64,000 nucleotides of DNA from assembly GCA_903901425.1 (NCBI GenBank), contig CAIURC010000158.1, positions 1 to 64,000 of the forward strand, given 5' to 3'. Shown here in pieces: positions 1-64,000 of the stretch (positions are counted from its first letter, which is position 1; the number at the start of each line of letters is the position of its first letter). The notes below the pieces were generated by a model. It did no database searches. It was not told the origin of the DNA and saw only the letters and a list, made by a program, of their open reading frames with translations. The translations under genes and the position numbers were made by a program. This DNA is from an uncultured Spartobacteria bacterium (lineage in GTDB: Bacteria > Verrucomicrobiota > Verrucomicrobiia > Chthoniobacterales > Chthoniobacteraceae).

Positions 1-1893
1 CCCACGGTGGAAGAAGTCGACGCGTTTCTCGCCGACCCGTCCGAGGCCGCCTATGCCGCCCAGGTGGACCGGCTCCTGGCCAGCCCGGCTTTCGGGGAAC
101 GCTGGGCCCGCCACTGGCTGGACGCGGCCCGCTACGCCGATTCCGAAGGCTATCAGCGCGACGAACTCCGCTCGGTCTGGCCATGGCGCGACTGGGTGAT
201 CCGGGCGCTGAACGCGGACCTGCCTTTTGACCAGTTCACCATCGAACAACTGGCCGGCGACCTGCTTCCCAACGCCACCCAAGACCAGAAAATCGCCACC
301 GGCTTCCAGCGCAACACACCGCTCAACCTCGAAGCCGGCACCGATCCCGCCGAGGACCATTACAAACAGGTGGTCGATCGCTTGAACACCGTGGGCTCGG
401 TCTGGCTCGGCTCCACCGTCGGATGCGCCCAGTGTCACAACCACAAATACGATCCGCTCACCATCGGCGACTATTACCGCCTGTTCGCCTTCTTTAACCA
501 GACGCCGTTCGAAAGCGCGCGGTCCGGCAAAGGCGCCGCCATGGCCTACACAGGCCCGGATTTGAGCCTCGCGCGGGATCCGGTTTCCAACCAAAAAGCT
601 GACGCACTCGAAAAACAGCAGGCCGCCGCACTAGCCAAACTCAAAGACCACTGCCGCGCCCCGCTCAAGGCCGCCGCCGACAACCCCGACCGCGCCTCGC
701 TGTTCAGCATGGAAACGCTCGAACTGCTCGACATCCCGGACTCCAAAAAATCCCTCGCGGACTACCAAGCCCTCCTCAAACCGGTGCTCAAGGATGACCC
801 CAAGGCCGCCCAGTTCCTGAAAGCGGCACTCGCACTCCAGAAAAAACTCGAACCGCTCGCCGCAATCAAAACCCGGGTCATGGTGGAGATGGATTCGCCA
901 AGGCCCACCGCCATCGCCAAACGCGGCGATTTTCTCGCACCAGGCGATCCCGTTCAGGCAGGCGTCCCGGAGTTTTTGGGCACCCCGCTTCCTCCTGCCT
1001 CCTCTGGAACCTGGAACCGGCTCGACCTCGCGCGATGGCTGGTAAACCCCACCAATCCGCTCACTGCCCGCGTCACAGTGAACCGGATCTGGGCCGAACT
1101 TTTCGGGACCGGCATTGTCCCAACTCTAGAGGAGTTCGGCAAACAGGGCGAACCGCCCTCACACCCGGAACTCCTGGACTGGCTGGCCGTGACCTTCGCG
1201 AAGGAAGACCAATGGTCTCTCAAGAAAACCCTGCGCCGGATTGTGCTCTCCAGCACCTACCGCCGCAGCGCCACGCTTTCTCCACAGGGACAGGAAGCCG
1301 ATCCCGCCAACGTGCTCCTTGGACGTCATCCCGGCCACCGGCTTGACGCCGAAACCATCCGGGACGCGGCCCTCGCCGTCAGCGGCCTGCTCTCCCGCAA
1401 AATGGGCGGCCCACCGTGTTACCCGCCCCAGCCTGACGGGGTCTGGCGCCAGGGTTCCGGCGCCGGGCCCTCCCGGTACGAGCCGTCCACCGGCGAAGAC
1501 CGCTACCGACGCGGCATTTACACCGTCTGGAAACGCAAATCCCCCTACCCGGCCTTTACCGTGTTCGATGCGCCCGACCGCGGGGCCTGCGTCCTGCAAC
1601 GGGGCCGGAGCAACACCCCCCTCCAGGCCCTGGTCCTGCTCAATGACGAGGCCTTTGTCGAAGCCGCCCATGCCCTCGCACGCAGGTGCGCCGCGGAGTT
1701 CACCGGCGATCCTCCGGAACGTCTCCGGCACGCGTTCCGCACCGTGCTGGCACGGCAGCCTTCGGCGACGGAACTCCAAACCCTGCACCAGCTTTACCAG
1801 GATGCGATCCGGGCCGGGGCCGATCCGGAGAACGTCTGGTTTGATGTCGCCACGCTCCTGCTGAACCTCCACGAAACCATCCACCGCGGCTGA
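1..1893 (+). CDS. PSD1-type DUF1549/DUF1553 protein, C-terminal part (5' end outside window)
   Basis: The reading frame is already open at base 1 (PTVEEVDAFLADPS), which is internal family sequence, so the gene starts upstream. A CxxCH motif (CAQCHNHKYDP, near bases 421-450) lies in the DUF1549 region. The second half carries the DUF1553 signature, with RRGIYTVWKR, FDAPDRG and NTPLQALVLLND near bases 1510-1650. In Planctomycetes and Verrucomicrobia these proteins usually carry an N-terminal PSD1 cytochrome-c-like domain, which would lie outside the window. They are secreted and of unknown biochemical role, often encoded near sulfatases and carbohydrate enzymes. The next gene, a DUF1501 protein, starts 4 bases after the stop, which is the standard pairing. 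The family call is firm; the function is unknown. Confidence 0.93.
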   Translation, partial: PTVEEVDAFLADPSEAAYAAQVDRLLASPAFGERWARHWLDAARYADSEGYQRDELRSVWPWRDWVIRALNADLPFDQFTIEQLAGDLLPNATQDQKIATGFQRNTPLNLEAGTDPAEDHYKQVVDRLNTVGSVWLGSTVGCAQCHNHKYDPLTIGDYYRLFAFFNQTPFESARSGKGAAMAYTGPDLSLARDPVSNQKADALEKQQAAALAKLKDHCRAPLKAAADNPDRASLFSMETLELLDIPDSKKSLADYQALLKPVLKDDPKAAQFLKAALALQKKLEPLAAIKTRVMVEMDSPRPTAIAKRGDFLAPGDPVQAGVPEFLGTPLPPASSGTWNRLDLARWLVNPTNPLTARVTVNRIWAELFGTGIVPTLEEFGKQGEPPSHPELLDWLAVTFAKEDQWSLKKTLRRIVLSSTYRRSATLSPQGQEADPANVLLGRHPGHRLDAETIRDAALAVSGLLSRKMGGPPCYPPQPDGVWRQGSGAGPSRYEPSTGEDRYRRGIYTVWKRKSPYPAFTVFDAPDRGACVLQRGRSNTPLQALVLLNDEAFVEAAHALARRCAAEFTGDPPERLRHAFRTVLARQPSATELQTLHQLYQDAIRAGADPENVWFDVATLLLNLHETIHRG

Positions 1894-1897
1894 TTGT

Positions 1898-3277
1898 ATG
1901 CATTCCCCCGTTCCCCGCAGATCCTTCCTGCAGACCTCCGCCCTCGCCTCCCTCGCCCTGCACGAACTCCTCTCCCCGACCGGAGCCGCCCCGCGGTCCC
2001 GGTCGAGACTGGAAGCCAAAGCGCCCAAAGCCAAAAACGTTCTGTTCATCCATCTGGTGGGCGCACCATCCCAGCTGGATCTCTACGACTACAAACCGGC
2101 TCTTCAGAAATACGACCGCAAACTTGCACCCAAAGAGTTCTTTGAGGGCAAACGGTTCGCGTTTCTCACCGGCCATCCCAAACTGCTGGGCACACGCTAC
2201 CAGTTCCAACAGCACGGACAATCCGGCGCACAGTTGAGCGAACTGTTGCCCCACCTCGGCTCCGTGGCAGACGACCTCACGTTCGTCCGCTCCATGCACA
2301 CCACCGAGTTCAACCACGCCCCGGCCCAACTCTTCTTCCACACCGGCCGGAACCGGCAGGGCCAGCCGTCCCTTGGCTCCTGGATCGACTACGGACTCGG
2401 CAGCCTCAACCAAAACCTCCCCAGCTACGTCGTCTTTGTCTCCGGCGGACTCCCGGGCGCAGGCGCAAACCTCTGGGGCAACGGGTTCCTGCCCTCCGAA
2501 CATCAGGGGACAGAATTCCGCAGCTCCGGCGAACCGGTCCTTTTCCTCAACAGCCCGCAGGGCGTTGACTCCGCACGCCGGCGCCGCGTCCTCGACGGGA
2601 TCAGCCAGATGAACTCCCTGCACCACGCCGAGTCGCACGACCCAGACGTCCTCGCCCGGATCAAACAATACGAGATGGCGTTCCGGATGCAGTCCAGCGT
2701 CCCGGAAGTCATGGATCTCTCCAAGGAACCCGCATCGGTCCGTGGCGCATACGGCACAGGAGATTTCGCCCTGCAATGCCTTCATGCACGGCGGCTTCTG
2801 GAAGCGGGAGTCCGCTTTGTCGAGATCTTCCACCGGGACTGGGACACCCATGGCGGCATGCACCGCGCCCTGGGCAGACTCTGCAAAGCCGTGGACCAGC
2901 CAATCGCGGCGCTGCTGCGCGACCTCAAAACGCGGGGCCTGCTTTCCGAAACCCTGGTGGTGTGTGCCGGCGAGTTCGGCCGGACCCCCATGCTGCAGGG
3001 CAACGAATCTCCCGACGCCTGCGGCCGCGACCACCACAAGGACGCGTTCACGGTCTGGATGGCCGGGGGCGGCACCCATCCCGGCCTGCAGTACGGCGCC
3101 ACGGACGATCTGGGGTATCACGTCGCAGAAAATCCGGTCCATGTCCGGGACCTGCACGCCACCCTGCTCCATCTGCTGGGCATCGAGCACCAGAAGCTCA
3201 CCTTCCGCTACCAAGGCCTCGACCAGCGCCTTACCGGTGTGGAGGAAACCCGCGTCATCCACGAACTCCTCGCCTAA
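1898..3277 (+). CDS. Tat-exported DUF1501 domain protein
   Basis: A 459-residue protein with a twin-arginine leader (PRRSFLQTSALASLAL, residues 6-21), so export in folded form is likely. The body has the DUF1501 family landmarks, including HLVGAPSQLDLYDYKP early on, a DWDTHGG segment in the middle and CAGEFGRTP followed by GRDHHKDAF late. DUF1501 is related to the alkaline phosphatase/sulfatase superfamily, but no activity is established. It starts 4 bases after the PSD1-type gene, so the two are almost certainly one operon. The ATG directly precedes the Tat signal, which fixes the start. Confidence 0.93.
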   Translation: MHSPVPRRSFLQTSALASLALHELLSPTGAAPRSRSRLEAKAPKAKNVLFIHLVGAPSQLDLYDYKPALQKYDRKLAPKEFFEGKRFAFLTGHPKLLGTRYQFQQHGQSGAQLSELLPHLGSVADDLTFVRSMHTTEFNHAPAQLFFHTGRNRQGQPSLGSWIDYGLGSLNQNLPSYVVFVSGGLPGAGANLWGNGFLPSEHQGTEFRSSGEPVLFLNSPQGVDSARRRRVLDGISQMNSLHHAESHDPDVLARIKQYEMAFRMQSSVPEVMDLSKEPASVRGAYGTGDFALQCLHARRLLEAGVRFVEIFHRDWDTHGGMHRALGRLCKAVDQPIAALLRDLKTRGLLSETLVVCAGEFGRTPMLQGNESPDACGRDHHKDAFTVWMAGGGTHPGLQYGATDDLGYHVAENPVHVRDLHATLLHLLGIEHQKLTFRYQGLDQRLTGVEETRVIHELLA

Positions 3278-3324
3278 GTCCGACGCAAAAAAAGAGACCC
3301 GGCCCGCTCCGAACCGATCCCCGA

Positions 3325-4290
3325 CTACTGGAGCCCCTTCAAACGCGCGATCAGGAAATCGGCCATGGCAGGGTACTTCGGCGTCTCTGATCCGGGAAAA
3401 ACCAACTCGCAGGGCACCTGCAGCGCGTCACACCGCTCCTTGAGCTTAACCCCAAAATTGGCTGAATGAACCGGGTCCCTCTCCGGCTGCCCGAGCGCGG
3501 GCGGCGTCTGGTAGTAGAGCCCCGTCGGGGGATCGTCCGGGGTCAAGAGATGGTAGGGCGAGTACTCCTCGATCCATGGCAGCAACCGGTCCCGGTCCGC
3601 CAAAAAAACCTCGTGCGGCATCAGGTTCCGTTCCCGATCTCCCCGGATGCCGAATCCGTTGTAGCCATGCACGTTGGTGGGCATCCACTCCCGGATCTGA
3701 CGGGGATCCAGAGACGTCTGTCCCCGGTGCGCCCCCACGCAAAGAAGCCGGGTGGATTCCCGCGCCACAGGGTCGCTGCTGGCAGGATCTGCAAGGTCAT
3801 CATGGTAAGCAATCCAAAGACTGGTACAGCCCCCCGCCGAACCACCACAGGCAGCCACCCGGGTCTTGTCGACGTTCCATTCCGCTGCCTTATGCCTCAA
3901 AAACTGGATCGCGCGCGCACAGTCGAGCATCGGCCCGCGCACTGGCGGCACCTCACCATCCGCGGTCGCTTCCAGAATGAACCGGTATTCCACCGAGGCC
4001 ACAGAAACCCCGTTTTTCAATGCCGCGGGGAGCACCATGTTCAAATACATCAACCGGTCGCCTCCGGTCCATGCCCCGCCGTGAATGTACACGATCAACG
4101 GCGCCGGAGCCTCCGTCTCCGCCTTCCAGAAATGGAGCACCTGTTTGGGATGTTTTCCGTAGGCCACGTCAGCAAAGGTCGGCGGCGGCAAAGCTGGGGC
4201 GGAACGCACCGGTTCGGCCTCAACGCGTTGCAGAACACACCACAGCATTCCAAAGCCAATCATCACGGCGAAAATAGGGGGGATTTTCAT
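3325..4290 (-). CDS. secreted alpha/beta hydrolase, BD-FAE/esterase-lipase type
   Basis: A predicted 321-residue esterase. After a hydrophobic signal peptide (MKIPPIFAVMIGFGML) comes YIHGGAWTGG, the oxyanion-hole HGG motif, and then CGGSAGGCTS, the GxSAG nucleophile elbow. The open frame extends 16 codons further upstream, but the ATG at 4290 is preferred: GGAAGAG lies just upstream and the signal peptide starts there. Relatives remove acetyl or feruloyl groups from plant polysaccharides or act on small esters. The gene is convergent with the DUF1501 gene. The substrate cannot be read from sequence. Confidence 0.85.
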   Translation of the reverse strand: MKIPPIFAVMIGFGMLWCVLQRVEAEPVRSAPALPPPTFADVAYGKHPKQVLHFWKAETEAPAPLIVYIHGGAWTGGDRLMYLNMVLPAALKNGVSVASVEYRFILEATADGEVPPVRGPMLDCARAIQFLRHKAAEWNVDKTRVAACGGSAGGCTSLWIAYHDDLADPASSDPVARESTRLLCVGAHRGQTSLDPRQIREWMPTNVHGYNGFGIRGDRERNLMPHEVFLADRDRLLPWIEEYSPYHLLTPDDPPTGLYYQTPPALGQPERDPVHSANFGVKLKERCDALQVPCELVFPGSETPKYPAMADFLIARLKGLQ

Positions 4291-4511
4291 GGATCTCTTC
4301 CACATCCTCATCCGTCCGAAGCTCCATGACAAGGACACGCCCCCAGAGGCCCCTTTGGAAAGTTCTCGGCGGCACTACCAACACTCCGTTTTCGGCAAAA
4401 ACCTCCCCGCGGCCGTTGCCTTTCCACACTCGGAACAAACCAGAAAAACCAAACCCGTCCGGTCAGACTGACGGCTTTCCTTTTCCCGGGGATCCCCCAC
4501 TCTGCCCCTCA

Positions 4512-4871
4512 ATGACACGCCTCCTGGAAACCGCCCAAGCCATTTCCGCGCTCGGTTTTCTCGGATACGGCTTCGCCTGCCTCATCACCCCACATATGCG
4601 CAAGGAATTCGAACGCTACGGCTTGCCCAAGATGCGCGTCCTGACGGGCACCCTGCAAATTCTGGCCGCCGCAGGTCTTTTTCTGGGCTACCGCCAACCC
4701 GTGTGCGCCCTGATTTCGGCACTCGGGCTGAGCTTCATGATGCTCGTGGCGCTCTGGGTCCGGCTAAAAATCAAGGATCCTGCCACGGGCTTTCTCCAAG
4801 CGCTTGCCTGTCTTTTTCTCAACCTGTTTGTATTCACCGCACACCTGCTCCATCTTCTTGCAGAGCACTGA
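4512..4871 (+). CDS. small DoxX-like four-helix membrane protein
   Basis: 119 residues with about four hydrophobic helices, starting MTRLLETAQAISALGFLGYG. A short loop ERYGLPKMRVLTG after helix 1 matches the DoxX-like pattern. The open frame continues upstream to 4326, but that extension is proline- and charge-rich and overlaps the 5' side of the divergent esterase gene, so the ATG at 4512 is chosen. DoxX-like proteins are inner-membrane proteins of mostly unclear, often redox-linked, function. The gene is followed at once by the tandem repeat at 4878. Confidence 0.6.
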   Translation: MTRLLETAQAISALGFLGYGFACLITPHMRKEFERYGLPKMRVLTGTLQILAAAGLFLGYRQPVCALISALGLSFMMLVALWVRLKIKDPATGFLQALACLFLNLFVFTAHLLHLLAEH

Positions 4872-4877
4872 CTCCCC

Positions 4878-4998
4878 GCCCAGCCGCCCAGCCGCCCAGC
4901 CGCCCAGCCGCCCCGGCGTCCATCCCCGTCCATCCCCGTCCATCCCCGTCCATCCCGTCCATCCCGTCCATCCCGTCCATCCCGTCCATCCCGTCCAT
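4878..4998. repeat. compound tandem microrepeat (8-, 10- and 9-bp units)
   Basis: Four units of GCCCAGCC (4878-4909) are followed by three units of GTCCATCCCC (4918-4947), five units of GTCCATCCC (4948-4992) and a partial unit. The change from 10 to 9 bp is a one-base difference in a C run. The block lies between the DoxX-like gene and the proposed ATG of the SASA-family gene and replaces any visible ribosome-binding site there. In the frame of that next gene the 9-bp units would read as repeated Ser-Ile-Pro, and the frame is open across the whole block. Confidence 0.95.
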
Positions 4999-5011
4999 TA
5001 CCCCGCCCCCC

Positions 5012-5881
5012 ATGCGCTTCCTGGCTCTGCTCTTCCTCCTCCAAGGCATCTCGGCTGCCGCCGAGACCCGCGACCTGATCCTGGTTGCCGGCCAATCCAA
5101 CGCCGTCGGTTTTGACGCCCGCGCCGAGGATCTCCCCGCCGATCCCAAGGACGAACAAACCCTTTTCTGGTGGCGCGTCGGCGACCCGCCTCCCGACGAA
5201 TTCGACGGCACCAGCGCCCGCCAGTGGACCCACCTCCAGTTCCAGCCACGTACCCCGGCAAAACCCAGTGAAAACGGGCAGAAAATCCCGCGCCAGTACG
5301 GCAACTTCAGCGCCGGTTCCAAGGGCGGCTTCGGCCCGGAGATCGGCCTGGTCCGCACACTTGCCGCCCGCGAAAACCGGCCCCTGGCAGTGATCAAGAC
5401 CGCATTCAGCGGCACCTCCGTTGCAGGCGACTGGAATGTCCATCTTGCCGGTGCCGACGCGTGCTACCGCGCACTCATTGAGGAAACCAGAGCTGCACTC
5501 GACGCCGCAAAGAGCCGGGACATTCTTCTCCGGCCCCGCGCGTTTGTCTGGGTCCAGGGCGAAAGCGACGCCAACCCCAAAGACGCACCCGCCTACGCTG
5601 AAAATCTGAGTCAAATGCTCGTCCGCCTCCGGACCGACCTTGCCGCACCGGACATGGTTCTCCTCCTTGGCGTCAACACGCGGTTCGGCAACGGAAAAAA
5701 CCCGTTCATGCCCGTCATCCTGGAAGCCCAGAAGAAAGTTGCCGCCACGCTTCCGCACACCCGCTACGTGGACACCACCGGAGCCGAGACCCTGGCTCCA
5801 ACCCACACCCATTTCACAGCCGCCGGCACCCTTGAAATTGGACGCCGATACGCCGAGACCCTGCTCGATAAACCCCAATGA
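5012..5881 (+). CDS. secreted SASA-family (sialate O-acetylesterase-like) carbohydrate esterase
   Basis: 289 residues starting with a signal peptide (MRFLALLFLLQGISAAAE), then the family block DLILVAGQSNAVGFDAR with the GQSN nucleophile serine. VWVQGESDA in the middle and a late TGAETLAPTHTHF segment supply the remaining SGNH-type landmarks, with a likely catalytic His near the end. Predicted to remove O-acetyl groups from sugars outside the cytoplasm. No Shine-Dalgarno sequence is visible because a C-rich tandem repeat precedes the ATG. The frame stays open upstream into that repeat, so the start is less certain than the family. The stop overlaps the next ATG (ATGA), implying translational coupling. 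Confidence 0.85.
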   Translation: MRFLALLFLLQGISAAAETRDLILVAGQSNAVGFDARAEDLPADPKDEQTLFWWRVGDPPPDEFDGTSARQWTHLQFQPRTPAKPSENGQKIPRQYGNFSAGSKGGFGPEIGLVRTLAARENRPLAVIKTAFSGTSVAGDWNVHLAGADACYRALIEETRAALDAAKSRDILLRPRAFVWVQGESDANPKDAPAYAENLSQMLVRLRTDLAAPDMVLLLGVNTRFGNGKNPFMPVILEAQKKVAATLPHTRYVDTTGAETLAPTHTHFTAAGTLEIGRRYAETLLDKPQ

Positions 5882-6552
5882 AACTCGCCCTCTGCCTCCT
5901 CCTGCCACTCCTCGCCCCACTTGCGCATGGCGCTGAGGCCGACACCTTCAGCGTCCGCGAGGATTTCGGACCCGGGTTCGACTCCAAAAAGTTCCTGACG
6001 ACCATCCCCAACAAAAACACGTCCGTCCGCGACGGCGTCCTGTGGACGCACGGCTCCAGCGGCGGCAAATACCCGCCCATGGTCTACCTCGCCCTCGACG
6101 GCAAAGACCTGACTCTCTCCTTCCGATACCGGCATTTGGAACCGGGCGGCATGCTCTGGCTCTTTGTGGATGGCGACGACGGCCACGGCTCCGTTGACCA
6201 CATGCTCCGGGTCCGCCTCAACCGGGACTCGGTGGTCTTGCAGATCGACGCCCATTCCCCAGACCCCGCACATCCGCTCCGTCAAAACACCCGGCCCGCC
6301 GATCCGGTCAGCAAGGTCTACCGTACCAACGAGTTTTTTCCCGCGGAAAAGGTGGACCTTTCCTCCAGCACCTGGCGCACCGTCCAACTCCGGTTCAAGG
6401 GCGACACCGTGGACATGGCAGTGGAAGGGCTCTGGACCCGGCAACTCAAACGGCCCAACTTCGATGCCACAAAGCGCAAACTCCTCTGGATGCAGAACGG
6501 GGGCGAAAAAGGCATCGAGATCGATGACGTGGTGGTGACACCAACGCCCTGA
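5878..6552 (+). CDS. secreted laminin-G/DUF1080-like protein of unknown function
   Basis: 224 residues with a signal peptide (MKLALCLLLPLLAPLAHG). Beta-rich stretches (LTLSFRYRHLEPGGMLWLFVDGDDGHGS, WRTVQLRFKGDTVDMAVEG) resemble jelly-roll domains that bind or cleave glycans, such as 3-keto-disaccharide hydrolase-like folds, but no catalytic motif is recognised. It overlaps the upstream SASA-family gene by 4 bp and is probably co-translated with it. A damaged second copy of its 3' half lies at 9545-9879. The C-terminus KGIEIDDVVVTPTP is typical of this secreted family. Function unknown. Confidence 0.75.
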   Translation: MKLALCLLLPLLAPLAHGAEADTFSVREDFGPGFDSKKFLTTIPNKNTSVRDGVLWTHGSSGGKYPPMVYLALDGKDLTLSFRYRHLEPGGMLWLFVDGDDGHGSVDHMLRVRLNRDSVVLQIDAHSPDPAHPLRQNTRPADPVSKVYRTNEFFPAEKVDLSSSTWRTVQLRFKGDTVDMAVEGLWTRQLKRPNFDATKRKLLWMQNGGEKGIEIDDVVVTPTP

Positions 6553-7119
6553 CCTCGACGCGCCGCTCCAGCCTCGATTGCGGCCCGCCTGTTGATCCCC
6601 GCGGCGCATCTGCGGCTGACCCAGTCGTCAGCGCGTACATGGAAACGCACTCTCCAACAACCGCCCCGGCCGTGGATCTCACGGATCCCAGGCAGGGCGT
6701 TCCGTTCCATCGAGTATCGAACCTCCTCGGTTGAGGATGCCGGCGAATCTGTTGGCGACCCGGTTTGAAATGAGAGAGCCGAGATGGCGTGGTGGACGTC
6801 AGGGTGCACCGGCGGTCCGACAAAGAAGAGGAGCCGGAGACTGGCTCGTGGGTTTGGACTAAAACAGGAATGGCTTTTGAAATGGCCTCCATCAGAGAGC
6901 CGCCGGCAGCGCTTTCAACGCGACCAAAAACCTGACCTTCTGCGCCCAACCCATGGAGGGACGAAATTCCTTGCTGGGGTAGTCTTCCTGCAATGAGCAC
7001 GCGGAGAAGTTTTCTACCCCCACAAACTTTTTTCCATTTCAGGAGAAAAAAGAGGCATTCCCATTCGTGGGCTTAAGTGAACAGATTCTTCCCGGAACAC
7101 ATCGCACATCCTCCGCATC
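6553..7119. other. 567-bp intergenic stretch without a recognisable gene
   Basis: A frame on the minus strand stays open through much of this region, but it encodes an Arg/Ser/Gly-rich product with no family resemblance and runs into the neighbouring gene, so it is not called. Composition becomes AT-richer in the last 100 bases (around 7015-7110), just before the next gene, which is where its promoter is expected. No hairpin terminator was found behind the gene ending at 6552. The region may hold decayed sequence. Confidence 0.5.
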
Positions 7120-9327
7120 ATGAAAACCCATCCATCCAATCTGAAAACCTGCGGCGCATTCGCCGCGTGCCTGCTGCTTGGAGCCACCCTTGGTTTTGAG
7201 GGGCTTGCTTTTGGGGATTCGCCCCGGAACACCTCTGGAACCAGTCCTTCAGTTGCACTGGCACAGGCCTCCTATGAGCTGGGCTACAACGGACCCTCCT
7301 CGCTCTTCACAGGAACCAAAATCCAAACCTACATGGGCTTGCTGGTCATCAACCGCCCAAGCCCGGGTGACAATTACTGGTACAGGCTTCCCTACACCGT
7401 CGAAATCACGGGCGCGCTGCCACCCGGATTGAGTCTGGTTCAAAACACGGGCAACGGGGATCTGGCCCGGATTGAAGGCACGCCCACCGAGGCCGGTACT
7501 TTCACCGTCCAACTCCGCGGGATCATGGAGGATGGATTTACCACCTCCACAACCGCTCTGACTTTCACCATCGCAGACCCCCGCAATTCGGATCTGAAAC
7601 CCACGCTATGGCCCTGCGCTCCCAAACCCGAGGGGATTTCCGGCATTCTTGGCGCTGTTGGCTTCCAGTCATCCGCTTCCTACACGTTCGCGAATTTGGG
7701 CAGCCTCCTCACGGTGGAGACGGAGGGCCTTCCTGAAGGCATCAAGGTTGACCCGGCCTCGGCCGAAGATCCGAGTTGCTCATTCTACGTGGTGGGAACA
7801 GCCAAGGAGGGAACTTACCCTTATGTGCTCCGATTCAAAGGGGCTGACGGCCAACCTTTTGGGGAGGTGACCGGCACTCTTGAGATCCTGCCTGCGGATG
7901 CCGCCAAGGTCTACTCCATCACCGCCTACTTCGGCCCCCCGCTCCGGCGAGGCAACGCCAATCCCACCCAACCGTTTTTCTGGCTGTGGAATGGGGGCGG
8001 AGAGTACGTGGATTCCGTCAACAACCAGGCGGTCGCGTTCGAAATTGAGGGACTCCCAGAAGGCCTGTCCTACCAAGACAGGCAGCTGCGAGGGACTCCT
8101 CAACAGTCCGGAACCTTCAGCATCACGGTGTACGCCAAGGACTCAGAGGGCAGCGAGCTTGCAAAATCCACCTTCGGCCTTGAGGTTCAGGAGCCCATTT
8201 CAGCAGAGCAGGCCGCAGGCACCTTCGACTCCCTCGTCGACCGCAGCCCGTTGAATAATGACACCGGAGGCCGTCTCCTGCTCACCCTGACCCGTGCAGG
8301 CAGGGTCACCGGAACCCTGATTCACAAGTTCCAGAGATATCCCTTCAATGCAAGAAACGCGAGTTTCACTGGAGGCAACCTGCGAATCACCCCTCCGAAC
8401 TCCGGCCTCGTGATCGAGGGCTCCATCGAGGACTCCGGCGAAGCCGAGTCTTACCTCGAAAATGGAGTTAGAATCCCGAGCTACGCATTTGCAGGGTTGA
8501 TCAAAGAATCGAGCACTGAGGACACCTCCATCGCGGCAGTATCCGGCCGGCGCGCCGTCACCAAGACCGCCGCCGACCCGAGCCCCTATGCCAGCCCGAA
8601 CCGGGTAAACCTCATTTTTGTCCGGAATCCATGGAGCGGTGAAGGGCAACCAGCTGGCACTGGGTTTCTCAGTTACAGAGTCGCGCCGACCGGGGTTGTG
8701 ACCGGAACCTACTGGGGGGCTGATGGAAGCGCCCCGGTCTCGGTGGCAACCCGGATCAGCCACACAGAATCCGGCGGCCAGTTTCCGCTCTATCTGGTGA
8801 CCCAGAACGACAGCGGAAAGGGCTCCCTGAGTGCCTCCCTTTTCCTCAACGCAAACGGCGACTCTGCAGGATTGGGAAGCTTCTTCCAACCCGCCAGCAA
8901 CAGGGGCTCCTTCCCGGACGGAATCAGCATGGTGAACTACACTGGCGTCATTGGTTCGCGCTACATCCAGCAACCGGACAATCTGAATCTGCTCGGATTG
9001 GAGGAAGGCATTCAGAACGCGGAACTCGAGCTCGAAGGAGCCGGCTTGGACGAGGACCTCGAGGTGCCCGTGACGGTCGGCAACAACTCGATTGCAGCCA
9101 GCGCCACACCGGAAGTCTCCGCAGTGCAACTCAAGCTCGACAGGAAAACCGGCATCGTCACCGGAACCATGCGAGTCAAAACGGCGGGTGCGCAGGCTCC
9201 CCAGACCGTACAGTTCCGGGCAATGGCGAATGCTCAGAGCGGAGGCGCCGTGGGGCACTTCATCACACGGGGCGCTTCCAAGAGCATCAAAGCCGGCGCG
9301 ATCCAGCTCGCGCCTAAATCAAACTAA
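7120..9327 (+). CDS. large secreted putative-Ig (He_PIG-like) protein
   Basis: 735 residues with an N-terminal signal sequence ending near residue 31 (GFEGLAFGDS). Three modules of the putative-Ig type follow. Their marks are ALPPGLSLV with IEGTPTEAGTFTV (about 87-140), GLPEGIKVDP with VVGTAKEGTYPYVL (about 190-260) and GLPEGLSYQD with LRGTPQQSGTFSITV (about 300-350). The remaining half is beta-rich, with internally similar GxVTGT motifs, and unassigned. No enzymatic motif or sorting signal (PEP-CTERM, LPxTG) is seen. Likely a cell-surface or secreted adhesive or structural protein. A strong terminator follows at 9356. Confidence 0.8.
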   Translation: MKTHPSNLKTCGAFAACLLLGATLGFEGLAFGDSPRNTSGTSPSVALAQASYELGYNGPSSLFTGTKIQTYMGLLVINRPSPGDNYWYRLPYTVEITGALPPGLSLVQNTGNGDLARIEGTPTEAGTFTVQLRGIMEDGFTTSTTALTFTIADPRNSDLKPTLWPCAPKPEGISGILGAVGFQSSASYTFANLGSLLTVETEGLPEGIKVDPASAEDPSCSFYVVGTAKEGTYPYVLRFKGADGQPFGEVTGTLEILPADAAKVYSITAYFGPPLRRGNANPTQPFFWLWNGGGEYVDSVNNQAVAFEIEGLPEGLSYQDRQLRGTPQQSGTFSITVYAKDSEGSELAKSTFGLEVQEPISAEQAAGTFDSLVDRSPLNNDTGGRLLLTLTRAGRVTGTLIHKFQRYPFNARNASFTGGNLRITPPNSGLVIEGSIEDSGEAESYLENGVRIPSYAFAGLIKESSTEDTSIAAVSGRRAVTKTAADPSPYASPNRVNLIFVRNPWSGEGQPAGTGFLSYRVAPTGVVTGTYWGADGSAPVSVATRISHTESGGQFPLYLVTQNDSGKGSLSASLFLNANGDSAGLGSFFQPASNRGSFPDGISMVNYTGVIGSRYIQQPDNLNLLGLEEGIQNAELELEGAGLDEDLEVPVTVGNNSIAASATPEVSAVQLKLDRKTGIVTGTMRVKTAGAQAPQTVQFRAMANAQSGGAVGHFITRGASKSIKAGAIQLAPKSN

Positions 9328-9355
9328 ACCCACGCGGCTCCGTTTTTGAAAGCTC

Positions 9356-9395
9356 ACCGCCGGTCCCGTGAACCCACGGGGCCGGCGGTCTTTTT
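9356..9395 (+). terminator. intrinsic terminator of the putative-Ig protein gene
   Basis: A 15-bp stem with a single G-T wobble (ACCGCCGGTCCCGTG pairing with the segment starting CACGGGGCC), a 4-nt AACC loop and a TCTTTTT tail. It lies 28 bases after the stop at 9327 and ends transcription of that gene before the pseudogene at 9545. Confidence 0.93.
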
Positions 9396-9544
9396 GTTCA
9401 TTGAGGGTCTGCCTTGCCTCCCATTTTTCCTCACACTCCGCCATGGGTCCCATCCCGTGCCCAAAAAAAGACGTCATACCTTGATATTTGACACTCCGAA
9501 CCAAAGCCCGGTTCGCTGCTTTTCAAGATATGAACCCTTGCTGA

Positions 9545-9879
9545 GTTTTCAGCGTCCGCGACGGCGTCCCGTGGATGCCCATTCCCCAGACCCCGCGCAT
9601 CCGCTCCGTCAAAACACCCGGCCCGCCGATCCGGTCAGCAAGGTCTACCGTACCAACGAGTTTTTTCCCGCGGAAAAGGTGGATCTTTCCTCCAGCGCAT
9701 GGCGCACCGCCCAACTCCGGTTCAAGGGCGACACCGTGGACATGGCGGTGGAAGGGATCTGGACCCGGCAACTCAAACGGCCCAACTTCGATGCCACAAA
9801 GCGCAAGCTCCTCTGGATGCAGAACGGGGGCGAAAAGGGCATCGAGATCGATGACGTGGTCGTGCTTCCGACTCCCTGA
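9545..9879 (+). pseudogene. truncated, internally deleted copy of the 5878-6552 gene
   Basis: From 9576 to 9879 the sequence is nearly identical to 6249-6552, encoding the same segment from DAHSPDPAHP to the EIDDVVV-x-PTP end. The first half is largely missing. A short stretch matches bases near 5947-5960, then jumps to near 6033, then jumps again from about 6049 to 6251. The implied deletions are 72 and about 202 bp, and each falls between short direct repeats present in the intact gene (CGTCCGCGA and GACGC). The 202-bp deletion shifts the frame, and no signal peptide remains. No plausible start is seen, so it is treated as a decayed duplicate. Confidence 0.88.
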
Positions 9880-9896
9880 GCCTCTCAGCCCCGCCC

Positions 9897-11315
9897 TTAC
9901 TCCTTGCCCGGCCGTCCACCACGCTCCAGAGCACGCGGCCGGTTCGGATTCCCCGGCTTCGGCTGAATGTGCGCCCTGAGATGTCTTGCGCCCTCCTCTT
10001 CCAAACCCGACACAGACGGTTCACCCGCTCGGTTAGAGTATTCGCCTTCCGTTGCCACATACAGCTCCCGACTCGTGTCTGACCATTCGGTGTAGCGAAA
10101 ACCTTCAGTCCGAACGGAACGCCCCAACACGTCCGCATCCGCCGCCGGATTGTAGTGGTAGATCATGCTGAAGGCTCGGGCCTCGCGATTTTCTTCCCGG
10201 CCCAAAATCGCGGGCACCAGGCTTTTGCCCTCCAGTCCTTCTGGCACAGGCAATCCCGCGAGCTCCACAATCGTCGGATACACATCGAGCAACTCCACCG
10301 GTTGACGCACAACCCGCCCCTTCGGAATCCCCGCGCCGGCCATCAGCAGCGGAACCCGGGTCCCGTTCTCAAAGGTGGTCAGCTTGGACCAGAGTCCCTG
10401 GTGGTCACCGAGATGAAATCCGTTGTCGCTGACCAGCACGACCAAGGTCGTGGCCCAGAGATTGCGCTGGTCCAGCACCTCCAGAAGCAGGCCCACATTC
10501 TCGTCTGTGAACGAAATGCAGGCGTAATACCCGCTCACTGCCGATGCCCGGGAATCCGGGGCCGCAAATCCAGACAACTCGGTCTGAAGCGCAATCGGAG
10601 GCACCTTCTCCATCGCCGGCTCTTCAAAAGCAGGAATGCTGGACGCCGGATACAGGTCGTAAAACCGGCGGGGCGCCGTCCAGGGCAGATGGGGTTTGTG
10701 CAGGCCTGCTGCCAGAAAAAAGGGCGTCCCCCGGTCCGCGCACTCCCCAATGTGCCTGGCGATTGTGCGAACGTTCAGACCATCCCGGGTCCGGCTTCCA
10801 TCGGAATCGAGCACCCATGGCTTGGGAGTGCCGTTCCCGCCTTTGTACCGGTCCTTGAGCGCGGCGTTCTCCCCATCGTCCTCGCCGTCACCGTCGCTGT
10901 AAACGTCCCAGGAAAGGGCGTCCTGATGGCTCCTCGCATGGTGCACCTTGCCCGCCCCAGCACAGAAAAATCCGTTCTGATGGAACACCTGGGGTAGCAG
11001 GACGGCGGCGGGAAACGCTTCCCGAGGCTTGACCTTGAGATCGTAAACCCCGCCGGCCTCAGGCCGCCGGCCACTCAGAAGCGAGACCCGGCTGGGATTG
11101 CACAGGGCGTACTGACAGTACGCCCGGTCAAAGCGGACACCTCTGGCCGCAAGCCGGTCCAGATTCGGCGATTGGACCGTTGGATTCCCATAACATCCGA
11201 GGTGCGTGTTGAGGTCGTCCACCACAATCAGCAGCACGTTGGTTCGGGGCGCAGCCATTGCCACCGAACCGGTCAAAAAAAGAGTCAGCAAAAAAAGGCG
11301 CCCCATAAGTGTCAT
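9897..11315 (-). CDS. secreted sulfatase, iduronate-2-sulfatase-like
   Basis: 472 residues after choosing the ATG at 11315 (MTLMGRLFLLTLFLTG, signal peptide). The frame is open about 59 codons further upstream, but that extension would overlap the next gene and looks non-coding. The N-terminus VLLIVVDDLNTHLGCYGNP supplies metal-binding aspartates. CNPSRVSLLSGRRP is the C-x-P-S-R formylglycine site. Later, VLVSDNGFHLGDHQ gives the second metal-binding set. This arrangement, with QYALCNPSR, is typical of iduronate-2-sulfatase-like S1 enzymes. It removes sulfate esters from carbohydrates outside the cytoplasm. No formylglycine-generating enzyme is encoded in the window. Confidence 0.93.
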   Translation of the reverse strand: MTLMGRLFLLTLFLTGSVAMAAPRTNVLLIVVDDLNTHLGCYGNPTVQSPNLDRLAARGVRFDRAYCQYALCNPSRVSLLSGRRPEAGGVYDLKVKPREAFPAAVLLPQVFHQNGFFCAGAGKVHHARSHQDALSWDVYSDGDGEDDGENAALKDRYKGGNGTPKPWVLDSDGSRTRDGLNVRTIARHIGECADRGTPFFLAAGLHKPHLPWTAPRRFYDLYPASSIPAFEEPAMEKVPPIALQTELSGFAAPDSRASAVSGYYACISFTDENVGLLLEVLDQRNLWATTLVVLVSDNGFHLGDHQGLWSKLTTFENGTRVPLLMAGAGIPKGRVVRQPVELLDVYPTIVELAGLPVPEGLEGKSLVPAILGREENREARAFSMIYHYNPAADADVLGRSVRTEGFRYTEWSDTSRELYVATEGEYSNRAGEPSVSGLEEEGARHLRAHIQPKPGNPNRPRALERGGRPGKE

Positions 11316-11446
11316 GAATGAAACCCGCGCTGCTGCCGTTTTATTTGGACATCCCGAAACCCGGCGCGATTTCAGACCCCGGGAGCCGCAACAATCTCGT
11401 TCCCTCAACCATCCCGCGTTGGATTTCGGCATCCACGCTGTGCGGC

Positions 11447-11860
11447 TCACCGCAGCGCCACCAGAACCAGCAGGATCCCCCGGCCTGACCACGCCAGTGT
11501 CCGGCCCCAGTTGGAAAGAACCAGCCTCGCATGGGCCCGCGGCTCAAACCCCTTCTCCAGCCGGTTATGGAGCGGAATCTGGATGCAGGCCGTCGACAGC
11601 CAGTTGAATCCGAGCAACACCAGGCTCCAGCGCAGAAGCGCAGAGCTGTTCTCCAGCGCAAGAACGAGCCCGGAGATCAGTTCTACCGCCATCAACGGCG
11701 CCACGATCCACGTGATGCTCCGCGTATGCCTCCGGTGATACGCCGGAAACGCCTCCCGGCCGACCTGCGCAAACAGCGGGTAATGCACCACTTGGATCGT
11801 CCAGATCAACCCCACCAACCCCCAGGTCGCCCCAAGGTGCGTCAGAAAAAGCGCGGTCAC
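11447..11860 (-). CDS. conserved four-helix membrane protein, unknown function
   Basis: 137 residues with about four hydrophobic helices, starting MTALFLTHLGATWGLVGLIW. A polar loop with HYPLFAQVGREAFPAYHRRH sits between helices 1 and 2, and a positively charged RAHARLVLSNWGRT precedes the last helix. No enzymatic motif is certain; the histidine-rich loop could bind a metal or heme. The start overlaps the end of the upstream SelL-like gene by 4 bp (ATGA), so the two are coupled and a membrane redox partner role is plausible but unproven. Confidence 0.72.
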   Translation of the reverse strand: MTALFLTHLGATWGLVGLIWTIQVVHYPLFAQVGREAFPAYHRRHTRSITWIVAPLMAVELISGLVLALENSSALLRWSLVLLGFNWLSTACIQIPLHNRLEKGFEPRAHARLVLSNWGRTLAWSGRGILLVLVALR

Positions 11861-12792
11861 GGCGCGGACGGGATTTCACACAACTCCGGATAATCCGGAC
11901 GGTCCGCAGCGCTCCGGTGCAGATACCGCGCCGCCACTTTCCCGTTCCGGATCAGAAACGCGCCCGGCATCTGCGTGCCGTCCCCCTGCAACGCGCCAAT
12001 GCCGTGTCCGCTGAAAAATGCCTGCGCGCCCCGGACCCACACGTGCCATCCGAAAATCTGCCTGAGGGAACCTCGCCGGAGCCCAAGGGCCCGGTAAAGA
12101 ACCCGGTCGGGATCCGACACCGCTGGCAGCGCATCCAGTCCGTAACCTGCTGCAAACGCAGCAAACGCATCCGGGTCGCCCATGTGGATGAGCGCGATCT
12201 GGCTGCCCGCGGCTTCGATCCGGGCCCGGTCACGCGCCAGATCCGAGAGTGCTTCCCGGCAGAATGTGCATCCGGCATGCCGCAGGAAAACGAGAAGCAC
12301 CGGCTTTTCAAAGGACAGTTCAGACAGGGAGCGTCCGGTCTGGGTCTGGGCTCGGGCAAGAGCCTCGGTTTCGGAGGGCAGCGGGGGACCGGCATCGGCC
12401 AGATACTGGTGCCATGCGTGCCGGAGGATCAGTGCAAACGGGATCCACCAGACCAGATCGTTGAACACGCAGTTCACCGCGAATCCCCATGGCAAGGCCC
12501 CCGTCCACAGAGCCTGAACCATTCCCAGCGGACCGAATATTTTTCCCAAAAACCCCACCAGCACCACCGGCCAGTGTCGCACAGGATCGGTGCCGGCAAT
12601 CGCGTATCCGAGCCCGTAGACACCCACGATCATTCCAATGCACTGCCAGAATTGTGGATAGTTCGGGACCGGCATTCCAAGCCATTCGAACTGGGCGTTT
12701 GGAAACAACACCGCCCACGCGCCCCAGAGGATGTTGTAAATGCCTGCCGCAAAAAGGGTGCGTCGCATCCAGACCGGTGTCGGCGTTTGCAT
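11857..12792 (-). CDS. membrane-anchored SelL-related thioredoxin-fold redox protein
   Basis: 311 residues in two parts. Residues 1 to about 130 hold four hydrophobic helices (for example FAAGIYNILWGAWAVLF). Residues about 145-311 form a thioredoxin/peroxiredoxin-like domain with HAGCTFCREALSDL. CTFC is the CxxC active site, at the position where SelL-family proteins have UxxC or CxxC. The tail GTQMPGAFLIRNGKV fits the family strand before the C-terminus. Predicted to carry out thiol-disulfide chemistry at the inner membrane. It overlaps the following four-helix membrane protein gene by 4 bp. Confidence 0.82.
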   Translation of the reverse strand: MQTPTPVWMRRTLFAAGIYNILWGAWAVLFPNAQFEWLGMPVPNYPQFWQCIGMIVGVYGLGYAIAGTDPVRHWPVVLVGFLGKIFGPLGMVQALWTGALPWGFAVNCVFNDLVWWIPFALILRHAWHQYLADAGPPLPSETEALARAQTQTGRSLSELSFEKPVLLVFLRHAGCTFCREALSDLARDRARIEAAGSQIALIHMGDPDAFAAFAAGYGLDALPAVSDPDRVLYRALGLRRGSLRQIFGWHVWVRGAQAFFSGHGIGALQGDGTQMPGAFLIRNGKVAARYLHRSAADRPDYPELCEIPSAP

Positions 12793-12849
12793 GCCTTCAG
12801 TTCTTCTTTAACGTCCTCCCCGGGTCGAGGCCTAAAATGTGGCCCCTGC

Positions 12850-12929
12850 CCGGCTGCGTCGGCCCTCTGGCATTGGCCAACGGCCATGCGGATTTGACTC
12901 CGGGATTGATCCTATCCCGGGCCCGCGCC
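12850..12929. repeat. structured dispersed repeat, copy A (three hairpins)
   Basis: About 80 bp shared with 44076-44158. It contains CCGGC-TGC-GTCGG (one G-T wobble), TGGCC-AAC-GGCCA and CCGGGAT-(7 nt)-ATCCCGG, three consecutive stem-loops. The central 23 nt around TTGGCCAACGGCCATG are identical in both copies, while the outer stems differ in sequence but keep pairing. It lies between the divergent SelL-related and sulfatase genes. Confidence 0.75.
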
Positions 12930-13053
12930 AGGCCCCATGCGAGCCCCGCGAAACCGCCTCCCCTTCTGCCTCCTCGACCGCAGGGCTGCATCAGACAATC
13001 CGCTCATTCCGCGCAACAAACTGATTTTTCTGGGGTTCATCCGATCCAGCCCG

Positions 13054-14514
13054 ATGTCCGAACCTTTCTCGCTTTCTCCCGTGAAAAAATCATTCCTTGC
13101 CCTTCTCCTGTGCGCATTTGTTGCCGAGACACATGCCGCAGAAAGCAAACCGAACATTCTTCTGATCCTCTCCGACGACCACAGCTCTCCCCACGTGGGC
13201 TGTTACGGAAATCCCGACATTAAAACGCCCAATCTAGACCGGTTCGCAGCCCAGGGGATGCGCTTCGATCGGATGTATGTCTCGGCCCCACAATGCGTGC
13301 CTTCCCGGGCCACGCTCTTCACCGGGCGTTCGCCCGTGGCGATCGGAATGGCTCGTTTTTCAGCGCCCCTTCCGCGCGAGGTGAAGACCTACCCTGAGAT
13401 CCTCCGGGCAGCCGGATGGTACACCGGGGTCGCGGGGAGGACTTATCACATGGACGGCGCCGGCACCTCCCCGGAATCCCGGGAAATCCTCGCAAAACAT
13501 CAACTCGCCACATTTCCTGACCGCTTGGACTCCGTAAAAACTGCTGGAGACAACCCGCAGTCTCTCAGGCAGTTCAACGAGTTCCTGAATGCAAATCCGG
13601 GAGGAAAACCCTTCTTTCTGCAGCTGTGCTCCACCGATCCGCACCGGCCGCTGACCACCCAGGGGCCTGAGAGGCACGACCCTGCGAAGCTGAAGCTGCC
13701 AGCTCACTATCCCGACACGCCGCTTGTGCGGAAAGATTTCGCCGCCTACTACGACGAGATTGCCCACTTTGACGGGTTCTTTGGGGAAGTGATGGCAGAA
13801 CTGGACCGCCGCGGCCTTTCGGAAAACACGCTGGTGGCATTCATGGGCGACAATGGCTGTTCCCAGTTCCGCGGAAAGGGAACCCTGTACGAGTTTGGGA
13901 TCCATGTTCCGCTGATCGTCCGGTGGCCCGGCACGGTGAAGCCGGGAGCCTCCAACTCTGCACTGGTGAGCGGTGAAGATCTGGCTCCCACATTTCTCGA
14001 GGCCGCAGGGCTTCCAGTGCCCCGGGAGATGACCGGAAAAAGTTTCCTGAAACTGCTCCGGGGCGAGTCGTTTGAAGGCCGGATGTTTGTGTTCGCAGAA
14101 AGGGGCGCGCACGGGTCGTCGCTGCCGGGAACCAGTGCCGGATTCGACCTGGCCCGGGTGGTCGTTGGAAAAACGCACAAACTAATTTACAACGCGCTGG
14201 GCGAACTCCCCTACGCGCCGGTGGACTTCGGAGGGGAACCGTTTTGGAAGGAAATCGTGCGGATGCATGAAGAAAAGAAACTCGCTTCCGATCTGGCCCC
14301 TCTCTACTTCGCACCCCATCGGCCGATGTTCGAATTGTTTGATCTTCAATCCGATCCCTCAGAGCTGAAAAACCTTGCTGGCCAACCCGGGAGCGCCGCA
14401 ATTGAGAAGCAACTCAAGGCAGCGCTCCAGGAATGGATGATCTTGGAACGCGATTTTGTTCCCCTCCCCGTCACACCGGACGCCAAACCCCACAAAGGCG
14501 GGAAACACCCCTGA
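13054..14514 (+). CDS. secreted sulfatase, sulfamidase/heparan-N-sulfatase-like
   Basis: 486 residues. NILLILSDDHSSPHVGCYGNP gives the metal-binding Asp pair, APQCVPSRATLFTGRSP is the C-x-P-S-R formylglycine motif and FMGDNGCSQFRGKGTLYE is the C-terminal metal/substrate block seen in N-sulfoglucosamine sulfohydrolase-like enzymes. The frame is open back to 12937, but the ATG at 13054 is chosen because a signal peptide (KKSFLALLLCAFVAETHA) follows shortly. A GTG at 13081 is an alternative. It points away from the SelL pair and is followed by an SGNH hydrolase on the same strand. Confidence 0.92.
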   Translation: MSEPFSLSPVKKSFLALLLCAFVAETHAAESKPNILLILSDDHSSPHVGCYGNPDIKTPNLDRFAAQGMRFDRMYVSAPQCVPSRATLFTGRSPVAIGMARFSAPLPREVKTYPEILRAAGWYTGVAGRTYHMDGAGTSPESREILAKHQLATFPDRLDSVKTAGDNPQSLRQFNEFLNANPGGKPFFLQLCSTDPHRPLTTQGPERHDPAKLKLPAHYPDTPLVRKDFAAYYDEIAHFDGFFGEVMAELDRRGLSENTLVAFMGDNGCSQFRGKGTLYEFGIHVPLIVRWPGTVKPGASNSALVSGEDLAPTFLEAAGLPVPREMTGKSFLKLLRGESFEGRMFVFAERGAHGSSLPGTSAGFDLARVVVGKTHKLIYNALGELPYAPVDFGGEPFWKEIVRMHEEKKLASDLAPLYFAPHRPMFELFDLQSDPSELKNLAGQPGSAAIEKQLKAALQEWMILERDFVPLPVTPDAKPHKGGKHP

Positions 14515-14628
14515 CCGCCCTGCGAACAACCAGCCCCAAGAAAACGTTTTCACGGCGGCACTCCCACACTTTGGGCTTGGTGCAAAATGCGCTGCGGATT
14601 TCACTGAGTGCCCCCCATTCGTGTTCCG

Positions 14629-15636
14629 ATGAATTCTCTGATCCTCCGCATTGGTGCGATTCTCTCCTTCCCGCTCGCTGTCTTTGCAGCAGAAATTCCT
14701 TCCTCGCTTCCCGCCCTGAGCCGCATTGCCTTCCTTGGGAACAGCATCACCGCCGGAGTCGGCGTGAAATCTCCTGCGGACCGCTACTCCACCGTCGCGA
14801 CGCGCCTGCTTCAGGAACGTTTCCCGAACCTCAGGGAGATCAATCTGGGCCGGAGCGGCCAAGCCCTTTCAGCGCAAAAACTGGACTATGCCCAAGCGGA
14901 GGTCCTCTCAAAAAACCCGGATGCCGTGGTCATCCAGTGGGGAGTGAATGATCAATACTGGGGCTACTCTGTCTCCGAGTTTGTCTCGCACTACGAAAAA
15001 CTGGTCTCAGCCCTGCGCGCAGCAAAGCCCGAGATGCCCATCGTTCTCACCACCCCAATCGCGGACTTCCGCTGGCCTGAAAACCAGGATGTCTGGATCA
15101 GCCAGGCCGGTGTCGCCATTCAGGAAATCGCGATGCGGCACCGCTGCCATCTGGCGGACACGCATCACGCGCTGGATCATCAAAAATCTTTCTACGCAGA
15201 CTCGATTCATCCCAACAATGCCGGAGCACAGGCCATGGCCAAGGCGATCGTGGAGGCGCTCGGCGTGCCACCACTGTCACAAGAAAACGCCCGGATCCGG
15301 TTTGATCAGGGCGCCGAAATCCGGTTTCGGCAGTACGTTTTCCTTCCCGAACGGCAGGGCACGGAGCCCCGGTGGACCGCGATTTCGGACCTCTCGCCAA
15401 GGGGCATGACTCTCGACTCGCAGATTCCCATCACCATCCGTACGGCTCCGATCTATCCCAAAGGCGAGTACCGCATCGAGGTCCGTGGAAAAAGCGGCAC
15501 CGTTCTTGAAACAATCCAGGCAACTGCCGCATGGGCTAGGATGCTGAATTTCAAGATCACTCCCAAGGAGGGTGAAGCTCCTTTCCAGATTCAGATCACG
15601 GCTTCCACGGAGTCCGGAACGCCTCCTGGAAAATGA
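14629..15636 (+). CDS. secreted SGNH/GDSL-family hydrolase
   Basis: 335 residues beginning MNSLILRIGAILSFPLAVFA (signal peptide). Block I is FLGNSITAGVG, with the nucleophile Ser in a GNS variant of GDS. Block III is QWGVNDQYW (GxND) and block V is DSIHPNNAG, with the catalytic Asp-x-x-His. The C-terminal 110 residues form an extra beta-rich domain of unknown type. Likely an esterase or acetylhydrolase on carbohydrate substrates. It is 115 bases behind the sulfatase gene in the same direction and may share its transcript. Confidence 0.9.
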   Translation: MNSLILRIGAILSFPLAVFAAEIPSSLPALSRIAFLGNSITAGVGVKSPADRYSTVATRLLQERFPNLREINLGRSGQALSAQKLDYAQAEVLSKNPDAVVIQWGVNDQYWGYSVSEFVSHYEKLVSALRAAKPEMPIVLTTPIADFRWPENQDVWISQAGVAIQEIAMRHRCHLADTHHALDHQKSFYADSIHPNNAGAQAMAKAIVEALGVPPLSQENARIRFDQGAEIRFRQYVFLPERQGTEPRWTAISDLSPRGMTLDSQIPITIRTAPIYPKGEYRIEVRGKSGTVLETIQATAAWARMLNFKITPKEGEAPFQIQITASTESGTPPGK

Positions 15637-15748
15637 TTCCTTTTGGGCAGCACGACGACCCGGGACTGCTGGCAGTCAACCCGCCACACCCCGTTGGACC
15701 GGCAGAATGCTTCGCGCGGCGGAGCGCAGGTGTACTTTCAGTTCTGCG

Positions 15749-15814
15749 TCTCTCCTCTCGCCCCAATCCGCTGTCCAACCGTTTTCTGTGACCCGGCCTA
15801 AAAAGCGAAATGCT
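15749..15814 (+). repeat. 65-bp dispersed repeat, copy 1
   Basis: Begins TCTCTCCTCTCGCCCCAATC and continues through ACCCGGCCTAAAAAGCGAAA to the ATGCT end. Near-identical copies lie at 16706-16770 and 26710-26774, all in the same orientation. This copy lies just outside the 3' end of the toxin-antitoxin module, between it and the SGNH hydrolase gene. No transposase is nearby, so it is not a recognisable insertion sequence. Confidence 0.9.
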
Positions 15815-15866
15815 AGGAATATAGGGTTCGCAAGCGCTCTACGCTGCGCCTGGTTCAATAAATGCC

Positions 15867-16181
15867 TTACACTGCGCGGAGGTGGTCCAGTGTTTCTGGG
15901 AACTTCTCAACCAACTTGATGAGAAGTGCCGCGTGCGCGTTGGGTTTGCTTCGGCCCTGCTCCCAGCTCTCCACGGTTCGTGGGTTGGTACGGATTGTTC
16001 GGGCAAAGAGGGCGCGCGAAAGATGAAGATTTTCGCGAAGTTTGCGCAGGTCCTCAGGAGCTACGACGGGAGCCTCCTGCTCTGCCATATGGACACGCTT
16101 TAGAGTCAATTTCCCCTCCCGTTCAGCAGTTAATGACGTGATGCCTTCCTTCAATTCACTGAGCAGGTCGCGCTTTTTCAT
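15867..16181 (-). CDS. HigA-like XRE-family antitoxin/transcriptional regulator
   Basis: 104 residues. The C-terminal half is a Cro/C1-type helix-turn-helix (LRKLRENLHLSRALFARTIR followed by NPRTVESWEQGRSKPNAHAA). The N-terminal half (LTSLTAEREGKLTLKRVHMA) is the linker that usually wraps the toxin. The ATG at 16181 lies one base after the toxin stop and has GGGAA about 8 bases upstream. A GTG at 16196 would give a 5-residue longer form that overlaps the toxin. It is expected to neutralise the upstream toxin and repress its own operon. Confidence 0.85.
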   Translation of the reverse strand: MKKRDLLSELKEGITSLTAEREGKLTLKRVHMAEQEAPVVAPEDLRKLRENLHLSRALFARTIRTNPRTVESWEQGRSKPNAHAALLIKLVEKFPETLDHLRAV

Positions 16182-16182
16182 A

Positions 16183-16602
16183 TCATCTATTCCCACGTTG
16201 GCTTCGGCTTTTGATTTGCGGTTTAATCGGCTGAGAACGGTTCAACAATTCATTTACCAACAACGCCTTGAACGCTTTTCGTTCCGCGGCAGACAGGTCA
16301 GCAATCTCTCCTTTGCTGTAGAGGGTGAACATCCAGAATTCCTGCCCTTCGTCCCAATGGTAATAGATGATGCGTAGCCCTCCGCGCTTCCCCTTGCCGC
16401 GTTGTTTGTCTTCGAACCGAACCTTCCTGAGTCCCCCAGATCCCTGAATCAGATCGCCTGCTTCAGAATTTTCCAGGAGAAGATTTTGCAAAACCCGATA
16501 GTCTTCATCGGTCAAATAGTCCTGACGCCAACGCTGAAACGGAGGCAACTCGACAAAAGTTGGCAGAAGGCCGCTCGATTTGGATGAGGGTCTGAAGCCC
16601 AT
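16183..16602 (-). CDS. HigB2/RelE-family mRNA interferase toxin
   Basis: 139 residues. The pattern DLIQGSGGLRKVR, then KRGGLRIIYYHW and FTLYSKGEIADLSAAERK, is that of HigB2-type toxins such as the Vibrio cholerae one, which cleave mRNA on the ribosome. The frame opens at a TTG at 16647, but the ATG at 16602 is favoured because a perfect operator-like palindrome lies between the two. The N-terminus is then about 20 residues longer than the usual HigB2. The toxin-first gene order matches hig modules. The whole module lies between two copies of the 65-bp repeat. Confidence 0.86.
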   Translation of the reverse strand: MGFRPSSKSSGLLPTFVELPPFQRWRQDYLTDEDYRVLQNLLLENSEAGDLIQGSGGLRKVRFEDKQRGKGKRGGLRIIYYHWDEGQEFWMFTLYSKGEIADLSAAERKAFKALLVNELLNRSQPIKPQIKSRSQRGNR

Positions 16603-16622
16603 ATTGGAACCACCCCAAAACC

Positions 16623-16639
16623 ATACGAATCTTTCGTAT
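16623..16639. promoter_or_regulatory. operator-like palindrome of the hig-type module
   Basis: A perfect 7-bp inverted repeat with a 3-bp spacer, ATACGAA-TCT-TTCGTAT, 21 bases upstream of the proposed toxin ATG. HigA-type antitoxins bind such short palindromes to autoregulate. The position supports the ATG at 16602 as the start. Confidence 0.65.
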
Positions 16640-16705
16640 ACATGCAAGGTCCTTCTGGGAGCTCAAACCAAACACCTCGCCAAACCGCTCGTTCGTCCCG
16701 CGCCC

Positions 16706-16770
16706 TCTCTCCTCTCGCCCCAATTCGCTCTCCAACCGTTTCCTGCGACCCGGCCTAAAAAGCGTATGCT
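16706..16770 (+). repeat. 65-bp dispersed repeat, copy 2
   Basis: Same sequence family and orientation as 15749-15814, beginning TCTCTCCTCTCGCCCCAATT and ending AAAAAGCGTATGCT. It lies on the upstream side of the toxin-antitoxin module, so copies 1 and 2 bracket the module as direct repeats about 957 bp apart. The rest of the 466-bp gap between 16603 and 17068 has no gene that can be supported. Confidence 0.9.
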
Positions 16771-17068
16771 TAGCAGCCCCTAATCCCCGCGATGGAGCCC
16801 GCGTAGATTCAATGCTTCTTTGGGCCATGGCCAATGAATTCCGGGGACGGACGGCCAGCCCGAAGTCATTCCGGAGCCCTCCTCCATTCGGAGGGATCTG
16901 TCACTGCTCGCTTCAAACTAAACCACGCCTCGGGCGTTGGTTTTCCAGACTGGATGGTCTTCTTTTGGCAGGGACGGATCGGGTGTTCTTCAGACAGAGC
17001 TGCGAGCGCTCTTTCCCTTAACCCCATTCAGCCACCGTCTCCACGCCGCCATGGCCTCGCAGCGAGAC

Positions 17069-18499
17069 TCACTCCGCTTCGGCTCCGGATTTTTTCCCTG
17101 CCTTGGCACCTTTCTTTTTTCCTTTCCCACCGGTCCCCGCTTCGGGGCAGTTCTCCTTGGGCAGCCACTGCCCCAGCTCCGCTTTCACTGCTGCAAGGCC
17201 CGGATCCGCCGCCAGATTTTTCCACTCGTAAGGATCTGCGTCGTGATCATAGAGCTCCTCCGAACCGTCCGCGTACCGGATATACCTCCAGCGTTCGCTC
17301 CGGACCGCATGGTTGTTCCGGCCGTGTGTGGTCACCGCGGGCGTCTTCCAGGCTGCAGCGGCGTCCGCAAGGAGCGGCCGGATGCTCGAGCCCGCGAGCC
17401 ATTCGGGCTTCGCAATTCCGGCAACGTCACAGAGCGTCGGGTAGATGCTCATGAAATCCACGGGCCGTCCACAGAGCGTCCCAGGCTTGGTCAGTCCCGG
17501 CACCACCCACATCAGCGGCGCCCGGGTTGCCTCCTCCCAGAGCGCGAATTTGCGCCAGTGTTCCTTCTCGCCCAGATGCCAGCCGTGGTCGCCCCAGAGA
17601 CAGATCACGGTGTTCTCCCGGTAGCGGGACCGCTCAAGGGCGTCCAAAACCCGGCCCACCTGACCGTCCAGATAACTCACCGCAGCCAAGTACGCCTGAA
17701 TCGCCTCCTTCCAACGGCCCGTTTTCAGGACATTCTGGTGGTCGGCGTTCATGTGCGCCATTTTCCGGCCCGCCTCCGGAATGTCGTCCAGATCCCCCTC
17801 GCGCAGGGGCGGCAACTCGATGCTCTCCAGAGGATGCATCGCGTAATATTTTTCCGGCACGTTCCAGGGCATGTGCGGCTTGTGAAAACCCAGCCCAAGA
17901 AAGAAGGGCCGTTCATGCGCTTTCTCGAGTTCGGCCACCGCAAACGCAGCTGTCGCGGTGTCCTCGACGTCCTCATCGCCCCCTTCCACAATCCCGAACC
18001 GGATTCCCTCGATGCTCCGGTCTTTGACTTTGGGATGGAGCCGCGGCTCCTCTTTTTGACGTTCCCATTGCTCGGAAAATCCGAGCCCGCCATGCCAGAT
18101 CTTGCCCATCCCAACGGTTTCGTATCCGGCATTCTTGAACTGCGTCACCAATGCGCCTCCCGCAGTGACACCTGCCCCAGACTGGTACGGGATTCCGTTG
18201 TCGTACACCCCCGTCTGACCCGGACGCCGCCCGCTCAGCAGCGCCGTCCTGGACGGGTTGCACACCGGGGCGGCGCAGTGGGCGTTCGTGAAGCTCGTGC
18301 CCATGGCTGCGAGCCGGTCCAAATTCGGCGTTTTGGTCTGCGGGTTCCGGCCCGTGTACCCCACCCAGTGGTTCAAGTCGTCCACCGCAATGAACACCAC
18401 GTTGGGACGCGCAGGCACGCCGGGATCCGCGGCGGGGAGTTCCACGGTGACCATGCCGAGGAGCAGGAGAGAGGCTGAAATCAGAGGAGATGCTTTCAT
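17069..18499 (-). CDS. secreted sulfatase, iduronate-2-sulfatase-like (Lys-rich tail)
   Basis: 476 residues with signal peptide MKASPLISASLLLLGMVTV. FIAVDDLNHWVGYTG supplies metal-binding aspartates, CNPSRTALLSGRRP is the formylglycine site and CLWGDHGWHLGEKEHW is the second metal/substrate block. The last 20 residues (from GGKGKKKGAKAGKK) are strongly basic, unusual for a secreted sulfatase, and may bind polyanionic substrate or surface material. It is the third sulfatase in 9 kb; none has a maturase nearby. It runs divergently from rmuC. Confidence 0.92.
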   Translation of the reverse strand: MKASPLISASLLLLGMVTVELPAADPGVPARPNVVFIAVDDLNHWVGYTGRNPQTKTPNLDRLAAMGTSFTNAHCAAPVCNPSRTALLSGRRPGQTGVYDNGIPYQSGAGVTAGGALVTQFKNAGYETVGMGKIWHGGLGFSEQWERQKEEPRLHPKVKDRSIEGIRFGIVEGGDEDVEDTATAAFAVAELEKAHERPFFLGLGFHKPHMPWNVPEKYYAMHPLESIELPPLREGDLDDIPEAGRKMAHMNADHQNVLKTGRWKEAIQAYLAAVSYLDGQVGRVLDALERSRYRENTVICLWGDHGWHLGEKEHWRKFALWEEATRAPLMWVVPGLTKPGTLCGRPVDFMSIYPTLCDVAGIAKPEWLAGSSIRPLLADAAAAWKTPAVTTHGRNNHAVRSERWRYIRYADGSEELYDHDADPYEWKNLAADPGLAAVKAELGQWLPKENCPEAGTGGKGKKKGAKAGKKSGAEAE

Positions 18500-18662
18500 G
18501 GGTTTAACACGTTCTGAGCCTCAAGGTCGGTTCCCCAGAAGCCACATTTTCCACTCTGAACACCGTCCACCCAGAAGAGTTGCACACTCTGAACGTGTCC
18601 GGGTCCCGCCCTTTTTCAGATCCCCTCTTGCCCAGGCGCACCCCCATTCTAGGATGCTGCCC

Positions 18663-20159
18663 ATGGATCCCTCTTCCCTCTTGCCAGGGCTTGGCATCGG
18701 TGCAGCAACGGGCGCGCTCCTCGCCGCGCTCGTTTTCCGCAGCAGGTCTGCGGCGCTGTACGCCCAGATGGATGGACTCCGCCTCGAACTTGCCAAGGCC
18801 GATTCCGAACGGGAAACACTCCGGACCAGAAGCGCCGAACTCACCGCCGCCGAGGCCGGGGCCAGAGCCCTTGCCTGCGCGCACGAAACCAGAGTCGGAC
18901 AGCTGCAGTCCGAGGTGGGCACGGAACGGGAACGCGCTGAAACGGCGGCCCGCCTTTACTCGGAGGTCCAGACGAAACTGGGCCGGCTCGAAACTCAATT
19001 GGAGGAACGCGAAAAAGCGCTGGTGGAGCTCCAACGCATGGTGGAGCAGTCCAAGGAACAGTTGACCCAGACATTCAAGGCCGCCGGCGCGGACGTCCTG
19101 AAATCGACGGCCGAGTCCCTGCTCCAGCAGGCGCGGGAACAGTTCGAGGGGCATTCCAAGCTGTCCCGTCAGGAACTCGAGGCCCGCCAGAATGCCGTGG
19201 AGGCACTCGTGGCCCCGCTCAAGGAACAACTCGTGAAACAGGAAAAACTCGTGCTCGCCCTCGGCGAGAAACGCGAGGGCGACTCCAAGGCGCTGGCTGA
19301 GCAGTTGAAACAGATTGCCGATCTCCAGCTCCAAGCCTCTCAGGCTGCCCACTCCCTTTCCAGCGCCATGCGGGACACCCGGCAACGGGGCCAGTGGGGC
19401 GAAGTCAGCCTCCGCAACGTGGTGGAACTGGCCGGGCTCGCCGCTCATGTAGACTTCGTTGAACAATCCAGCATTGCCGGCCCCGAAGGCCGGCTCCGTC
19501 CTGACATGGTCGTCCGACTGCCCGGCGGCCGCTCGGTGCCCATCGACGCCAAGGCGCCGATGAACGCCTATCTCGATTCGCTGGACACCCAAACCCCGGA
19601 TTCGGAACGCGCCACCCGCCGGGCAGCCCATGCCACCACGCTTCGCAACCATGTCCGGACGCTGGGTTCCAGGGCCTACGCGGCCAATCTGGGCGGTGGC
19701 ACGGAACTGACCGTGATGTTTGTCCCGGTGGAAAGCGCGCTGGTGGCCGCCCTCGAATTCGACGGCACGCTTTTCAAGGACGCGCTGGACCAAGGCATCG
19801 TGATTACGACGCCCTCCACCCTGCTGGCCCTGCTCCGGGTATGCGCCCTCCAGTGGCAACAGGCGTCTGTTAACGAGAACGCGCGCCGGATCGGCCAAAA
19901 CGCCACGGAACTCCTCGAGCGTGTCCGGAAATTCGCGGAACATTTCCAAAAAGTCGGCCTGAGCTTGGATCAGGCTGGCAAAGCGTTCTCTGCGGCTGTG
20001 GGCTCCTACAACAGCCGGCTGCTCCCGGTGGTGCGCGACACGGCAGCCCTCGCCGCCTCTGCCGGGGACAAACCCCCTGCGGAACTGGAAGCTGTCCGGG
20101 AATCCGTGCGCCTGGACATCGCGGCGCCCGAACCCCTGCCGGCGTCCGAGCCGCAGTAA
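18663..20159 (+). CDS. rmuC: DNA recombination protein RmuC
   Basis: 498 residues. An N-terminal membrane anchor (GLGIGAATGALLAALVF) is followed by a long coiled coil (about residues 30-190) and the RmuC nuclease-like core: RDTRQRGQWGEVSLRNVVELAGL, then RLRPDMVVRLPGGRSVPIDAKAP. In Escherichia coli RmuC limits inversions at short inverted repeats. The frame opens far upstream inside the sulfatase promoter region. The ATG at 18663 is preferred because AGGA lies 8 bases upstream and the membrane segment begins there; an ATG at 18654 is the nearest alternative. Confidence 0.93.
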   Translation: MDPSSLLPGLGIGAATGALLAALVFRSRSAALYAQMDGLRLELAKADSERETLRTRSAELTAAEAGARALACAHETRVGQLQSEVGTERERAETAARLYSEVQTKLGRLETQLEEREKALVELQRMVEQSKEQLTQTFKAAGADVLKSTAESLLQQAREQFEGHSKLSRQELEARQNAVEALVAPLKEQLVKQEKLVLALGEKREGDSKALAEQLKQIADLQLQASQAAHSLSSAMRDTRQRGQWGEVSLRNVVELAGLAAHVDFVEQSSIAGPEGRLRPDMVVRLPGGRSVPIDAKAPMNAYLDSLDTQTPDSERATRRAAHATTLRNHVRTLGSRAYAANLGGGTELTVMFVPVESALVAALEFDGTLFKDALDQGIVITTPSTLLALLRVCALQWQQASVNENARRIGQNATELLERVRKFAEHFQKVGLSLDQAGKAFSAAVGSYNSRLLPVVRDTAALAASAGDKPPAELEAVRESVRLDIAAPEPLPASEPQ

Positions 20160-20259
20160 CCATCCGCCAGAGCTGCACCAGCGGCTGGCCGGACGAGCCC
20201 AATTCAGGCTGTGAGCGGGTCGATGGTTCTGCCATTCTCAGCGTTCATCCCACTTTCCC

Positions 20260-20805
20260 ATGAGCGCCTCCACCATTCCCCGCAGGGAAGCCCTGCAACG
20301 CGTTGCCTGGATCCTTGGCGCCGCGTTCACCGCCGAAATCAGCGCCGGACTGCTCGGTGAAATTCTTCACATTGGCCAGCGCGTGGCCGTCACCCCGGAA
20401 ACCAAGGCGCTGCTGGCCGAGATTGCCGAGGTGATCATCCCCACCACGCAAACCCCGGGCGCCAAAGCCGCCAAAGCCGAGGAGTTTGTGGTTCGGGTGA
20501 TCCGGGACTGCCACCCCTACCATGAACAGGCCGAGTTCTACCGGGAACTCGACCAACTCAAGGCCGAGTGCCAGAAACGCTTTTCCAAACCGTTTGCCGA
20601 GCTGGACCCGGAACAGAAACGCGAGATCGTGCTGCACGCCGCGAAGAACCTGAAAGGTTTTTTCCAGCGGATGCGCGCACTGACCATCGCCGGCTATTTT
20701 TCGTCGGAGATCGGCGCCACGCAGGCCCTCGAATACCTCCCGATTCCCGGCAGGTTCGAGGGAGCTGTGCCGATGCAGCCCGGCCAGAAAGCCTGGGCCC
20801 TTTAA
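20260..20805 (+). CDS. gluconate 2-dehydrogenase subunit 3-like protein
   Basis: 181 residues with a twin-arginine-like N-terminus (RREALQRVAWILGAAF). The body pattern LLAEIAEVIIPTTQTPGAKAAK and FVVRVIRDCHPYHEQ is that of gluconate 2-dehydrogenase subunit 3 family proteins, small exported partners of GMC-type flavoenzymes. The GMC oxidoreductase gene follows 61 bases downstream, which is the standard pairing. The substrate in this family is usually an unidentified sugar or alcohol. Confidence 0.88.
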   Translation: MSASTIPRREALQRVAWILGAAFTAEISAGLLGEILHIGQRVAVTPETKALLAEIAEVIIPTTQTPGAKAAKAEEFVVRVIRDCHPYHEQAEFYRELDQLKAECQKRFSKPFAELDPEQKREIVLHAAKNLKGFFQRMRALTIAGYFSSEIGATQALEYLPIPGRFEGAVPMQPGQKAWAL

Positions 20806-20866
20806 CCCGGCCGTTTCGAGCCAGACGCAGCCCCCATCCACTCCCATCTCTCTCCCCTTTCTTCCC

Positions 20867-22582
20867 ATGGCACGCCTCAACGTTTCCGCAACCAAAGACC
20901 TCACGTACGACGCCATCGTCATCGGCTCCGGCATTTCCGGCGGCTGGGCCGCAAAGGAACTCACGGAAAAAGGACTCCGCGTCCTCATGCTGGAGCGGGG
21001 CCGTCCCCTCGAACACATTGCAGGGTACGAGAACGCGCTCAAAGCCCCTTGGGAAGGCCAGTACGGCGGCCGGCTCACCGTGGAACAAATCGAGTCCCAC
21101 CCCAAGCTCGCCCGCGACTATCCTTACAACGAGATGACCGACAAGTACTGGATGCGCGACTCCGACGCCCTGTACCGCGAGGAAAAACGGTTCGACTGGT
21201 TCCGCCCCAACATCGTCGGCGGCAAGTCCATCATGTGGGGCCGCCAGTGCTACCGGTTGAGCGACCTCGATTTCGAAGCAAACCTCAGGGACGGAATTGC
21301 CGTCGACTGGCCCATCCGGTACGCCGACATCGCCCCATGGTATTCCTACGTGGAGAAGTTTGTCGGCATCTCCGGTGAGAAGCTCGGGCTCCCCCAGCTG
21401 CCCGACAGCGAGTTCCTTCCGCCCATGGACATGTACCATGTCGAAAAAGAGGTCCGCAAACGGATCGAAAAAACTTACCCGGGCAGGGTCCTGACCATCG
21501 GCCGCGTGGCCAACCTTTCCGGGATCACCGCGCCCCAGATCGAGGTCGGCCGCGCCCCGTGCCAGTACCGCAACAAATGCAACCTCGGCTGCCCGTTCGG
21601 CGGCTACTTCAGCTCCCAGTCCGGCACACTCCCCGCCGCCTCCAAGACCGGCCGACTCACCCTGCGCCCCGACTCCATCGTCACACAGATCCTCTTCGAC
21701 GATTCCATCCAGCGCGCCACCGGTGTCCGGGTCCGCGATTCCCAGACGATGGAGGACCGCGAATATTACGCAAAACTCGTCTTTGTCTGTGCCAGCGCCG
21801 TCAGTTCCACCGCGCTCCTGCTCAACTCCACCTCCAGCCGTTTCCCGAACGGGTTCGGCAACGATTCCGGCGAACTCGGACGCAACCTCATGGACCACCA
21901 TTTCCGGGTCGGTGCCAGCGGCCGGTGGGAAGGCGACAAGGACATCTATTTCTATGGTCGCCGCGCCAACGGCATTTACATGCCCCGGTACCGCAACCTG
22001 GGTTCCGAAAAACGCGACTACCTCCGCGGCTTCGGCTACCAGGGCGGCGGCGGACGCGGCAACTGGCAGCGCGGCGTGGCCGAACTCGCGTTCGGTGCCG
22101 AACTCAAAGAAACGCTGACCCAACCCGGCGACTGGACCATGGGCCTGGCCGGATTCGGCGAAATGCTGCCGTACCGCGAGAACCGGATGTTCCTCGACCC
22201 GAATACCCGCGACAAGTGGGGGATGCCGCTCGTGGTGTTCAACGCAGAACTCAAAGAGAACGAGCTCAAAATGCGCAAGGAAATGGCCGAGGACGCCCGC
22301 GAAATGCTGGAGGCCGCCGGGCTCAAAGACGTCAAAACCCACGACAACGGTTCGTTCCCGGGCATGGCCATTCATGAGATGGGCACGGCGCGCATGGGCC
22401 GCGACCCAAAGACCTCCGTGCTCAACGGACACAACCAAGTGCATGCCGCCAAGAACGTGTTTGTCACCGACGGCGCCTGCATGACGTCCGCCTCCTGTGT
22501 GAATCCCTCCCTCACCTACATGGCGCTCACCGCGCGGGCGGTCGATTTTGCCGTCGAAGAACTCAAGAAGCAGAACCTCTAG
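20867..22582 (+). CDS. GMC family FAD-dependent oxidoreductase
   Basis: 571 residues. The dinucleotide-binding motif IVIGSGISGGWAAKEL starts near residue 17. NIVGGKSIMWGRQCYR and a late HEMGTARMG with GACMTSASCVNPSLTYMALTARA match the glucose-methanol-choline oxidoreductase signatures, including the C-terminal FAD block. A CQYRNKCNLGCPFGG segment holds three Cys typical of the sugar dehydrogenase branch. Probably oxidises a sugar or alcohol in the periplasm with the subunit 3-like partner. It is convergent with the GH128-like gene. Confidence 0.93.
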   Translation: MARLNVSATKDLTYDAIVIGSGISGGWAAKELTEKGLRVLMLERGRPLEHIAGYENALKAPWEGQYGGRLTVEQIESHPKLARDYPYNEMTDKYWMRDSDALYREEKRFDWFRPNIVGGKSIMWGRQCYRLSDLDFEANLRDGIAVDWPIRYADIAPWYSYVEKFVGISGEKLGLPQLPDSEFLPPMDMYHVEKEVRKRIEKTYPGRVLTIGRVANLSGITAPQIEVGRAPCQYRNKCNLGCPFGGYFSSQSGTLPAASKTGRLTLRPDSIVTQILFDDSIQRATGVRVRDSQTMEDREYYAKLVFVCASAVSSTALLLNSTSSRFPNGFGNDSGELGRNLMDHHFRVGASGRWEGDKDIYFYGRRANGIYMPRYRNLGSEKRDYLRGFGYQGGGGRGNWQRGVAELAFGAELKETLTQPGDWTMGLAGFGEMLPYRENRMFLDPNTRDKWGMPLVVFNAELKENELKMRKEMAEDAREMLEAAGLKDVKTHDNGSFPGMAIHEMGTARMGRDPKTSVLNGHNQVHAAKNVFVTDGACMTSASCVNPSLTYMALTARAVDFAVEELKKQNL

Positions 22583-22642
22583 TTCTGGCGGCGCGGTACG
22601 TTTGCGGCTTGCGATTCTGGCTCGGGTGGGATGGCGCTGGGT

Positions 22643-23425
22643 TCAGCGACCGGCCTCCGCGTAGGCCCGCCCCGTTGGCGTCAATGCACCGGACTGATCA
22701 AAAAGGGAGGAAGTGCCTGTCACGCCCGCACGCGGATGGTGCCATGCGTAGCGATGGATGTACGGGGTGGATTCCATCCAGCGCGTGGTTTCCCGGATGA
22801 ACTGTTCGACCTCCTTCTGGGTAAACTTGCCGGGGCTCTGCCGCGTCTCGTCATCCGTCTGAGGCGCAAACTCGGTAACCCAGATGGGTTTGTTATACTT
22901 CTGATGGACCTGCTCCATGTCGCTGATGAACTTGCGGGCGTCGGCGCCCTTGTACCAGTGGACACAGATGAAATCGGCCTGATGCTTGTTGCGCATGAAT
23001 GCGGGCAACCAGTCGCCAGTCACCGGGTTCCCCGCCATGGCAGGACTCCCGATCTGCCGGCCCTTGGACTTGATGGCGGGCCAGCGAGCCAGAGCGTCCT
23101 TCACAGGAATGTTGGCCTGATCCTTGTGGTCAGGCTCATTAAACCCGAGGACGTACTCGTCACGAATGTTCGCATCAAGGGTCTTGAGCGACCAGATCAT
23201 CGGCACAAAGGGGATGGACAGGGTGAGCTTCGTCTGCGGCCCCCAGTTGTAAAACCATCCAACATTGAGTGCGCTGATGTGCTCGGCACCAAAACCGAAT
23301 TTCTCGGAGAGCCCTATCCCCTTTTTCTTCACCGAACCCGACGACTCCTTCCCGGCAGACCATTTTGGGAGAACGGCCAGTAAGGCCACAAGGCACAACG
23401 ACAGAACCCGGGGGAGGCAGCGCAT
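22643..23425 (-). CDS. secreted GH128-like glycoside hydrolase (asl1-like)
   Basis: 260 residues after choosing the ATG at 23425 (MRCLPRVLSLCLVALLAVLP, signal peptide). The open frame runs 200 codons further but antisense to the next gene. A TIM-barrel pattern is seen: VGWFYNWGP near the start, LGFNEPDH (likely acid/base Glu), ADFICVHWYKG and IWVTEFAPQTDD (likely nucleophile Glu). Family GH128 members cleave beta-1,3-glucans. The assignment to the family is good; the exact substrate is inferred. It is divergent from the nucleoside transporter gene. Confidence 0.85.
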   Translation of the reverse strand: MRCLPRVLSLCLVALLAVLPKWSAGKESSGSVKKKGIGLSEKFGFGAEHISALNVGWFYNWGPQTKLTLSIPFVPMIWSLKTLDANIRDEYVLGFNEPDHKDQANIPVKDALARWPAIKSKGRQIGSPAMAGNPVTGDWLPAFMRNKHQADFICVHWYKGADARKFISDMEQVHQKYNKPIWVTEFAPQTDDETRQSPGKFTQKEVEQFIRETTRWMESTPYIHRYAWHHPRAGVTGTSSLFDQSGALTPTGRAYAEAGR

Positions 23426-23573
23426 GGCGTCCAGACAATCCCCCTGACACCGCTTTGTCAACCGAACCGGGTTCCAGCCGAGTGGAAGAGGCGACGCCCA
23501 CTCACGCGGAAGAGTCCAAAACCGAACCCTCGTCAGACGGGCCACCGCATGGCAGATTGCACAGAGACATCCT

Positions 23574-24941
23574 ATGCAATTCATCGGCCTCGTCGGCATC
23601 GCGGTTTTTCTCTTGGTTGCCTTCCTCCTGTCCCGAGACCGTCGCCAGATCCACTGGCCCACGGTCGGCTGGGGCATCTCCCTCCAGTGGATCCTCGCCG
23701 TCATCGTGCTGAAGGGGCCGTGGCTTTCGGATTCCCTCTCTTTCTTGCCCTTCCCACACGGCTCGGCATGGGGCGTGGGAGCCTTGCTCTGCGCTCCGGC
23801 TCTGCTGGGCCGCTTCCTCCAGCTCCGGAACAAGCTCCTGAACCGGGTCCTCCTCGCCCTCGCGTTCCTCGGCCTGCTGCGGGGCAACCTCGTGGGAGCC
23901 GCCTTCGACCAACTCCGGCTCGTGGTTGACGGCCTCATGCAACACGCCGCCGCAGGATCGGCTTTTGTATTCGGCAAACTGAGCAGCCCGGTGGAAGGCG
24001 TCTTTGCGTTCTCGGTGCTGCCGGTCATCATCTTTGTGGCGAGCCTGTTTTCGGTCCTTTACCATCTGGGCCTGATGCAGGGCGTGGTGAAAGCCGCCTC
24101 GGCCGTGATGGGCCGGTTTCTCAAAGTGTCAGGTGCCGAGAGCGTGAGCGTGGCCGCGAGTATCCTCATGGGGCAGACCGAGGCCCCGCTGACGATCCGG
24201 CCATTCCTCTCCGCACTGACCCGGAGCGAGCTGATGGTGATCATGACTGCCGGCATGGCCCATGTCTCGGGCAGCATCATGGTGGCCTATGTCCAGATGG
24301 CGCACGTGGACATCATTCATCTGCTCACCGCCGTGCTCATGACCGCCCCAGGCGCCGTGGTGATGGCCAAACTGCTGGAACCCGAGACCGAAATGCCGGC
24401 CACCGGTTCCCACGTGGAGGCCCGTCTTGAACGCCAGAGCGCAAACCTTTTGGACGCCGCCGCACGGGGCGCGGTGGAGGGCGGACAGTTGGCGTTCCAT
24501 GTGGCCGCGGTGCTCGTGGCGTTCGTGGCGTTGGTTGCCCTGGTGAACGGCGTCCTCGGCATGGCCGCCCCCGGGCTCAGCCTTGAATCGATCCTTGCGG
24601 TGATATTCAAACCCGTGGCGATTCTGATGGGCGTCCCGCAGGCCGATGCGGGGACGATTGGCAGTCTTCTTGGCAAACGGATGGTGCTCAACGAATTCGT
24701 CGCGTTCAACGACCTCGGCCGGATTGCACCGGAGGCGATCACCGACCGCGCACGCACAATCGCCACGTTCGCCCTGTGCGGCTTCGCCAATTTCGGCTCC
24801 ATCGCGATCCAGATTGGCGGCATCGGCGCGCTGATCCCGGAACGCCGCGCCGACCTTGCGCGGCTCGGTCTGCGCGCAATGCTCGCCGGGACACTAGCCA
24901 ACTTTCTGTCCGCCTGCATCGCCGGGATTCTGGCGGGATAA
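23574..24941 (+). CDS. concentrative nucleoside transporter (NupC/CNT family)
   Basis: 455 residues, polytopic membrane protein. The hallmark GAESVSVAASILMGQTEAPL sits at about residues 184-203, and FVAFNDLGRI, which binds nucleoside and ion in CNT proteins, is near residue 378. NFGSIAIQIGGIG is the late conserved block. It imports nucleosides with a cation gradient. The ATG at 23574 directly begins the first hydrophobic helix. The neighbours do not suggest a pathway. Confidence 0.93.
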   Translation: MQFIGLVGIAVFLLVAFLLSRDRRQIHWPTVGWGISLQWILAVIVLKGPWLSDSLSFLPFPHGSAWGVGALLCAPALLGRFLQLRNKLLNRVLLALAFLGLLRGNLVGAAFDQLRLVVDGLMQHAAAGSAFVFGKLSSPVEGVFAFSVLPVIIFVASLFSVLYHLGLMQGVVKAASAVMGRFLKVSGAESVSVAASILMGQTEAPLTIRPFLSALTRSELMVIMTAGMAHVSGSIMVAYVQMAHVDIIHLLTAVLMTAPGAVVMAKLLEPETEMPATGSHVEARLERQSANLLDAAARGAVEGGQLAFHVAAVLVAFVALVALVNGVLGMAAPGLSLESILAVIFKPVAILMGVPQADAGTIGSLLGKRMVLNEFVAFNDLGRIAPEAITDRARTIATFALCGFANFGSIAIQIGGIGALIPERRADLARLGLRAMLAGTLANFLSACIAGILAG

Positions 24942-25131
24942 CGGCTGCCCGGCCACGCAGCCTGCTCAATGTCGTCTTCCGCCGCGATTCAGCCCGGCAA
25001 GCATGAGCCAGCCGTTGCGAAGGCGGGATCGAGCAAAAGCAATGGGCAAGGTTCCGGAAAAGATCCGAAGCTTTCTGGTCGGGATCAGGAGCGCTCAAGA
25101 GTAAGTGTGTCCAATTTTGCACCCTGCTCCC

Positions 25132-25350
25132 CAGAAACAGCCACAAACTACCGAAGCTGCCATGGAGGCCTGCATTGAACGCGCCCTAACGGGCGGCGTC
25201 ACGGTGGCGGCGAAAGACGCGGCGCTTCAAGAGCCGACGCCGGACTATGGCAGCAACGGCTGGAAGCGCGGGAAGCCGGGCAACTTCAACGCGGAGTTCG
25301 CGGTGGATGAGACGATGCTGTGGCAGTTCCTGGTGAGCACGCAGGCATTG
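25132..25350 (+). pseudogene. hsdR 5' remnant (type I restriction subunit R), first copy
   Basis: About 70 codons match the start of HsdR proteins: TTEAAMEACIERALTGG, then GWKRGKPGNFNAEFAVDE and LWQFLVSTQ. The resemblance then stops and the frame ends at 25392, a few bases inside the next gene. No hsdM, hsdS or helicase region remains. The 190 bases before it (24942-25131) hold no gene that can be supported. The remnant marks a lost type I restriction-modification locus. Confidence 0.75.
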
Positions 25351-25385
25351 CGACGGGTGAACACTCTCTTATACTACCCTTTTCG

Positions 25386-26582
25386 ATGCTGACCCCAGAA
25401 CAAGTTCAAGAAGTCCTGACATCGACCGAAGCCGACCGGATCGAACGGACGCGCTCGACGAAGGACACGGACAAGTTTCGGGAAGCAATCTGCTCCTTTT
25501 CCAATGACATGCCGGGACACGGCAAGCCGGGCTACCTGCTCATCGGGCTGGAGGACGACGGCTCGTTGTCGCCGGGCTTCGTGGCCACCGACGAGATTCA
25601 GAAGCAGTTCGCCAGCTACCGGGATGACGGGCAGATCCTGCCGCAGCCGATGCTCTCCGTTTACAAACAGCCGCATCCCAGCGGCGGCGAGTTCCTCGTG
25701 GTGGAAGTGCAGCCCAGCGACCTGCCCCCCGTCCGCCACCGGGGCCGCATCCACATCCGTGTGGGACCCCGCAAAGCCACGGCCAGCGAATCCGATGAGC
25801 GCAGGTTGCTGGAGCGGCGGAGCGCGAAATTCCGCACCTTTGACATCACGCCGTGCGCTGATGCGACTTTGGAAGACCTCGATCTGGACCTGTTCATGAA
25901 CAGTTACCGGCGAAAAGCCATTGATCCTGAGGTGATCAAAGAAAATGGCAGAGAACTGGTGCTGCAGCTTGCAGCGCTCCATTTCTACAACCTGAACCGG
26001 GACTGCCCGACGAACGCTGGATGCATCGTCTTTGGCAAAGACCCTTTGCTTCGATACCCCGGCGCATACGTGCAGTATGTGAAGTTCTCCGAAACGGACA
26101 TGGCATCGCAGGTCGTGGAGTCGAAGCAGTTCAAAGGCAATCTGCTGGAGATGATGTGGACGTTGAACCGGTTCATCGAAAGCTGCTTCACGGAAAAGCC
26201 CGTGTATGAGGGCGGGTTGAAGGAGCGCATTCTTTGGGATTACCCGGAGGACGCCATGCGCGAGCTGCTGGTGAATGCTGTGCTGCACCGCGATTATCAG
26301 TCCAACTCGCCCACAAGGTTCTACGTCTTCCCGGATCGCATCGAGATTCAGAACGCAGGAGGGCTTTACGGGGAAGCCAGCCCGGAGAACTTCCCCCTGG
26401 TGAACGATTACCGAAACCCCGTACTGGCGGAAGTGCTGATGGTCATGCGCTACGCCAATCGGTTTGGTCGTGGTATTGCTCGTGCCCAAGCCCTGCTGAA
26501 GCACAACGGCAATCCGCCGGCAGTGTTCGAACATGGCACGGGTTTCTTCAAGGTTACGATATTCAAGCATCCCGAGCGTTAA
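25386..26582 (+). CDS. Schlafen AlbA_2 ATP-binding protein
   Basis: 398 residues. The N-terminal AlbA_2 (divergent AAA-4/Schlafen-type) domain shows a SNDMPGHGKPGYLLIGLEDDG block and HRGRIHIRVGPRKATAS. The C-terminal part shows DAMRELLVNAVLHRDYQ, an ATP-binding helical pattern like HATPase_c_4, and RIEIQNAGGLYG with NPVLAEVLMVMRYANRFGRGI. Relatives often sit inside type I restriction-modification operons. The ATG at 25386 begins the AlbA_2 domain. It lies between two hsdR 5' remnants, so it may be the surviving part of a defence island. Molecular role not established. Confidence 0.85.
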   Translation: MLTPEQVQEVLTSTEADRIERTRSTKDTDKFREAICSFSNDMPGHGKPGYLLIGLEDDGSLSPGFVATDEIQKQFASYRDDGQILPQPMLSVYKQPHPSGGEFLVVEVQPSDLPPVRHRGRIHIRVGPRKATASESDERRLLERRSAKFRTFDITPCADATLEDLDLDLFMNSYRRKAIDPEVIKENGRELVLQLAALHFYNLNRDCPTNAGCIVFGKDPLLRYPGAYVQYVKFSETDMASQVVESKQFKGNLLEMMWTLNRFIESCFTEKPVYEGGLKERILWDYPEDAMRELLVNAVLHRDYQSNSPTRFYVFPDRIEIQNAGGLYGEASPENFPLVNDYRNPVLAEVLMVMRYANRFGRGIARAQALLKHNGNPPAVFEHGTGFFKVTIFKHPER

Positions 26583-26585
26583 CTC

Positions 26586-26642
26586 ATGCCCTCGCAAACC
26601 ACCGAAGCCGCCCTGGAAGCCTGCATTGAACGGACCGGCTAG
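26586..26642 (+). pseudogene. hsdR 5' remnant, second copy (18 codons then stop)
   Basis: The frame MPSQTTEAALEACIERTG ends in TAG. At DNA level it is closely similar to the start of the first remnant at about 25142-25180 over roughly 38 bases. Together the two flank the AlbA_2 gene as imperfect direct repeats. This copy retains the correct ATG 3 bases after the AlbA_2 stop, as in an intact operon where hsdR would follow. Confidence 0.7.
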
Positions 26643-26709
26643 AACGTGTCCGGCGTTTGGGTCAGAGGTCAGACATTGGGGGTCAGGGTGCAAATCTTTA
26701 CAGTTTCCC

Positions 26710-26774
26710 TCTCTCCTCTGGCCCCAATCCGCTCTCCAACCGTTTCCCGCAGCCCGGCCGAAAAAACAAATGCC
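26710..26774 (+). repeat. 65-bp dispersed repeat, copy 3
   Basis: Third copy of the family at 15749-15814 and 16706-16770, same orientation, beginning TCTCTCCTCTGGCCCCAATC and ending GAAAAAACAAATGCC. It lies right behind the hsdR remnants and the AlbA_2 gene and before the end of the feo operon. Confidence 0.85.
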
Positions 26775-26852
26775 TCGCAATAGGTGCCGCCCACCTCCGT
26801 GCCAGATGCGGCACGGGCACCGGAGGCCGATCCCGGCAAAATGTAAGCCGGC

Positions 26853-27008
26853 TCAGGCCCGTTTTTGGCTGGCTGACAGGGAATTCTTTTTCCCGCAGCA
26901 ACTGCCACACGCCTTTCCAGAGCCCTTCCGGAGAGCGCTCCAGACGAAAAATCCGCAGGCGAGACCGATGCCGAGGCAGACCAGGAACTGATCGAGCATG
27001 GGGTTCAT
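26853..27008 (-). CDS. FeoB-associated Cys-rich membrane protein
   Basis: 51 residues: one hydrophobic helix (QFLVCLGIGLACGFFVWSAL) followed by KACGSCCGKKNS, the Cys cluster typical of the small FeoB-associated proteins. The ATG at 27008 overlaps the feoB stop by 4 bp (ATGA), which fixes the start and puts it last in the feo operon. These proteins are thought to help FeoB at the membrane; the mechanism is not established. Confidence 0.85.
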   Translation of the reverse strand: MNPMLDQFLVCLGIGLACGFFVWSALRKGSGKACGSCCGKKNSLSASQKRA

Positions 27009-29071
27009 TGGAATCCGAGGAGGCGGCCTCCCTGATAGACGACCAGCGCGGCGGTGTAGGCGAGGGCAGTCATGTAAGCGAGCTGGAACAGAGGCCACCG
27101 CCAGCCGTTGCTCTCCCGGTACACAATCGCCAGAGTGCTGACGCACTGCATGGCCAGCACGTAGAACACCATGAGTCCGATACACACCAGCGGCGTGTAA
27201 ACCAGACTGCCGTCCTCCCGCTTTTCCTCCCGCATCGTGTCCCGCAACGGCGCATCGTCGTCCTCCTCCTCCAGATTATACACGATCTTCATCGTGCCCA
27301 CAAAAACCTCCCGCGCTGCAAACGAGCCCACGAGGCCAATCCCGATTTTCCAGTCGTACCCGAGCGGCCGGATCAGCGGTTCCATTGCATGGCCCATCCT
27401 TCCGGCAAAACTCTGCGCAATTGCCTCTGCCGGTGTTGCCTCCGGGTTCTTGGGCTTCGGATAGGTCGCAAGCGCCCAGAGCAGCACCGAGAGCGCCAAG
27501 ATCACCGTCCCGGCCCGGCGCAGAAAAATCCCGGCCCGTTCGAGCATCCGGAGTGCGATGGACCGAGGGGCGGGCCAGCGGTACGGCGGCATTTCCAGAA
27601 GGAGCATGGGCGTCTCGCTCCGGAGCAGGGTCTTCTTGAACAGCCAAGCCATCGTGAATGCCGCCAGAACGCCGAGAACGTACATGGACACCATCAGCCC
27701 CACTTTCTGCCAGACGGCAGCTGCCGGAAGCAGGACCGCGATCATCAGTGAATAAACCGGCAACCGGGCCGAGCAACTCATCAACGGCGCCACCAGCATG
27801 GTTACCAGACGGTCTTTGCGCGATTCGATGGTCCGGGTCGCCATGATCCCGGGAATCGCGCACGCAAACGAACTCAGCAGCGGGATGAACGACTTGCCGT
27901 GCAGGCCCACCCGGGACATGAGCCGGTCCATCAAAAACGCCGCGCGCGCCATGTACCCGCTGTCCTCCAATAACCCGAGGAAAAAGTAGAGAATCAGGAT
28001 CTGCGGCAGGAAAATCACCACCCCGCCCACGCCCGCCACCACGCCGTCCACGAGCAGACTCCGGAAATCGCCTTCCGGCACCCGCCCGGAAAGCCAATCC
28101 CCCAGAGCACCAAACCCGGCATCGATCCAGTCCATCGGCTTCTGAGCCACCCAGAAGATGCAGAAGAACATGAGGCCCAACGTTCCCAGGAACGCCAGCC
28201 AGCCCCAGAGCGGGTGCGTCAAAAAACTGTCGAGCCGGTCAGACCAGCCGGCGTCTGGCTGTTCAGGCCGTTTCACCGCCGCATCGCAGATCTCCTGGAT
28301 CCACGCGTACCTGGCATCCACCGGAGCGGAAACCGGATCCAGTCCCTGCAAACGCAGCCTTTCCTGCGCCTCACGGACCGCGCCCAAGATCTTCGGATTG
28401 TACCGGCCCGGTTCGTCGCCGTTTTCCCCGTGCAACGCCAGCAGGAGCAGCGCCTCCGCCTCCGCTGCCCTCGAATCCAACCGCGCAGCGAGTTGCGCCA
28501 CCTCGCGCCGGAGGGCCTCGGGAAGGGGCGCCTGCGCGCGGGGAACACTCAGGGGATTTCGCGACACCGCCTGGCGCAGTTCCACAAGGCCTTTGCCTGC
28601 AACGGCCACCATCGGCAACACGGGCACCCCAAGACGCGCCTCCAAAACCGCCGGGTCAATCCGGATCCCGGCTTTTTCAGCCATGTCCACCATGTTGAGG
28701 ACCACGACCACGGGGAGCCCGAGTTCCAACATCTGGGCCACCAGATACAGGTTCCGCTCCAGGTTGCAGGCGTCCACCACGGCCACCACGATGTCCGGCC
28801 TTGGCTCGCCCGGCAACCGCCCCAGCAAAACGTCCCGGGCCACCGCCTCGTCCGGGGACCGCACCTGGAGGCTGTAGCTGCCCGGGAGGTCCACCAGCGT
28901 CATCGGTTCGCCGTGGCTTCCGTGGAAACTGCCTTCCTTCCGTTCCACCGTCACCCCGGGATAATTCCCCACCTTCTGCCGCAACCCAGTCAGGGCATTG
29001 AAAAGCGTGCTTTTCCCGCAATTCGGGTTGCCCGCAATTGCCACCCGCCGGACTGGGTCAGAAACGCTCAT
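27005..29071 (-). CDS. feoB: ferrous iron transport protein FeoB
   Basis: 688 residues. The N-terminal G domain has GNPNCGKSTLFNALTG (G1, residues 14-29), TLVDLPGSYSL (G3) and VVLNMVDMAEK (G4). The C-terminal membrane half has the Gate motifs FLPQILILYFFLGLLEDSGY and SCSARLPVY. It imports Fe(II) across the inner membrane coupled to GTP hydrolysis. It lies after two feoA genes and overlaps the small Cys-rich gene, so all four form one operon. Confidence 0.97.
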   Translation of the reverse strand: MSVSDPVRRVAIAGNPNCGKSTLFNALTGLRQKVGNYPGVTVERKEGSFHGSHGEPMTLVDLPGSYSLQVRSPDEAVARDVLLGRLPGEPRPDIVVAVVDACNLERNLYLVAQMLELGLPVVVVLNMVDMAEKAGIRIDPAVLEARLGVPVLPMVAVAGKGLVELRQAVSRNPLSVPRAQAPLPEALRREVAQLAARLDSRAAEAEALLLLALHGENGDEPGRYNPKILGAVREAQERLRLQGLDPVSAPVDARYAWIQEICDAAVKRPEQPDAGWSDRLDSFLTHPLWGWLAFLGTLGLMFFCIFWVAQKPMDWIDAGFGALGDWLSGRVPEGDFRSLLVDGVVAGVGGVVIFLPQILILYFFLGLLEDSGYMARAAFLMDRLMSRVGLHGKSFIPLLSSFACAIPGIMATRTIESRKDRLVTMLVAPLMSCSARLPVYSLMIAVLLPAAAVWQKVGLMVSMYVLGVLAAFTMAWLFKKTLLRSETPMLLLEMPPYRWPAPRSIALRMLERAGIFLRRAGTVILALSVLLWALATYPKPKNPEATPAEAIAQSFAGRMGHAMEPLIRPLGYDWKIGIGLVGSFAAREVFVGTMKIVYNLEEEDDDAPLRDTMREEKREDGSLVYTPLVCIGLMVFYVLAMQCVSTLAIVYRESNGWRWPLFQLAYMTALAYTAALVVYQGGRLLGFQ

Positions 29072-29079
29072 CCCGAACC

Positions 29080-29316
29080 TTACGCCGGCACCACCCGGAT
29101 TCCAGCCGCGTCTTCCTTCCGCAACGAAAGATGATAGCCCCGGACCTTCAATTCCATCGGATCCCCCATCGGCGCAAACCGCACGACTTCAAACGGACAC
29201 CCCACCGTCAAACCCATCTCCTGCAACCGCTGCCGTCGGGCTGGAGGAAGATCGAACCCCGATACCTTGCCGCGTTGCCCCACTGCGTATCCGCTCAGCA
29301 ACGCCTCGGCCGTCAT
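29080..29316 (-). CDS. feoA: FeoA-domain protein (second of the pair)
   Basis: 78 residues after choosing the ATG at 29316. The SH3-like FeoA pattern is clear: VGQRGKVSGFDLPPARRQRLQEMGL, then GCPFEVVRFAPMGDPMELKVRGYHLSLRKEDA. A 35-codon upstream extension of the open frame would overlap the first feoA and is not favoured. Its start overlaps the first feoA stop by 4 bp and feoB follows 8 bases later. FeoA proteins support FeoB activity. Confidence 0.93.
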   Translation of the reverse strand: MTAEALLSGYAVGQRGKVSGFDLPPARRQRLQEMGLTVGCPFEVVRFAPMGDPMELKVRGYHLSLRKEDAAGIRVVPA

Positions 29317-29561
29317 GCACACAACGGTTCCACCTGCACCATTGCCGCAAGCTCGCGGCCAATCGCCACGCGCATCCCCAACAACGAACAAATCGTCGCC
29401 CCACCCTCCGCCACCTTGCACACCTCCGCCGACTCACAAAAACCCAATTCCCTCAGCCGAGCACACTCTGGCCGGTCCGGACACAGCGACACCACCCGGA
29501 GCTTCTGTCCGCACCGGGCCCGGGAGAGCGTCAGACAATCTGCAGGAAACGGGGTGTTCAT
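29313..29561 (-). CDS. feoA: FeoA-domain protein (first of the pair)
   Basis: 82 residues. The FeoA pattern is more divergent: GQKLRVVSLCPDRPECARLRELGFCESAEV, then GGATICSLLGMRVAIGREL. It has four Cys in the first half (residues about 9-42), unlike the other FeoA, which may bind metal or thiols. It is the first gene of the feo operon and overlaps the second feoA by 4 bp. Two operator-like sites lie just upstream. Confidence 0.85.
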   Translation of the reverse strand: MNTPFPADCLTLSRARCGQKLRVVSLCPDRPECARLRELGFCESAEVCKVAEGGATICSLLGMRVAIGRELAAMVQVEPLCA

Positions 29562-29587
29562 GGGGCTATGGGGGGATCATGCCGAAA

Positions 29588-29629
29588 CTGAGACTCTGTC
29601 GCAAGTCCGAAGTTGAGACAGATTCGCAA
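29588..29629 (-). promoter_or_regulatory. paired operator-like sites upstream of feoA-feoA-feoB
   Basis: Two 17-mers 25 bp apart, CTGAGACTCTGTCGCAA at 29588 and TTGAGACAGATTCGCAA at 29613 (plus strand). Both read TGAGAC-N4-TCGCAA, an imperfect dyad. They lie 27-68 bases upstream of the first feoA ATG. The location fits a Fur- or DtxR-type iron repressor site, but the sequence is not an exact match to a consensus known to me. Confidence 0.45.
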
Positions 29630-29673
29630 TCTCTCTTCCGAATCAACCCGTGGCAGGGCGAATTTCTTTGGGT

Positions 29674-30150
29674 TTATTCCGTGGAGACCCCGGCTTCCCC
29701 GGGGGCGGCGCCGGCGGCGTCAGCGGTTTGGACGGCCTGTTCGAAGGCCCGCCAGGCGAGAGTTGCGCACTTGACCCGCTGCGGGAACTTGCGCACGCCC
29801 TGCATGAGGCGGAGATCCCCCAGAAACCGCGGTGGATCAGGCACTTCCTTGGTCACGAGATCCTGGAACGCCGCCAGCATGGCGAGGGCTTCCTCGCGGG
29901 ATTTGCCCTTGAGTTTGGTGGTCATCAACGAGGCCGATGCCTGGCTGATTGCGCATCCCTGCCCCGTGAACTTGACCTCTTCCACACCCCCACCCGCCCC
30001 AAACCGCACCTGAAGATGGATCTCGTCCCCGCAGGACGGATTATCGCCATGGACCCGGACAGCTTCCCCTGCGATCTCCCCGAAGTTTCTGGGCCGCTTG
30101 GAGTGGTCGAGGAGGATCTGCTGGTAGAGTTCTTCAAGTTCGGCGTCCAT
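29674..30150 (-). CDS. sufU: SufU/IscU-like Fe-S cluster scaffold protein
   Basis: 158 residues. The three conserved Cys lie in NPSCGDEIHLQV, FTGQGCAISQASASLM and RVKCATLAW, with the Asp after the first Cys, as in SufU. The start is taken at the ATG 30150 (MDAELEELYQQILLDHSKRP); a GTG at 30174 gives 8 more residues. SufU is a sulfur-transfer partner or scaffold for SufS in Fe-S biogenesis. No other suf gene is adjacent. It lies upstream of the feo operon on the same strand, joining iron uptake and use. Confidence 0.92.
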   Translation of the reverse strand: MDAELEELYQQILLDHSKRPRNFGEIAGEAVRVHGDNPSCGDEIHLQVRFGAGGGVEEVKFTGQGCAISQASASLMTTKLKGKSREEALAMLAAFQDLVTKEVPDPPRFLGDLRLMQGVRKFPQRVKCATLAWRAFEQAVQTADAAGAAPGEAGVSTE

Positions 30151-30250
30151 GTCCCGGGATTTTTGCCCCGCCACCCGGGCAGGACAAGTTTTCTCGTTTC
30201 ACGGAAGCCGGCTGCCTGCCGGGAGGGTCCTGCGGCCGGGGCAACAGGGA

Positions 30251-30994
30251 TTAAAACCGGAAACTCACGCCGACCAGCGAGTAATGAAACCGGCTGAACG
30301 TGTACACGCTGTCGTTGTCGGCTCCGCCATCGAGAATCCGGTAGCCCACCCGGAACGTGAGGTTGTCGGTGGCATGCCACTGGAGCGCGGCCGAGGCATC
30401 GATGGCGTGTCCCTGGGGAGCGCCGAGGGCGTCTCCTTCAGTCAGGAGGCTGAACGGCTGCGAGAACCGCCACTGGAGCCGGTAATTCAGGAGAGGAACA
30501 AACCCGGTGTTGGAATCGTCTGCGGACCGTCCGCCTTGCCGGAGGTTCACCTCGGCGTCACGGATTTTGGCGGTGATCCCGACCCCGAACTCGACCTGCT
30601 CGTTGTGGATCAGGTTGTACCGGTACGTGAACCGGTAAGAGTCGAACCGGTAGAAACCCGTGGTGTTTGCGTCCGCGCGAAAATCGGTGCCGGCAAACCG
30701 GACGGTCCGGTCGAAACGGCCGCTGAAATCCATTTCCAAAGGGGCGTAAAGCACCGAAAGGTCATGGCGCTCCCCCAGATGCCAGGTGAATCTGCCCCGG
30801 AAAAAAGCTTGGGGATTGTCTGCATCCAGATCCTTGGCAAGGGAGAAGAACGTGCCACCCTCCTGCGGGATCTGGACGTTGGCCTTGGTGTTCCACACGG
30901 CACCGGATTCGAGATCAAACTCGAACTCCGCATCCGCGCGCGGGGTGAGAGAAAAAAGGAGCAGCGCGGTACCGGGAATAAGAAATCGGAGCAT
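30251..30994 (-). CDS. outer-membrane beta-barrel protein, unknown function
   Basis: 247 residues with signal peptide MLRFLIPGTALLLFSLTPRA. The sequence alternates polar and hydrophobic residues through many short strands (FRGRFTWHLGERHDLSVLYA, YRFTYRYNLIHNEQVEFGVG) and ends in SLVGVSFRF. The C-terminal Phe is the usual recognition signal for outer-membrane insertion. Likely a small 10-12-strand barrel. No substrate clue; the feo neighbourhood is suggestive only. Confidence 0.7.
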   Translation of the reverse strand: MLRFLIPGTALLLFSLTPRADAEFEFDLESGAVWNTKANVQIPQEGGTFFSLAKDLDADNPQAFFRGRFTWHLGERHDLSVLYAPLEMDFSGRFDRTVRFAGTDFRADANTTGFYRFDSYRFTYRYNLIHNEQVEFGVGITAKIRDAEVNLRQGGRSADDSNTGFVPLLNYRLQWRFSQPFSLLTEGDALGAPQGHAIDASAALQWHATDNLTFRVGYRILDGGADNDSVYTFSRFHYSLVGVSFRF

Positions 30995-31209
30995 TTGGAC
31001 GGGCAGCGTGTCTTAAAAAGAGAACTCCGGCAATGCATTGAGTGTTTGGGGCCCGGTTTCAGGGATATGACCCGGCCGTACATCAGGCGCGGACTCCCGG
31101 AGTCGCGCAACGCGTGAGGCCTCGGCGGTACCACTCCGCAGGCATTGGCATTGCCCTCCTGGAGGGATGGCAGATTCCTTTGCCCTCGCGGCTCCCCGGG
31201 GAAGGCTTT

Positions 31210-33966
31210 CTATTCCTCGGCTCCCGATACGGCCCGCTGCCACTCCTGCTCCAGCCGTTCCCGTTCCCCTACGGTCAACATCACCCCACCCGGCCGCGTC
31301 GCCAAAACCTCCGAGACTGCCCGCAGCCATTCCAGAAATTCTGCCTCCGGACCGGAAGCGAGTTCCCGCGCCTCCTCCCAGCAACCGGCAGCGCGCCAGT
31401 TCCTCAAGGCATCCGCCCGGAGACCGAGCCCGGCGTAAGCGGCTGCGGCCTCTGGGTGGAGTCCGCGCAGTTCGCTCAACCGGGCTGCAAACCGGGGCTG
31501 TTCATCGGCGAACCGGGTCAGGATCTCCTCCGCCTCGTCGCAACGGCGGTCCTCCAGCAGAGTCTCCACTGCCAAGGTCCGCAACCGGTCGACCTCCGCA
31601 TGGAGGGCTTCGGACCCCGGGATGAAACCGGTCAACTCGAGCCAGCCCTCCACATTGCCGCCGAACGTCGCAGCGCAGCGCGGATCCTGGGCGGCCCTCT
31701 CCAACCCTTGTCGAAGTTCCTGGCCAACACCCGAGAGCACCCCAGGCACCCAGTCCCGGTGCGCACCGGGAGAGGCCGCAAGCTCCAACAGGGCGCAGGG
31801 AGACTGGGTCCGGTCTCCCGCCCAGGCCACGAGCGCCTCGAAAACCCTGCCATCTCCCGGCTCCGTTCCGGCCCCCGGCGACTCGCCCCCGATTCGGGCC
31901 AGGACTTCTACCGCCTCCTCCAAGATTTCGTCCCGAGGAACCAGGCTACTGGGCAGCAGGAGCAAACGGGCGGCCACCGCAAGCCACGCCGAATAAGCAC
32001 GCCGGCGCGTGGCGGGATCGGCCACCGCAAGAGGCAGAGTAGGGTCTCCCAGTTTGTGCACCGCCTGCCGGACCAGTTGCCAGGACCGGCCGGGTTTTTC
32101 GTCCATCAACCGGAGTGCGTTCTCGGAACGCGCATCCACATCCGTCTCCGGGTCGCGTTCTGCGGCGGCGAGTTCCTCCAGAAGGTCATCCACCGTGAAC
32201 GGAGCGGCGTCTCCCAGAATCTTGGTGCTCAGGCCCAGAGCAGCCGGGTCGGAAACGGTATCGAGAAAGACCAGGGCTTCGACGGCCCGGCTCAGTGCCA
32301 CGCGCAGTTGATCAATCCGCCCACGCGCATCGTGCGCGGTCAGATCCGCCCCGGGGGCGGCGCGCCGGCCGAGCACGGCCTGCAGTTCCACCAGAGCCGG
32401 GCCCGGATCGAGGACACAGACGGTCTGATACTCGAGGCCCTTGGCCTGTGCCGGCGTGAGCACCGACACCGCCAGATCGTCGGGAATCCAACCCGGGAGG
32501 GTTTCGCCCGGGGTCACCGTAACCACGCCGCCCCCTTCCGACAGCCCGCGCAGCGCACGCACGGCTTCTGACCGGGAACAGGGCACATGGAAAAGACGGG
32601 CCTCCATACATTGCTTTTCGGCGGCGCACTGCCACCGGGGCCGGTGGCTCCGGGCGAGTTCGTCGTAGAATGCGCTCACCTGTTCCAGCACCCGCGCAAT
32701 CCGGGCCGGCGACCGCAGGTTTTCGCGCAAAACCAACTCCCGGGGCCGTTGAAACCCCGCGTGAGTCAGCAGCCCCTTGAATGCCGCCCACTCAAAACAG
32801 GAGGGCCGGACCGTCTGCCCCTCGTCACCGGCCACCAGCAGTTTGGGCAGGGTTTCGTTGGCCCGGCAAAACTCGAGGATCACCGATACCTCAAGCACGC
32901 TGAGATCCTGGACCTCGTCGACCACCACTCTCTCAAACCCGGCGCCGAAAACTGGAGGGATTCCGCGTTCCTTGAGCCCCCGAGCCGCTTCCCACGCAGC
33001 GGATAATTCAGGAAAAAAGTACGGAAACGCCGGGTACTCCGGATCCGCCTCCGCCACGCGCTTTTCGAACGCCTGCACACTGTGCAGGAGAGACGCGATG
33101 GCTTGGGCGTCCAGACGTCCACCTGCACCCCGCTTCCGGCGGTAATCGCCATCGCTCATCCGCATCATTCCCCCACCCTCGACCGGTGCGCTCCCCGGAT
33201 GGATCCCCCCAAGCAGCACCCCGCGCACCTCGGCAAAAAGCCCTTCCTCGAACTCTGTCCACGGACCGCGCACCGCCCGGTCCAGGCGCCGCACCCGTTG
33301 CAGAAACCGCAGCCGCGCGTCCGCGGGGGGCCGGGGCACGTCCCGGCCACAGAGTTCGCTCAGAAACGCGGGGTAATCCCGCACCACCACGTGATCTCCC
33401 GGGGCGAAGGCCGCGAAATACTCGCGGGCGCGACGGGCCAACTCCTCTGACCAGGTCAGGTAAAGGACGCGGCCGGGACAGTCCACCAGTGCGGCGTTCC
33501 AGAGGGCGCTCGTCTTTCCCGACCCTGGGGGCCCGAGGATGATCCGGACGTGGTCCGGCGACTGTGCGAACCAGCGCTGTTCCTCCGTCCAGGGGCTCTC
33601 CAGCAACTTGGCGTCTGCGAGCTCAGGCCCGGTTTTGAACTCGTAATAGTCCCCGGCACCACCCGCCAGCAACGGGCGATGATCGTCATGGTGGCGGATG
33701 GCGCGCACCACCAGGCTGCCTGCGGGAAACCCGTCGTCCTGAACCTGAACGGTCCCCTGCGGGGCCCACCAGAGGTAATAGTGGCTGCCGTTGTTTCCGC
33801 CCATGGGGGTTCTGCGCCAGCCCCGGTTGAGCGCATCGCTGCAAGCCTTCGCCACCGAAGGCCGCCCGTGTGCCGCCATCTGATGCAACACCAGGTTCAA
33901 CCGTCTGGACAACGCTTTGTCCGTGTTCGGATCACAGTCGTCCGCGTGGAGGAAGAGTCGGTGCAT
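31210..33966 (-). CDS. large UvrD-like superfamily I helicase with extra N- and C-terminal regions
   Basis: 918 residues. Walker A GPPGSGKTSAL (about residue 144), Walker B VVVDEVQDLSVLE (about 345), LLVAGDEGQTV, LTPAQAKGLEYQTV (about 510) and RVALSRAVEAL (about 555) form a UvrD/Rep-type helicase core. The first 130 residues are an additional domain (HHDDHRPLLAGGAGDYYEF region). The last 300 residues are helical-repeat-like (EEILTRFADEQPRFAARL). This layout resembles TRANK1/TPR-type SF1 helicases more than housekeeping UvrD, PcrA or Rep. The start is at the ATG 33966. It stands alone, divergent from the sensor kinase, so a role in repair or defence is open. Confidence 0.8.
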   Translation of the reverse strand: MHRLFLHADDCDPNTDKALSRRLNLVLHQMAAHGRPSVAKACSDALNRGWRRTPMGGNNGSHYYLWWAPQGTVQVQDDGFPAGSLVVRAIRHHDDHRPLLAGGAGDYYEFKTGPELADAKLLESPWTEEQRWFAQSPDHVRIILGPPGSGKTSALWNAALVDCPGRVLYLTWSEELARRAREYFAAFAPGDHVVVRDYPAFLSELCGRDVPRPPADARLRFLQRVRRLDRAVRGPWTEFEEGLFAEVRGVLLGGIHPGSAPVEGGGMMRMSDGDYRRKRGAGGRLDAQAIASLLHSVQAFEKRVAEADPEYPAFPYFFPELSAAWEAARGLKERGIPPVFGAGFERVVVDEVQDLSVLEVSVILEFCRANETLPKLLVAGDEGQTVRPSCFEWAAFKGLLTHAGFQRPRELVLRENLRSPARIARVLEQVSAFYDELARSHRPRWQCAAEKQCMEARLFHVPCSRSEAVRALRGLSEGGGVVTVTPGETLPGWIPDDLAVSVLTPAQAKGLEYQTVCVLDPGPALVELQAVLGRRAAPGADLTAHDARGRIDQLRVALSRAVEALVFLDTVSDPAALGLSTKILGDAAPFTVDDLLEELAAAERDPETDVDARSENALRLMDEKPGRSWQLVRQAVHKLGDPTLPLAVADPATRRRAYSAWLAVAARLLLLPSSLVPRDEILEEAVEVLARIGGESPGAGTEPGDGRVFEALVAWAGDRTQSPCALLELAASPGAHRDWVPGVLSGVGQELRQGLERAAQDPRCAATFGGNVEGWLELTGFIPGSEALHAEVDRLRTLAVETLLEDRRCDEAEEILTRFADEQPRFAARLSELRGLHPEAAAAYAGLGLRADALRNWRAAGCWEEARELASGPEAEFLEWLRAVSEVLATRPGGVMLTVGERERLEQEWQRAVSGAEE

Positions 33967-34179
33967 TCGGTCCGTGAAAGGTGCGCAGGAGGAAGGCGGG
34001 GGCGAATCGGGGCCGCCCGCAGCACCATGCCCCGGGGAACCGTCACAATCCAGCGGTTCCTTGGAGGAAACCTTGCCCCCAACCTGCAGACACCGGTTCA
34101 AACTTCACGTCCCGGACGGGCCCGCGAGGGTTCAAGGGTTGCGGAGGCCGCCCGGAGCGGGCTAAAAAGCGGTTCCCCC

Positions 34180-36072
34180 ATGTTGGCTGCCCTCGTTTTT
34201 CTCGGACTCCTTTTCTCGCGCCAGCCGTTGGAGAATGAACGGGCCGGCCTGGTCCAAGAACTGGAAAGTCTTCCGGAACGGCCAGTGGTGGAACCCAGCC
34301 CGCGGGTCGGATACCACAGCCGGTGGGCACGCACGGAATCCACCCCGCTAGAAATCACGCTGGACCTTGGCCAGGCGTTCCCCCTGGACTCGGTGGTGGT
34401 GGTGCCCGCGGCACCTGCGGCCATCTGGGGGTACGGTTTTCCGTCCCGGTTCAAGGTGGAAACGCTTCTGCCGTCTGCGGAGCCGGTGGTGCTGTTGGAT
34501 CGAACGGACAGGGATCATCCGCTGCCGCAAGGGCCTCTCGCGATCCCGGCCCAGGGGAGGCGGGCCCGGTACATCCGGTTCACTGCAACCCGGTTGTTCC
34601 GGCAACCCAACTGGTCTGAGGGGTTCATGTTCTGCCTCGGCGAGATTTACGCGTTCTCGAACGGCAGGAACGTGGCGCTGAACTGCACGGTGGGAACACC
34701 GTCGAGCCAGTTCACACGGGCGTTTCCCGATTGGTCTCCGGAAAACCTCGTGGACGGCGCGAGTGCCCTGGGGTTGCCGGTGGAAAAAGACCTGCAACCC
34801 TCGGAATCCCTGAACAGCGGGTGGCACAGCGGCACTTCACTCAACCCGGAAACCCCCAAGTGGGTGCAGATCGACCTTGGCCAGGAATGGCCCATTGACG
34901 AAATCCGCGCGGTGCCCGCAAGTCCGCTCACGTTCACCAACCGGCCCGGGTTCGGCTTTCCGGAACGGTACCGGATTGAGCTGTCAGCCACGGCGGATTT
35001 CCAAGTGCCCGTGCTGGTGGTGGACGCCACACAGCGGGACCAGGCAAACCCGGGAAACCAGCTGGTGTGCTGGTCGGTAGGCGGACGCAGGGGACGGTTT
35101 GTGCGGTTCACTTCGACCAAAATGCAGTGCCGGGATGCCGACTACGCGTTTGCGCTGGCCGAACTGCAGGTGTTTTCCGGGGGCAAAAACGTGGCGCGCG
35201 GGTGTTCGGTGCAGGCGCCGGATCCCACGCCGCATCCGAGTTTCCAGCCGGCGTACCTGGTGGACGGGCGGTCCGGCTCGGGCCGGTTGCTGGATCTCGA
35301 AGGCTGGCTCGGGGACGTTGCACGCCGGGCGGAACTCGAGGCACAGATCAGCGCCCTAGACGCACAAATCGCCGCACTGGATCAGTCGGAACGCCGGTTC
35401 TGGCTAGTCCTCTCTGGAACTCTGCTGGCGCTGGGGATCGCGGCATCGGGCCTCGCCGTGCGGCGGGCCATTGAACGGCGGAAACGCGAGCTCCAGAATC
35501 TGCGGCAACAGATTGCCCGGGATTTGCATGACGAAATCGGCTCCAGCCTCGGGACCATTTCGCTGATGAGCGAGTTGGGCGAGCGGGAGGGAGACATGGA
35601 GGCGCTGGCCCGAATCCGCGCACTGGCTTCAGATGCGGCCAACTCGATGCGGGGGATCGTCTGGATGATCCGGGACGGCACGCCACCGCCGCTGGACCAA
35701 CTCGAGAAGACTCTGGAAACCTACTGCGCGCAGACCCTGCGTAGCATCCCGCATGGGTTCAGCTCCACAGGCACCCCCCCGGCGGGATCCCAGCCCCTGG
35801 ATTTTTACCGGAACCTCTTTCTTTTCTTCAAAGAAGCGCTCCACAACGCGCTCCGGCATTCAAAGGCCTCCCGGATCGAAATCCGGCTCGCATGGCGTCC
35901 GGGCCAGCTGGAGCTTGGGATTGAGGACAACGGAATCGGGTTTGACCCGGGCGCGCTGCACCACGGCAGCGGCCTTGCAAACATGCGGCAGCGGGCGTCC
36001 GCGCTGCGCGCAACACTTTCGATCGAATCAGGCACCGGTTCCTCCATCCGGCTCACTGCACCCCTCTCATGA
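34180..36072 (+). CDS. discoidin-domain sensor histidine kinase (HisKA_3 type)
   Basis: 630 residues. A short leader (MLAALVFLGLLFSRQ) precedes two F5/8-type-C-like domains (about residues 45-165 and 170-345), marked by LEITLDLGQAFPLDSVVVVP and WVQIDLGQEWPIDEIRAVP. A coiled coil, a transmembrane helix (LVLSGTLLALGIAASGLAV, about 408-425) and RDLHDEIGSSLGTISLM (phospho-acceptor His about 449) follow. The C-terminal ATPase has EALHNALRHSKAS, DNGIGFDPG and GSGLANMRQRA. A periplasmic carbohydrate-binding sensor feeding a NarL-type regulator is likely. It overlaps the regulator gene by 4 bp. Confidence 0.9.
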   Translation: MLAALVFLGLLFSRQPLENERAGLVQELESLPERPVVEPSPRVGYHSRWARTESTPLEITLDLGQAFPLDSVVVVPAAPAAIWGYGFPSRFKVETLLPSAEPVVLLDRTDRDHPLPQGPLAIPAQGRRARYIRFTATRLFRQPNWSEGFMFCLGEIYAFSNGRNVALNCTVGTPSSQFTRAFPDWSPENLVDGASALGLPVEKDLQPSESLNSGWHSGTSLNPETPKWVQIDLGQEWPIDEIRAVPASPLTFTNRPGFGFPERYRIELSATADFQVPVLVVDATQRDQANPGNQLVCWSVGGRRGRFVRFTSTKMQCRDADYAFALAELQVFSGGKNVARGCSVQAPDPTPHPSFQPAYLVDGRSGSGRLLDLEGWLGDVARRAELEAQISALDAQIAALDQSERRFWLVLSGTLLALGIAASGLAVRRAIERRKRELQNLRQQIARDLHDEIGSSLGTISLMSELGEREGDMEALARIRALASDAANSMRGIVWMIRDGTPPPLDQLEKTLETYCAQTLRSIPHGFSSTGTPPAGSQPLDFYRNLFLFFKEALHNALRHSKASRIEIRLAWRPGQLELGIEDNGIGFDPGALHHGSGLANMRQRASALRATLSIESGTGSSIRLTAPLS

Positions 36073-36704
36073 AAACCCTCTGGCTGCTTGAAGACCACAC
36101 CCCGCTCCGGGAAACACTCCGGCTCGTCTTTTCAAAGGATCCGGAGATCACATGCAACGGGGCCTTCGGGAACGCCGGGGCGCTCCTCGGCGCGCTGGAA
36201 GGCGGCACACCGCCCCCGGACATCCTTCTGGTCGACATCGGCCTGCCCGATGCAAGCGGCCTGGACGTGATACCCCGGGTCCGCGCCCTGGCTCCCGCCA
36301 CCCGGATCGTGGTGCTGACCGTGTACGAGGATGACGACAAAATTTTCCGGGCAATCTGCGCAGGCGCCTCGGGCTACCTGCTCAAAGGATCCGCGGCGGA
36401 GGAGATTGTGAATTCCGTGCGCGAGGCACTCTCGGGCGGCGCGCCAATGACGCCCAGGATCGCCAACCGCGTGCTGACCTTGTTCACCCAGTTTGCCCCG
36501 AAACAGGCGGACTACGGCCTGAGCGACCGGGAGCGTGAGATCCTCCGGCTCATTGTGGCAGGCCGGACCAACAAGGAGCTCGCGGCAGAACTGGATCTCA
36601 GCATCCACACCGTGGACACTTATTTGCGCCGGATTTATTCCAAACTCGAGGTGCACAACCGGTCCGGCGCGGTGGCAAAGGCGTTCCGGGAGAAACTGGC
36701 GTAA
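36069..36704 (+). CDS. LuxR/NarL-family response regulator
   Basis: 211 residues. The receiver domain has the acidic pair ED (8-9) and the phospho-acceptor Asp56 in LLVDIGLPDAS, with Lys near 105 in GYLLKGSA. The C-terminal LuxR-type helix-turn-helix spans about 146-205 (LSDREREILRLIVAGRTNKELA, VDTYLRRIYSKL). It starts at the ATGA overlap with the discoidin-type kinase, its cognate partner. It likely controls genes for use of a surface carbohydrate. Confidence 0.95.
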   Translation: MKTLWLLEDHTPLRETLRLVFSKDPEITCNGAFGNAGALLGALEGGTPPPDILLVDIGLPDASGLDVIPRVRALAPATRIVVLTVYEDDDKIFRAICAGASGYLLKGSAAEEIVNSVREALSGGAPMTPRIANRVLTLFTQFAPKQADYGLSDREREILRLIVAGRTNKELAAELDLSIHTVDTYLRRIYSKLEVHNRSGAVAKAFREKLA

Positions 36705-36728
36705 CCCGCGGACGCACGGGCCGCGGTT
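36703..36728. terminator. possible GC-rich hairpin between convergent genes
   Basis: AACCCGCGG pairs with CCGCGGTT (one bulged C) between the response regulator stop and the dinG-type stop. There is no T-run on either side, so an intrinsic terminator is uncertain. Confidence 0.3.
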
Positions 36729-36732
36729 GCGT

Positions 36733-38721
36733 TCAGAGGATCTCCACAGGGCACGGGGGAAGAGCCTTGAGGAACGCTTTGCCGTAGGCCTTGGTGAGGA
36801 TCCTGGGATCCAGGATGGCTACGATTCCGCAGTCCTGGCGGGTCCGGATGAGGCGGCCAACGCCCTGGCGGAGTTTGAGAATGGCCTCAGGGAGCGAGTA
36901 TTGAGAAAAAGGATCGCCGCCGTCTTCCTCGATCCGTTCCAGCCGGGCCTCGATCAGCGGATGGTCGGGGACCGCAAACGGGAGCCGGGTGATGATGACG
37001 TTGGAGAGGGCTTCTCCGGGGACATCCACGCCGCTCCAGAAACTCTCGGTGCCAAAGAGCACATGGCGCTCGTTTTTTTTGAACTCGGCGATGAGCCGGT
37101 GCCGTGGGAGGCCCTCGCCCTGAACCAGGAGTTTGTAATCGAGGTCGTCCAGCCGCTCCCGCATGGTGGCCGCAACCGCCTGCAGGGTTTTGTAACTGGT
37201 AAACAGCACAAACGCCCGGCCCTGCGTTTGCTGGATGAAGTACTCGATCTTTTCCGCAAGCGCATTTTCGTACGCGGCATCCCTCGGGTCCGGCATTTTG
37301 CCCGTGATGAAAAGCCGCATCTGTTTTGGGTAATCAAACGGGCTGCCGACCTGAAGCGCCTCGACGTCATGGGCGCCGACGCGGTTTCTGAAATAGGCCA
37401 GGTCTTCGCCTCCCACGGAAAGGGTGGCGCTGGTCATGACGCAGACATGGTTGTCGCGGAAAAGGAGTCGCTGGAGGTGGGAGGAGACGTCCACCGGTGC
37501 GGCATTGAGAGAATGGAAGTTCTGCTGTTTGCCGCCCTGCTCCACCCAGTAGACGTAATAATCGCTTTCCTGCTTGAGAAATGCGGCAAGCGCTTCCCGG
37601 GCGTCCCGGATTCTCCGGCCAAGATCCTGGAGCTCGGCCTTTGCGGTTTCGTCTTCAAGAGAGCGGACCGTTTCGACGATGAGTTTCTGGAGGCCGGCGA
37701 GAGGGAGCGTGAGTGAATCCTCGGTGAAGTCCGGGGTGCGGACCCTGTATTCGCGGCTTTTTTTGAAATTGGCAGTCTTTCCAACGCGCTCAAAGAACTG
37801 GTCGGAAAGGTCGAGGAGCGCGGCGGTTTCGCGGACGGCATCGGGTCTGCGAAGCGCCTGAAAGAGGCCCTTGTGGGTTTTGGGGTTGTACAACCGGTGC
37901 AGGGTGTACCGGAGGCCGGTCTGGGAAACTTCGAGGCCTGAATGGCGCGCAGCCACCTGTTCGAGGGTGTGCGCCTCGTCAAAAATGAGGAAATCGTTGG
38001 CAAATAGGTAGCCTTCGTCCTCGTCGTCCGGGGATGGGACCCCGTTGATGTTGAGGAAAAAGAGGGTGTGGTTCATCACCACCACGTCGGCAGTCAGGAG
38101 GCGTTTGCGCGCCGCCTGGTACCCGCACTTGGGATTGTGGCCGCAGGATTTGGCGGTGCAGATGTGCTGTTCGCTGCAGACCTGGGCCCAGACGTTCGGG
38201 TCGGGTTCCACGGCGAAATCCGACCGGGTGCCGTCCTGGGTGGTCTGGGCCCATTCCCAGATCCGTTTGAGCTCCTGCTGTTCCGGGGAAGTGAAAAGCT
38301 CGCCCGAATTGTGGAGCGCCCGCTCAAGACGGAGCGGGCAGAGGTAGTTGTTGCGCCCCTTCCACAGCATGACCTCGAACTCCACGGGCAGGACTTTCTG
38401 GAGGATCGGGATGTCTTTGTAGACCAGCTGCTCCTGGAGGTTGATGGTGTAGGTAGACACCACGGCCTTTTTCTTTTTGCCCAAGGCCCAGAGGATGGAG
38501 GGGACCAGGTAAGCCAGGGATTTCCCCACCCCCGTGCCGGCCTCAACGATCAAATGCCGGTTTTCCGCCAACGCACGGGCCACGGCTGCGGCCATGTCCT
38601 GTTGTTCCTGACGGAACTCGAAGTTTTTGGCGCGAGCCAGGAGCCCGTTTGGGGAAAAGATCTGGCGCACCTCCTCGACGAAGGGGTCTTCGGATCCATG
38701 GTTTTCGGTGAGGGAAATCAT
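36733..38721 (-). CDS. DinG/XPD-like ATP-dependent DNA helicase
   Basis: 662 residues. Walker A is EAGTGVGKSLAYL (about residue 62) and the DEAH box is FDEAHTLEQVAA. Between them are Cys residues at LCPLRL and CSEQHICTAKSCGHNPKCG, fitting the four-Cys Fe-S cluster of DinG/XPD helicases. The late QGVGRLIRTRQD is motif VI. It unwinds DNA, including R-loops and structured intermediates. The start is at the ATG 38721; a TTG two codons upstream is an alternative. It is divergent from the LptF/G-type gene. Confidence 0.93.
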   Translation of the reverse strand: MISLTENHGSEDPFVEEVRQIFSPNGLLARAKNFEFRQEQQDMAAAVARALAENRHLIVEAGTGVGKSLAYLVPSILWALGKKKKAVVSTYTINLQEQLVYKDIPILQKVLPVEFEVMLWKGRNNYLCPLRLERALHNSGELFTSPEQQELKRIWEWAQTTQDGTRSDFAVEPDPNVWAQVCSEQHICTAKSCGHNPKCGYQAARKRLLTADVVVMNHTLFFLNINGVPSPDDEDEGYLFANDFLIFDEAHTLEQVAARHSGLEVSQTGLRYTLHRLYNPKTHKGLFQALRRPDAVRETAALLDLSDQFFERVGKTANFKKSREYRVRTPDFTEDSLTLPLAGLQKLIVETVRSLEDETAKAELQDLGRRIRDAREALAAFLKQESDYYVYWVEQGGKQQNFHSLNAAPVDVSSHLQRLLFRDNHVCVMTSATLSVGGEDLAYFRNRVGAHDVEALQVGSPFDYPKQMRLFITGKMPDPRDAAYENALAEKIEYFIQQTQGRAFVLFTSYKTLQAVAATMRERLDDLDYKLLVQGEGLPRHRLIAEFKKNERHVLFGTESFWSGVDVPGEALSNVIITRLPFAVPDHPLIEARLERIEEDGGDPFSQYSLPEAILKLRQGVGRLIRTRQDCGIVAILDPRILTKAYGKAFLKALPPCPVEIL

Positions 38722-38837
38722 TTCCAATCTGGGGCAAACAAGGGCAATTTCATTCTCGTCGGTGAGGGGGTGTCGGTCAAACCCGGTTCCCTGTAAACCG
38801 CAAACGTCAAGTCAACCCGCCCCTCTGTTTTGCCGAA

Positions 38838-39992
38838 TTGAGTATTTTAGACCGTTACATCCTGAGGAATTTTCTCGAGCCATTCCTGCTCTGCTTTTTG
38901 GGGTTTGTCTCGATCTGGCTCATCGTGGACCTGAGCGACAACGGGCCGGATTTTATTGAGGCCCACGCCTCCCTGAAACAGGTGGCCAAATTTTACCTGT
39001 CCCAGCTGCCGCAGACCGTCCTGGTTTCGCTCCCAGTCGGACTCCTGCTGGCCCTCCTTTTCATGCTCAGCCGGATGTCCCGGTTCAACGAAATCATCGC
39101 CATCCTCGGATCCGGCCGAAGCGTTTTCCGGATCCTGGTCCCCCTGCTCGGCATCGGGTTCCTTGCCAGTGCAGCCTGCATGGCGCTCAACTACGAGCTC
39201 GGCCCGAAGGCTGAGTCGGGGAAGAAAGCCGCCCTTGAAGAGATCGTGAAGGGCAACCAGAAAAATGGCCGGAAAAAGAAGGAGCGCGGAATGGTGGATG
39301 GCTACCTGTTCCGGGACCGGATGAACCAGCGGACGTGGTACGTGCGGCGGATGCGTCCCAACCATCCGGAACTGACCGGGGTGCATATTACACAGCAGGA
39401 TGCCGAGGGCCGGATCTTGAAAAAATGGATTGCCGCGCGGGCGGTGTACGAGGGAATGGGCCACCGGTGGCGGCTGCAGCGTGGGGTTGCCATCGAATTC
39501 ACCGAAACCGGGGACGTCGCCCGTCTGGAGAACTTTGTGGGTGGAGACCGGGTGATCACGGATTGGAGCGAGACGCCGTGGCGGATCAGCAGTTCGCACC
39601 TTCAGGCGCAGAACCTCTCGGTGCCGGAACTCCAGGATTACCTTCGGGTGAACAGCGATTTTCCGGCCGTGTCACTGGCGCCGTTCCGGACGTACTACTG
39701 GCACCGCTGGATCCAGCCATGGTCTGCCCTCGTGGTCGTGCTGATCGCCGCACCGCTTGGGATTGTGTACTCGCGGCGCGCCGTGCTGGCCGGGGTTGCG
39801 GCCTCGATCTTCATCTTTTTCGGGATGGTTTTCCTCAACAACCTCTGCCTCGCACTCGGCAGCGGATCCAGAATCCCTCCGATCGTCGCTGCGGCCCTCC
39901 CCAACCTGTTCTTTGCCGGACTCGGCACAGTCATGCTCTATTACCGGGCCAAAAACCGGGAGTTGCCGAAGTTCCTGGTCTTCGGGCGGTAA
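38838..39992 (+). CDS. LptF/LptG-family permease (YjgP/YjgQ)
   Basis: 384 residues. The start SILDRYILRNFLEPFLLCFLGF and the late PFRTYYWHRWIQPWSALVVVLIAAPLGI are the family signature, with a periplasmic jelly-roll domain between helices 3 and 4. It forms the membrane part of the lipopolysaccharide export complex. The only start in frame near the N-terminus is a TTG, without a clear Shine-Dalgarno sequence. The partner LptB gene is not here. A hypothetical protein gene follows 16 bases later. Confidence 0.88.
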   Translation: MSILDRYILRNFLEPFLLCFLGFVSIWLIVDLSDNGPDFIEAHASLKQVAKFYLSQLPQTVLVSLPVGLLLALLFMLSRMSRFNEIIAILGSGRSVFRILVPLLGIGFLASAACMALNYELGPKAESGKKAALEEIVKGNQKNGRKKKERGMVDGYLFRDRMNQRTWYVRRMRPNHPELTGVHITQQDAEGRILKKWIAARAVYEGMGHRWRLQRGVAIEFTETGDVARLENFVGGDRVITDWSETPWRISSSHLQAQNLSVPELQDYLRVNSDFPAVSLAPFRTYYWHRWIQPWSALVVVLIAAPLGIVYSRRAVLAGVAASIFIFFGMVFLNNLCLALGSGSRIPPIVAAALPNLFFAGLGTVMLYYRAKNRELPKFLVFGR

Positions 39993-40008
39993 CCCTGGGC
40001 GCACATTT

Positions 40009-40503
40009 ATGATCAACGACTGGAGCATCCAAAGCCGAGGCGACCGCTGCGCGCAGACCGGGACGCCCTTTGCCGAGGGCGAGTTTTTCTACACGGTCTT
40101 GTACGACGAAAAGAATGGGTTCCGCCGGGAAGACCTGTGCGAGGCGGCATGGGAAGAGCGCCGGACCGTGGAACCGCTCCCCTTCTCCTTCTGGCGCACC
40201 AAGTACGAACCGCCGCCACCAGCGGCGCCGGAACCCATCGGCAAACAGACGGCAGAAGACCTCCTCCGCCGTCTGATCGCTGAAAACGAGCCCAACCGGG
40301 AAGGGGTCCGGTACATCCTGGCAGTCATGCTCGAACGAAAACGGCAACTCAAGGAGGTGGAGGCCAAACGGGCCGAGGACGGTTCCCTTGCCCGGGTGTA
40401 CGAGCACAGCAAAACCGGCGAGGTGTTTGTGATCCGCGACCCGGAACTCCGTCTGGACCAGATTGCCGAGGTCCAACTCCAGATCGCCGACCTCCTCAAG
40501 TAA
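40009..40503 (+). CDS. conserved hypothetical protein with two early Cys
   Basis: 164 residues, no signal peptide. The N-terminus WSIQSRGDRCAQTGTPFAEG with a Cys near residue 14, then FFYTVLYDEKNGFRREDLCEAAWEE with a second Cys, resembles half of a zinc-ribbon-like fold. The middle is proline-rich and the last part helical (LDQIAEVQLQIADLLK). It follows the LptF/G-type gene with a 16-base gap, so is likely co-transcribed. It resembles unnamed short proteins of the PVC group; no function can be stated. Confidence 0.7.
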   Translation: MINDWSIQSRGDRCAQTGTPFAEGEFFYTVLYDEKNGFRREDLCEAAWEERRTVEPLPFSFWRTKYEPPPPAAPEPIGKQTAEDLLRRLIAENEPNREGVRYILAVMLERKRQLKEVEAKRAEDGSLARVYEHSKTGEVFVIRDPELRLDQIAEVQLQIADLLK

Positions 40504-40562
40504 CGGCCCCGGACGCACACTCTGGACACCGGTGGTTTAATCAGGGGGCACCCCTCCCCCCC

Positions 40563-41630
40563 ATGAAAACCCGCCCCGTCTGGCTCGCGCTGCTCCTCCT
40601 CGCTTCCACCGCCGCCGCAGCCCACCTCGAACTGGTCGCCGGAGGCGGCACCCGGGAAAAGGATGGGCCCGCCGTAGAGTGCCGGCTGAAGGAACCGTTC
40701 GGAGTCGAGTTCCTGCCCGGAGGCGAAATGGTGATTGTCGAAATGACAAGCGGCAACCGGGTGCTGCAGGTCGACAAAAAGGGCTGGCTGACTCACTTGG
40801 CCGGAACCGGCGCCAAGGGGTTCTCCGGGGACAACGGTCCGGCGGCAGAAGCCACATTCAACGGGATCCACAATTTGGCCGTTCTGCCGTCCGGGAGCCT
40901 CCTCCTGGCGGACAGCTTCAACCATGCGCTCCGGAAGATCGACTCCGGCACCGTGCGGACGTTGGCCGGCGGCCCCGGGCCCACAGGAAGCGGAGCGAGA
41001 TCCGGCCCGCTGTCTGAAGCCAAGTTCAGCACCCTGATCCAGATCGCGCTGCATCCGGACGGGCGGCACCTGCTCGCCGCTGACATCGGCAACCGCAGAG
41101 TGTGCAGAATCAACCTTGAAGCGGGTACCTTTGAAACCGTGGCAGGCAACGGGACCCGGGGTGTCCCGGCAGACGGCGCCATGGCCGCGGACGCACCGCT
41201 GGTAGACCCGCGGGCGGCAGTGTTCGACGGGCAGGGCGGTTTTTACGTCCTTGAACGGGGTGGCCATGCGTTGCGTCATGTGGACGCGGATGGCCGGATC
41301 CGCACGGTGGCAGGGACGGGCCGGGAAGGCTGGAGCGGCGACGGCGGGCCGGGCCTGGAGGCGACGTTCCGGGGTCCCAAGCATCTGTGCATGGACCGCG
41401 ATGGAAGCGTGATCGTGGCCGATGCCGAGAACCATGTGATCCGCCGGTTTGATCCCAAAAGCGGCCGGGTGACTGCGGTGGCAGGCACGGGCAAGGCCGG
41501 AAACGGAGCTGCCGGACGCGAACCGCTCGAAACCGATTTGCGGCGCCCACACGGGGTGACGGTGGGCCCGGATGGCCTGCTCTACATCACGGATACCTAC
41601 AACGACCGGATTCTCAGGCTGGTTCCCTAA
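40563..41630 (+). CDS. secreted NHL-repeat beta-propeller protein
   Basis: 355 residues with signal peptide MKTRPVWLALLLLASTAAAA. About six NHL-type repeats, each with a pattern like VAGTGREGWSGDGGPGLEATFRGPKHLCMDRDGSVIVADAENHVIRR. Beta-propellers of this kind bind ligands or proteins and some are lactonase-like; no catalytic residues stand out. It lies 59 bases after the hypothetical gene and 36 before the epimerase gene. Confidence 0.9.
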   Translation: MKTRPVWLALLLLASTAAAAHLELVAGGGTREKDGPAVECRLKEPFGVEFLPGGEMVIVEMTSGNRVLQVDKKGWLTHLAGTGAKGFSGDNGPAAEATFNGIHNLAVLPSGSLLLADSFNHALRKIDSGTVRTLAGGPGPTGSGARSGPLSEAKFSTLIQIALHPDGRHLLAADIGNRRVCRINLEAGTFETVAGNGTRGVPADGAMAADAPLVDPRAAVFDGQGGFYVLERGGHALRHVDADGRIRTVAGTGREGWSGDGGPGLEATFRGPKHLCMDRDGSVIVADAENHVIRRFDPKSGRVTAVAGTGKAGNGAAGREPLETDLRRPHGVTVGPDGLLYITDTYNDRILRLVP

Positions 41631-41666
41631 GCCGCCCCCCCATTTTTTTCGGGAACTCGAACCGGA

Positions 41667-42692
41667 ATGGCGTCAGGATACGCCACAGAAATGCACGGGC
41701 CAGATCCAGTTGTGGTGGTATGCGGTGGCGGCGGATTCATCGGCGGCCACCTCGTGCGCGACCTTCTGGCACAGGGGCATTCGGTCCGGAGCGTGGACCT
41801 CAAACCTGTCGAAAACTGGCACCAAACCTTTTCCGAAGCCGAGAACCTTGTGCTGGACCTTCGGGACAAGGAATCCTGCGCGGCAGCAGTCCGGGGTGCC
41901 GCCGTGGTTTACAACCTCGCAGCCGACATGGGCGGGATGGGGTTTATCGAGAGCAACCGGGCGCTCTGCATGCTGAACGTCCTGATCAACACGCATCTCC
42001 TGCTCGCGGCAAAAGAAGCCGGTGTGAACCGGTATTTCTTTGCGTCCTCGGCCTGCGTGTATGCAGCCAACAAACAGGACAGCCCCGAAAACAACGGGCT
42101 GAAAGAGTCCGATGCCTATCCGGCACAGCCGGAGGACGGTTACGGCTGGGAAAAACTTTTCGGGGAACGGATGTGCCGCAATTTCACCGAGGATTTCGGA
42201 CTCCAAACCTATGTGGCCAGATACCACAACGTCTACGGTCCACACGGCGCGTTTAAGGGTGGCCGCGAAAAGGCGCCGGCAGCCATCTGCAGAAAAATCG
42301 TGGCGGCCAAACTGTCCGGCCGGCATGAGATCGAGATCTGGGGGGACGGCGAACAAACCCGGAGTTTCACTGACATCGACGACTGCCTCAAAGGAACGCA
42401 GGAACTCCTCAAAAGCGGCGTGACAGACCCGGTAAACATCGGAAGCGCCGAACTGGTTTCCATCAACCAACTGGTGGAGATCGTCGAGGAGATCGCCGGT
42501 ATCCGTGTTCGGAGAGTCTACAAACCCGGGGCGCCCATGGGCGTCCGGGGCCGCTGCAGCGACAACACCAAAATCCGACAGATTCTGGGCTGGGAACCTT
42601 CCACCCGGCTCCGTGACGGCATGGAGAAAATGTACGCGTGGATTCATGACCAGATGACCCAGCGACTGAACCGTGCAGGCACGCCGGAATAA
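41667..42692 (+). CDS. GDP-mannose 3,5-epimerase-like NAD-dependent epimerase
   Basis: 341 residues. The Rossmann motif VVVCGGGGFIGGHLVRDLL starts near residue 16. SSACVYAANKQ holds the catalytic Ser/Cys and YGWEKLFGERMCR the Tyr-x-x-x-Lys pair (about 155-159), with NVYGPHGAFKGGREKAPAA in the substrate loop. This set closely matches GDP-mannose 3,5-epimerase-type extended short-chain dehydrogenases, which act on nucleotide sugars for surface polysaccharide. A second ATG at 41691 is possible. It is convergent with the glycosyltransferase gene. Confidence 0.88.
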   Translation: MASGYATEMHGPDPVVVVCGGGGFIGGHLVRDLLAQGHSVRSVDLKPVENWHQTFSEAENLVLDLRDKESCAAAVRGAAVVYNLAADMGGMGFIESNRALCMLNVLINTHLLLAAKEAGVNRYFFASSACVYAANKQDSPENNGLKESDAYPAQPEDGYGWEKLFGERMCRNFTEDFGLQTYVARYHNVYGPHGAFKGGREKAPAAICRKIVAAKLSGRHEIEIWGDGEQTRSFTDIDDCLKGTQELLKSGVTDPVNIGSAELVSINQLVEIVEEIAGIRVRRVYKPGAPMGVRGRCSDNTKIRQILGWEPSTRLRDGMEKMYAWIHDQMTQRLNRAGTPE

Positions 42693-42722
42693 CGGCCGGA
42701 CCTGGCATTCCGCATCCACAAC

Positions 42723-43574
42723 TCACCGGCGAAGCTTCCAAACACCGGTGCTGCGTTCGACTTTAAACCGAACCCGTTTCCCGGGCGAATCCAGCGTATA
42801 AATCTCGTACTCCAAAGGTGTCCGGACGTAGTGCCCATGGACGAGCCGCCTCAAACGGAAATGAGCCACCACCAGCGGTGCCGCCACCCGGGCCCAGCCA
42901 GGAGCGGAATCAAAGAGCCGCCTGTTTTCGGCCAATGCCGCGGCACTGGAGCCCAGGTTTTCGCCGGTGTCCGTGAAAACGGAGGTCGCAAATCCGCAGA
43001 GCCCCATCCGAACCCCGTGCTCCAGAAGGGAGAGAATCCAGAGCGCATCCCCTGCGGCCCGCGATCCGGGATCAAACCGGAGACCGTCTCGCTCCAGAAT
43101 TGTCCTGCGAAAAAACATGGCGCAGGAAAGGATTGCAAGGTTGTTGGAAACCAGGGTGTGGATGCGCTGGGGCAGAAGCGCCCGTCGGGTGCAAATGTAT
43201 TGGCCGCCCGCATCCACAACATGCGCGTCCGCAAAAAGGACGTCGACTTCTGGCAGCACCTCAAAACAGGCGTGGACCCGGCGAAGCGCGCCCGGCAAGT
43301 ACTGCTCGTCGCAGTTCAAATACGCGCAGAATTCGCCCCCGGCCCGGGCCAAGCCTCGATTGATCGCGTCGTACATCCCAGCGTCGTTTCCGGTGGCAAA
43401 CTTCAGTCCGGGCCAAGTGACGCTCCGGGCCTCCGCCCAACGCTCGGCTTCAGACCCGCTTCCGCCATCCTGAACCAGATGCTCGAGTTGCACGCCTTTC
43501 TGGTCCGCAACCGAGGCGGCACAGAGGTTCAACCAGCCCAGCTGCCTGTAACTGGGAGTGACGATCGAAAACAT
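42723..43574 (-). CDS. family 2 glycosyltransferase
   Basis: 283 residues from the ATG at 43574. MFSIVTPSYRQLGWLNLC is the GT-A N-terminus, HLVQDGGSGSEAER follows the nucleotide-binding region and AYLNCDEQYLPGALRRV holds an acidic motif in the place of DxD. Bacterial GT2 enzymes of this size add one sugar to polysaccharide. The open frame extends 21 codons upstream but enters the WD40 remnant. Together with the epimerase it suggests surface glycan synthesis. Confidence 0.9.
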   Translation of the reverse strand: MFSIVTPSYRQLGWLNLCAASVADQKGVQLEHLVQDGGSGSEAERWAEARSVTWPGLKFATGNDAGMYDAINRGLARAGGEFCAYLNCDEQYLPGALRRVHACFEVLPEVDVLFADAHVVDAGGQYICTRRALLPQRIHTLVSNNLAILSCAMFFRRTILERDGLRFDPGSRAAGDALWILSLLEHGVRMGLCGFATSVFTDTGENLGSSAAALAENRRLFDSAPGWARVAAPLVVAHFRLRRLVHGHYVRTPLEYEIYTLDSPGKRVRFKVERSTGVWKLRR

Positions 43575-43588
43575 CCGCCCCGTGTATA

Positions 43589-43996
43589 CCGACAGCGGCT
43601 GATGGAGACCAGCGGATTGGAAAATCGGCTGCCGCACCCGATGGCGCCGAGTTCGCCGAGGGCGGTGTAGACAAGCGGGTCCGAATCCGGGACGGCACGT
43701 CCTTGAATCCGGCCAGAGAATTTCGCGTCCATGATGGGGCAGTCACCGCCACCGCATGGCACCCCCGCCTCCCGATTCTGGCAACTGCGTCGGACGACCA
43801 CAGTGTCCGGCTATGGAATGTTCACACCGGGCAACAACTCGAAGAGTTTGCCGTGTTTGAATCCGTCCCAGACCGCCTGTTCTGGGATTCCGCAGGCGAG
43901 CGTCTGGCCGTCATGTGCCGCGAATTGAGTGCCACCATGAGCATCTTCAGACCCGCGTCCGTCCAGCCCGCCGCCCAGGTTCCGCCCCAAAAATAG
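43589..43996 (+). pseudogene. WD40-repeat gene remnant
   Basis: From about 43589 the plus strand reads TAADGDQRIG, PDGAEFAEG, VRIRDG, then AREFRVHDGAVTATAWHPRLPILATASDDHSVRLWNVHTG, which is the end of one WD40 repeat and a complete next one. There is no valid start upstream, because the frame begins in the glycosyltransferase 5' region, and the reading stops after PPQK at 43996. Probably the 3' end of a WD40 Ser/Thr-kinase-like or scaffold gene truncated by rearrangement. Confidence 0.72.
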
Positions 43997-44075
43997 GCAA
44001 CCTCCGGGTAAAGGCGGCGAGAGTTCGATGCGCCCGAGTGAAGAGAGCTGGGCAGAACGCAAACGATCCACGCTC

Positions 44076-44158
44076 CCGGCTCCGCCGGCTCTCTGACCTT
44101 GGCCAACGGCCATGCGGATTTAAACCCGGGGTTGTTGCAACCCTGGGATCCCGCGCCG
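44076..44158. repeat. structured dispersed repeat, copy B (three hairpins)
   Basis: Partner of 12850-12929. Here the three stems are CCGGC-TCC-GCCGG, TGGCC-AAC-GGCCA and CCGGGGTTG-TTG-CAACCCTGG (one wobble). The first and third stems differ in sequence from copy A but keep pairing. The end overlaps the tandem repeat at 44145. Confidence 0.75.
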
Positions 44159-44346
44159 ATCCCCCAGTGGCCCACATCTCTCCCTGCACTCCCCTGGGAT
44201 CCCGCGCCGATCCCCCAGTGGCCCACATCTCTCCCTGCACTCCCCCGGGATCCCGCGCCGATCCCCGTGGCCCACATCTCTCCCTGCACTCCCCCCGGGA
44301 TCCCGCGCCGATCCCCGGTGGTCCACATCTCTCCCTGCACTCCCCC
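44145..44346. repeat. four tandem 50/51-bp repeats
   Basis: Units start at 44145, 44196, 44247 and 44297 with lengths 51, 51, 50 and 50. Each begins GGGATCCCGCGCCGATCCCC and ends in a conserved CCACATCTCTCCCTGCACTC. Differences are confined to the CCCCAGTGG/CCCCGTGG centre. They have no spacers, so this is not a CRISPR. The 450-bp gap between the WD40 remnant and the giant gene holds no supported gene; bases 44347-44446 show nothing recognisable. Confidence 0.95.
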
Positions 44347-44446
44347 GGGGACCTCGGCTCGGCCCCCATCATGGCCGAGACATACGATCCGCGACGCGCC
44401 GGCCCCCTGATGCCGCGTTCCGCATCCGGCTCGGGAAAACGACGGG

Positions 44447-47400
44447 TCAAGGGTTCGAGATCCGGACCCTGAGGAACCGGGAATTCCTGTAATCGACAGG
44501 CACGGTGTCGCGGAGCTGGAGCAGGCTTGGGGAATCGTGTTCGACAACGGCGCTGACGGGAGTCCATCCCGAGGCGGAGTCGATCTGGTCCTTGGCTTCA
44601 AGCTGGAACGAAAGACCGGTAGCGGCGGGATTTCGAGGGATGGAGATTCTGAGGTAACCGAGGCCGTCCACCTCCACCTCTTCAAAGGATACTGGATCGC
44701 CGTTGCCAGAGTTGGGCTGCGAGTTCAAAGCGAATTCGGCAAGGTTCGAAAAACCGTCCCCGTCAGGATCTGCGAGCGGATCAGAAAACGAGGATGAGGC
44801 GAATCCGGACAGTGGCCAGTAGGCGGCCGCCCATGCGTCGTAGGGGGAGAGTGTTGCGCTAACGTCGAGGGTCCGGAATGTCGGAAGGCCGCCGTCATCG
44901 GCGCTGAGACGGAGTGTGTAGGAGCCTGCGGCGCCCACGCGGAAAGACGAATGGAGTGCGATGGGAGCGGAGAAGAAGGCGGGCCCAGGGCCGGAAACGA
45001 GGTTCCACGCCGTGGTGACGCGGGCAGGAACAGGCAAGCTGTCGTCAACAACGGAGGCCTGAAGCGCAACTGGGGAAAGCGCGTTCGGCACTGGGGTGGT
45101 GAAGGAAATCACCGGCGCAGTGTTCAGCGGAACAATAGAGAGGTTGGAAAACGTGACCGTGTTGAGTCCGACGCCCGTGGCGTTGTCGACATAGAAGCCG
45201 ACCAGAACCGGCGTGGTCATGATCACCGTCTGCGGTTGTCCGACCTGCGCCCAGACTCCGGGCGCACCTGAGACGTCCGGCGCGTGGAAGGCGGTGATGG
45301 AGTTGCCCCGCCGGATAATGCGGATCCAGCGGACAGCTCCGGTAAAGGTTGGAACGCCTCCACCGTTCCCACCCGCAATCGAACGCCAAAGGAAACCCGA
45401 ATAGGAGCCCGTGGGGATCCGGCCCATCTGCGCGTATGCGCCGGTCTCGATGTTTTCCGAGATCCGAATGCCAGAGATGGCGGAACCGGCGCCGGAGGTG
45501 GCGGATGCGTGCTTGGCGGTGACCATGAGATCGCCGGAATACTGCCAGCCATGAAAATACCCGTTGGGTCCTCCGGCCACGGTATAGACACCGTTGCTGA
45601 GCGAGGCGGACCCGGCGAGGGAGGGCGTGGTGTTGGCGTCCTCCGAAACGAAGGTGGGGCTGAGCGTATCCGGCGAGACGGTCACGGAGTCAAAGACGGC
45701 GGTAGCCGTGGAAGAGGCGGAGTTGCTGGTCACGGTCAGGCCGCCGAGAGCCCGGTTGTCCATGGAAGTCGCGGCGGGCGTTCCAAGCGTTTGCCAAGGG
45801 CCGGGCACGCCTGCGACATCCGAGGCGTAGGACGCAGTCACCGTCTGGGTGGTGGCGTTCCGCTCGAGCTTGAGCCAGAGCGGGAGCGTCACTCCCGCCT
45901 GGGTGGTGACGGTATCCACCGTTGAGACCGTGGCACGGGTCCTGAACTGGAGGCCGGTCCCCGGGACAAATCCGAGCACGGCGCGGCGGGCGCCACGGGG
46001 AAGCGCATCCCGGAGTGTGAGCCCGGCGAATGAAGCGGTGGCGGGCGCGCTGGTGAGGCGCGCGGTGACGGAAGAATCGCCGTCCACGGACCGGAGGTCG
46101 ACATGAGCGGCATCGGCACTAGCGGTGTAACCGGCGCCCGTGCCCGCCAGGGTGAAGGTGGAGCCGAGTTGGAGCGTCTGGCCGCGTCTGGAGGAAGAGG
46201 GGCCAAGGTCTTGAGTAATCCAGTCGGCCGGGGCGATGGCGGAACCGTACACGAGGGAGACCTGATCGCTCACGGTGAACTGGCCGTCCGTGGCGCTGAG
46301 CTGGAGGATGTAGGTGCCCGGAGCGGAGAACGTGACGGCCGTTTCGGTCTGGCTGGGGGACTCGATCTGCGCGGTGCCGGGGCCAGCCACCTGACTCCAT
46401 GTGAACGACAGGGGCTGCGGCAGGCCATCGTCGGTGACCGATGCCCGGAGAATTGCACCCTGTCCCTCCGGCAACCGGAACCCTGCCGCGGCGGGGCTGG
46501 TGATGAAAAGCGTGGGCGGCAGGTCGTTGTCGATGATCTGGATGCTGGCAAATGCGTTGGCGCCGATGTCGTAAGCGCCTGTGTTGAGCGAAGCCAGGAC
46601 GAACTCAGTCGGTTCGGTCAGCAGATCGTCCACGGGCTGGATGGAGACGGTCTTGGCCGATTCGCCCGCGGCGAACGTAAGGGAGGTGAACGTGGCGGGG
46701 GAACTGGTGTAGTCTGTGCCGGAGGTTGCCGTCCCTGAAACCGCCAAGGAGACCGTGAGGGAGGCGGTGGTCGGTTCAGAACGGGTGACAAGGAACTGCC
46801 CCGTCTGGCCCGGGGTTTCAGAAGCGGTAGCCACCGGGGCGCTGATCTGGACTGTGCTGCGGTCGTCATCAGCAATCCGGACCGTGGCGCTGTTGGGTGA
46901 GCCAATCTGGTAGGCGGCGTTGGCTGTGACTGTGAGGGTGACGCTCTCTGTGCCTTCGTTGTTTGAGTCTTGGATCGGGCTGAGTGTCACCGTCACGGAA
47001 GGTTCGCCGGCGGGAATCGTGACCAAAGGCGGGATGGACGAGTAGTCCGTGGAGAACGAGGCGGTGCCGGACAGCGCAAAGCTCACGGTAAGCGCCTGAG
47101 CTATCGATCCCGTGCGCACCAGGGTGAAGGCGCCCGGGTCTCCGGACTCGCTGGCATCCGGGTCGGTGGCGGTGACCGTAAGGGTGGGGAACTCGTCGTC
47201 TTTGATCTGCAGCGAATGAGCGTTGAGGGTACCCAGTTGAACGCCGACAGGGTTCGACAGCGAGACCGCGACGGTCTCTGTGGATTCCGTCAGAAGATCC
47301 TGAAGCACCGGGATCTGGATTGCTTTGACGGTTTCACCAGGGGCAAATGAAAGGGATCCAGAAACGGCGGTGTAATCTGCGCCAGCGGTGGCCGAGCCAT

Positions 47401-50400
47401 CGGCCGTGGCAAAATCTACGGTCACCGTGGAGGACATCGGGCGGGACAGGGTGACGAGCACGGAGGCTGCGGGATCGGTTTCCTGGAAGGTGCTGCCAGT
47501 GCTGGCAAAGGAAACAAAGGCGGTGGAAGCCGCCGAATCGTCGTCCACGATGGAGTAGGTGAACTGTTTGAAGGTCCCAAGGGCAGCTCCGGAAGGATTG
47601 CGGAGAACGACAACGAGGTTGTCGAGTGGTTCCAGAGCGTTGTCGTTCAGGATCTGGAGGGTGATGGGTTGGGTTTGTTCGCCCGGTTGAAAGGTGAGCG
47701 TGCCGGCTGGAAGCAGGAAATCGATGCCAGACCCCTGAGCCGTGGAGTTCGAGCTGTCGCGGACAATCAATTCAGGGCCGCTGTTGGCGGTGACGCCGAC
47801 ATACAGCATCCGGCCCCGGTACCCGCTGTCCTCCCGGAGCATGAGGCCCGCCCGTGCGCCCGATGCACCACCGGAGAGCGAGGTGAGTTTCGCCACGATC
47901 TGGAAATCGCCGGAAACCGGGGTGGCCGCGAAATGGCATTCGTCTTGGGAGGAGGAATTGATCCCCGCACCGGAACCGGTGACAGTGTAGGTGGGGGCTG
48001 TGAAGGAGACGCTTCCTTCCTCGTTCACAAAGCCGATGGTCCGTCCCTCGAGAGTCGGATTCGGCTGCGAGCTGATAGAAAGCTGTTCGAATGCTGCGGT
48101 GGCAATCAGGCCGTCGGACTGTGCGGAGACGGCGAGTCCTGCGAGCAGGTTGGGAGGGAATGGAAGAGACTGGGGTTTTCCGATGGGAGCCCAGGAAAGC
48201 CCGTCCCGGGAGACATCCGCGGTAAAGAGATTGCCCGTGCGCTGGATCCGGAGCCAGGCGGGCCGAGAGGTGAGGGTGAGGTTGGTGGGATTGGTTCCGT
48301 TGCTTCCTGCTGTGGACCGCACCAGAAGCTGGGCGGAGTTGGCCGGGGTGACAGCCGCCGTGACGTGCCGGGCATTCGCTGCGGATGTTTCACGAAACAT
48401 CACGGCAGCCCGGGCCCCGGAATTGGAGTTGTCATGGGTCAGTATCCGGGCGGTCAGTGTGCAGTTGGCGGAGTTGGTGATGGGGAACCAGAGGTAGTGG
48501 AAGGCATCTGCGGTTCCGCCAATGTCCGCACCGGCTCCGGTGACCGTGTAAACACCCGAAGTGACCGAGCTGGAACCTGCGGCGCCCGGGGTGCCGATAT
48601 CGGCGGAGGTGGATGCGCCCGTCGTGCCGCCCGCGGAAAGCCCGGTGACCGCGACGTTGTCGAACGTTGCAGTGGAAAGGGAGCCGGCGATTTTGGAGGA
48701 AACCGCGATGCCCGCGAGGTAGCTGGTGCTGGACATTGCGACGGTCTGTGCGGAACCGAGGGTGGTCCATGTCACGCCGTCCGCGGAATGCTGCACAGTA
48801 AAGGAGTTCGAAACGCGGTTGATCCGCAGCCAGTACGGCAACAAAGCGCCGCTGGTGGAGGTGGCGGCGCGTGTGCCCGAATCCACGAAATAATCCACGG
48901 TGACGGGTGTTGTGGCCGGCGTGGCCAGGGAAACCGGGATGCTGAGGGTGCCCACGGACTCCGGTCCTGAATCGCCGGATGCGAGGAATCCGACGGTCTG
49001 AGGGTTGGATTCGTCGTCCGCAATCAGGAGCACCGCGCTGGGGCCGCGGGAGTAAGCGCCTGGAGCGAGGTCGAGGGAAATGGTTTCGGTGCCTTCGACC
49101 AGCGTGTCGTTGGTGATCGCGACTGGGATGTCGGCTCCCGGCGACCCTGCGGGGATTGTGACCGAGCCCGAGAGTGCGGTGTAGTCGGTTCCGGCAGTGG
49201 CGGTGCCACTGGTGGTGTATTGGACCGTGAGCGCGCTGGCGGTGCTGCCTGTGCGGGCGACGTAAAACTTGAGCGGCGAGGCGGCGGTTCCCTCGGTGGC
49301 AGTTGAACTGCCGGAGGTCCCAACCTGTGCATCGACGTACACGGTGGGACGCTCATCGTCCCGCAGCCAGAGGGAGGCAAACGTGGTCGGTGCAAAGCTC
49401 GTGTAGGCGGCGCTGGGGGTGAGGGTCAGGGTGACCGATTCGAGTTCCTCGGCCTCCGTGTCGTTCACGGGAGTGATCACGATATCCTTGGTGACCGTGG
49501 CTCCGTTGTTGAGAGTCACCGTCGTGCCGGTCGCCGAGTTGCCAGTGCCGGTGACCGTGTAATCCGTCGTCAACAGCGCAGTGCCGCCGAGCGTGAATGC
49601 GACCGGCAGCGATCCCGTCCCTGTGCCGCCCCGGACCGTGATGCGAAACGTGCCATTGGTGGCAGGTTCGGAACCACTGGAGAGCGGGATCACGTCCACC
49701 GAGGGGAGTGTTCCCGGGGCATCGGCGATCGTCACCGTGGCGGAAATGGAAGAACCGAGAATGTAGTTGGTGCTTCCGGAGCCGAGGGAGAGCACCACCG
49801 ATTCCGGTCCTTCGCCCAGAGTGTCGTACCGGGGCAGGATGGTGATGCTGGCCTGTGTTGCGCCCGCAGGGATCACGACGGAGCCCGGCAGCGCTTCGTA
49901 ATCGGTGCCATGCAGCGCAGCGATCCCTGGGCTGGGCGGGCCGTAGACTGCATAAAACACCGTGAGCGGAAGGGTGATGTCCCCGGTACGCGTCACCACA
50001 AAGGTGCCGGTGTCCGCCACGGCGCCTGGCGCGGAGAGATCCACTTCCGTGGCCGCAGGGTCAGAGGCCACAACAGAAACCACCTGCAGATCGTCATCGA
50101 TCAGGCTGGCAGAAACCGAGCTCGCAGCGGGTTCAGCCAGAAAGCTGGCTCCGGTCGCGATCGAGATCTTGACTGTTTCCAGTGGCTCCGAAGTTTGGTC
50201 GTTTACGGGCTGGATCGGGAGAATGGCCGAAGATGTGCCCGCGGGAATGAGCAGTGTGCCGGACAAAGGTTCATAGTCCGTTCCGGCGGTGGCGGTGCCA
50301 GAGACCGAATAGGTGACGGAGAGGGCGGCACTGGTCGGGCCAGTTCGTGAAAACGTGATCTGTGCCGGTGAACCGGAGTTTTCGACTGTGGTTTCGCGAG

Positions 50401-53284
50401 CGAGGGCGAGGGAGACTTTCGGGAGCGCGGAATCGTCATCTTGAATAACCACGGTGGCGGCAGACTGCGGGCCGACGAGGTAGCCGTTGCCCGGGCCGAG
50501 TTGGAGGATCACCGTTTCTGGCCCCTCCTGTGCAGTGTCCACGACCGGAGTGACCAGAACCTCCAGAGCGCTGGCGCCGGCTGGGATGGTGAAGGAGTTG
50601 AAGCCCTGGCTGGCGGTGACGGTATCTGGGACGAGCGTGTAATCCGTCGTTTTGGTGGCGGTACCCAGCGGGGCATTGACATTGACCGTGAGCGGCTGGG
50701 AGTTGTCTCCGGAACGGGTGAGGGTGAATTTCCCGGGAGTGACCGGAGCAAGTTCGCCTGCGGACGGGCCTGTGGGGGTGATTTCGACAACGGGAGTCGG
50801 GGCGGCCTCGAAGTTGGCTCCGGCTGCACTGGGACCAACGGGAATGGAGTTGTTGAACAGTTCGCTGAAGGAATAGCCGTAAAGGAGCGGGGTCAGCGTG
50901 TAGGTGTTGGCCGATAGGTTGGGGATGGTGAAATCTCCATCCGCGTCGGTAACCACTCCGTTGGCGCCGTTGGCGGTGACCACCACATCCTGGAGGCCCC
51001 GGCCCTGAAGCGTGACCCGGCCCGAGATGGTAAACCGGCCGTTTCCGTTGCCCACGGTGATCAGGCGGGTCCGCGTGGTGGTGCCCCCGCGCATGTCGCT
51101 CGCGGTGCAGCTCACCGCGTAAATTCCCGCGGCGGAAAACGTGCGGGTGATCACCGGGGAATTGCCGGAAACCAGTTTGACCGCGGAATCTCCAAAGTGC
51201 TGCCAGTAGTACGCGAGGGGATCCCCGTCCGGATCGGAGGCGGCGGCGGTGAGAGTGACCGTGGTGCCTACGGGAACCACCTCGGACGAGGCAGCCAAGG
51301 AAAGGGAGGGCGGCTGGTTCCCGGGAAACTGACCGAACTGCACCACCAGATCGGCGTACCGCGGGTTTTCGTTGACGGCAACGGTCGTGATGTGGATTCC
51401 GGCTTCCCGGTCGGAGAAGGTGTTGCCGAGGGCGATGGGTGCGTCCTCCTTGAGGAAGGGGGAGCCCGGGGTGCAGTCAATCCGCTGGAGGTTTCCGCCG
51501 GAACCGTTGGGGAACCGCCATCCGAGCAGGACCCCGTTTTTGACCCAGGGATTCGTGTCGAAAAGGGAGCGGACTTCCCCCCAGTAGGTGCGCTGGGCGT
51601 CCTTTACGATGGTGAACGCGTAGCGCTGTCCGGGCACCAGGGTGGCCTGGTCAAACGCGTGGAGCCGGTACTGGCCGGACTGGGAGATGGATTGGACAAA
51701 AGCGGGGGTCAGCCATTTGATCTGAGACTTGGCTTGGGAGTTGTAGTGGCCGGCCGGGAACGAGCCGGAGTTTCCCATGTTGTCGTAGGGATCTCCGTAC
51801 TCCGAATTGGTGCCGGCTCCGATTGCGCTCGTTCCGGCTGTGTCCCAGAAGTTGGAATGGCCGAGTCCGAAGCAATGTCCGATTTCATGGGCCCACACGC
51901 CGGAGTTGTCGCTGCGCATCCAGACGCTGCTGCCGCCGCCCAGCCCGCCATAGGAGCCCGGGCCGCCGTTGTGCCGGACCACAATGCAGTCGTAGTCGTT
52001 CGAGTCGAACCCGAGCTTCCGGGCCTCCTCACGGGCATGGCTGTGCTCAAGACCTTCGCCATCGATGTCACCCCCGTTCGAGGTGTCCCGATTGATGTAC
52101 CAGGCCTCGTTGTGCGGAAGTTTGATGGGGGGCGATACCGCACCCACCAGTGTGAGCCGGCCAAACGAGGATTTCGCGTAAAAATCCGCCACATCCCGCA
52201 GGACATTGTACAGGGCGGCCTCCGTGGACGGGACGCCGTTCTGGTCCGCGTAAGTTGTTGGAATGGCCAGGACCCGGATGGTTCCCAAGGCCGGCGTCGG
52301 AGCGGAGGGAAGCAGTCCGGTGAAGCCCGTAGCGCCCCCGGTCACCCCCTCGCCCATCAGCAGGGTCTGGTTGTACGGGTCAATGTGCATCTGGCCGCAG
52401 AGCTGGACCAGTTCCGTGGCCGTCTCCACCATCGGCGTCTGCTCGGTCACCGCCGCGCCCTGTGAAAGTTCCGCCGCCGGCGCTATTTCGCCAGAGATCG
52501 GGCAAACAGATACCACGGGTTTGTCCGCGGCTGGCACTTCCCCCACCTCCAGCGTCCGGGATGGCCGCTCGTTCACCGCCATGTCGCTTCCGACCGCCAC
52601 GCCGTTCAAAGAGGCGCCCGGCACCCACCGCAGTTCCTGGGCACGCCGGCCGTACACACGCGCCGTGTAGGTCTTGCCGTCCTGAAACTGGACCTTCCGA
52701 ATGGGGAGCCCGTCCGATTTCTGGCCCTGCTCCGGAACACCCTGGTAAACGCGAATCGTTCCCACATTGTTCACGCGCTTCTCCAAGACCTCCGTGACCG
52801 ACTCCGGCAACGCTTGGCGGACCACCATCGGCACCGCTTCCTCAAGAGCCCGTTTCGGGTCACTGATGATCACCGAACGGAACGCCGGCAGACGGGCCTG
52901 AGCGAGGGCCACGCCCCGGGCCTCAAGCGGCTTCCGCTTTTCCGGAGGCGCCGCAAGGTATTCCGCCGCCCACTGGTAAAAGGCGGCACTCGGCGCGTCC
53001 TGAACTACCCCGGCCTGCCGGATGGCCGCGGCCTGACCGGCCGAAAACGGGCCGCGCACCGCCACGGATTTGGTGGAAAGATTGGGAGTGCGTGATGGCG
53101 CCGGAGGCGCCTCGACCTGAAGCGGCAGGGCTTGGGCCTTCGGTTGCATGGCCGCAGGCGGGCGCCCATCCTCCTGCGTCCTGTCTGCCGGGGACCGGTC
53201 ATCGAACACAAACGTGGCGAGCCAGCCGACGCCGAGGGCGGCGGAGACGACGAGCAACGGGCGGACAAACCGGGAGGCGGTCAT
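44447..53284 (-). CDS. giant secreted metalloprotease with Calx-beta array
   Basis: 2945 residues. A signal/anchor (RFVRPLLVVSAALGVGWLATF) leads to a metalloprotease domain with HEIGHCFGLGH (His about 466, 470 and 476), a HExxHxxGxxH zinc site of M6/metzincin type. A PKD domain (about 658-738) and a carboxypeptidase-regulatory-like module (about 745-815) follow. About nine Calx-beta domains come next, each ending with a DDD/DDE/DND Ca-binding triplet. The sixth Calx-beta is split by 1122 bp encoding DUF1349-like sandwich modules. A second PKD-like domain, two more sandwich modules and a C-terminal DPDGDGFSNLAEF calcium-type module complete it. Likely a calcium-stabilised surface or secreted protease or adhesin. 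Confidence 0.88.
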   Translation of the reverse strand: MTASRFVRPLLVVSAALGVGWLATFVFDDRSPADRTQEDGRPPAAMQPKAQALPLQVEAPPAPSRTPNLSTKSVAVRGPFSAGQAAAIRQAGVVQDAPSAAFYQWAAEYLAAPPEKRKPLEARGVALAQARLPAFRSVIISDPKRALEEAVPMVVRQALPESVTEVLEKRVNNVGTIRVYQGVPEQGQKSDGLPIRKVQFQDGKTYTARVYGRRAQELRWVPGASLNGVAVGSDMAVNERPSRTLEVGEVPAADKPVVSVCPISGEIAPAAELSQGAAVTEQTPMVETATELVQLCGQMHIDPYNQTLLMGEGVTGGATGFTGLLPSAPTPALGTIRVLAIPTTYADQNGVPSTEAALYNVLRDVADFYAKSSFGRLTLVGAVSPPIKLPHNEAWYINRDTSNGGDIDGEGLEHSHAREEARKLGFDSNDYDCIVVRHNGGPGSYGGLGGGSSVWMRSDNSGVWAHEIGHCFGLGHSNFWDTAGTSAIGAGTNSEYGDPYDNMGNSGSFPAGHYNSQAKSQIKWLTPAFVQSISQSGQYRLHAFDQATLVPGQRYAFTIVKDAQRTYWGEVRSLFDTNPWVKNGVLLGWRFPNGSGGNLQRIDCTPGSPFLKEDAPIALGNTFSDREAGIHITTVAVNENPRYADLVVQFGQFPGNQPPSLSLAASSEVVPVGTTVTLTAAASDPDGDPLAYYWQHFGDSAVKLVSGNSPVITRTFSAAGIYAVSCTASDMRGGTTTRTRLITVGNGNGRFTISGRVTLQGRGLQDVVVTANGANGVVTDADGDFTIPNLSANTYTLTPLLYGYSFSELFNNSIPVGPSAAGANFEAAPTPVVEITPTGPSAGELAPVTPGKFTLTRSGDNSQPLTVNVNAPLGTATKTTDYTLVPDTVTASQGFNSFTIPAGASALEVLVTPVVDTAQEGPETVILQLGPGNGYLVGPQSAATVVIQDDDSALPKVSLALARETTVENSGSPAQITFSRTGPTSAALSVTYSVSGTATAGTDYEPLSGTLLIPAGTSSAILPIQPVNDQTSEPLETVKISIATGASFLAEPAASSVSASLIDDDLQVVSVVASDPAATEVDLSAPGAVADTGTFVVTRTGDITLPLTVFYAVYGPPSPGIAALHGTDYEALPGSVVIPAGATQASITILPRYDTLGEGPESVVLSLGSGSTNYILGSSISATVTIADAPGTLPSVDVIPLSSGSEPATNGTFRITVRGGTGTGSLPVAFTLGGTALLTTDYTVTGTGNSATGTTVTLNNGATVTKDIVITPVNDTEAEELESVTLTLTPSAAYTSFAPTTFASLWLRDDERPTVYVDAQVGTSGSSTATEGTAASPLKFYVARTGSTASALTVQYTTSGTATAGTDYTALSGSVTIPAGSPGADIPVAITNDTLVEGTETISLDLAPGAYSRGPSAVLLIADDESNPQTVGFLASGDSGPESVGTLSIPVSLATPATTPVTVDYFVDSGTRAATSTSGALLPYWLRINRVSNSFTVQHSADGVTWTTLGSAQTVAMSSTSYLAGIAVSSKIAGSLSTATFDNVAVTGLSAGGTTGASTSADIGTPGAAGSSSVTSGVYTVTGAGADIGGTADAFHYLWFPITNSANCTLTARILTHDNSNSGARAAVMFRETSAANARHVTAAVTPANSAQLLVRSTAGSNGTNPTNLTLTSRPAWLRIQRTGNLFTADVSRDGLSWAPIGKPQSLPFPPNLLAGLAVSAQSDGLIATAAFEQLSISSQPNPTLEGRTIGFVNEEGSVSFTAPTYTVTGSGAGINSSSQDECHFAATPVSGDFQIVAKLTSLSGGASGARAGLMLREDSGYRGRMLYVGVTANSGPELIVRDSSNSTAQGSGIDFLLPAGTLTFQPGEQTQPITLQILNDNALEPLDNLVVVLRNPSGAALGTFKQFTYSIVDDDSAASTAFVSFASTGSTFQETDPAASVLVTLSRPMSSTVTVDFATADGSATAGADYTAVSGSLSFAPGETVKAIQIPVLQDLLTESTETVAVSLSNPVGVQLGTLNAHSLQIKDDEFPTLTVTATDPDASESGDPGAFTLVRTGSIAQALTVSFALSGTASFSTDYSSIPPLVTIPAGEPSVTVTLSPIQDSNNEGTESVTLTVTANAAYQIGSPNSATVRIADDDRSTVQISAPVATASETPGQTGQFLVTRSEPTTASLTVSLAVSGTATSGTDYTSSPATFTSLTFAAGESAKTVSIQPVDDLLTEPTEFVLASLNTGAYDIGANAFASIQIIDNDLPPTLFITSPAAAGFRLPEGQGAILRASVTDDGLPQPLSFTWSQVAGPGTAQIESPSQTETAVTFSAPGTYILQLSATDGQFTVSDQVSLVYGSAIAPADWITQDLGPSSSRRGQTLQLGSTFTLAGTGAGYTASADAAHVDLRSVDGDSSVTARLTSAPATASFAGLTLRDALPRGARRAVLGFVPGTGLQFRTRATVSTVDTVTTQAGVTLPLWLKLERNATTQTVTASYASDVAGVPGPWQTLGTPAATSMDNRALGGLTVTSNSASSTATAVFDSVTVSPDTLSPTFVSEDANTTPSLAGSASLSNGVYTVAGGPNGYFHGWQYSGDLMVTAKHASATSGAGSAISGIRISENIETGAYAQMGRIPTGSYSGFLWRSIAGGNGGGVPTFTGAVRWIRIIRRGNSITAFHAPDVSGAPGVWAQVGQPQTVIMTTPVLVGFYVDNATGVGLNTVTFSNLSIVPLNTAPVISFTTPVPNALSPVALQASVVDDSLPVPARVTTAWNLVSGPGPAFFSAPIALHSSFRVGAAGSYTLRLSADDGGLPTFRTLDVSATLSPYDAWAAAYWPLSGFASSSFSDPLADPDGDGFSNLAEFALNSQPNSGNGDPVSFEEVEVDGLGYLRISIPRNPAATGLSFQLEAKDQIDSASGWTPVSAVVEHDSPSLLQLRDTVPVDYRNSRFLRVRISNP

Positions 53285-53459
53285 GATGGAAGGGGGGGGA
53301 ATCCGCGGAATACCGCACTGCAGTCATGGAGCAGCGTTTTCCGTGCCGAGCCCCAACACTAGATCGATTCTTATAAATCCATCAATCAGGAAAACCGAAC
53401 CGCGTTCCGCGCGCCTGATTGGAGTCGGCGTTCATCCGCCGGGAGCCAGCCCACCCGGG

Positions 53460-54323
53460 TCACGGCGCCGGGACCATGCCAGTGCTCGTCAGCCACTGGA
53501 TGAAACCCGTCTGCCAAGCATCCCACATGGGCCCTTTGTACCCGTTTAATCCATGCCCGCCCGAAGGCAGCTCCAACAGCTGGGCTTCCACGCCGACAGC
53601 CTTCAAAGCCGTGTACAGGTTCCGGCTATTGGCAACCGTCACCACGCGGTCATCCACCGCATGCGCGAGAAAGGCGGGCGGCGTCTGGGCGTTGATCTGT
53701 TTTTCAGCGGAAAAACGCGCCCTGATTTCGGCCGAGGGCGCTTCGCCCAGCAGCCGCTGGCGGGACCCGGAATGCGCCTCGGACTCCATGCTGACGACCG
53801 GATAGATCAGGACTTGGAAATCCGGCCGGGAACTTGCGCGCTCCACTGGATCTGGCGCGGCTGGATCACCGGGCTCCCACTGGACACCGGCGGTGGATGC
53901 GAGGTGACCCCCTGCGGAAAACCCCATGATCCCGATCCGGTCTGCCTTGAGGCTCCAGACGGCGGCATGGGCGCGCACGGTGCGCAGAGCCCGCCGGGCA
54001 TCCAGAAGGGGCACCTCGCAACGTCCGGCGGGCAGCCGGTACTCGAGCACCGCACCGGTGATTCCGTGCCCGTTCAACCACTTGGCAATCCCGTGCCCCT
54101 CCGCCTCGCGAACCAGTCCTCCGTAGCCGCCGCCGGGACAGATCACCACGGCCGTTCCGTTCGGAGTTTGAGGCCGGTGCACGGTCAAGATGGCATCTGC
54201 CTCCTCGAATTTTCCGCTGCCGACCGGGGCTTTTCCGGACCAGAGCAGGAGTTTTTCAGGTTCTGCGGCTGTCAGGACAAGCGCAGGGAGGAGAACGAAA
54301 CAAAGGAAAACAAACCTTTTCAT
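53460..54323 (-). CDS. secreted alpha/beta hydrolase, acetyl xylan esterase/BD-FAE type
   Basis: 287 residues with signal peptide MKRFVFLCFVLLPALVLTA. VVICPGGGYGGLVREAEG is the oxyanion loop, IGIMGFSAGGHLASTAG the nucleophile elbow, AHAVDDRVV the acid and LPSGGHGLNGY the catalytic His. This set is that of secreted carbohydrate esterases. It lies 42 bases behind the lipoprotein gene on the same strand and may be the last member of that operon. Confidence 0.9.
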   Translation of the reverse strand: MKRFVFLCFVLLPALVLTAAEPEKLLLWSGKAPVGSGKFEEADAILTVHRPQTPNGTAVVICPGGGYGGLVREAEGHGIAKWLNGHGITGAVLEYRLPAGRCEVPLLDARRALRTVRAHAAVWSLKADRIGIMGFSAGGHLASTAGVQWEPGDPAAPDPVERASSRPDFQVLIYPVVSMESEAHSGSRQRLLGEAPSAEIRARFSAEKQINAQTPPAFLAHAVDDRVVTVANSRNLYTALKAVGVEAQLLELPSGGHGLNGYKGPMWDAWQTGFIQWLTSTGMVPAP

Positions 54324-54365
54324 AAGGGGTGAAAAGCGGCGGGCGATTCCGTTTCAGGACTGGAC

Positions 54366-54863
54366 TCAGCGTTGGGCCGCCGGGCTGGAAGCGGGACCGG
54401 CCACCGGCGGCCCGGAACGCTCGGCACTCTCACGCATCGCTTTCAAAAGCCGCCGGTATTCCCGGTTGAACACGCCCACCCGCCGGGAAACATCCTGGGA
54501 GGAGTCCTCGCCCCGGACCGAGAACGGCAGAATGTCCACCCGGTATTTTTTTTCGCCCACGGGCCGGAACATGACCAAAACCCGCTCCTGGGAGGGGCTT
54601 TCGTTCCAGTTGCCGTACATGACCTCGTCGACCGGCCTGGACCGGCGCTGAAAGGTGATGGAATCCGCGTTTTGACCGACCCAGCCGAACCCGGCGGCGG
54701 TGAAGGCGGTTCGGGCAGCGTCAGTGACCTCCTCTGGCGTGGCTGCCGGCAGGACCGTGCTGGCCGCCGGATACTCCGAGTTGTACAGGGCGCATCCGGA
54801 AAAAGCAGCCAACCCGGATGCGGCAAGGCCGACGGTGAAGAGAAGGGAACGGAAACTTTTCAT
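54366..54863 (-). CDS. small lipoprotein, unknown function
   Basis: 165 residues. The N-terminus SFRSLLFTVGLAASGLAAFSGC has a hydrophobic stretch ending at Cys24, an acceptable lipobox (FSGC). The mature part is a small mixed fold (ADSITFQRRSRPVDEVMYGN, RVDILPFSVRGE) and a helical tail. No family is recognised. It overlaps the maf gene by 4 bp (ATGA), so it is co-translated. Confidence 0.7.
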   Translation of the reverse strand: MKSFRSLLFTVGLAASGLAAFSGCALYNSEYPAASTVLPAATPEEVTDAARTAFTAAGFGWVGQNADSITFQRRSRPVDEVMYGNWNESPSQERVLVMFRPVGEKKYRVDILPFSVRGEDSSQDVSRRVGVFNREYRRLLKAMRESAERSGPPVAGPASSPAAQR

Positions 54864-55444
54864 GGGTTAGGAAAAACGCCGCGGGAAGCGAGTCTGGGCA
54901 CCAGATCCTCCATGGGCATGCCGATGACATTGGTTCTCAGCCCGGAGATGGCGGCAATGAGTTCTGTGGACTCCTCCTGCGCTGCATAGGCGCCGGCCTT
55001 GTCGAGCGGCTGGATCCGGTCGAGGTAGCGGCGCCGGGCCCCGGCATCGAGGGAATGGAAGGTGACGGTTGAAACGGAGGCAAAGGAGTCCTCCCAGCCG
55101 GCGGTTTCCGAGCGGAGGACGACGCCGGAAAAAACCTGGTGAGACCGTCCGTTGAGCCGTTCCAACATCCGCTCTGCCTCCGGCATGTCGCAGGGCTTGC
55201 CCAGGACATGGCCATCAAAGGCCACCAGCGTGTCGACGCCCAACACCACGGCATCCGGGCGCTGCGCGGACACGGCCCGGGATTTGAGGCGCGCATTGAG
55301 CAGCACAATCTCGGCGGGATCCATGCCACGCGGCGCCACCTCCTCCACCTCGGCTGGAACCGCTTCGAAATCGAAACGCCACTCCGAAAGCAGATCGCGG
55401 CGTCTGGGCGAGCTTGAAGCCAGGATGAGGACGGGCCTGTTCAC
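54860..55444 (-). CDS. maf: Maf-family nucleotide pyrophosphatase
   Basis: 194 residues. The N-terminal LILASSSPRRRDLLSE is the Maf signature, VLGVDTLVAFDGHVLGKP the metal-binding loop and DKAGAYAAQEES the late catalytic block. Maf proteins hydrolyse dTTP, UTP or modified nucleotides. It overlaps the DUF4412 gene on one side and the lipoprotein gene on the other by 4 bp each. Confidence 0.95.
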   Translation of the reverse strand: MNRPVLILASSSPRRRDLLSEWRFDFEAVPAEVEEVAPRGMDPAEIVLLNARLKSRAVSAQRPDAVVLGVDTLVAFDGHVLGKPCDMPEAERMLERLNGRSHQVFSGVVLRSETAGWEDSFASVSTVTFHSLDAGARRRYLDRIQPLDKAGAYAAQEESTELIAAISGLRTNVIGMPMEDLVPRLASRGVFPNP

Positions 55445-56136
55445 GGATTTGGAACTGCAGCCTCTTCCCGGTACTCTTTCGGCACTTGGAAAAGCTGGGC
55501 TGGGATCGGCTCCTCGCTGGCTGAAACAAACTCGAGCACGGCCTTGATCTTTTCGAACTGGAGTTCCGTCTTCAGAACCAATCCCGGAAAATCCTTGGGC
55601 GAGGGCAGCCCCACCCCGCCCGCGAGCAGCGCACCCGCAGCCGAGACTGGCTCCAGCGCGCCGCGCACCTTGTCCGCCATGGGATGCCGGGTAGCCACCC
55701 AGTACTTCGCCGAAATTTTACCATGCGAAGCCGTGTAGATCTCGCATTCATGCTCGCCGAGGGTCTCCTTCGTCCCCGTGACCACGGGTTTCAAATCCCC
55801 ACCCGAAGCGGGTTCTGCGGCAGGCAGGTTGCTTCGGAGCCTGTCGGAGTCCAGACGTCCGCGGACAAAGACGCGGCGGGCATGGAGCAGGGTCAGCACT
55901 TCGCCGGAACCGGCATCGGCAATCGAGCTCACCTGCCCGGCAAAGTCGGTCCGGACACTGTTGCCCTTGAACTTCAGGGTTACCGTGCCGTTCTGCATGT
56001 CGCCGGACATTTTTTGCACCAGCACCAAATCCGCGTGGAGCGCAGGCGCGGCTCCCGCCAGAATGGCCAGAATGATCCCGCCAACAGCCGCAAGGCCGGC
56101 GGAAAAACGGAACAGCGAAGGTGAGCTCTGCCTCAC
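55441..56136 (-). CDS. DUF4412 family exported protein
   Basis: 231 residues with a hydrophobic N-terminus (LAAVGGIILAILAGAAPALHA). MSGDMQNGTVTLKFKGNSVRTDF and CEIYTASHGKISAKYWVATRH are family landmarks of DUF4412, which have a periplasmic LolA-like lipid-binding fold. Its stop overlaps maf by 4 bp and its start overlaps the aldo/keto reductase stop by 4 bp. Confidence 0.82.
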   Translation of the reverse strand: MRQSSPSLFRFSAGLAAVGGIILAILAGAAPALHADLVLVQKMSGDMQNGTVTLKFKGNSVRTDFAGQVSSIADAGSGEVLTLLHARRVFVRGRLDSDRLRSNLPAAEPASGGDLKPVVTGTKETLGEHECEIYTASHGKISAKYWVATRHPMADKVRGALEPVSAAGALLAGGVGLPSPKDFPGLVLKTELQFEKIKAVLEFVSASEEPIPAQLFQVPKEYREEAAVPNP

Positions 56137-57272
56137 GCGGTGTGGTTGCAGACCAAGTCCCGGCTGGGGACGATGTTCCAGCGGGCGGCAGCCCCCTCAA
56201 GGTCGGGGGTCAACCCCCACCGGTCTGGCATCGGTTCGCCAGCATGCCCCGGGTTCCCCCCTTTCAACTCCATGCACCCCTTGTTGTTCCCGATCTGCTC
56301 GATCTGCAGGAGTTCCTCTTCGGTAAACCGGATTTCAGGCAGCTGGGCCAGTTCCCGGATCTTGTCCTCGATCGGTTTTGCGCCGGGACAGGCCTCCTGG
56401 ATCATGGTGGGCGCCACGCTCAAAACGTTGGGATGCGAGAGGTTCCAGATGCACGCCAGTTGCAGCGGGGTAAGGGCGCGGCCTTGGACTGCAGCCCGCA
56501 TTTTCTCCATCTTCTGGTTGCCCGCCTCCACCCAGCCTTTTGGACGGAAGGTCCGGTGATCGTACTTGGGAAACTCGTGGCCGGGCTTCACGTCGTCATG
56601 GAAAATCCCGCCGTGATCGACCACGCGCGTCAGGATTTTGACGCCGTGCTTTTGTGCCGCCGGAAGGACGAGGGAACCGGGCCACGGCTCCATGGGACTG
56701 AGGATGATCATCGCCCAGTCGATCAGCGCGCCAAACCGTTCAAAGTTGAGGATCATGTCCAGACTGAAGCCGTTGGCCGGTCCAGGGGCGACTCCGAGCA
56801 GCTGGGTCATTTTCTCGGAGCGCAACTGTTCAAGGCCGTTCCAGACGGCGTCGCTGGTAAACCCGGTGGAATCCGGGTTGTGCAGCATCAGGCAGTCAAA
56901 ATGGTCCGTGCGGGTCCGCTCGAGCATCTTTTCCGTGGCCATCTTCAGATAGCCGCCGTATTCGGAGGGCTTTCGAAGCCGCGGGTCGGTGAACCGCGGG
57001 TACCCCTTGGAACCATCACGGGTACCCGTGTAGAAGTCGTGTCCGAGGATCCCGACCAGACAGTAGGAATCCCGGGGAACGCCCTCCAAGGCGCGCCCCA
57101 GCATTTCGTCAGCCGCCCCGTTTCCGTAGACGTCTGAGGTCACAAAAGTTCGGATCCCGGACTCGTAGGCGAGCCGGATTGCGCCGAGAAAGCGTTCGTC
57201 CGGGAGGGGTTCTCCAAAGTGCATGAAGCGCCCGCCGCTCCATGTGCCGTAGGCTGTGCGTGTGAGTTCCAT
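56133..57272 (-). CDS. aldo/keto reductase-like protein
   Basis: 379 residues. The TIM-barrel pattern is good: SDVYGNGAADEMLGRAL (Asp-Tyr region), DHFDCLMLHNPDS (barrel strand with His), LGVAPGPANGF, TPLQLACIWNLSHPNVLSVAP near the end. The usual catalytic Lys is not obvious, so the enzyme may be non-canonical. It has an extra 60-residue C-terminal tail (GNNKGCMELKGGNPGHAGEP). It is first in the overlapping DUF4412-maf-lipoprotein operon. Confidence 0.85.
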   Translation of the reverse strand: MELTRTAYGTWSGGRFMHFGEPLPDERFLGAIRLAYESGIRTFVTSDVYGNGAADEMLGRALEGVPRDSYCLVGILGHDFYTGTRDGSKGYPRFTDPRLRKPSEYGGYLKMATEKMLERTRTDHFDCLMLHNPDSTGFTSDAVWNGLEQLRSEKMTQLLGVAPGPANGFSLDMILNFERFGALIDWAMIILSPMEPWPGSLVLPAAQKHGVKILTRVVDHGGIFHDDVKPGHEFPKYDHRTFRPKGWVEAGNQKMEKMRAAVQGRALTPLQLACIWNLSHPNVLSVAPTMIQEACPGAKPIEDKIRELAQLPEIRFTEEELLQIEQIGNNKGCMELKGGNPGHAGEPMPDRWGLTPDLEGAAARWNIVPSRDLVCNHTA

Positions 57273-57307
57273 ATCTGTGTGCTGTGCGTGAAAAATCCGG
57301 CTCCGTC

Positions 57308-58630
57308 TTAGAGGGGTTCCTTGGTCAGGTAATCAGCGATTGTCGAACGCGCCTCGAATGCCTTGCCGGAAAAATTGGCCAACGTGACCAGCACGGCCCG
57401 GTTCGCATTTGGATCTGAGGAAGGAGCCGTCAGGAGCTTGTGTGCGGCCTCGCCGTATCCCCGGAGGATTTCGACGTAAAACTTGAGCCGGGGATCCACC
57501 CGGGACTCGGCCCGTTCCAGCGTTTCAAGTTCCGTCTTCAACTTGTCGGGTTCCAGCTTGGTCACGAGGGTCTGGGTCTGGAAATTCAATCCCTGCCGGA
57601 TGGTGGGAGAGATCCGGTCCAGCGTGTCCACGGAACTGCGGAGGCTGAAATGGGTGTAGCGTCCCACGGCGCGCCCGAGAAGCAGGCGGGCAGTCATGTG
57701 GTTGGGGCAGTTTTCAAGCACCGTCCTGAGATCCTCCCGCAAATCGCTGTCCCCCTTCAAAATTTCCTCCGCCTTGTCGCCTGCTTCTCCGAGAACCTTT
57801 TGAGTCTTGGAGAAGACCTCCAGCCCCTTGACCACCCCCTCGTCCATCTTCACGGAAGCCATCGAGAGGATCTCCTCGAAATTTTTGAACGCCAGCATCT
57901 GGACCCGGCCAGCCCCAGCAAGACCCTCGTTCACCAGACAGTCCGCACCTTCCGTCACATTCTTTTCCGGCATCAAGATTCGGGACGCGTTGCTCCGGGA
58001 GGCCGTGGTCAGGCGCATCAGTGCGCTGGTTGCGCCTTGGATCTTGCCGGAAGTCTGCAACCCGCCCACCACCGAGCAGGAGGGGTCGGCCTCCCAGCCT
58101 TCGATCATGGAATCCAAAAGAACCGCCGTTGCCAGCGCGGCGGCCCCCACGTCATCCGGCGCGATCATCGGCTGCGCCGTGATCTCCACGCGGTGTCCTG
58201 CAGGCCAGCGGCCACGAATGTCGGTCAGAATCTGTTTCACGGCGTTGAGGACCGCCACGCCCGGCTGACCCATGCTGGGCGAAAACGAGAGCTGCACCGG
58301 GGACCCGGCCGATGTCGGCGTTGCCGTCGCCGTGATCGCCACGTTCGCCAGCACATTGAACCCGGCCTCCCCCTGAATATAGAGCGGCGACCCCACCTGC
58401 GCCTTCATCAGCTTCAAAACCGGGGCCGGCCCCGTCTCCACCGGCTTCGGCGGCTCCTTCGCCGCCTCCTTCTGCGATGCCTTTGGAGTGGGCTTCGGAG
58501 TCGGGGTTGCCTTGGCCGGTTTCGCCCCCTGCCTGTCCACCACACTCACGGTGCCTCCGGCCCCCATGGACCGGCCTGGGCACACCATGCAAAGCCATCC
58601 GAGAAAAAGAATCAGAGAAGTGGTTTTCAT
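57308..58630 (-). CDS. secreted protein with degenerate Lon-type (S16) domain
   Basis: 440 residues with signal peptide MKTTSLILFLGWLCMVCPG, a Pro/Lys/Ala-rich linker (about 25-70) and then a domain resembling the Lon protease S16 fold: AALATAVLLDSMIEGWEADPSCSVVGGLQTSGKIQGA, followed by SRILMPEKN. The catalytic Ser of the GPSAG motif is replaced (APDDVGAAA) and the catalytic Lys is absent from the GGLKEK position. So it would be a non-catalytic binder. The C-terminus is helical. No operon overlap. Confidence 0.6.
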   Translation of the reverse strand: MKTTSLILFLGWLCMVCPGRSMGAGGTVSVVDRQGAKPAKATPTPKPTPKASQKEAAKEPPKPVETGPAPVLKLMKAQVGSPLYIQGEAGFNVLANVAITATATPTSAGSPVQLSFSPSMGQPGVAVLNAVKQILTDIRGRWPAGHRVEITAQPMIAPDDVGAAALATAVLLDSMIEGWEADPSCSVVGGLQTSGKIQGATSALMRLTTASRSNASRILMPEKNVTEGADCLVNEGLAGAGRVQMLAFKNFEEILSMASVKMDEGVVKGLEVFSKTQKVLGEAGDKAEEILKGDSDLREDLRTVLENCPNHMTARLLLGRAVGRYTHFSLRSSVDTLDRISPTIRQGLNFQTQTLVTKLEPDKLKTELETLERAESRVDPRLKFYVEILRGYGEAAHKLLTAPSSDPNANRAVLVTLANFSGKAFEARSTIADYLTKEPL

Positions 58631-58734
58631 GCGTCTACAAGTTCGAATCCCGGTGGGGAGGCGGAGGTTAGGCAAAATCCCGTCCCCAAACAAGCCCCGG
58701 CGCGGCAGTGAAGAAAGGACCAGCAGGACAGGAC

Positions 58735-59544
58735 CTATTCCAGCCGAAGCTGGAACCGCGGATTCTGGGAGAGGAAACGGACCGGATTTCCGTACACCAG
58801 CCCCTCAATGGCCGACTCCCGGTGTCCGCGCCGGCGCATTTCGAGGACGGTTTTCGGGATGGAGAGTGGATCGCTCCGGCCCCAGTCGCAGGCGCTGTTC
58901 AACCAGAGGTTCTGGCGGCTGTACTGTTCGTACATGTCAATGGCACGCGCCGGCGTTGTTTTGGATTCCGGATAGAGCGTGATTCCCGCCCAATGCCCCC
59001 GGTCCAAGACCAACCCCAAGGTGTGCTCCTCGCAGTGGTCAATGATCACGCGGTCCGCCACAAGCCGGCCGTCCGCACGGATCGCATCCAGAATCAGGCG
59101 CGTCCCCTTGAGTTTGTCCTCGAGGTGGGGCGTATGCACCAGAACCAGCTGTCCGTGCTGCGCGGCCACGTCGATGTGTCTCTCCAAAATCCGAAGCTCG
59201 TTTCGGGTGTTCTTGTTCAACCCGATCTCCCCGATCCCCAGCACGTTCGGGCACCCCAAAAAATCCGGGATGATCGAAAGCACCTCCTCCGCCAGCACCA
59301 TGTCTTCGCTCTCCTTGGGGTTGATGCAGAGCCAACTGTAATGCGGCAGCCCAAACCGCGCCGCACGCCGCGGCTCGTAGTCGGTCAGCTGACAGAAATA
59401 ATCCCGGAACCCCTCCACGCTGCCACGGTCGAATCCGGCCCAGAACGCCGGTTCGCACACGGCGGCGCATCCGGCATAGACCATGGCCTCGTAGTCGTCG
59501 GTGGTCCGGCTCACCATGTGGCCGTGCGGCTCGATATATCGCAT
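58735..59544 (-). CDS. EboB-like TatD-family metal-dependent hydrolase
   Basis: 269 residues from the ATG at 59544 (MRYIEPHGHMVSRTTDDYEAM). EPHGH gives the metal-binding HxH, GEIGLNKNTRNEL, LVHTPHLEDKLKG, IDHCEEHTLG and DWGRSDPLSIPKTVLEM are motifs of the TatD-like subgroup found in ebo clusters of PVC and other bacteria. No eboA, C, D, E or F gene is adjacent. Upstream open frame is rejected as it overlaps the small upstream gene. Substrate unknown. Confidence 0.75.
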   Translation of the reverse strand: MRYIEPHGHMVSRTTDDYEAMVYAGCAAVCEPAFWAGFDRGSVEGFRDYFCQLTDYEPRRAARFGLPHYSWLCINPKESEDMVLAEEVLSIIPDFLGCPNVLGIGEIGLNKNTRNELRILERHIDVAAQHGQLVLVHTPHLEDKLKGTRLILDAIRADGRLVADRVIIDHCEEHTLGLVLDRGHWAGITLYPESKTTPARAIDMYEQYSRQNLWLNSACDWGRSDPLSIPKTVLEMRRRGHRESAIEGLVYGNPVRFLSQNPRFQLRLE

Positions 59545-59588
59545 AGTGCCAAAAAAAATCGCTGTTGCGCTTCCGGAAGCCGGTCCGG

Positions 59589-59870
59589 CTACCGGCCTTC
59601 CTCCGTACCCGGGCCCGGCCATGCGCCGCACGCCCCCTTGCCCGGCGCCTTGGCAATCGGTTCCGTGGTCGGGTCACTGAGGGAAAGGAGAACGCCCTTT
59701 GCCCGTTCCTGGTCTGCGGACTGCATCCACTCCAAGGCTTTGCGGAACTCACCCGCCCTGAAATCCGGCTGTCCCTCCGCCCTGTCCAACCGGTCAAGGA
59801 ACGCCGCGATGTCGATAAGCTTGGACCGGGCGTCCATAAAATAGAGGTCCAACACCTGCTGCTTTGTCAT
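59589..59870 (-). CDS. small conserved hypothetical protein next to EboB-like gene
   Basis: 93 residues. MTKQQVLDLYFMDARSKLIDIAAFLDRLDRAEG is a helical N-terminal signature that I associate with short proteins beside this TatD-type hydrolase in PVC genomes. The C-terminal third is Gly/Pro-rich (KAPGKGACGAWPGPGTEEGR). The gap to the EboB-like start is 44 bases, so one operon is likely. Function unknown. Confidence 0.65.
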   Translation of the reverse strand: MTKQQVLDLYFMDARSKLIDIAAFLDRLDRAEGQPDFRAGEFRKALEWMQSADQERAKGVLLSLSDPTTEPIAKAPGKGACGAWPGPGTEEGR

Positions 59871-59924
59871 GGGACTGTGTTTTGGGGAGAACCACCGGCC
59901 CGAAGCCGGTTGAGCTGCATCTGG

Positions 59925-59957
59925 AAAAAGCGGCCCGGCGCATCCGCGCCGGGCCGC
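59925..59957 (-). terminator. intrinsic terminator of the cytochrome b562-like gene
   Basis: A perfect 12-bp stem GCGGCCCGGCGC with tetraloop (ATCC on plus strand) and its complement; read on the minus strand it is followed by CTTTTTCC. It lies 45-77 bases past the stop at 60002. Confidence 0.92.
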
Positions 59958-60001
59958 CTCAAAGTGTTCAAGTCAGAAACAGGACAGACCCGTTCTCTGG
60001 C

Positions 60002-60421
60002 TCACTTGTCGTCGTCGGCGTGGAAATCCTTGTGGCCCTTTTCTTTCTGCTCGGAGAGCTTCTCGAAAACGGCCTTCGCGTCGTCGAACTTGTCCGCCTT
60101 CAACGCGGTTTCGATGGTTGCGAACGACTGGGCAACGCTGTCCATCTGCTCCTTGTACTTGGCGAGGAAAGCGGGTTTTTCAGCCGCAGGCACCTTCGGG
60201 GTGTAGGACGGCTCGAGCTTTTTGCAGTCCTCGATGGAAGCCTTGATCTTGCCGATCAGTTCGAGGTTCTCTGCCTTCTTGGCGGGATCCGCGACCTGCT
60301 TCTTCAGGGTCCGCATGGATTTGTTCATGCCGGACATGGCTTTCCCGAGGGGGGTGTCTTCGGCGGAAGCCACTTGCACCCCAAGGGCGAGGATTGCGAG
60401 GAACGTAAACAGTTTTTTCAT
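60002..60421 (-). CDS. periplasmic cytochrome b562-like protein
   Basis: 139 residues from the ATG at 60421 (MKKLFTFLAILALGVQVASAED, signal peptide). The mature part is a four-helix bundle: LGKAMSGMNKSMRTLKKQ with a candidate Met ligand near its start, three further helices and GHKDFH near the C-terminus for the His ligand, as in cytochrome b562. The Met/His pairing is inferred from position. It has its own terminator at 59925 and is likely monocistronic. Confidence 0.7.
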   Translation of the reverse strand: MKKLFTFLAILALGVQVASAEDTPLGKAMSGMNKSMRTLKKQVADPAKKAENLELIGKIKASIEDCKKLEPSYTPKVPAAEKPAFLAKYKEQMDSVAQSFATIETALKADKFDDAKAVFEKLSEQKEKGHKDFHADDDK

Positions 60422-60529
60422 TCTGGTGATGGGTTCTAGGTTTCGGGGCCAACCCACACGGGGCTTTCCCACACCCCATAGACGCCACGCGGCCCGCTTT
60501 AAGTCAAAATTTCTTTGCGGTTCCGCGCC

Positions 60530-63500
60530 TCATTCCCCGCGCAACCCCCTCCCGTCCACCCCCCGCAACCCCGCCCAAACCGCCCCCCAGACCCAGCCGC
60601 CCCCGGCCAGACACATCCCCAGAACCAGAACCGCCAAACCCACCCCAGGAACTCCCGTCCCCCGCTCCCAGAACGACGGCCAGACCGCCAGAAGCGCGCT
60701 GCCCGCACCTGCCCCCACCCCCATCCCGAGCAGACACACATGCTCCAACAGCGCCAACCGCCTCAGAACCCGGGGCCGGAACCCGATTGCCCACAACAGG
60801 GAAAACTCGGCGCGCCTTTCCAAAAGGTTCCGTGCCACCACGACCGCAAGGCCCACGCTGGCCAAAATCATCCCCAACCCGCCCAGCACCTGAAATATCT
60901 GGAGGTAGGTATTTTCCACCGCCTGAAATTCCGCCAACCGCCTCGCCGCCCCGAGCACCTCCAGCCCCCGGTCCTCCAGCGCGCGTGACAACTCGCCGCG
61001 CACCCGGTCCTCCTGGCCTTCTGGACAATCCACCAGAAAATACCGGTACCCGCCATTCTCTGGAAACCGCTCCACAAACGCCTGCTCAGAAACCACGAGG
61101 CTTCCCTGCAAAAGCGAGCCTTTCACCGTCCCAACCACGCGCACCGAGGTCCCATCACCCAACCGGATCAGGTCCCCCACCGCCTTCTGCAACGCCCATT
61201 TCAATGTCGCCTCGTCCACCAGCGCACGGACCGCGCCGTCCGGTTCACGCCCCTCCAACACCCCCCAACCGCCCTCCGCGCGCACCACAAACGCCCCGCG
61301 CCCCGCCAGATCCGAAGGACGCACCCCCAGAATCCGAGGCTCCAGTGCCCGGTTCAGATTCAAACAACTCGCATCGTCTCCGTCCCGGACCCGCATGGGG
61401 ACCACCGAGGTGCCCTCCGGCAATGCCCCGTCCAACCCCAAGGCCTCGCGCCCGCGCTCCGTATTCAAATCCTCGTAAACTGGGGCCGATGCCTCGCCCA
61501 CCAGCGCAAACCCGCCCGTCCCGGTGTCCCTCCGCCGGCCCGCCTCCACCGGGCGCTGCCGGAAACTGTCCACCGCAACCACCATGAAAATCCCGGAGGC
61601 AAGCACCGTCACGGCCGCCAAGCTCCGCCCAGACCGGCGCCCCGTGTTCCGCCGCGCCATGCCGGCCAGGGTCCGCAGCCCTCCGGCCCTGCTCCCGTCC
61701 CCACCGCCATCCCGCCGAAGCCAGATCCGGCAGACCATCAGACTGGCCGCGAGCAGAAGTGCACCGGCGCCAAAAAACCCGGCCGGACCGGGTGCAGCCA
61801 CCGCCACCAGAATCGCCGCGATCCCGAACACTCCAACTGCCACCCAGGACTTTGGCTGGGGCCGCTGAACCACCTTTGCGTCTCCCGAAGCGGACCCGGA
61901 AAGCAGCGCCAGCGCCTGCTGCCTGAACAGGCGGCGGCCGGCCCAGAGCATGGCACAGACGGCCACAGCCAGCGAGGCCGCGATACCGCCGCCCAGCGCA
62001 ATCCAATCCCATTCAAAAACGAACCGGACAGTCCCCACGGCACCCCTCCAAACGGTTTCCAAGGCGCGCAACACGCCGCGGGTGTAGCCCACTGCAGCGC
62101 AACCGCCCGCGAGCGCGCCCAGAAGCGCCACGGTACTGCCCTCCGTCAGAAACAAACGCCGGACCGCCGCGGGTTTCCACCCCAGCGCCAGAAGAACACC
62201 GGCCTCCGCCTGCCGTTGTTCCACCGAGAATGCAAACAGCAGACCCGTCAGCACCGCTGCCGCAAGAATCAGGAAGAAGGAGAAACTCACAAACAACTCT
62301 CCAAAATCCACCGGCGCACGCGTAGCCGCCAGCGCCTGCTCGCGCAACCCCACAAAACGGGCTCCGGCGGTCTCGGGCGCAATCCCAGAACGAATCCTGT
62401 CCTCCAACGCACTCCGGTCCGTGCCCGGAGGATACCGAACCGCAGTCAGATTGCCCCAGCGGTTTCCCCACATCGCCTGGCCCACCATGATGTTCACAAA
62501 CGCCTTCGGGGTGCCCCGTTTTTCGGCCCAGTACGCCTCATCCTTGTCCCGGAACCGGGTGACATCCATGTCGAACCCAGGCTTCCAGTCGCGGCAGTTT
62601 TTCTGGTCTGACAACCCCGGAAAATCAGCCATCCAGGACCCGTTCAGATTCGGGTCGTCCATGGGCACCACGGCGAGCACCTTAAACTCCCGAGTCTTTT
62701 CCTCAAGCCGCCGGCGTTCACCCATCACAAAGTACCTCAGCGACACCGTGTCGCCCGACTTCACCCCGAGATCCTCGGCCAGCCAGCCGTTCACCGCAAT
62801 CTCGTCATCAGCAAGTTCTGCTGGCAGAAAGCCGCTGCCCGCCGCATCCACGGCAGTCACAAGGCTGTAAGGAGTCGACCGCGCACCCGCGGAGATCTCG
62901 TTCACCAGATAGGTCAACGCGTCCACGCCACGCGGCATCCGTTTCTGGTCGGGTTCCCGGAGAAAGACCCGGGGCGTCCGAACCTCCAGCCCGCCCGGAG
63001 CCGGGAGGTCCCGCAACTCCAGCCCAGAATCTTGCAGCTGCCAACAGGGTTTCACCGCCGCCTCAAGTTCCTCAACCGTCCGGCCGGCAGCCAGCAACAG
63101 ATTGATCCGACCCGCCATGCCAAGCTTCTCCTGCAGCACACGCAACGGCACAAAGAAATTGGCCGGCGGCACCTGCGCCGCCTGGAGTCCGAACCTGCCT
63201 CCCGCCGAATCCGGCACCACCCGGCTCACAGAAAGCCGGAGCGCCACAATCTGGCTCTCCTCCCCAGACAACGGGGCGTCCCGGGAAAACACCGCGGGTT
63301 TTTCGACCCGGAGAATCACGGTGTCGCCCGGCGCCACGCCGAGCTGCTGGGCCGCGCGTTCGTTCAACGCCACGCCGGAATCCGCATCAGAATCGGCACC
63401 AGTCATCGGTCTGGATGCGGAGCCGCCATTCAACGCCCAGAAACGGCCGTCCACCCCGAGGAGCTGCGCTCCGTTGATCCTGCCGCGCCCGTCAGCCCGA

Positions 63501-63772
63501 CCCGCGCTTGCTCTCAAGACCAGCACCGGCGCTGTTTCGCCTCCGGCCTCCGAGGCGAGTGCCTCCCGGAAAAACTGTTCACCGCCCACCAGCGCCGCAT
63601 CTGAACGCCCCACTCTTTCCAGCGCCTGTTTTCGGAGCGTCGCCCGGACCGAGCTGCCCACCAGGAGCGATCCCGCAAGCACCATCGAGGCCACTGCCGT
63701 TCCCAGCAGCACGCCCAAATGGGTCCGCCAAAAATGACGGAGCCCGCGAAAAACCAGGGTCCACGGGCTCAT
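60530..63772 (-). CDS. FtsX-type ABC transporter permease (YbbP-like)
   Basis: 1080 residues. It starts with [36 protein letters not shown], has an extended extracytoplasmic domain, then a FtsX-type membrane segment ([38 protein letters not shown]), a second soluble region and a second FtsX segment ([31 protein letters not shown]). This two-FtsX layout and the size fit YbbP-type permeases, which act with YbbA to export or extract envelope lipids or peptides. It overlaps the ATPase gene by 4 bp. Confidence 0.9.
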
Positions 63773-64000
63773 GCGTCTCCCGGGATCCGAGTTTCAACAA
63801 GGCGCCCGTCCACGATCTCGAACACGCGCTGCATTCTGCGGGCCACCTCCGGGGCATGCGTGACAACAACCAACCCAAGTCCCTCTGTGCGGTTCAGTTC
63901 CAGAAGCAAGTCCACCAGTCCAGTCGCGGTCCGGCGGTCGAGAGCACCGGTGGGCTCATCGGCCAAAAGGAGACGCGGCCGGTTGATCAACGCGCGGGCC
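63769..64000 (-). CDS. ABC transporter ATP-binding subunit, C-terminal part (5' end outside window)
   Basis: The frame is open at the right edge, so the gene starts beyond the window. [18 protein letters not shown] is Walker B with D-loop and [13 protein letters not shown] the H-loop. It ends ETRIPGDA, overlapping the permease ATG by 4 bp. With the YbbP-like permease it forms a MacB/YbbA-type exporter. Confidence 0.93.

Follow-up and report, generated by a model that had tools for sequence, protein, structure and literature searches.

Type I restriction-modification (RM) loci of Campylobacter carry R-linked ORFs (rlo genes), which comprise several gene families linked to hsdR, and we know of no scar repeats in these loci. 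Defence genes including DarTG2 lie between hsdS and hsdR in the E. coli RRDM island, where the gap has been described as a potential recombination hotspot (PMC12255303), prrC sits within the EcoprrI type I locus (PMC12707154), and hsd-linked defence islands are transferred by lateral transduction and homologous recombination (PMC12829572). The loci described below resemble DarTG2/RRDM and prrC/EcoprrI in having defence-related modules inside a type I locus. They differ in that several modules are stacked with truncated hsdR starts (hsdR') between them; such repeated starts are absent from the available text of PMC12255303 and PMC12707154. Integron gene cassettes are likewise a row of cargo modules parted by a repeated element, whereas here a neighbouring gene's 5' end serves as the repeat, and no integrase was noticed among the ORFs read in L030. 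In sum, accessory genes between hsdS and hsdR have already been described, and the literature covered yielded no account of repeated hsdR-start scars, most subscription papers lying outside that coverage.

The block that led to these loci lies in a 64,000-nucleotide stretch of DNA (the window) from an uncultured Spartobacteria bacterium. The window belongs to contig C158, one of 224 in a 5.1-Mb genome that is 96% complete.

Results

The block and its parts

The block occupies about 1.5 kb and is flanked by a gene for a nucleoside transporter (23574-24941) on the left and by feoB (27005-29071, minus strand) on the right. It consists of an hsdR 5' fragment, an intact SLFN_AlbA_2/HATPase_c_4 gene (here called AlbA_2) and a second hsdR start (Table 1), a row that had been proposed in a first-pass annotation and was confirmed by tblastn, profile domains and alignment limits. 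Over 79 aa the left fragment is 78% identical to the intact L030 HsdR (tblastn, E 2e-38), with an alignment score of 161 against a shuffle maximum of 23. The right piece corresponds to hsdR nt 1-47/48 and matches the first 16 codons of L030 HsdR at 100%. The near-identical direct repeats of about 38 bp seen around the gene in the first pass also held up, as 34 of 38 nt are the same in 25144-25181 and 26595-26632, and the best 38-mer match across 60 shuffles was 22. L030 HsdR has the HSDR_N, ResIII, SWI2_SNF2 and T1R_D3 domains, and hsdS lies upstream of it. Judged by these alignments, both pieces in the window are what is left of hsdR 5' ends from a type I restriction locus. The limits of the pieces needed revision. 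The left one, placed earlier at 25132-25350, kept its identity as hsdR and lost those limits: homology starts at about 25141-25144 and not at 25132, since a RAYT-type end occupies 25116-25133. The 18-codon start at 26586-26642 stands as an ORF, with hsdR homology in only 16 of its codons.

Table 1. Features of the block, in window coordinates
Feature	Position	Strand	Remarks
RAYT (Y1_Tnp) transposase C-terminal remnant, 33 codons	25003..25101	+	matches elsewhere in own genome
Open frame containing the hsdR fragment	25105..25392	+	stop 25390-25392 overlaps AlbA_2 start (ATGCTGA)
RAYT-type terminal sequence, left	25116..25133	.	inverted to the end at 26677; inverted pair I3, 89% complementary
hsdR 5' fragment (hsdR nt 10-212)	25144..25346	+	joined to AlbA_2 upstream region at 25346/25347
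Promoter-like site TTGCGA-16-TATACT, 5' of AlbA_2	25348..25375	+	weak by itself
SLFN_AlbA_2 / HATPase_c_4 gene, open, 398 aa	25386..26582	+	profile domains, alignment
Second hsdR start, 57-nt ORF	26586..26642	+	16 hsdR codons (26586-26633), then stop
RAYT-type terminal sequence, right, containing GGTCAGGGTGCAAA	26677..26694	.	

The AlbA_2 gene

PF04326 (SLFN_AlbA_2) scored 45.6 bits against a cut-off of 25.3, and PF13749 (HATPase_c_4) was likewise above its cut-off. No match was found in ncbifam, and PADLOC named no anti-phage system, giving partial matches to Argonaute-related models only. An AlphaFold model of middling confidence (pLDDT 74, pTM 0.52) had 3lmm (DIP2311) as its best solved fold match, followed by human Schlafens and GHKL kinases, and these matches agree with the two domain calls. 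The DIP2311-like SLFN_AlbA_2 protein (PDB 3lmm) is the best match in both fold and sequence, although AlbA_2 is only 18% identical to it in the fold alignment. From its domains and fold, AlbA_2 is predicted to target nucleic acids in the manner of Schlafen proteins and to bind ATP through a GHKL-like domain; its family and neighbours suggest that this targeting may serve defence. Relatives of AlbA_2 occur in 25 phage records and 98 plasmid records, all at less than 60% identity.

Pairwise dN/dS between the window AlbA_2 and five relatives (L030, L031, L035, L039 and L040) was 0.07-0.12, with silent sites near saturation. These values bear on purifying selection, a check proposed in the first pass, and AlbA_2 retains every invariant column of 13 aligned sequences. 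The cell probably still produces the protein, using the gene's own start codon in translational coupling with the hsdR' frame. The promoter-like site of Table 1 occurs once in the stretch tested against a shuffle mean of 0.5, and can also be found by eye in L030 and L040.

A ParA-like ATPase gene directly follows AlbA_2 in nine loci (L032, L033, L034, L036, L037, L038, L041, L042 and L044), which include archaeal and acidobacterial metagenome-assembled genomes; the pair is a conserved two-gene module. The window AlbA_2 has no ParA partner, unlike those of L036-L038. The AlbA_2 stretch of L043 has stops and many bracketing repeats.

Module rows in related type I loci

One scan of genome contigs for relatives of AlbA_2 gave 15 loci, most of them from metagenome-assembled genomes; the close relatives that carry a name belong to the Verrucomicrobiota. 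The comparison with relatives proposed in the first pass did yield an intact type I locus: L030 has hsdM (assigned from sequence and position, without a profile scan), hsdS and a full hsdR. It contains four hsdR 5' copies, those at 3770, 6225 and 7750 being truncated and that at 9201 full (1005 aa). The row starts with hsdM, hsdS, an AAA_21 and DUF4276 pair (HEC-01A/B) and an hsdR' of 85 codons; it continues with PtuA and a 140-aa PtuB-like protein (Septu), an hsdR' of 27 codons, and a TIR (CAP12-like) + Methyltransf_33 protein; and it ends with an hsdR' reaching nt 212, AlbA_2 and the full hsdR. No two of the modules that these hsdR copies separate are alike. The PtuB-like protein beside PtuA (5464-5886) may be shortened, the profile having about 214 aa.

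Shorter rows were found in two loci. The order in L037 is hsdM, a YhcG-like nuclease gene (identified via the profile scan of L039), hsdS, a 329-aa gene, AlbA_2, ParA, an hsdR' of 222 nt, AbiEi/AbiEii and hsdR, and L039 has an hsdR' of 67 nt, AlbA_2 and hsdR. Intact hsdR and no scar were found in L031 (with AAA_13), L035 (with GmrSD) and L036 (with AlbA_2-ParA).

Junctions

Eleven loci could be tested upstream of AlbA_2, namely the window and L030-L040, with L033 set aside because its sequence begins at the edge of a contig. An hsdR piece lies directly upstream in five (the window, L030, L038, L039 and L040) and is absent in six (L031, L032, L034, L035, L036 and L037). In four of the five (the window, L030, L038 and L040) the hsdR/AlbA_2 junction falls at hsdR nt 212-214, and in L030 the nt-212 junction coexists with an intact hsdR. 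In a comparison by 60-nt steps, identity between the window and L030 is 85-95% within the hsdR piece (25161-25340) and 80% at the step that spans the junction; it is 77-90% along the first 430 nt of AlbA_2 and about 63-82% thereafter. Because identity is mostly 80-95% on both sides, the joint is probably shared by descent. AlbA_2 itself looks mosaic: the first 430 nt resemble L030 far more than the remainder does, and the C-terminal end is nearest to L031. Because identity to L030 drops after the first 430 nt, we infer that alleles recombined inside the gene near 25820.

A clear hsdS 3' remnant was present in two of nine junction stretches (104 nt before PtuA in L030; 39 nt before AlbA_2 in L039; 0/300 shuffles each). 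In the other seven, the window included, such a remnant was indistinguishable from chance, and an hsdS source for the window's ATTGCGA junction was matched equally well by all of 300 shuffles. Both clear remnants continue the reading frame of the hsdR' in front of them, and the stop falls 8-9 nt ahead of the next start. The L030 hsdR' frame upstream of AlbA_2 ends in the ATGCTGA overlap, as in the window, and that upstream of the TIR gene stops 13 nt before it. With so few cases, the frame-keeping at the scars may be luck; it fits a tightly packed operon.

The row in L030, the common nt-212 junction and the hsdR-hsdS fusions argue that the hsdR fragments are the joints of a stacked array of accessory modules. 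We hold with moderate confidence that the block in the window represents a single unit from what was once a type I locus, with stacked, mostly defence-related modules between hsdS and hsdR.

The first-pass annotation had instead proposed collapsed tandem type I loci, each with the AlbA_2-hsdR order. A type I RM source, the AlbA_2-hsdR order within a type I locus (L030, L031, L035 and L039) and a loss that left an intact gene are retained from that proposal; the order as a property of each tandem locus is not, as AlbA_2 is not the repeated module and the modules of L030 differ. This account starts from a tandem pair of complete loci, in which a deletion running from the first hsdR into the second hsdS or AlbA_2 left hsdR'-AlbA_2-hsdR'. 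Such a deletion leaves exactly the in-frame hsdR'-hsdS' fusions of L030 and L039, and explains both. However, no tandem complete RM loci were present in any locus examined; in L113, hsdM is single and the second hsdS copy is a 94-nt 3' piece only. Further, the window junction, common with L030, predates the window's own collapse: because the same junction stands beside an intact hsdR in L030, the left fragment would be an older joint of the module stack and not a product of the final collapse. We consider collapse of a tandem pair rather unlikely.

Sequence history of the hsdR copies

Among the three comparable L030 hsdR copies (two truncated, one full), 2/13, 3/9 and 3/12 changes were nonsynonymous, where about 76% would be expected without constraint (P 7e-6, 7e-3 and 2e-4). 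The copies are about equally close to L036 hsdR and to one another. Since the differences are mainly silent and L036 hsdR is equally close, the L030 scars seem to be distinct functional alleles that were united, rather than drifted local duplicates; alternatively, the excess of silent changes could reflect constraint on the leader frame. The window fragment appears to carry a constrained history as well, because only 8 of its 21 changes relative to L030 are nonsynonymous (P 2e-4). A tree of the hsdR' copies had weak support, the sequences being too short.

Units outside RM loci

Like the window, L034 (AlbA_2-ParA, then an hsdR start), L038 and L040 have hsdR pieces without an adjacent intact hsdR in the retrieved stretch. 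L038, from the named strain Brevifollis gellanilyticus NBRC 108608, has a right-hand hsdR piece of 13 nt that is borderline (2/300 shuffles). Its unit is bracketed by direct repeats of 133 bp (7707-7839 and 10226-10358; 91% identical) that are unrelated to hsdR. The repeats around the L040 unit (7726-7854 and 10366-10494; 129 bp, 98%) correspond to a subtilase gene's 3' end. With both units bracketed by direct repeats of about 130 bp, a mobile step is possible for units outside RM loci. The L040 unit is decayed (hsdR'-AlbA_2-hsdR'-AbiEii-like-hsdR'), and its AlbA_2 (8001-8882) has an in-frame loss of about 105 codons.

The repeats of L038 and L040, lying outside RM loci and unrelated to hsdR, would fit insertion of AlbA_2 units into gene ends with duplication of a 67-256 bp target, the hsdR 5' end being just a favourite target. 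Yet no recombinase was noticed inside the L038 and L040 units, repeat lengths vary widely, and 91% identity suggests a foreign allele and not a fresh duplication. Target duplication would also leave the hsdS remnants unexplained, and we regard it as improbable.

RAYT-type borders

RAYT termini at both ends of the block were absent from the first-pass annotation. The left border consists of the RAYT 33 C-terminal codons and an end, and the right border of an end only. The 33-codon tail has six more matches in the window's own genome (54-88% identity, weakest E 1.5), and contig C196 holds an intact 354-aa Y1_Tnp ORF with the same tail, flanked by the same kind of ends. GGTCAGGGTGCAAA has 9 exact copies in the own genome, and 17 were found with at most one mismatch versus 1 for the reversed control. 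About 60 bp (including CCAATCCGCTCTCCAACCGTTTC) of the segment beside the right-hand end (26695-26770) also occur near another RAYT start, on contig C58 (L012).

The ends cut hsdR at nt 10 (left) and nt 48 (right) and point away from the block. Because they sit at both borders, facing outward, the RAYT remnants mark the limits of the surviving block; they may be either the cause of the loss of the rest of the locus or later invaders. That RAYT elements carried the hsdR'-AlbA_2-hsdR' block to its present place would account for such ends at both borders, but outward-facing ends are also what two neighbouring remnants would give. Of 43 genomes searched for the nucleoside transporter, three have it (G000, the window's own; G002; G047); comparison with the congener G002, whose transporter stands without feoB or hsdR after it, gave no empty site. 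We give RAYT carriage little credence.

An assembly artefact is extremely improbable: the assembly is of metagenome type, with 224 contigs and repeats near some contig ends, but the window contig spans 103 kb and the same junction occurs in independent assemblies, including that of B. gellanilyticus NBRC 108608. An intact hsdR elsewhere, raised in the first pass as a possible source of the pieces, did not appear when the own genome was searched with the full L030 HsdR, which returned this fragment, one distant hsdR (contig C65, 28% identity) and nothing more; misassembly or an intact local hsdR was rejected on the strength of this search together with the common junction in independent genomes. 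Contig C61 carries a second relative of AlbA_2, at 26% identity.

Distribution of the scars

Among 387 genomes of the phylum, 21 had a similar HsdR N-terminus, which was truncated only in the window; the match in G169 lay at the edge of a contig. The 68 genomes of the L030 host's family gave 10 matches at E 0.1, and weak matches to the HsdR N-terminus came from G507, G511, G521 and G531. When 30 hsdR loci were compared with their own upstream DNA, truncated copies were found in three, all among the six intact loci of this lineage, and in none of the 24 loci of other lineages, several of whose contigs end a few kb upstream. None of six plasmid type I loci had truncated copies, and the start of one E. 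coli hsdR allele occurred at a single place in 56/56 matching records. Since the counts outside were 0/24, 0/6 and 0/56, scar arrays appear, as far as we looked, to be a feature of one hsdR lineage within the loci examined. With 3/6 in the lineage and 0/24 in others, they do not seem to be a general way of type I loci.

Discussion

The row in L030, the shorter rows in L037 and L039, the common junction and the two hsdR'-hsdS' fusions can be read directly from the loci; how this anatomy arose is what we infer. Under the stacked-module reading, a new module would be gained when the first 67-256 nt of the resident hsdR became joined to the hsdS 3' end or the promoter of another locus's module, the right side of each added module keeping an hsdR start. 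Joining would involve an illegitimate event between hsdR and hsdS or the module, with homologous hsdR on the right, and could proceed by deletion between tandem loci or by one-sided integration of incoming DNA. The outcome would be modules separated by truncated hsdR starts, with the full hsdR last. In the window, the RM genes and other units would have been lost, leaving the block with RAYT-type ends now at both borders.

A bolder proposal, which we offer tentatively and think doubtful, is that hsdR 5' ends form an integrase-free cassette boundary. Because an hsdR start follows every module, recombination of the RecA type between the 67-256 bp repeats is conceivable, and could delete, exchange or re-insert the defence modules that lie upstream of hsdR. 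The scar frame would be kept open for its role in coupling translation to the module that follows, and escaped units (the window, L034, L038 and L040), with hsdR ends still attached, might seed new loci.

The growth of defence islands outside mobile elements is poorly understood. In a locus whose joints are all scarred, one could read off the sequence in which modules were gained and test the joining step directly. If the scars do provide handles for homologous pairing, RM loci would have turned themselves into docking sites for defence genes. More broadly, hsdR starts that mark the joints of a defence-module stack would give a hint at how bacteria accumulate defence genes.

Follow-up and report, generated by a model that had tools for sequence, protein, structure and literature searches.

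In a giant metalloprotease encoded within the window (the whole stretch of 64,000 nucleotides that was analysed), the sixth Calx-beta domain is interrupted by circularly permuted DUF1349-type modules, and this arrangement is a genuine, conserved domain insertion combined with circular permutation, of single origin. The event probably corresponded to the ancient insertion of a module segment two periods long and cut out of phase, around which Calx-beta 6 closes and which forms two permuted units in series. The gene and its features are listed below, with the four half-modules of the insert designated C1, N2, C2 and N3 in their order of reading.

44447..53284, minus strand: giant metalloprotease gene, 2945 aa, a single open frame with Pfam matches to Calx-beta, PKD, DUF1349 and Peptidase_M66
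51365..52399, minus strand: metalloprotease region with the zinc motif HEIGHCFGLGH (sequence, homologues, Pfam M66)
49010..50794, minus strand: Calx-beta 1-5, intact (in-house Calx-beta HMM)
48848..49006, minus strand: N-terminal part of Calx-beta 6, aa 1427-1479 (joined-half score, alignment, match of the L057 model)
47726..48847, minus strand: insert of 374 codons with two circularly permuted DUF1349-type units (HMM parse; kept in 13 relatives)
48299..48847, minus strand: permuted unit 1, C1 + N2, about aa 1480-1662 (AlphaFold2 model m8ff1e9ddfb6b, residues 61-241 on 1ajo)
48068..48610, minus strand: native-phase reading N2 + C2, by sequence only (in-house module HMM, positions 2-179, 245.8 bits)
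47750..48265, minus strand: permuted unit 2, C2 + N3, about aa 1674-1845 (low-pLDDT boundaries in m8ff1e9ddfb6b; the sole unit left in L057)
47537..47725, minus strand: C-terminal part of Calx-beta 6, aa 1854-1916 (domain parse with in-house HMM, joined-half score)
46523..47518, minus strand: Calx-beta 7-9, intact (in-house Calx-beta HMM)
45671..46222, minus strand: DUF1349-type module D1, native phase, near the C-terminus (in-house module HMM)
45128..45652, minus strand: DUF1349-type module D2, native phase, near the C-terminus (in-house module HMM)

The order of domains was established using HMMs made in-house on intact domains, together with Pfam matches, and runs from the N- to the C-terminus as protease, PKD, Calx-beta 1-5, the broken Calx-beta 6, Calx-beta 7-9, a PKD-like domain and two DUF1349-type modules in native order; because five intact Calx-beta domains come before it, the interrupted domain is the sixth. 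Across the 2945-residue protein, the Pfam Calx-beta family scored 269.9 bits and the NCBIfam M6 domain scored 36.7, below its cutoff of 110.8. The metalloprotease region, which also served as the query for the family search, carries a motif of the HExxHxxGxxH type and matched Pfam M66 at 22.7 bits (cutoff 20.6). A short way past the stop of the protease gene, on its downstream side, is a 51-nt unit in tandem (4.1 copies, 95% matches, window 44141-44349).

The proposal of a first-pass annotation of this DNA, that Calx-beta 6 is split in frame by 374 codons, was borne out by the score of the joined halves, by relatives, by the protease tree and by structure models. The insert spans residues 1480-1853 (1122 bp) and keeps the frame. 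Against the in-house HMM built from intact Calx-beta domains, the interrupted domain scored 57.9 bits over positions 2-109 of 109 once its parts were joined, compared with 12.9 bits for the left part and 37.1 for the right; when both breakpoints were moved in 4-residue steps between -40 and +40, the maximum of 61.9 was reached 4-8 residues from the points first assigned. In one relative (L057), Pfam PF03160 found the right part alone (36.2, cutoff 27). Structures were predicted using AlphaFold2, with seven natural sequences as input. Residues 9-306 of the L057 model aligned as one Calx-beta to NCX1 CBD1 (3gin_A; Z 15.4, rmsd 2.0, 112 of 116 residues), and the corresponding match of the window's model was weaker (Z 8.5, 95 residues). 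The acidic DDD end of the domain, which bears on a possible calcium binding, is present in the sequence. By its full-length match and its predicted fold, the joined domain counts as a member of the Calx-beta family (PF03160; NCX1 CBD1, 3gin), being alike in fold, conserved motifs and strand order, and unlike it in being interrupted in the loop around GTA..G.D, where the unsplit sister proteins are intact.

Along the insert, the in-house module HMM matched first at positions 99-178, then over a whole module (2-179), and then at positions 3-104. The claim that the insert represents a circular permutation of two modules, in the order C-half, whole module and N-half, accordingly held up, with relatives and structure models adding to the HMM evidence. 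Since N3 joined to C1 scored 158.5 bits over positions 3-178, far above the 79.5 and 78.3 bits of the separate pieces, these two outer halves make one complete module. The insert also matched Pfam DUF1349 (PF07081, a concanavalin-like jelly roll) above its cutoff (37.0 bits, cutoff 32.4) by way of its C-halves; the best stretches covered only profile positions 105-177, the very best being 117-177 of 179, and the N-half was recognised by the in-house HMM built on native-order modules. The DUF1349-type modules of relatives such as L030 and L138 are single-copy and in native order, whereas in the insert a C-half precedes an N-half. A sequence search yielded no solved structure of a DUF1349-type module.

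At the level of DNA, the insert was ordinary in GC, GC3 and the sharing of short words, and no trace of the event was found; the longest word shared between its junctions was 9 nt, which is chance level (15 of 300 shuffles gave at least 9). The pattern of Ser or Gly followed by LLP, originally described at both breakpoints, is specific to the window's genome, and relatives differ from it (for example, SPVPYW and GSGVDFTLNAG). In protein alignments the relatives displayed an apparent extra 3-4 residues at the junctions (SGT(R) on the left, STA on the right), which, going by these alignments, could be either a short target duplication or a piece of the module loop. At the left junction of the one-unit relative L134 (VEYLVTSPGTATNAGLQYTTTLPRW), the Calx-beta part continues for longer before the insert begins (GTATNAGLQYTT) than it does in the other relatives, as though the insert were flanked by a longer stretch on each side.

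The same split was found in 13 relatives from other genomes, of which 11 (like the window) carry two units and two (L057 and L134) carry one. These are L026 (from genome G002), L027/L052 (G008), L028/L053 (G035), L029/L055 (G013), L054, L056, L057, L132 (G398), L133 (G442), L134 (G369), L135 (G407), L149 (G753) and L150 (G785). The named sources are metagenome assemblies of Verrucomicrobiota, including Chthoniobacteraceae, Phragmitibacter and Verrucomicrobiaceae, and among the relatives measured the split region is 41-59% identical to that of the window. This recurrence bears directly on whether the arrangement might be an assembly error or a chimeric contig: in favour of an error, the assembly that contains the window is a draft in 224 contigs, but both junctions recur in 13 other assemblies and a second close copy of the insert was not found in the genome itself. 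An artefact of assembly, ruled out by those relatives, is thus vanishingly improbable.

Fifteen more distant protease homologues have Calx-beta domains without such a split, one of which (L144) sits on a single contig of 6.4 Mb; two genomes (G013 and G442) carry split and unsplit proteins together. In a tree of 29 protease domains, the distinction between split and unsplit proteins corresponded to one change (support 99/100, and 200 of 200 bootstrap trees). With the tree rooted at its midpoint, unsplit proteins fall on both sides of the root, and therefore the split would be the derived state. The prospect that all homologues might be split alike, which would have spoken against an integration, thus holds within the split clade and not outside it, where unsplit homologues occur. 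Among these, the search that had been suggested for proteins with an unsplit sixth domain found the sisters L136-L138: the joined Calx-beta 6 was nearest to their sixth Calx-beta domains (mean 68.0, 56.5 and 68.5 bits, with next-best domains at 40.8, 36.6 and 38.0), which indicates that an empty site exists, as exemplified by VEYAITTGTATGVGIDFTLSNG in L138. Because the insertion is common to all 14 proteins of the subfamily and absent from the 15 outgroup homologues, the event was ancient and not a recent integration.

Between the fixed junction motifs lie 375-390 aa in the 11 two-unit proteins tabulated, one of which is that of the window, as against 186 aa in L057 and 189 aa in L134, so that insert length comes in whole units; L150, which falls outside that table, was assigned two units by domain parse. 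L057 is nested among the two-unit proteins (99/97). It carries a C2-type C-half (62-63% to L027 and L054, versus 35-41% to C1) and an N3-type N-half (71-73%, versus 37-40% to N2), and from this placement and these types it follows that L057 lost exactly the unit C1-N2.

The manner in which the halves pair was addressed using the structure models, which reached pLDDT 77.8 and pTM 0.65 for the region of L057, and a moderate pLDDT 72.8 and pTM 0.49 for that of the window, with pLDDT under 50 across much of Calx-beta 6 in the latter. The insert of L057 (model residues 52-234) matched best to 1ajo (Z 11.6, 165 residues), followed by permuted, concanavalin A-like lectins of Diocleinae (Z about 8.5), and residues 61-241 of the window's model, corresponding to C1 + N2, also fitted 1ajo (Z 10.6). 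Of all solved jelly rolls, this structure, an engineered circularly permuted 1,3-1,4-beta-glucanase (CPA16M-127), gave the insert its highest score in each of the two models; it differs in being an engineered enzyme of 8-9% identity, and the insert matched no catalytic family. In the models, the fold accordingly appears to be kept in the swapped order of halves. Low-confidence stretches in the window's model lie at residues 53-63, 244-255 and 428-436, that is, at the two junctions and where N2 meets C2. These boundaries, the fit of C1 + N2 on 1ajo and the one-unit relative L057 together favour a predicted pairing of C1 with N2 and of C2 with N3, giving two permuted domains in series, in which the second pairing was reached by elimination, from the boundaries and L057 rather than from a separate structural match. 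The permutation originally described stands, and the model and L057 favour serial units over the intact module placed between two halves.

A nested arrangement, in which N2-C2 folds natively and the outer C1 and N3 meet around it as one split, circularly permuted module, has in its favour that N2-C2 is a perfect native module by sequence and that N3 and C1 combine at full length with the score given above. Tandem repeats are moreover able to fold either way, and domain-swapped circular permutants of tandem domains, with alternative pairings of repeats, are known (PMC4862688), for which reason this arrangement was retained as a rival. It is nonetheless unlikely: the disordered boundaries coincide with the junctions and with the step from N2 to C2, C1 + N2 fits one jelly roll, and L057 retains C2 + N3 as one well-predicted domain, the halves of which would belong to two different modules under nesting.

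The history behind the preferred serial arrangement is as follows. The evidence shows that the GTA..G.D loop of Calx-beta 6 gained two DUF1349-type periods in the ancestor shared by one subfamily of giant Verrucomicrobiota metalloproteases, in a segment cut in the loop that joins the halves of a module, so as to read C-half, N-half, C-half, N-half. Calx-beta 6 is predicted to close round this insert and each C-half to pair with the next N-half, and the resulting two jelly rolls in series would form a side arm off the Calx-beta rod, anchored by its two ends in a single loop. The host domain would withstand the loss of entire units, and such a loss happened at least once. The segment itself presumably derives from modules of this type arrayed in tandem, via out-of-phase recombination or copying.

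The first-pass annotation had instead invoked the integration of an excised circle of two tandem modules, and the insert does have the whole module number and the same cut at both ends that an opened circle would yield. However, a linear two-period piece taken in shifted phase from a longer array would yield an identical sequence, so that a circle is unnecessary, and arrays of several such modules are present in other proteins; no target repeat or microhomology was seen at the junctions, and the event is far too old to have retained any. Integration of a circle is thus distinctly improbable. As to the donor, the modules of the insert matched those of other proteins at 40-57% (best C-half) and 35-46% (best N-half), and matched D1 and D2 of their own protein at 21-40% (C) and 18-30% (N), a comparison biased by the fact that donor loci, many of them from other phyla, were fetched by similarity to the insert. 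Because it is closer to modules elsewhere, the insert is probably no recent copy of D1 or D2, and these were set aside as its recent source. None of the fetched loci turned out to be a donor array specifically akin to the insert, and a search of phage gave one weak match. Trees of half-modules contained too few columns to separate the joint arrival of both units from duplication after arrival.

Circular permutations and domain insertions are mostly met as finished products. The family described here combines an empty site, a two-unit state and a one-unit state on a supported tree, and the grafting of an out-of-phase array segment thereby becomes directly testable as a path to natural circular permutation. 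Natural examples include concanavalin A and favin, in which concanavalin A is a circular permutant relative to other legume lectins, and saposin and swaposin (reviewed in PMC3320104). The insert resembles these in that halves are swapped with the fold predicted to be kept, and in that tandem modules are its starting point, as they are when permutation arises by duplication; it differs in that its permuted unit is no product of new start and stop codons but sits within a loop of a host domain, where it comes singly or twice. Compared with surveyed domain-insertion architectures (PMC13114784), it is alike in that one domain interrupts another with both ends of the insert in one host loop, and differs in that the insert is permuted and bigger than its host (374 aa versus about 110), inserts having been smaller than their hosts in 77% of events in that survey. 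The main text of the survey makes no mention of Calx-beta, and in the titles and abstracts of literature matches that pair Calx-beta with DUF1349, with Verrucomicrobia or with domain insertion, the arrangement is undescribed. As a guess from the families involved, the Calx-beta stalk of a surface or secreted protease might bear a side arm of jelly-roll modules for binding, and this arm may add glycan- or surface-binding to the protease stalk. The pairing of a Calx-beta loop with a jelly-roll insert could likewise find use in building side arms on rod-like proteins.

More generally, the arrangement shows that proteins can take up pieces of repeat arrays cut out of phase and that such grafts still look foldable. 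It is tentatively suggested, as a possibility somewhat short of even likelihood, that array pieces cut at any matching loop repeatedly enter tolerant loops of beta-sandwiches, and such phase-free grafting would constitute a route to permutation distinct from duplication and truncation or from fission and fusion. Two sets of additional splits make these loops look tolerant of insertion, and so support general grafting without proving it. First, Calx-beta 4, which is intact in the window, L026 and L057, is split near the same point (after GTDY) in L027 by about 275 aa of WAVGDGGTILKWNG-type tandem repeats (aa 1234-1510; L052:5669-6499), and likewise in L054 (aa 1394-1663) and L150 (aa 1252-1521), the inserts comprising about 270-280 aa in approximately seven propeller-like repeats; these repeats matched no Pfam family at its cutoff and probably form a beta-propeller. 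Second, in an open reading frame on another contig of the window's genome (L039 on C181, aa 1041-1410), the halves of a DUF1349-type module lie about 200-215 aa apart, with a spacer that resembles two Ig-like domains, and the loop so split is equivalent to the cut point of the permuted modules.
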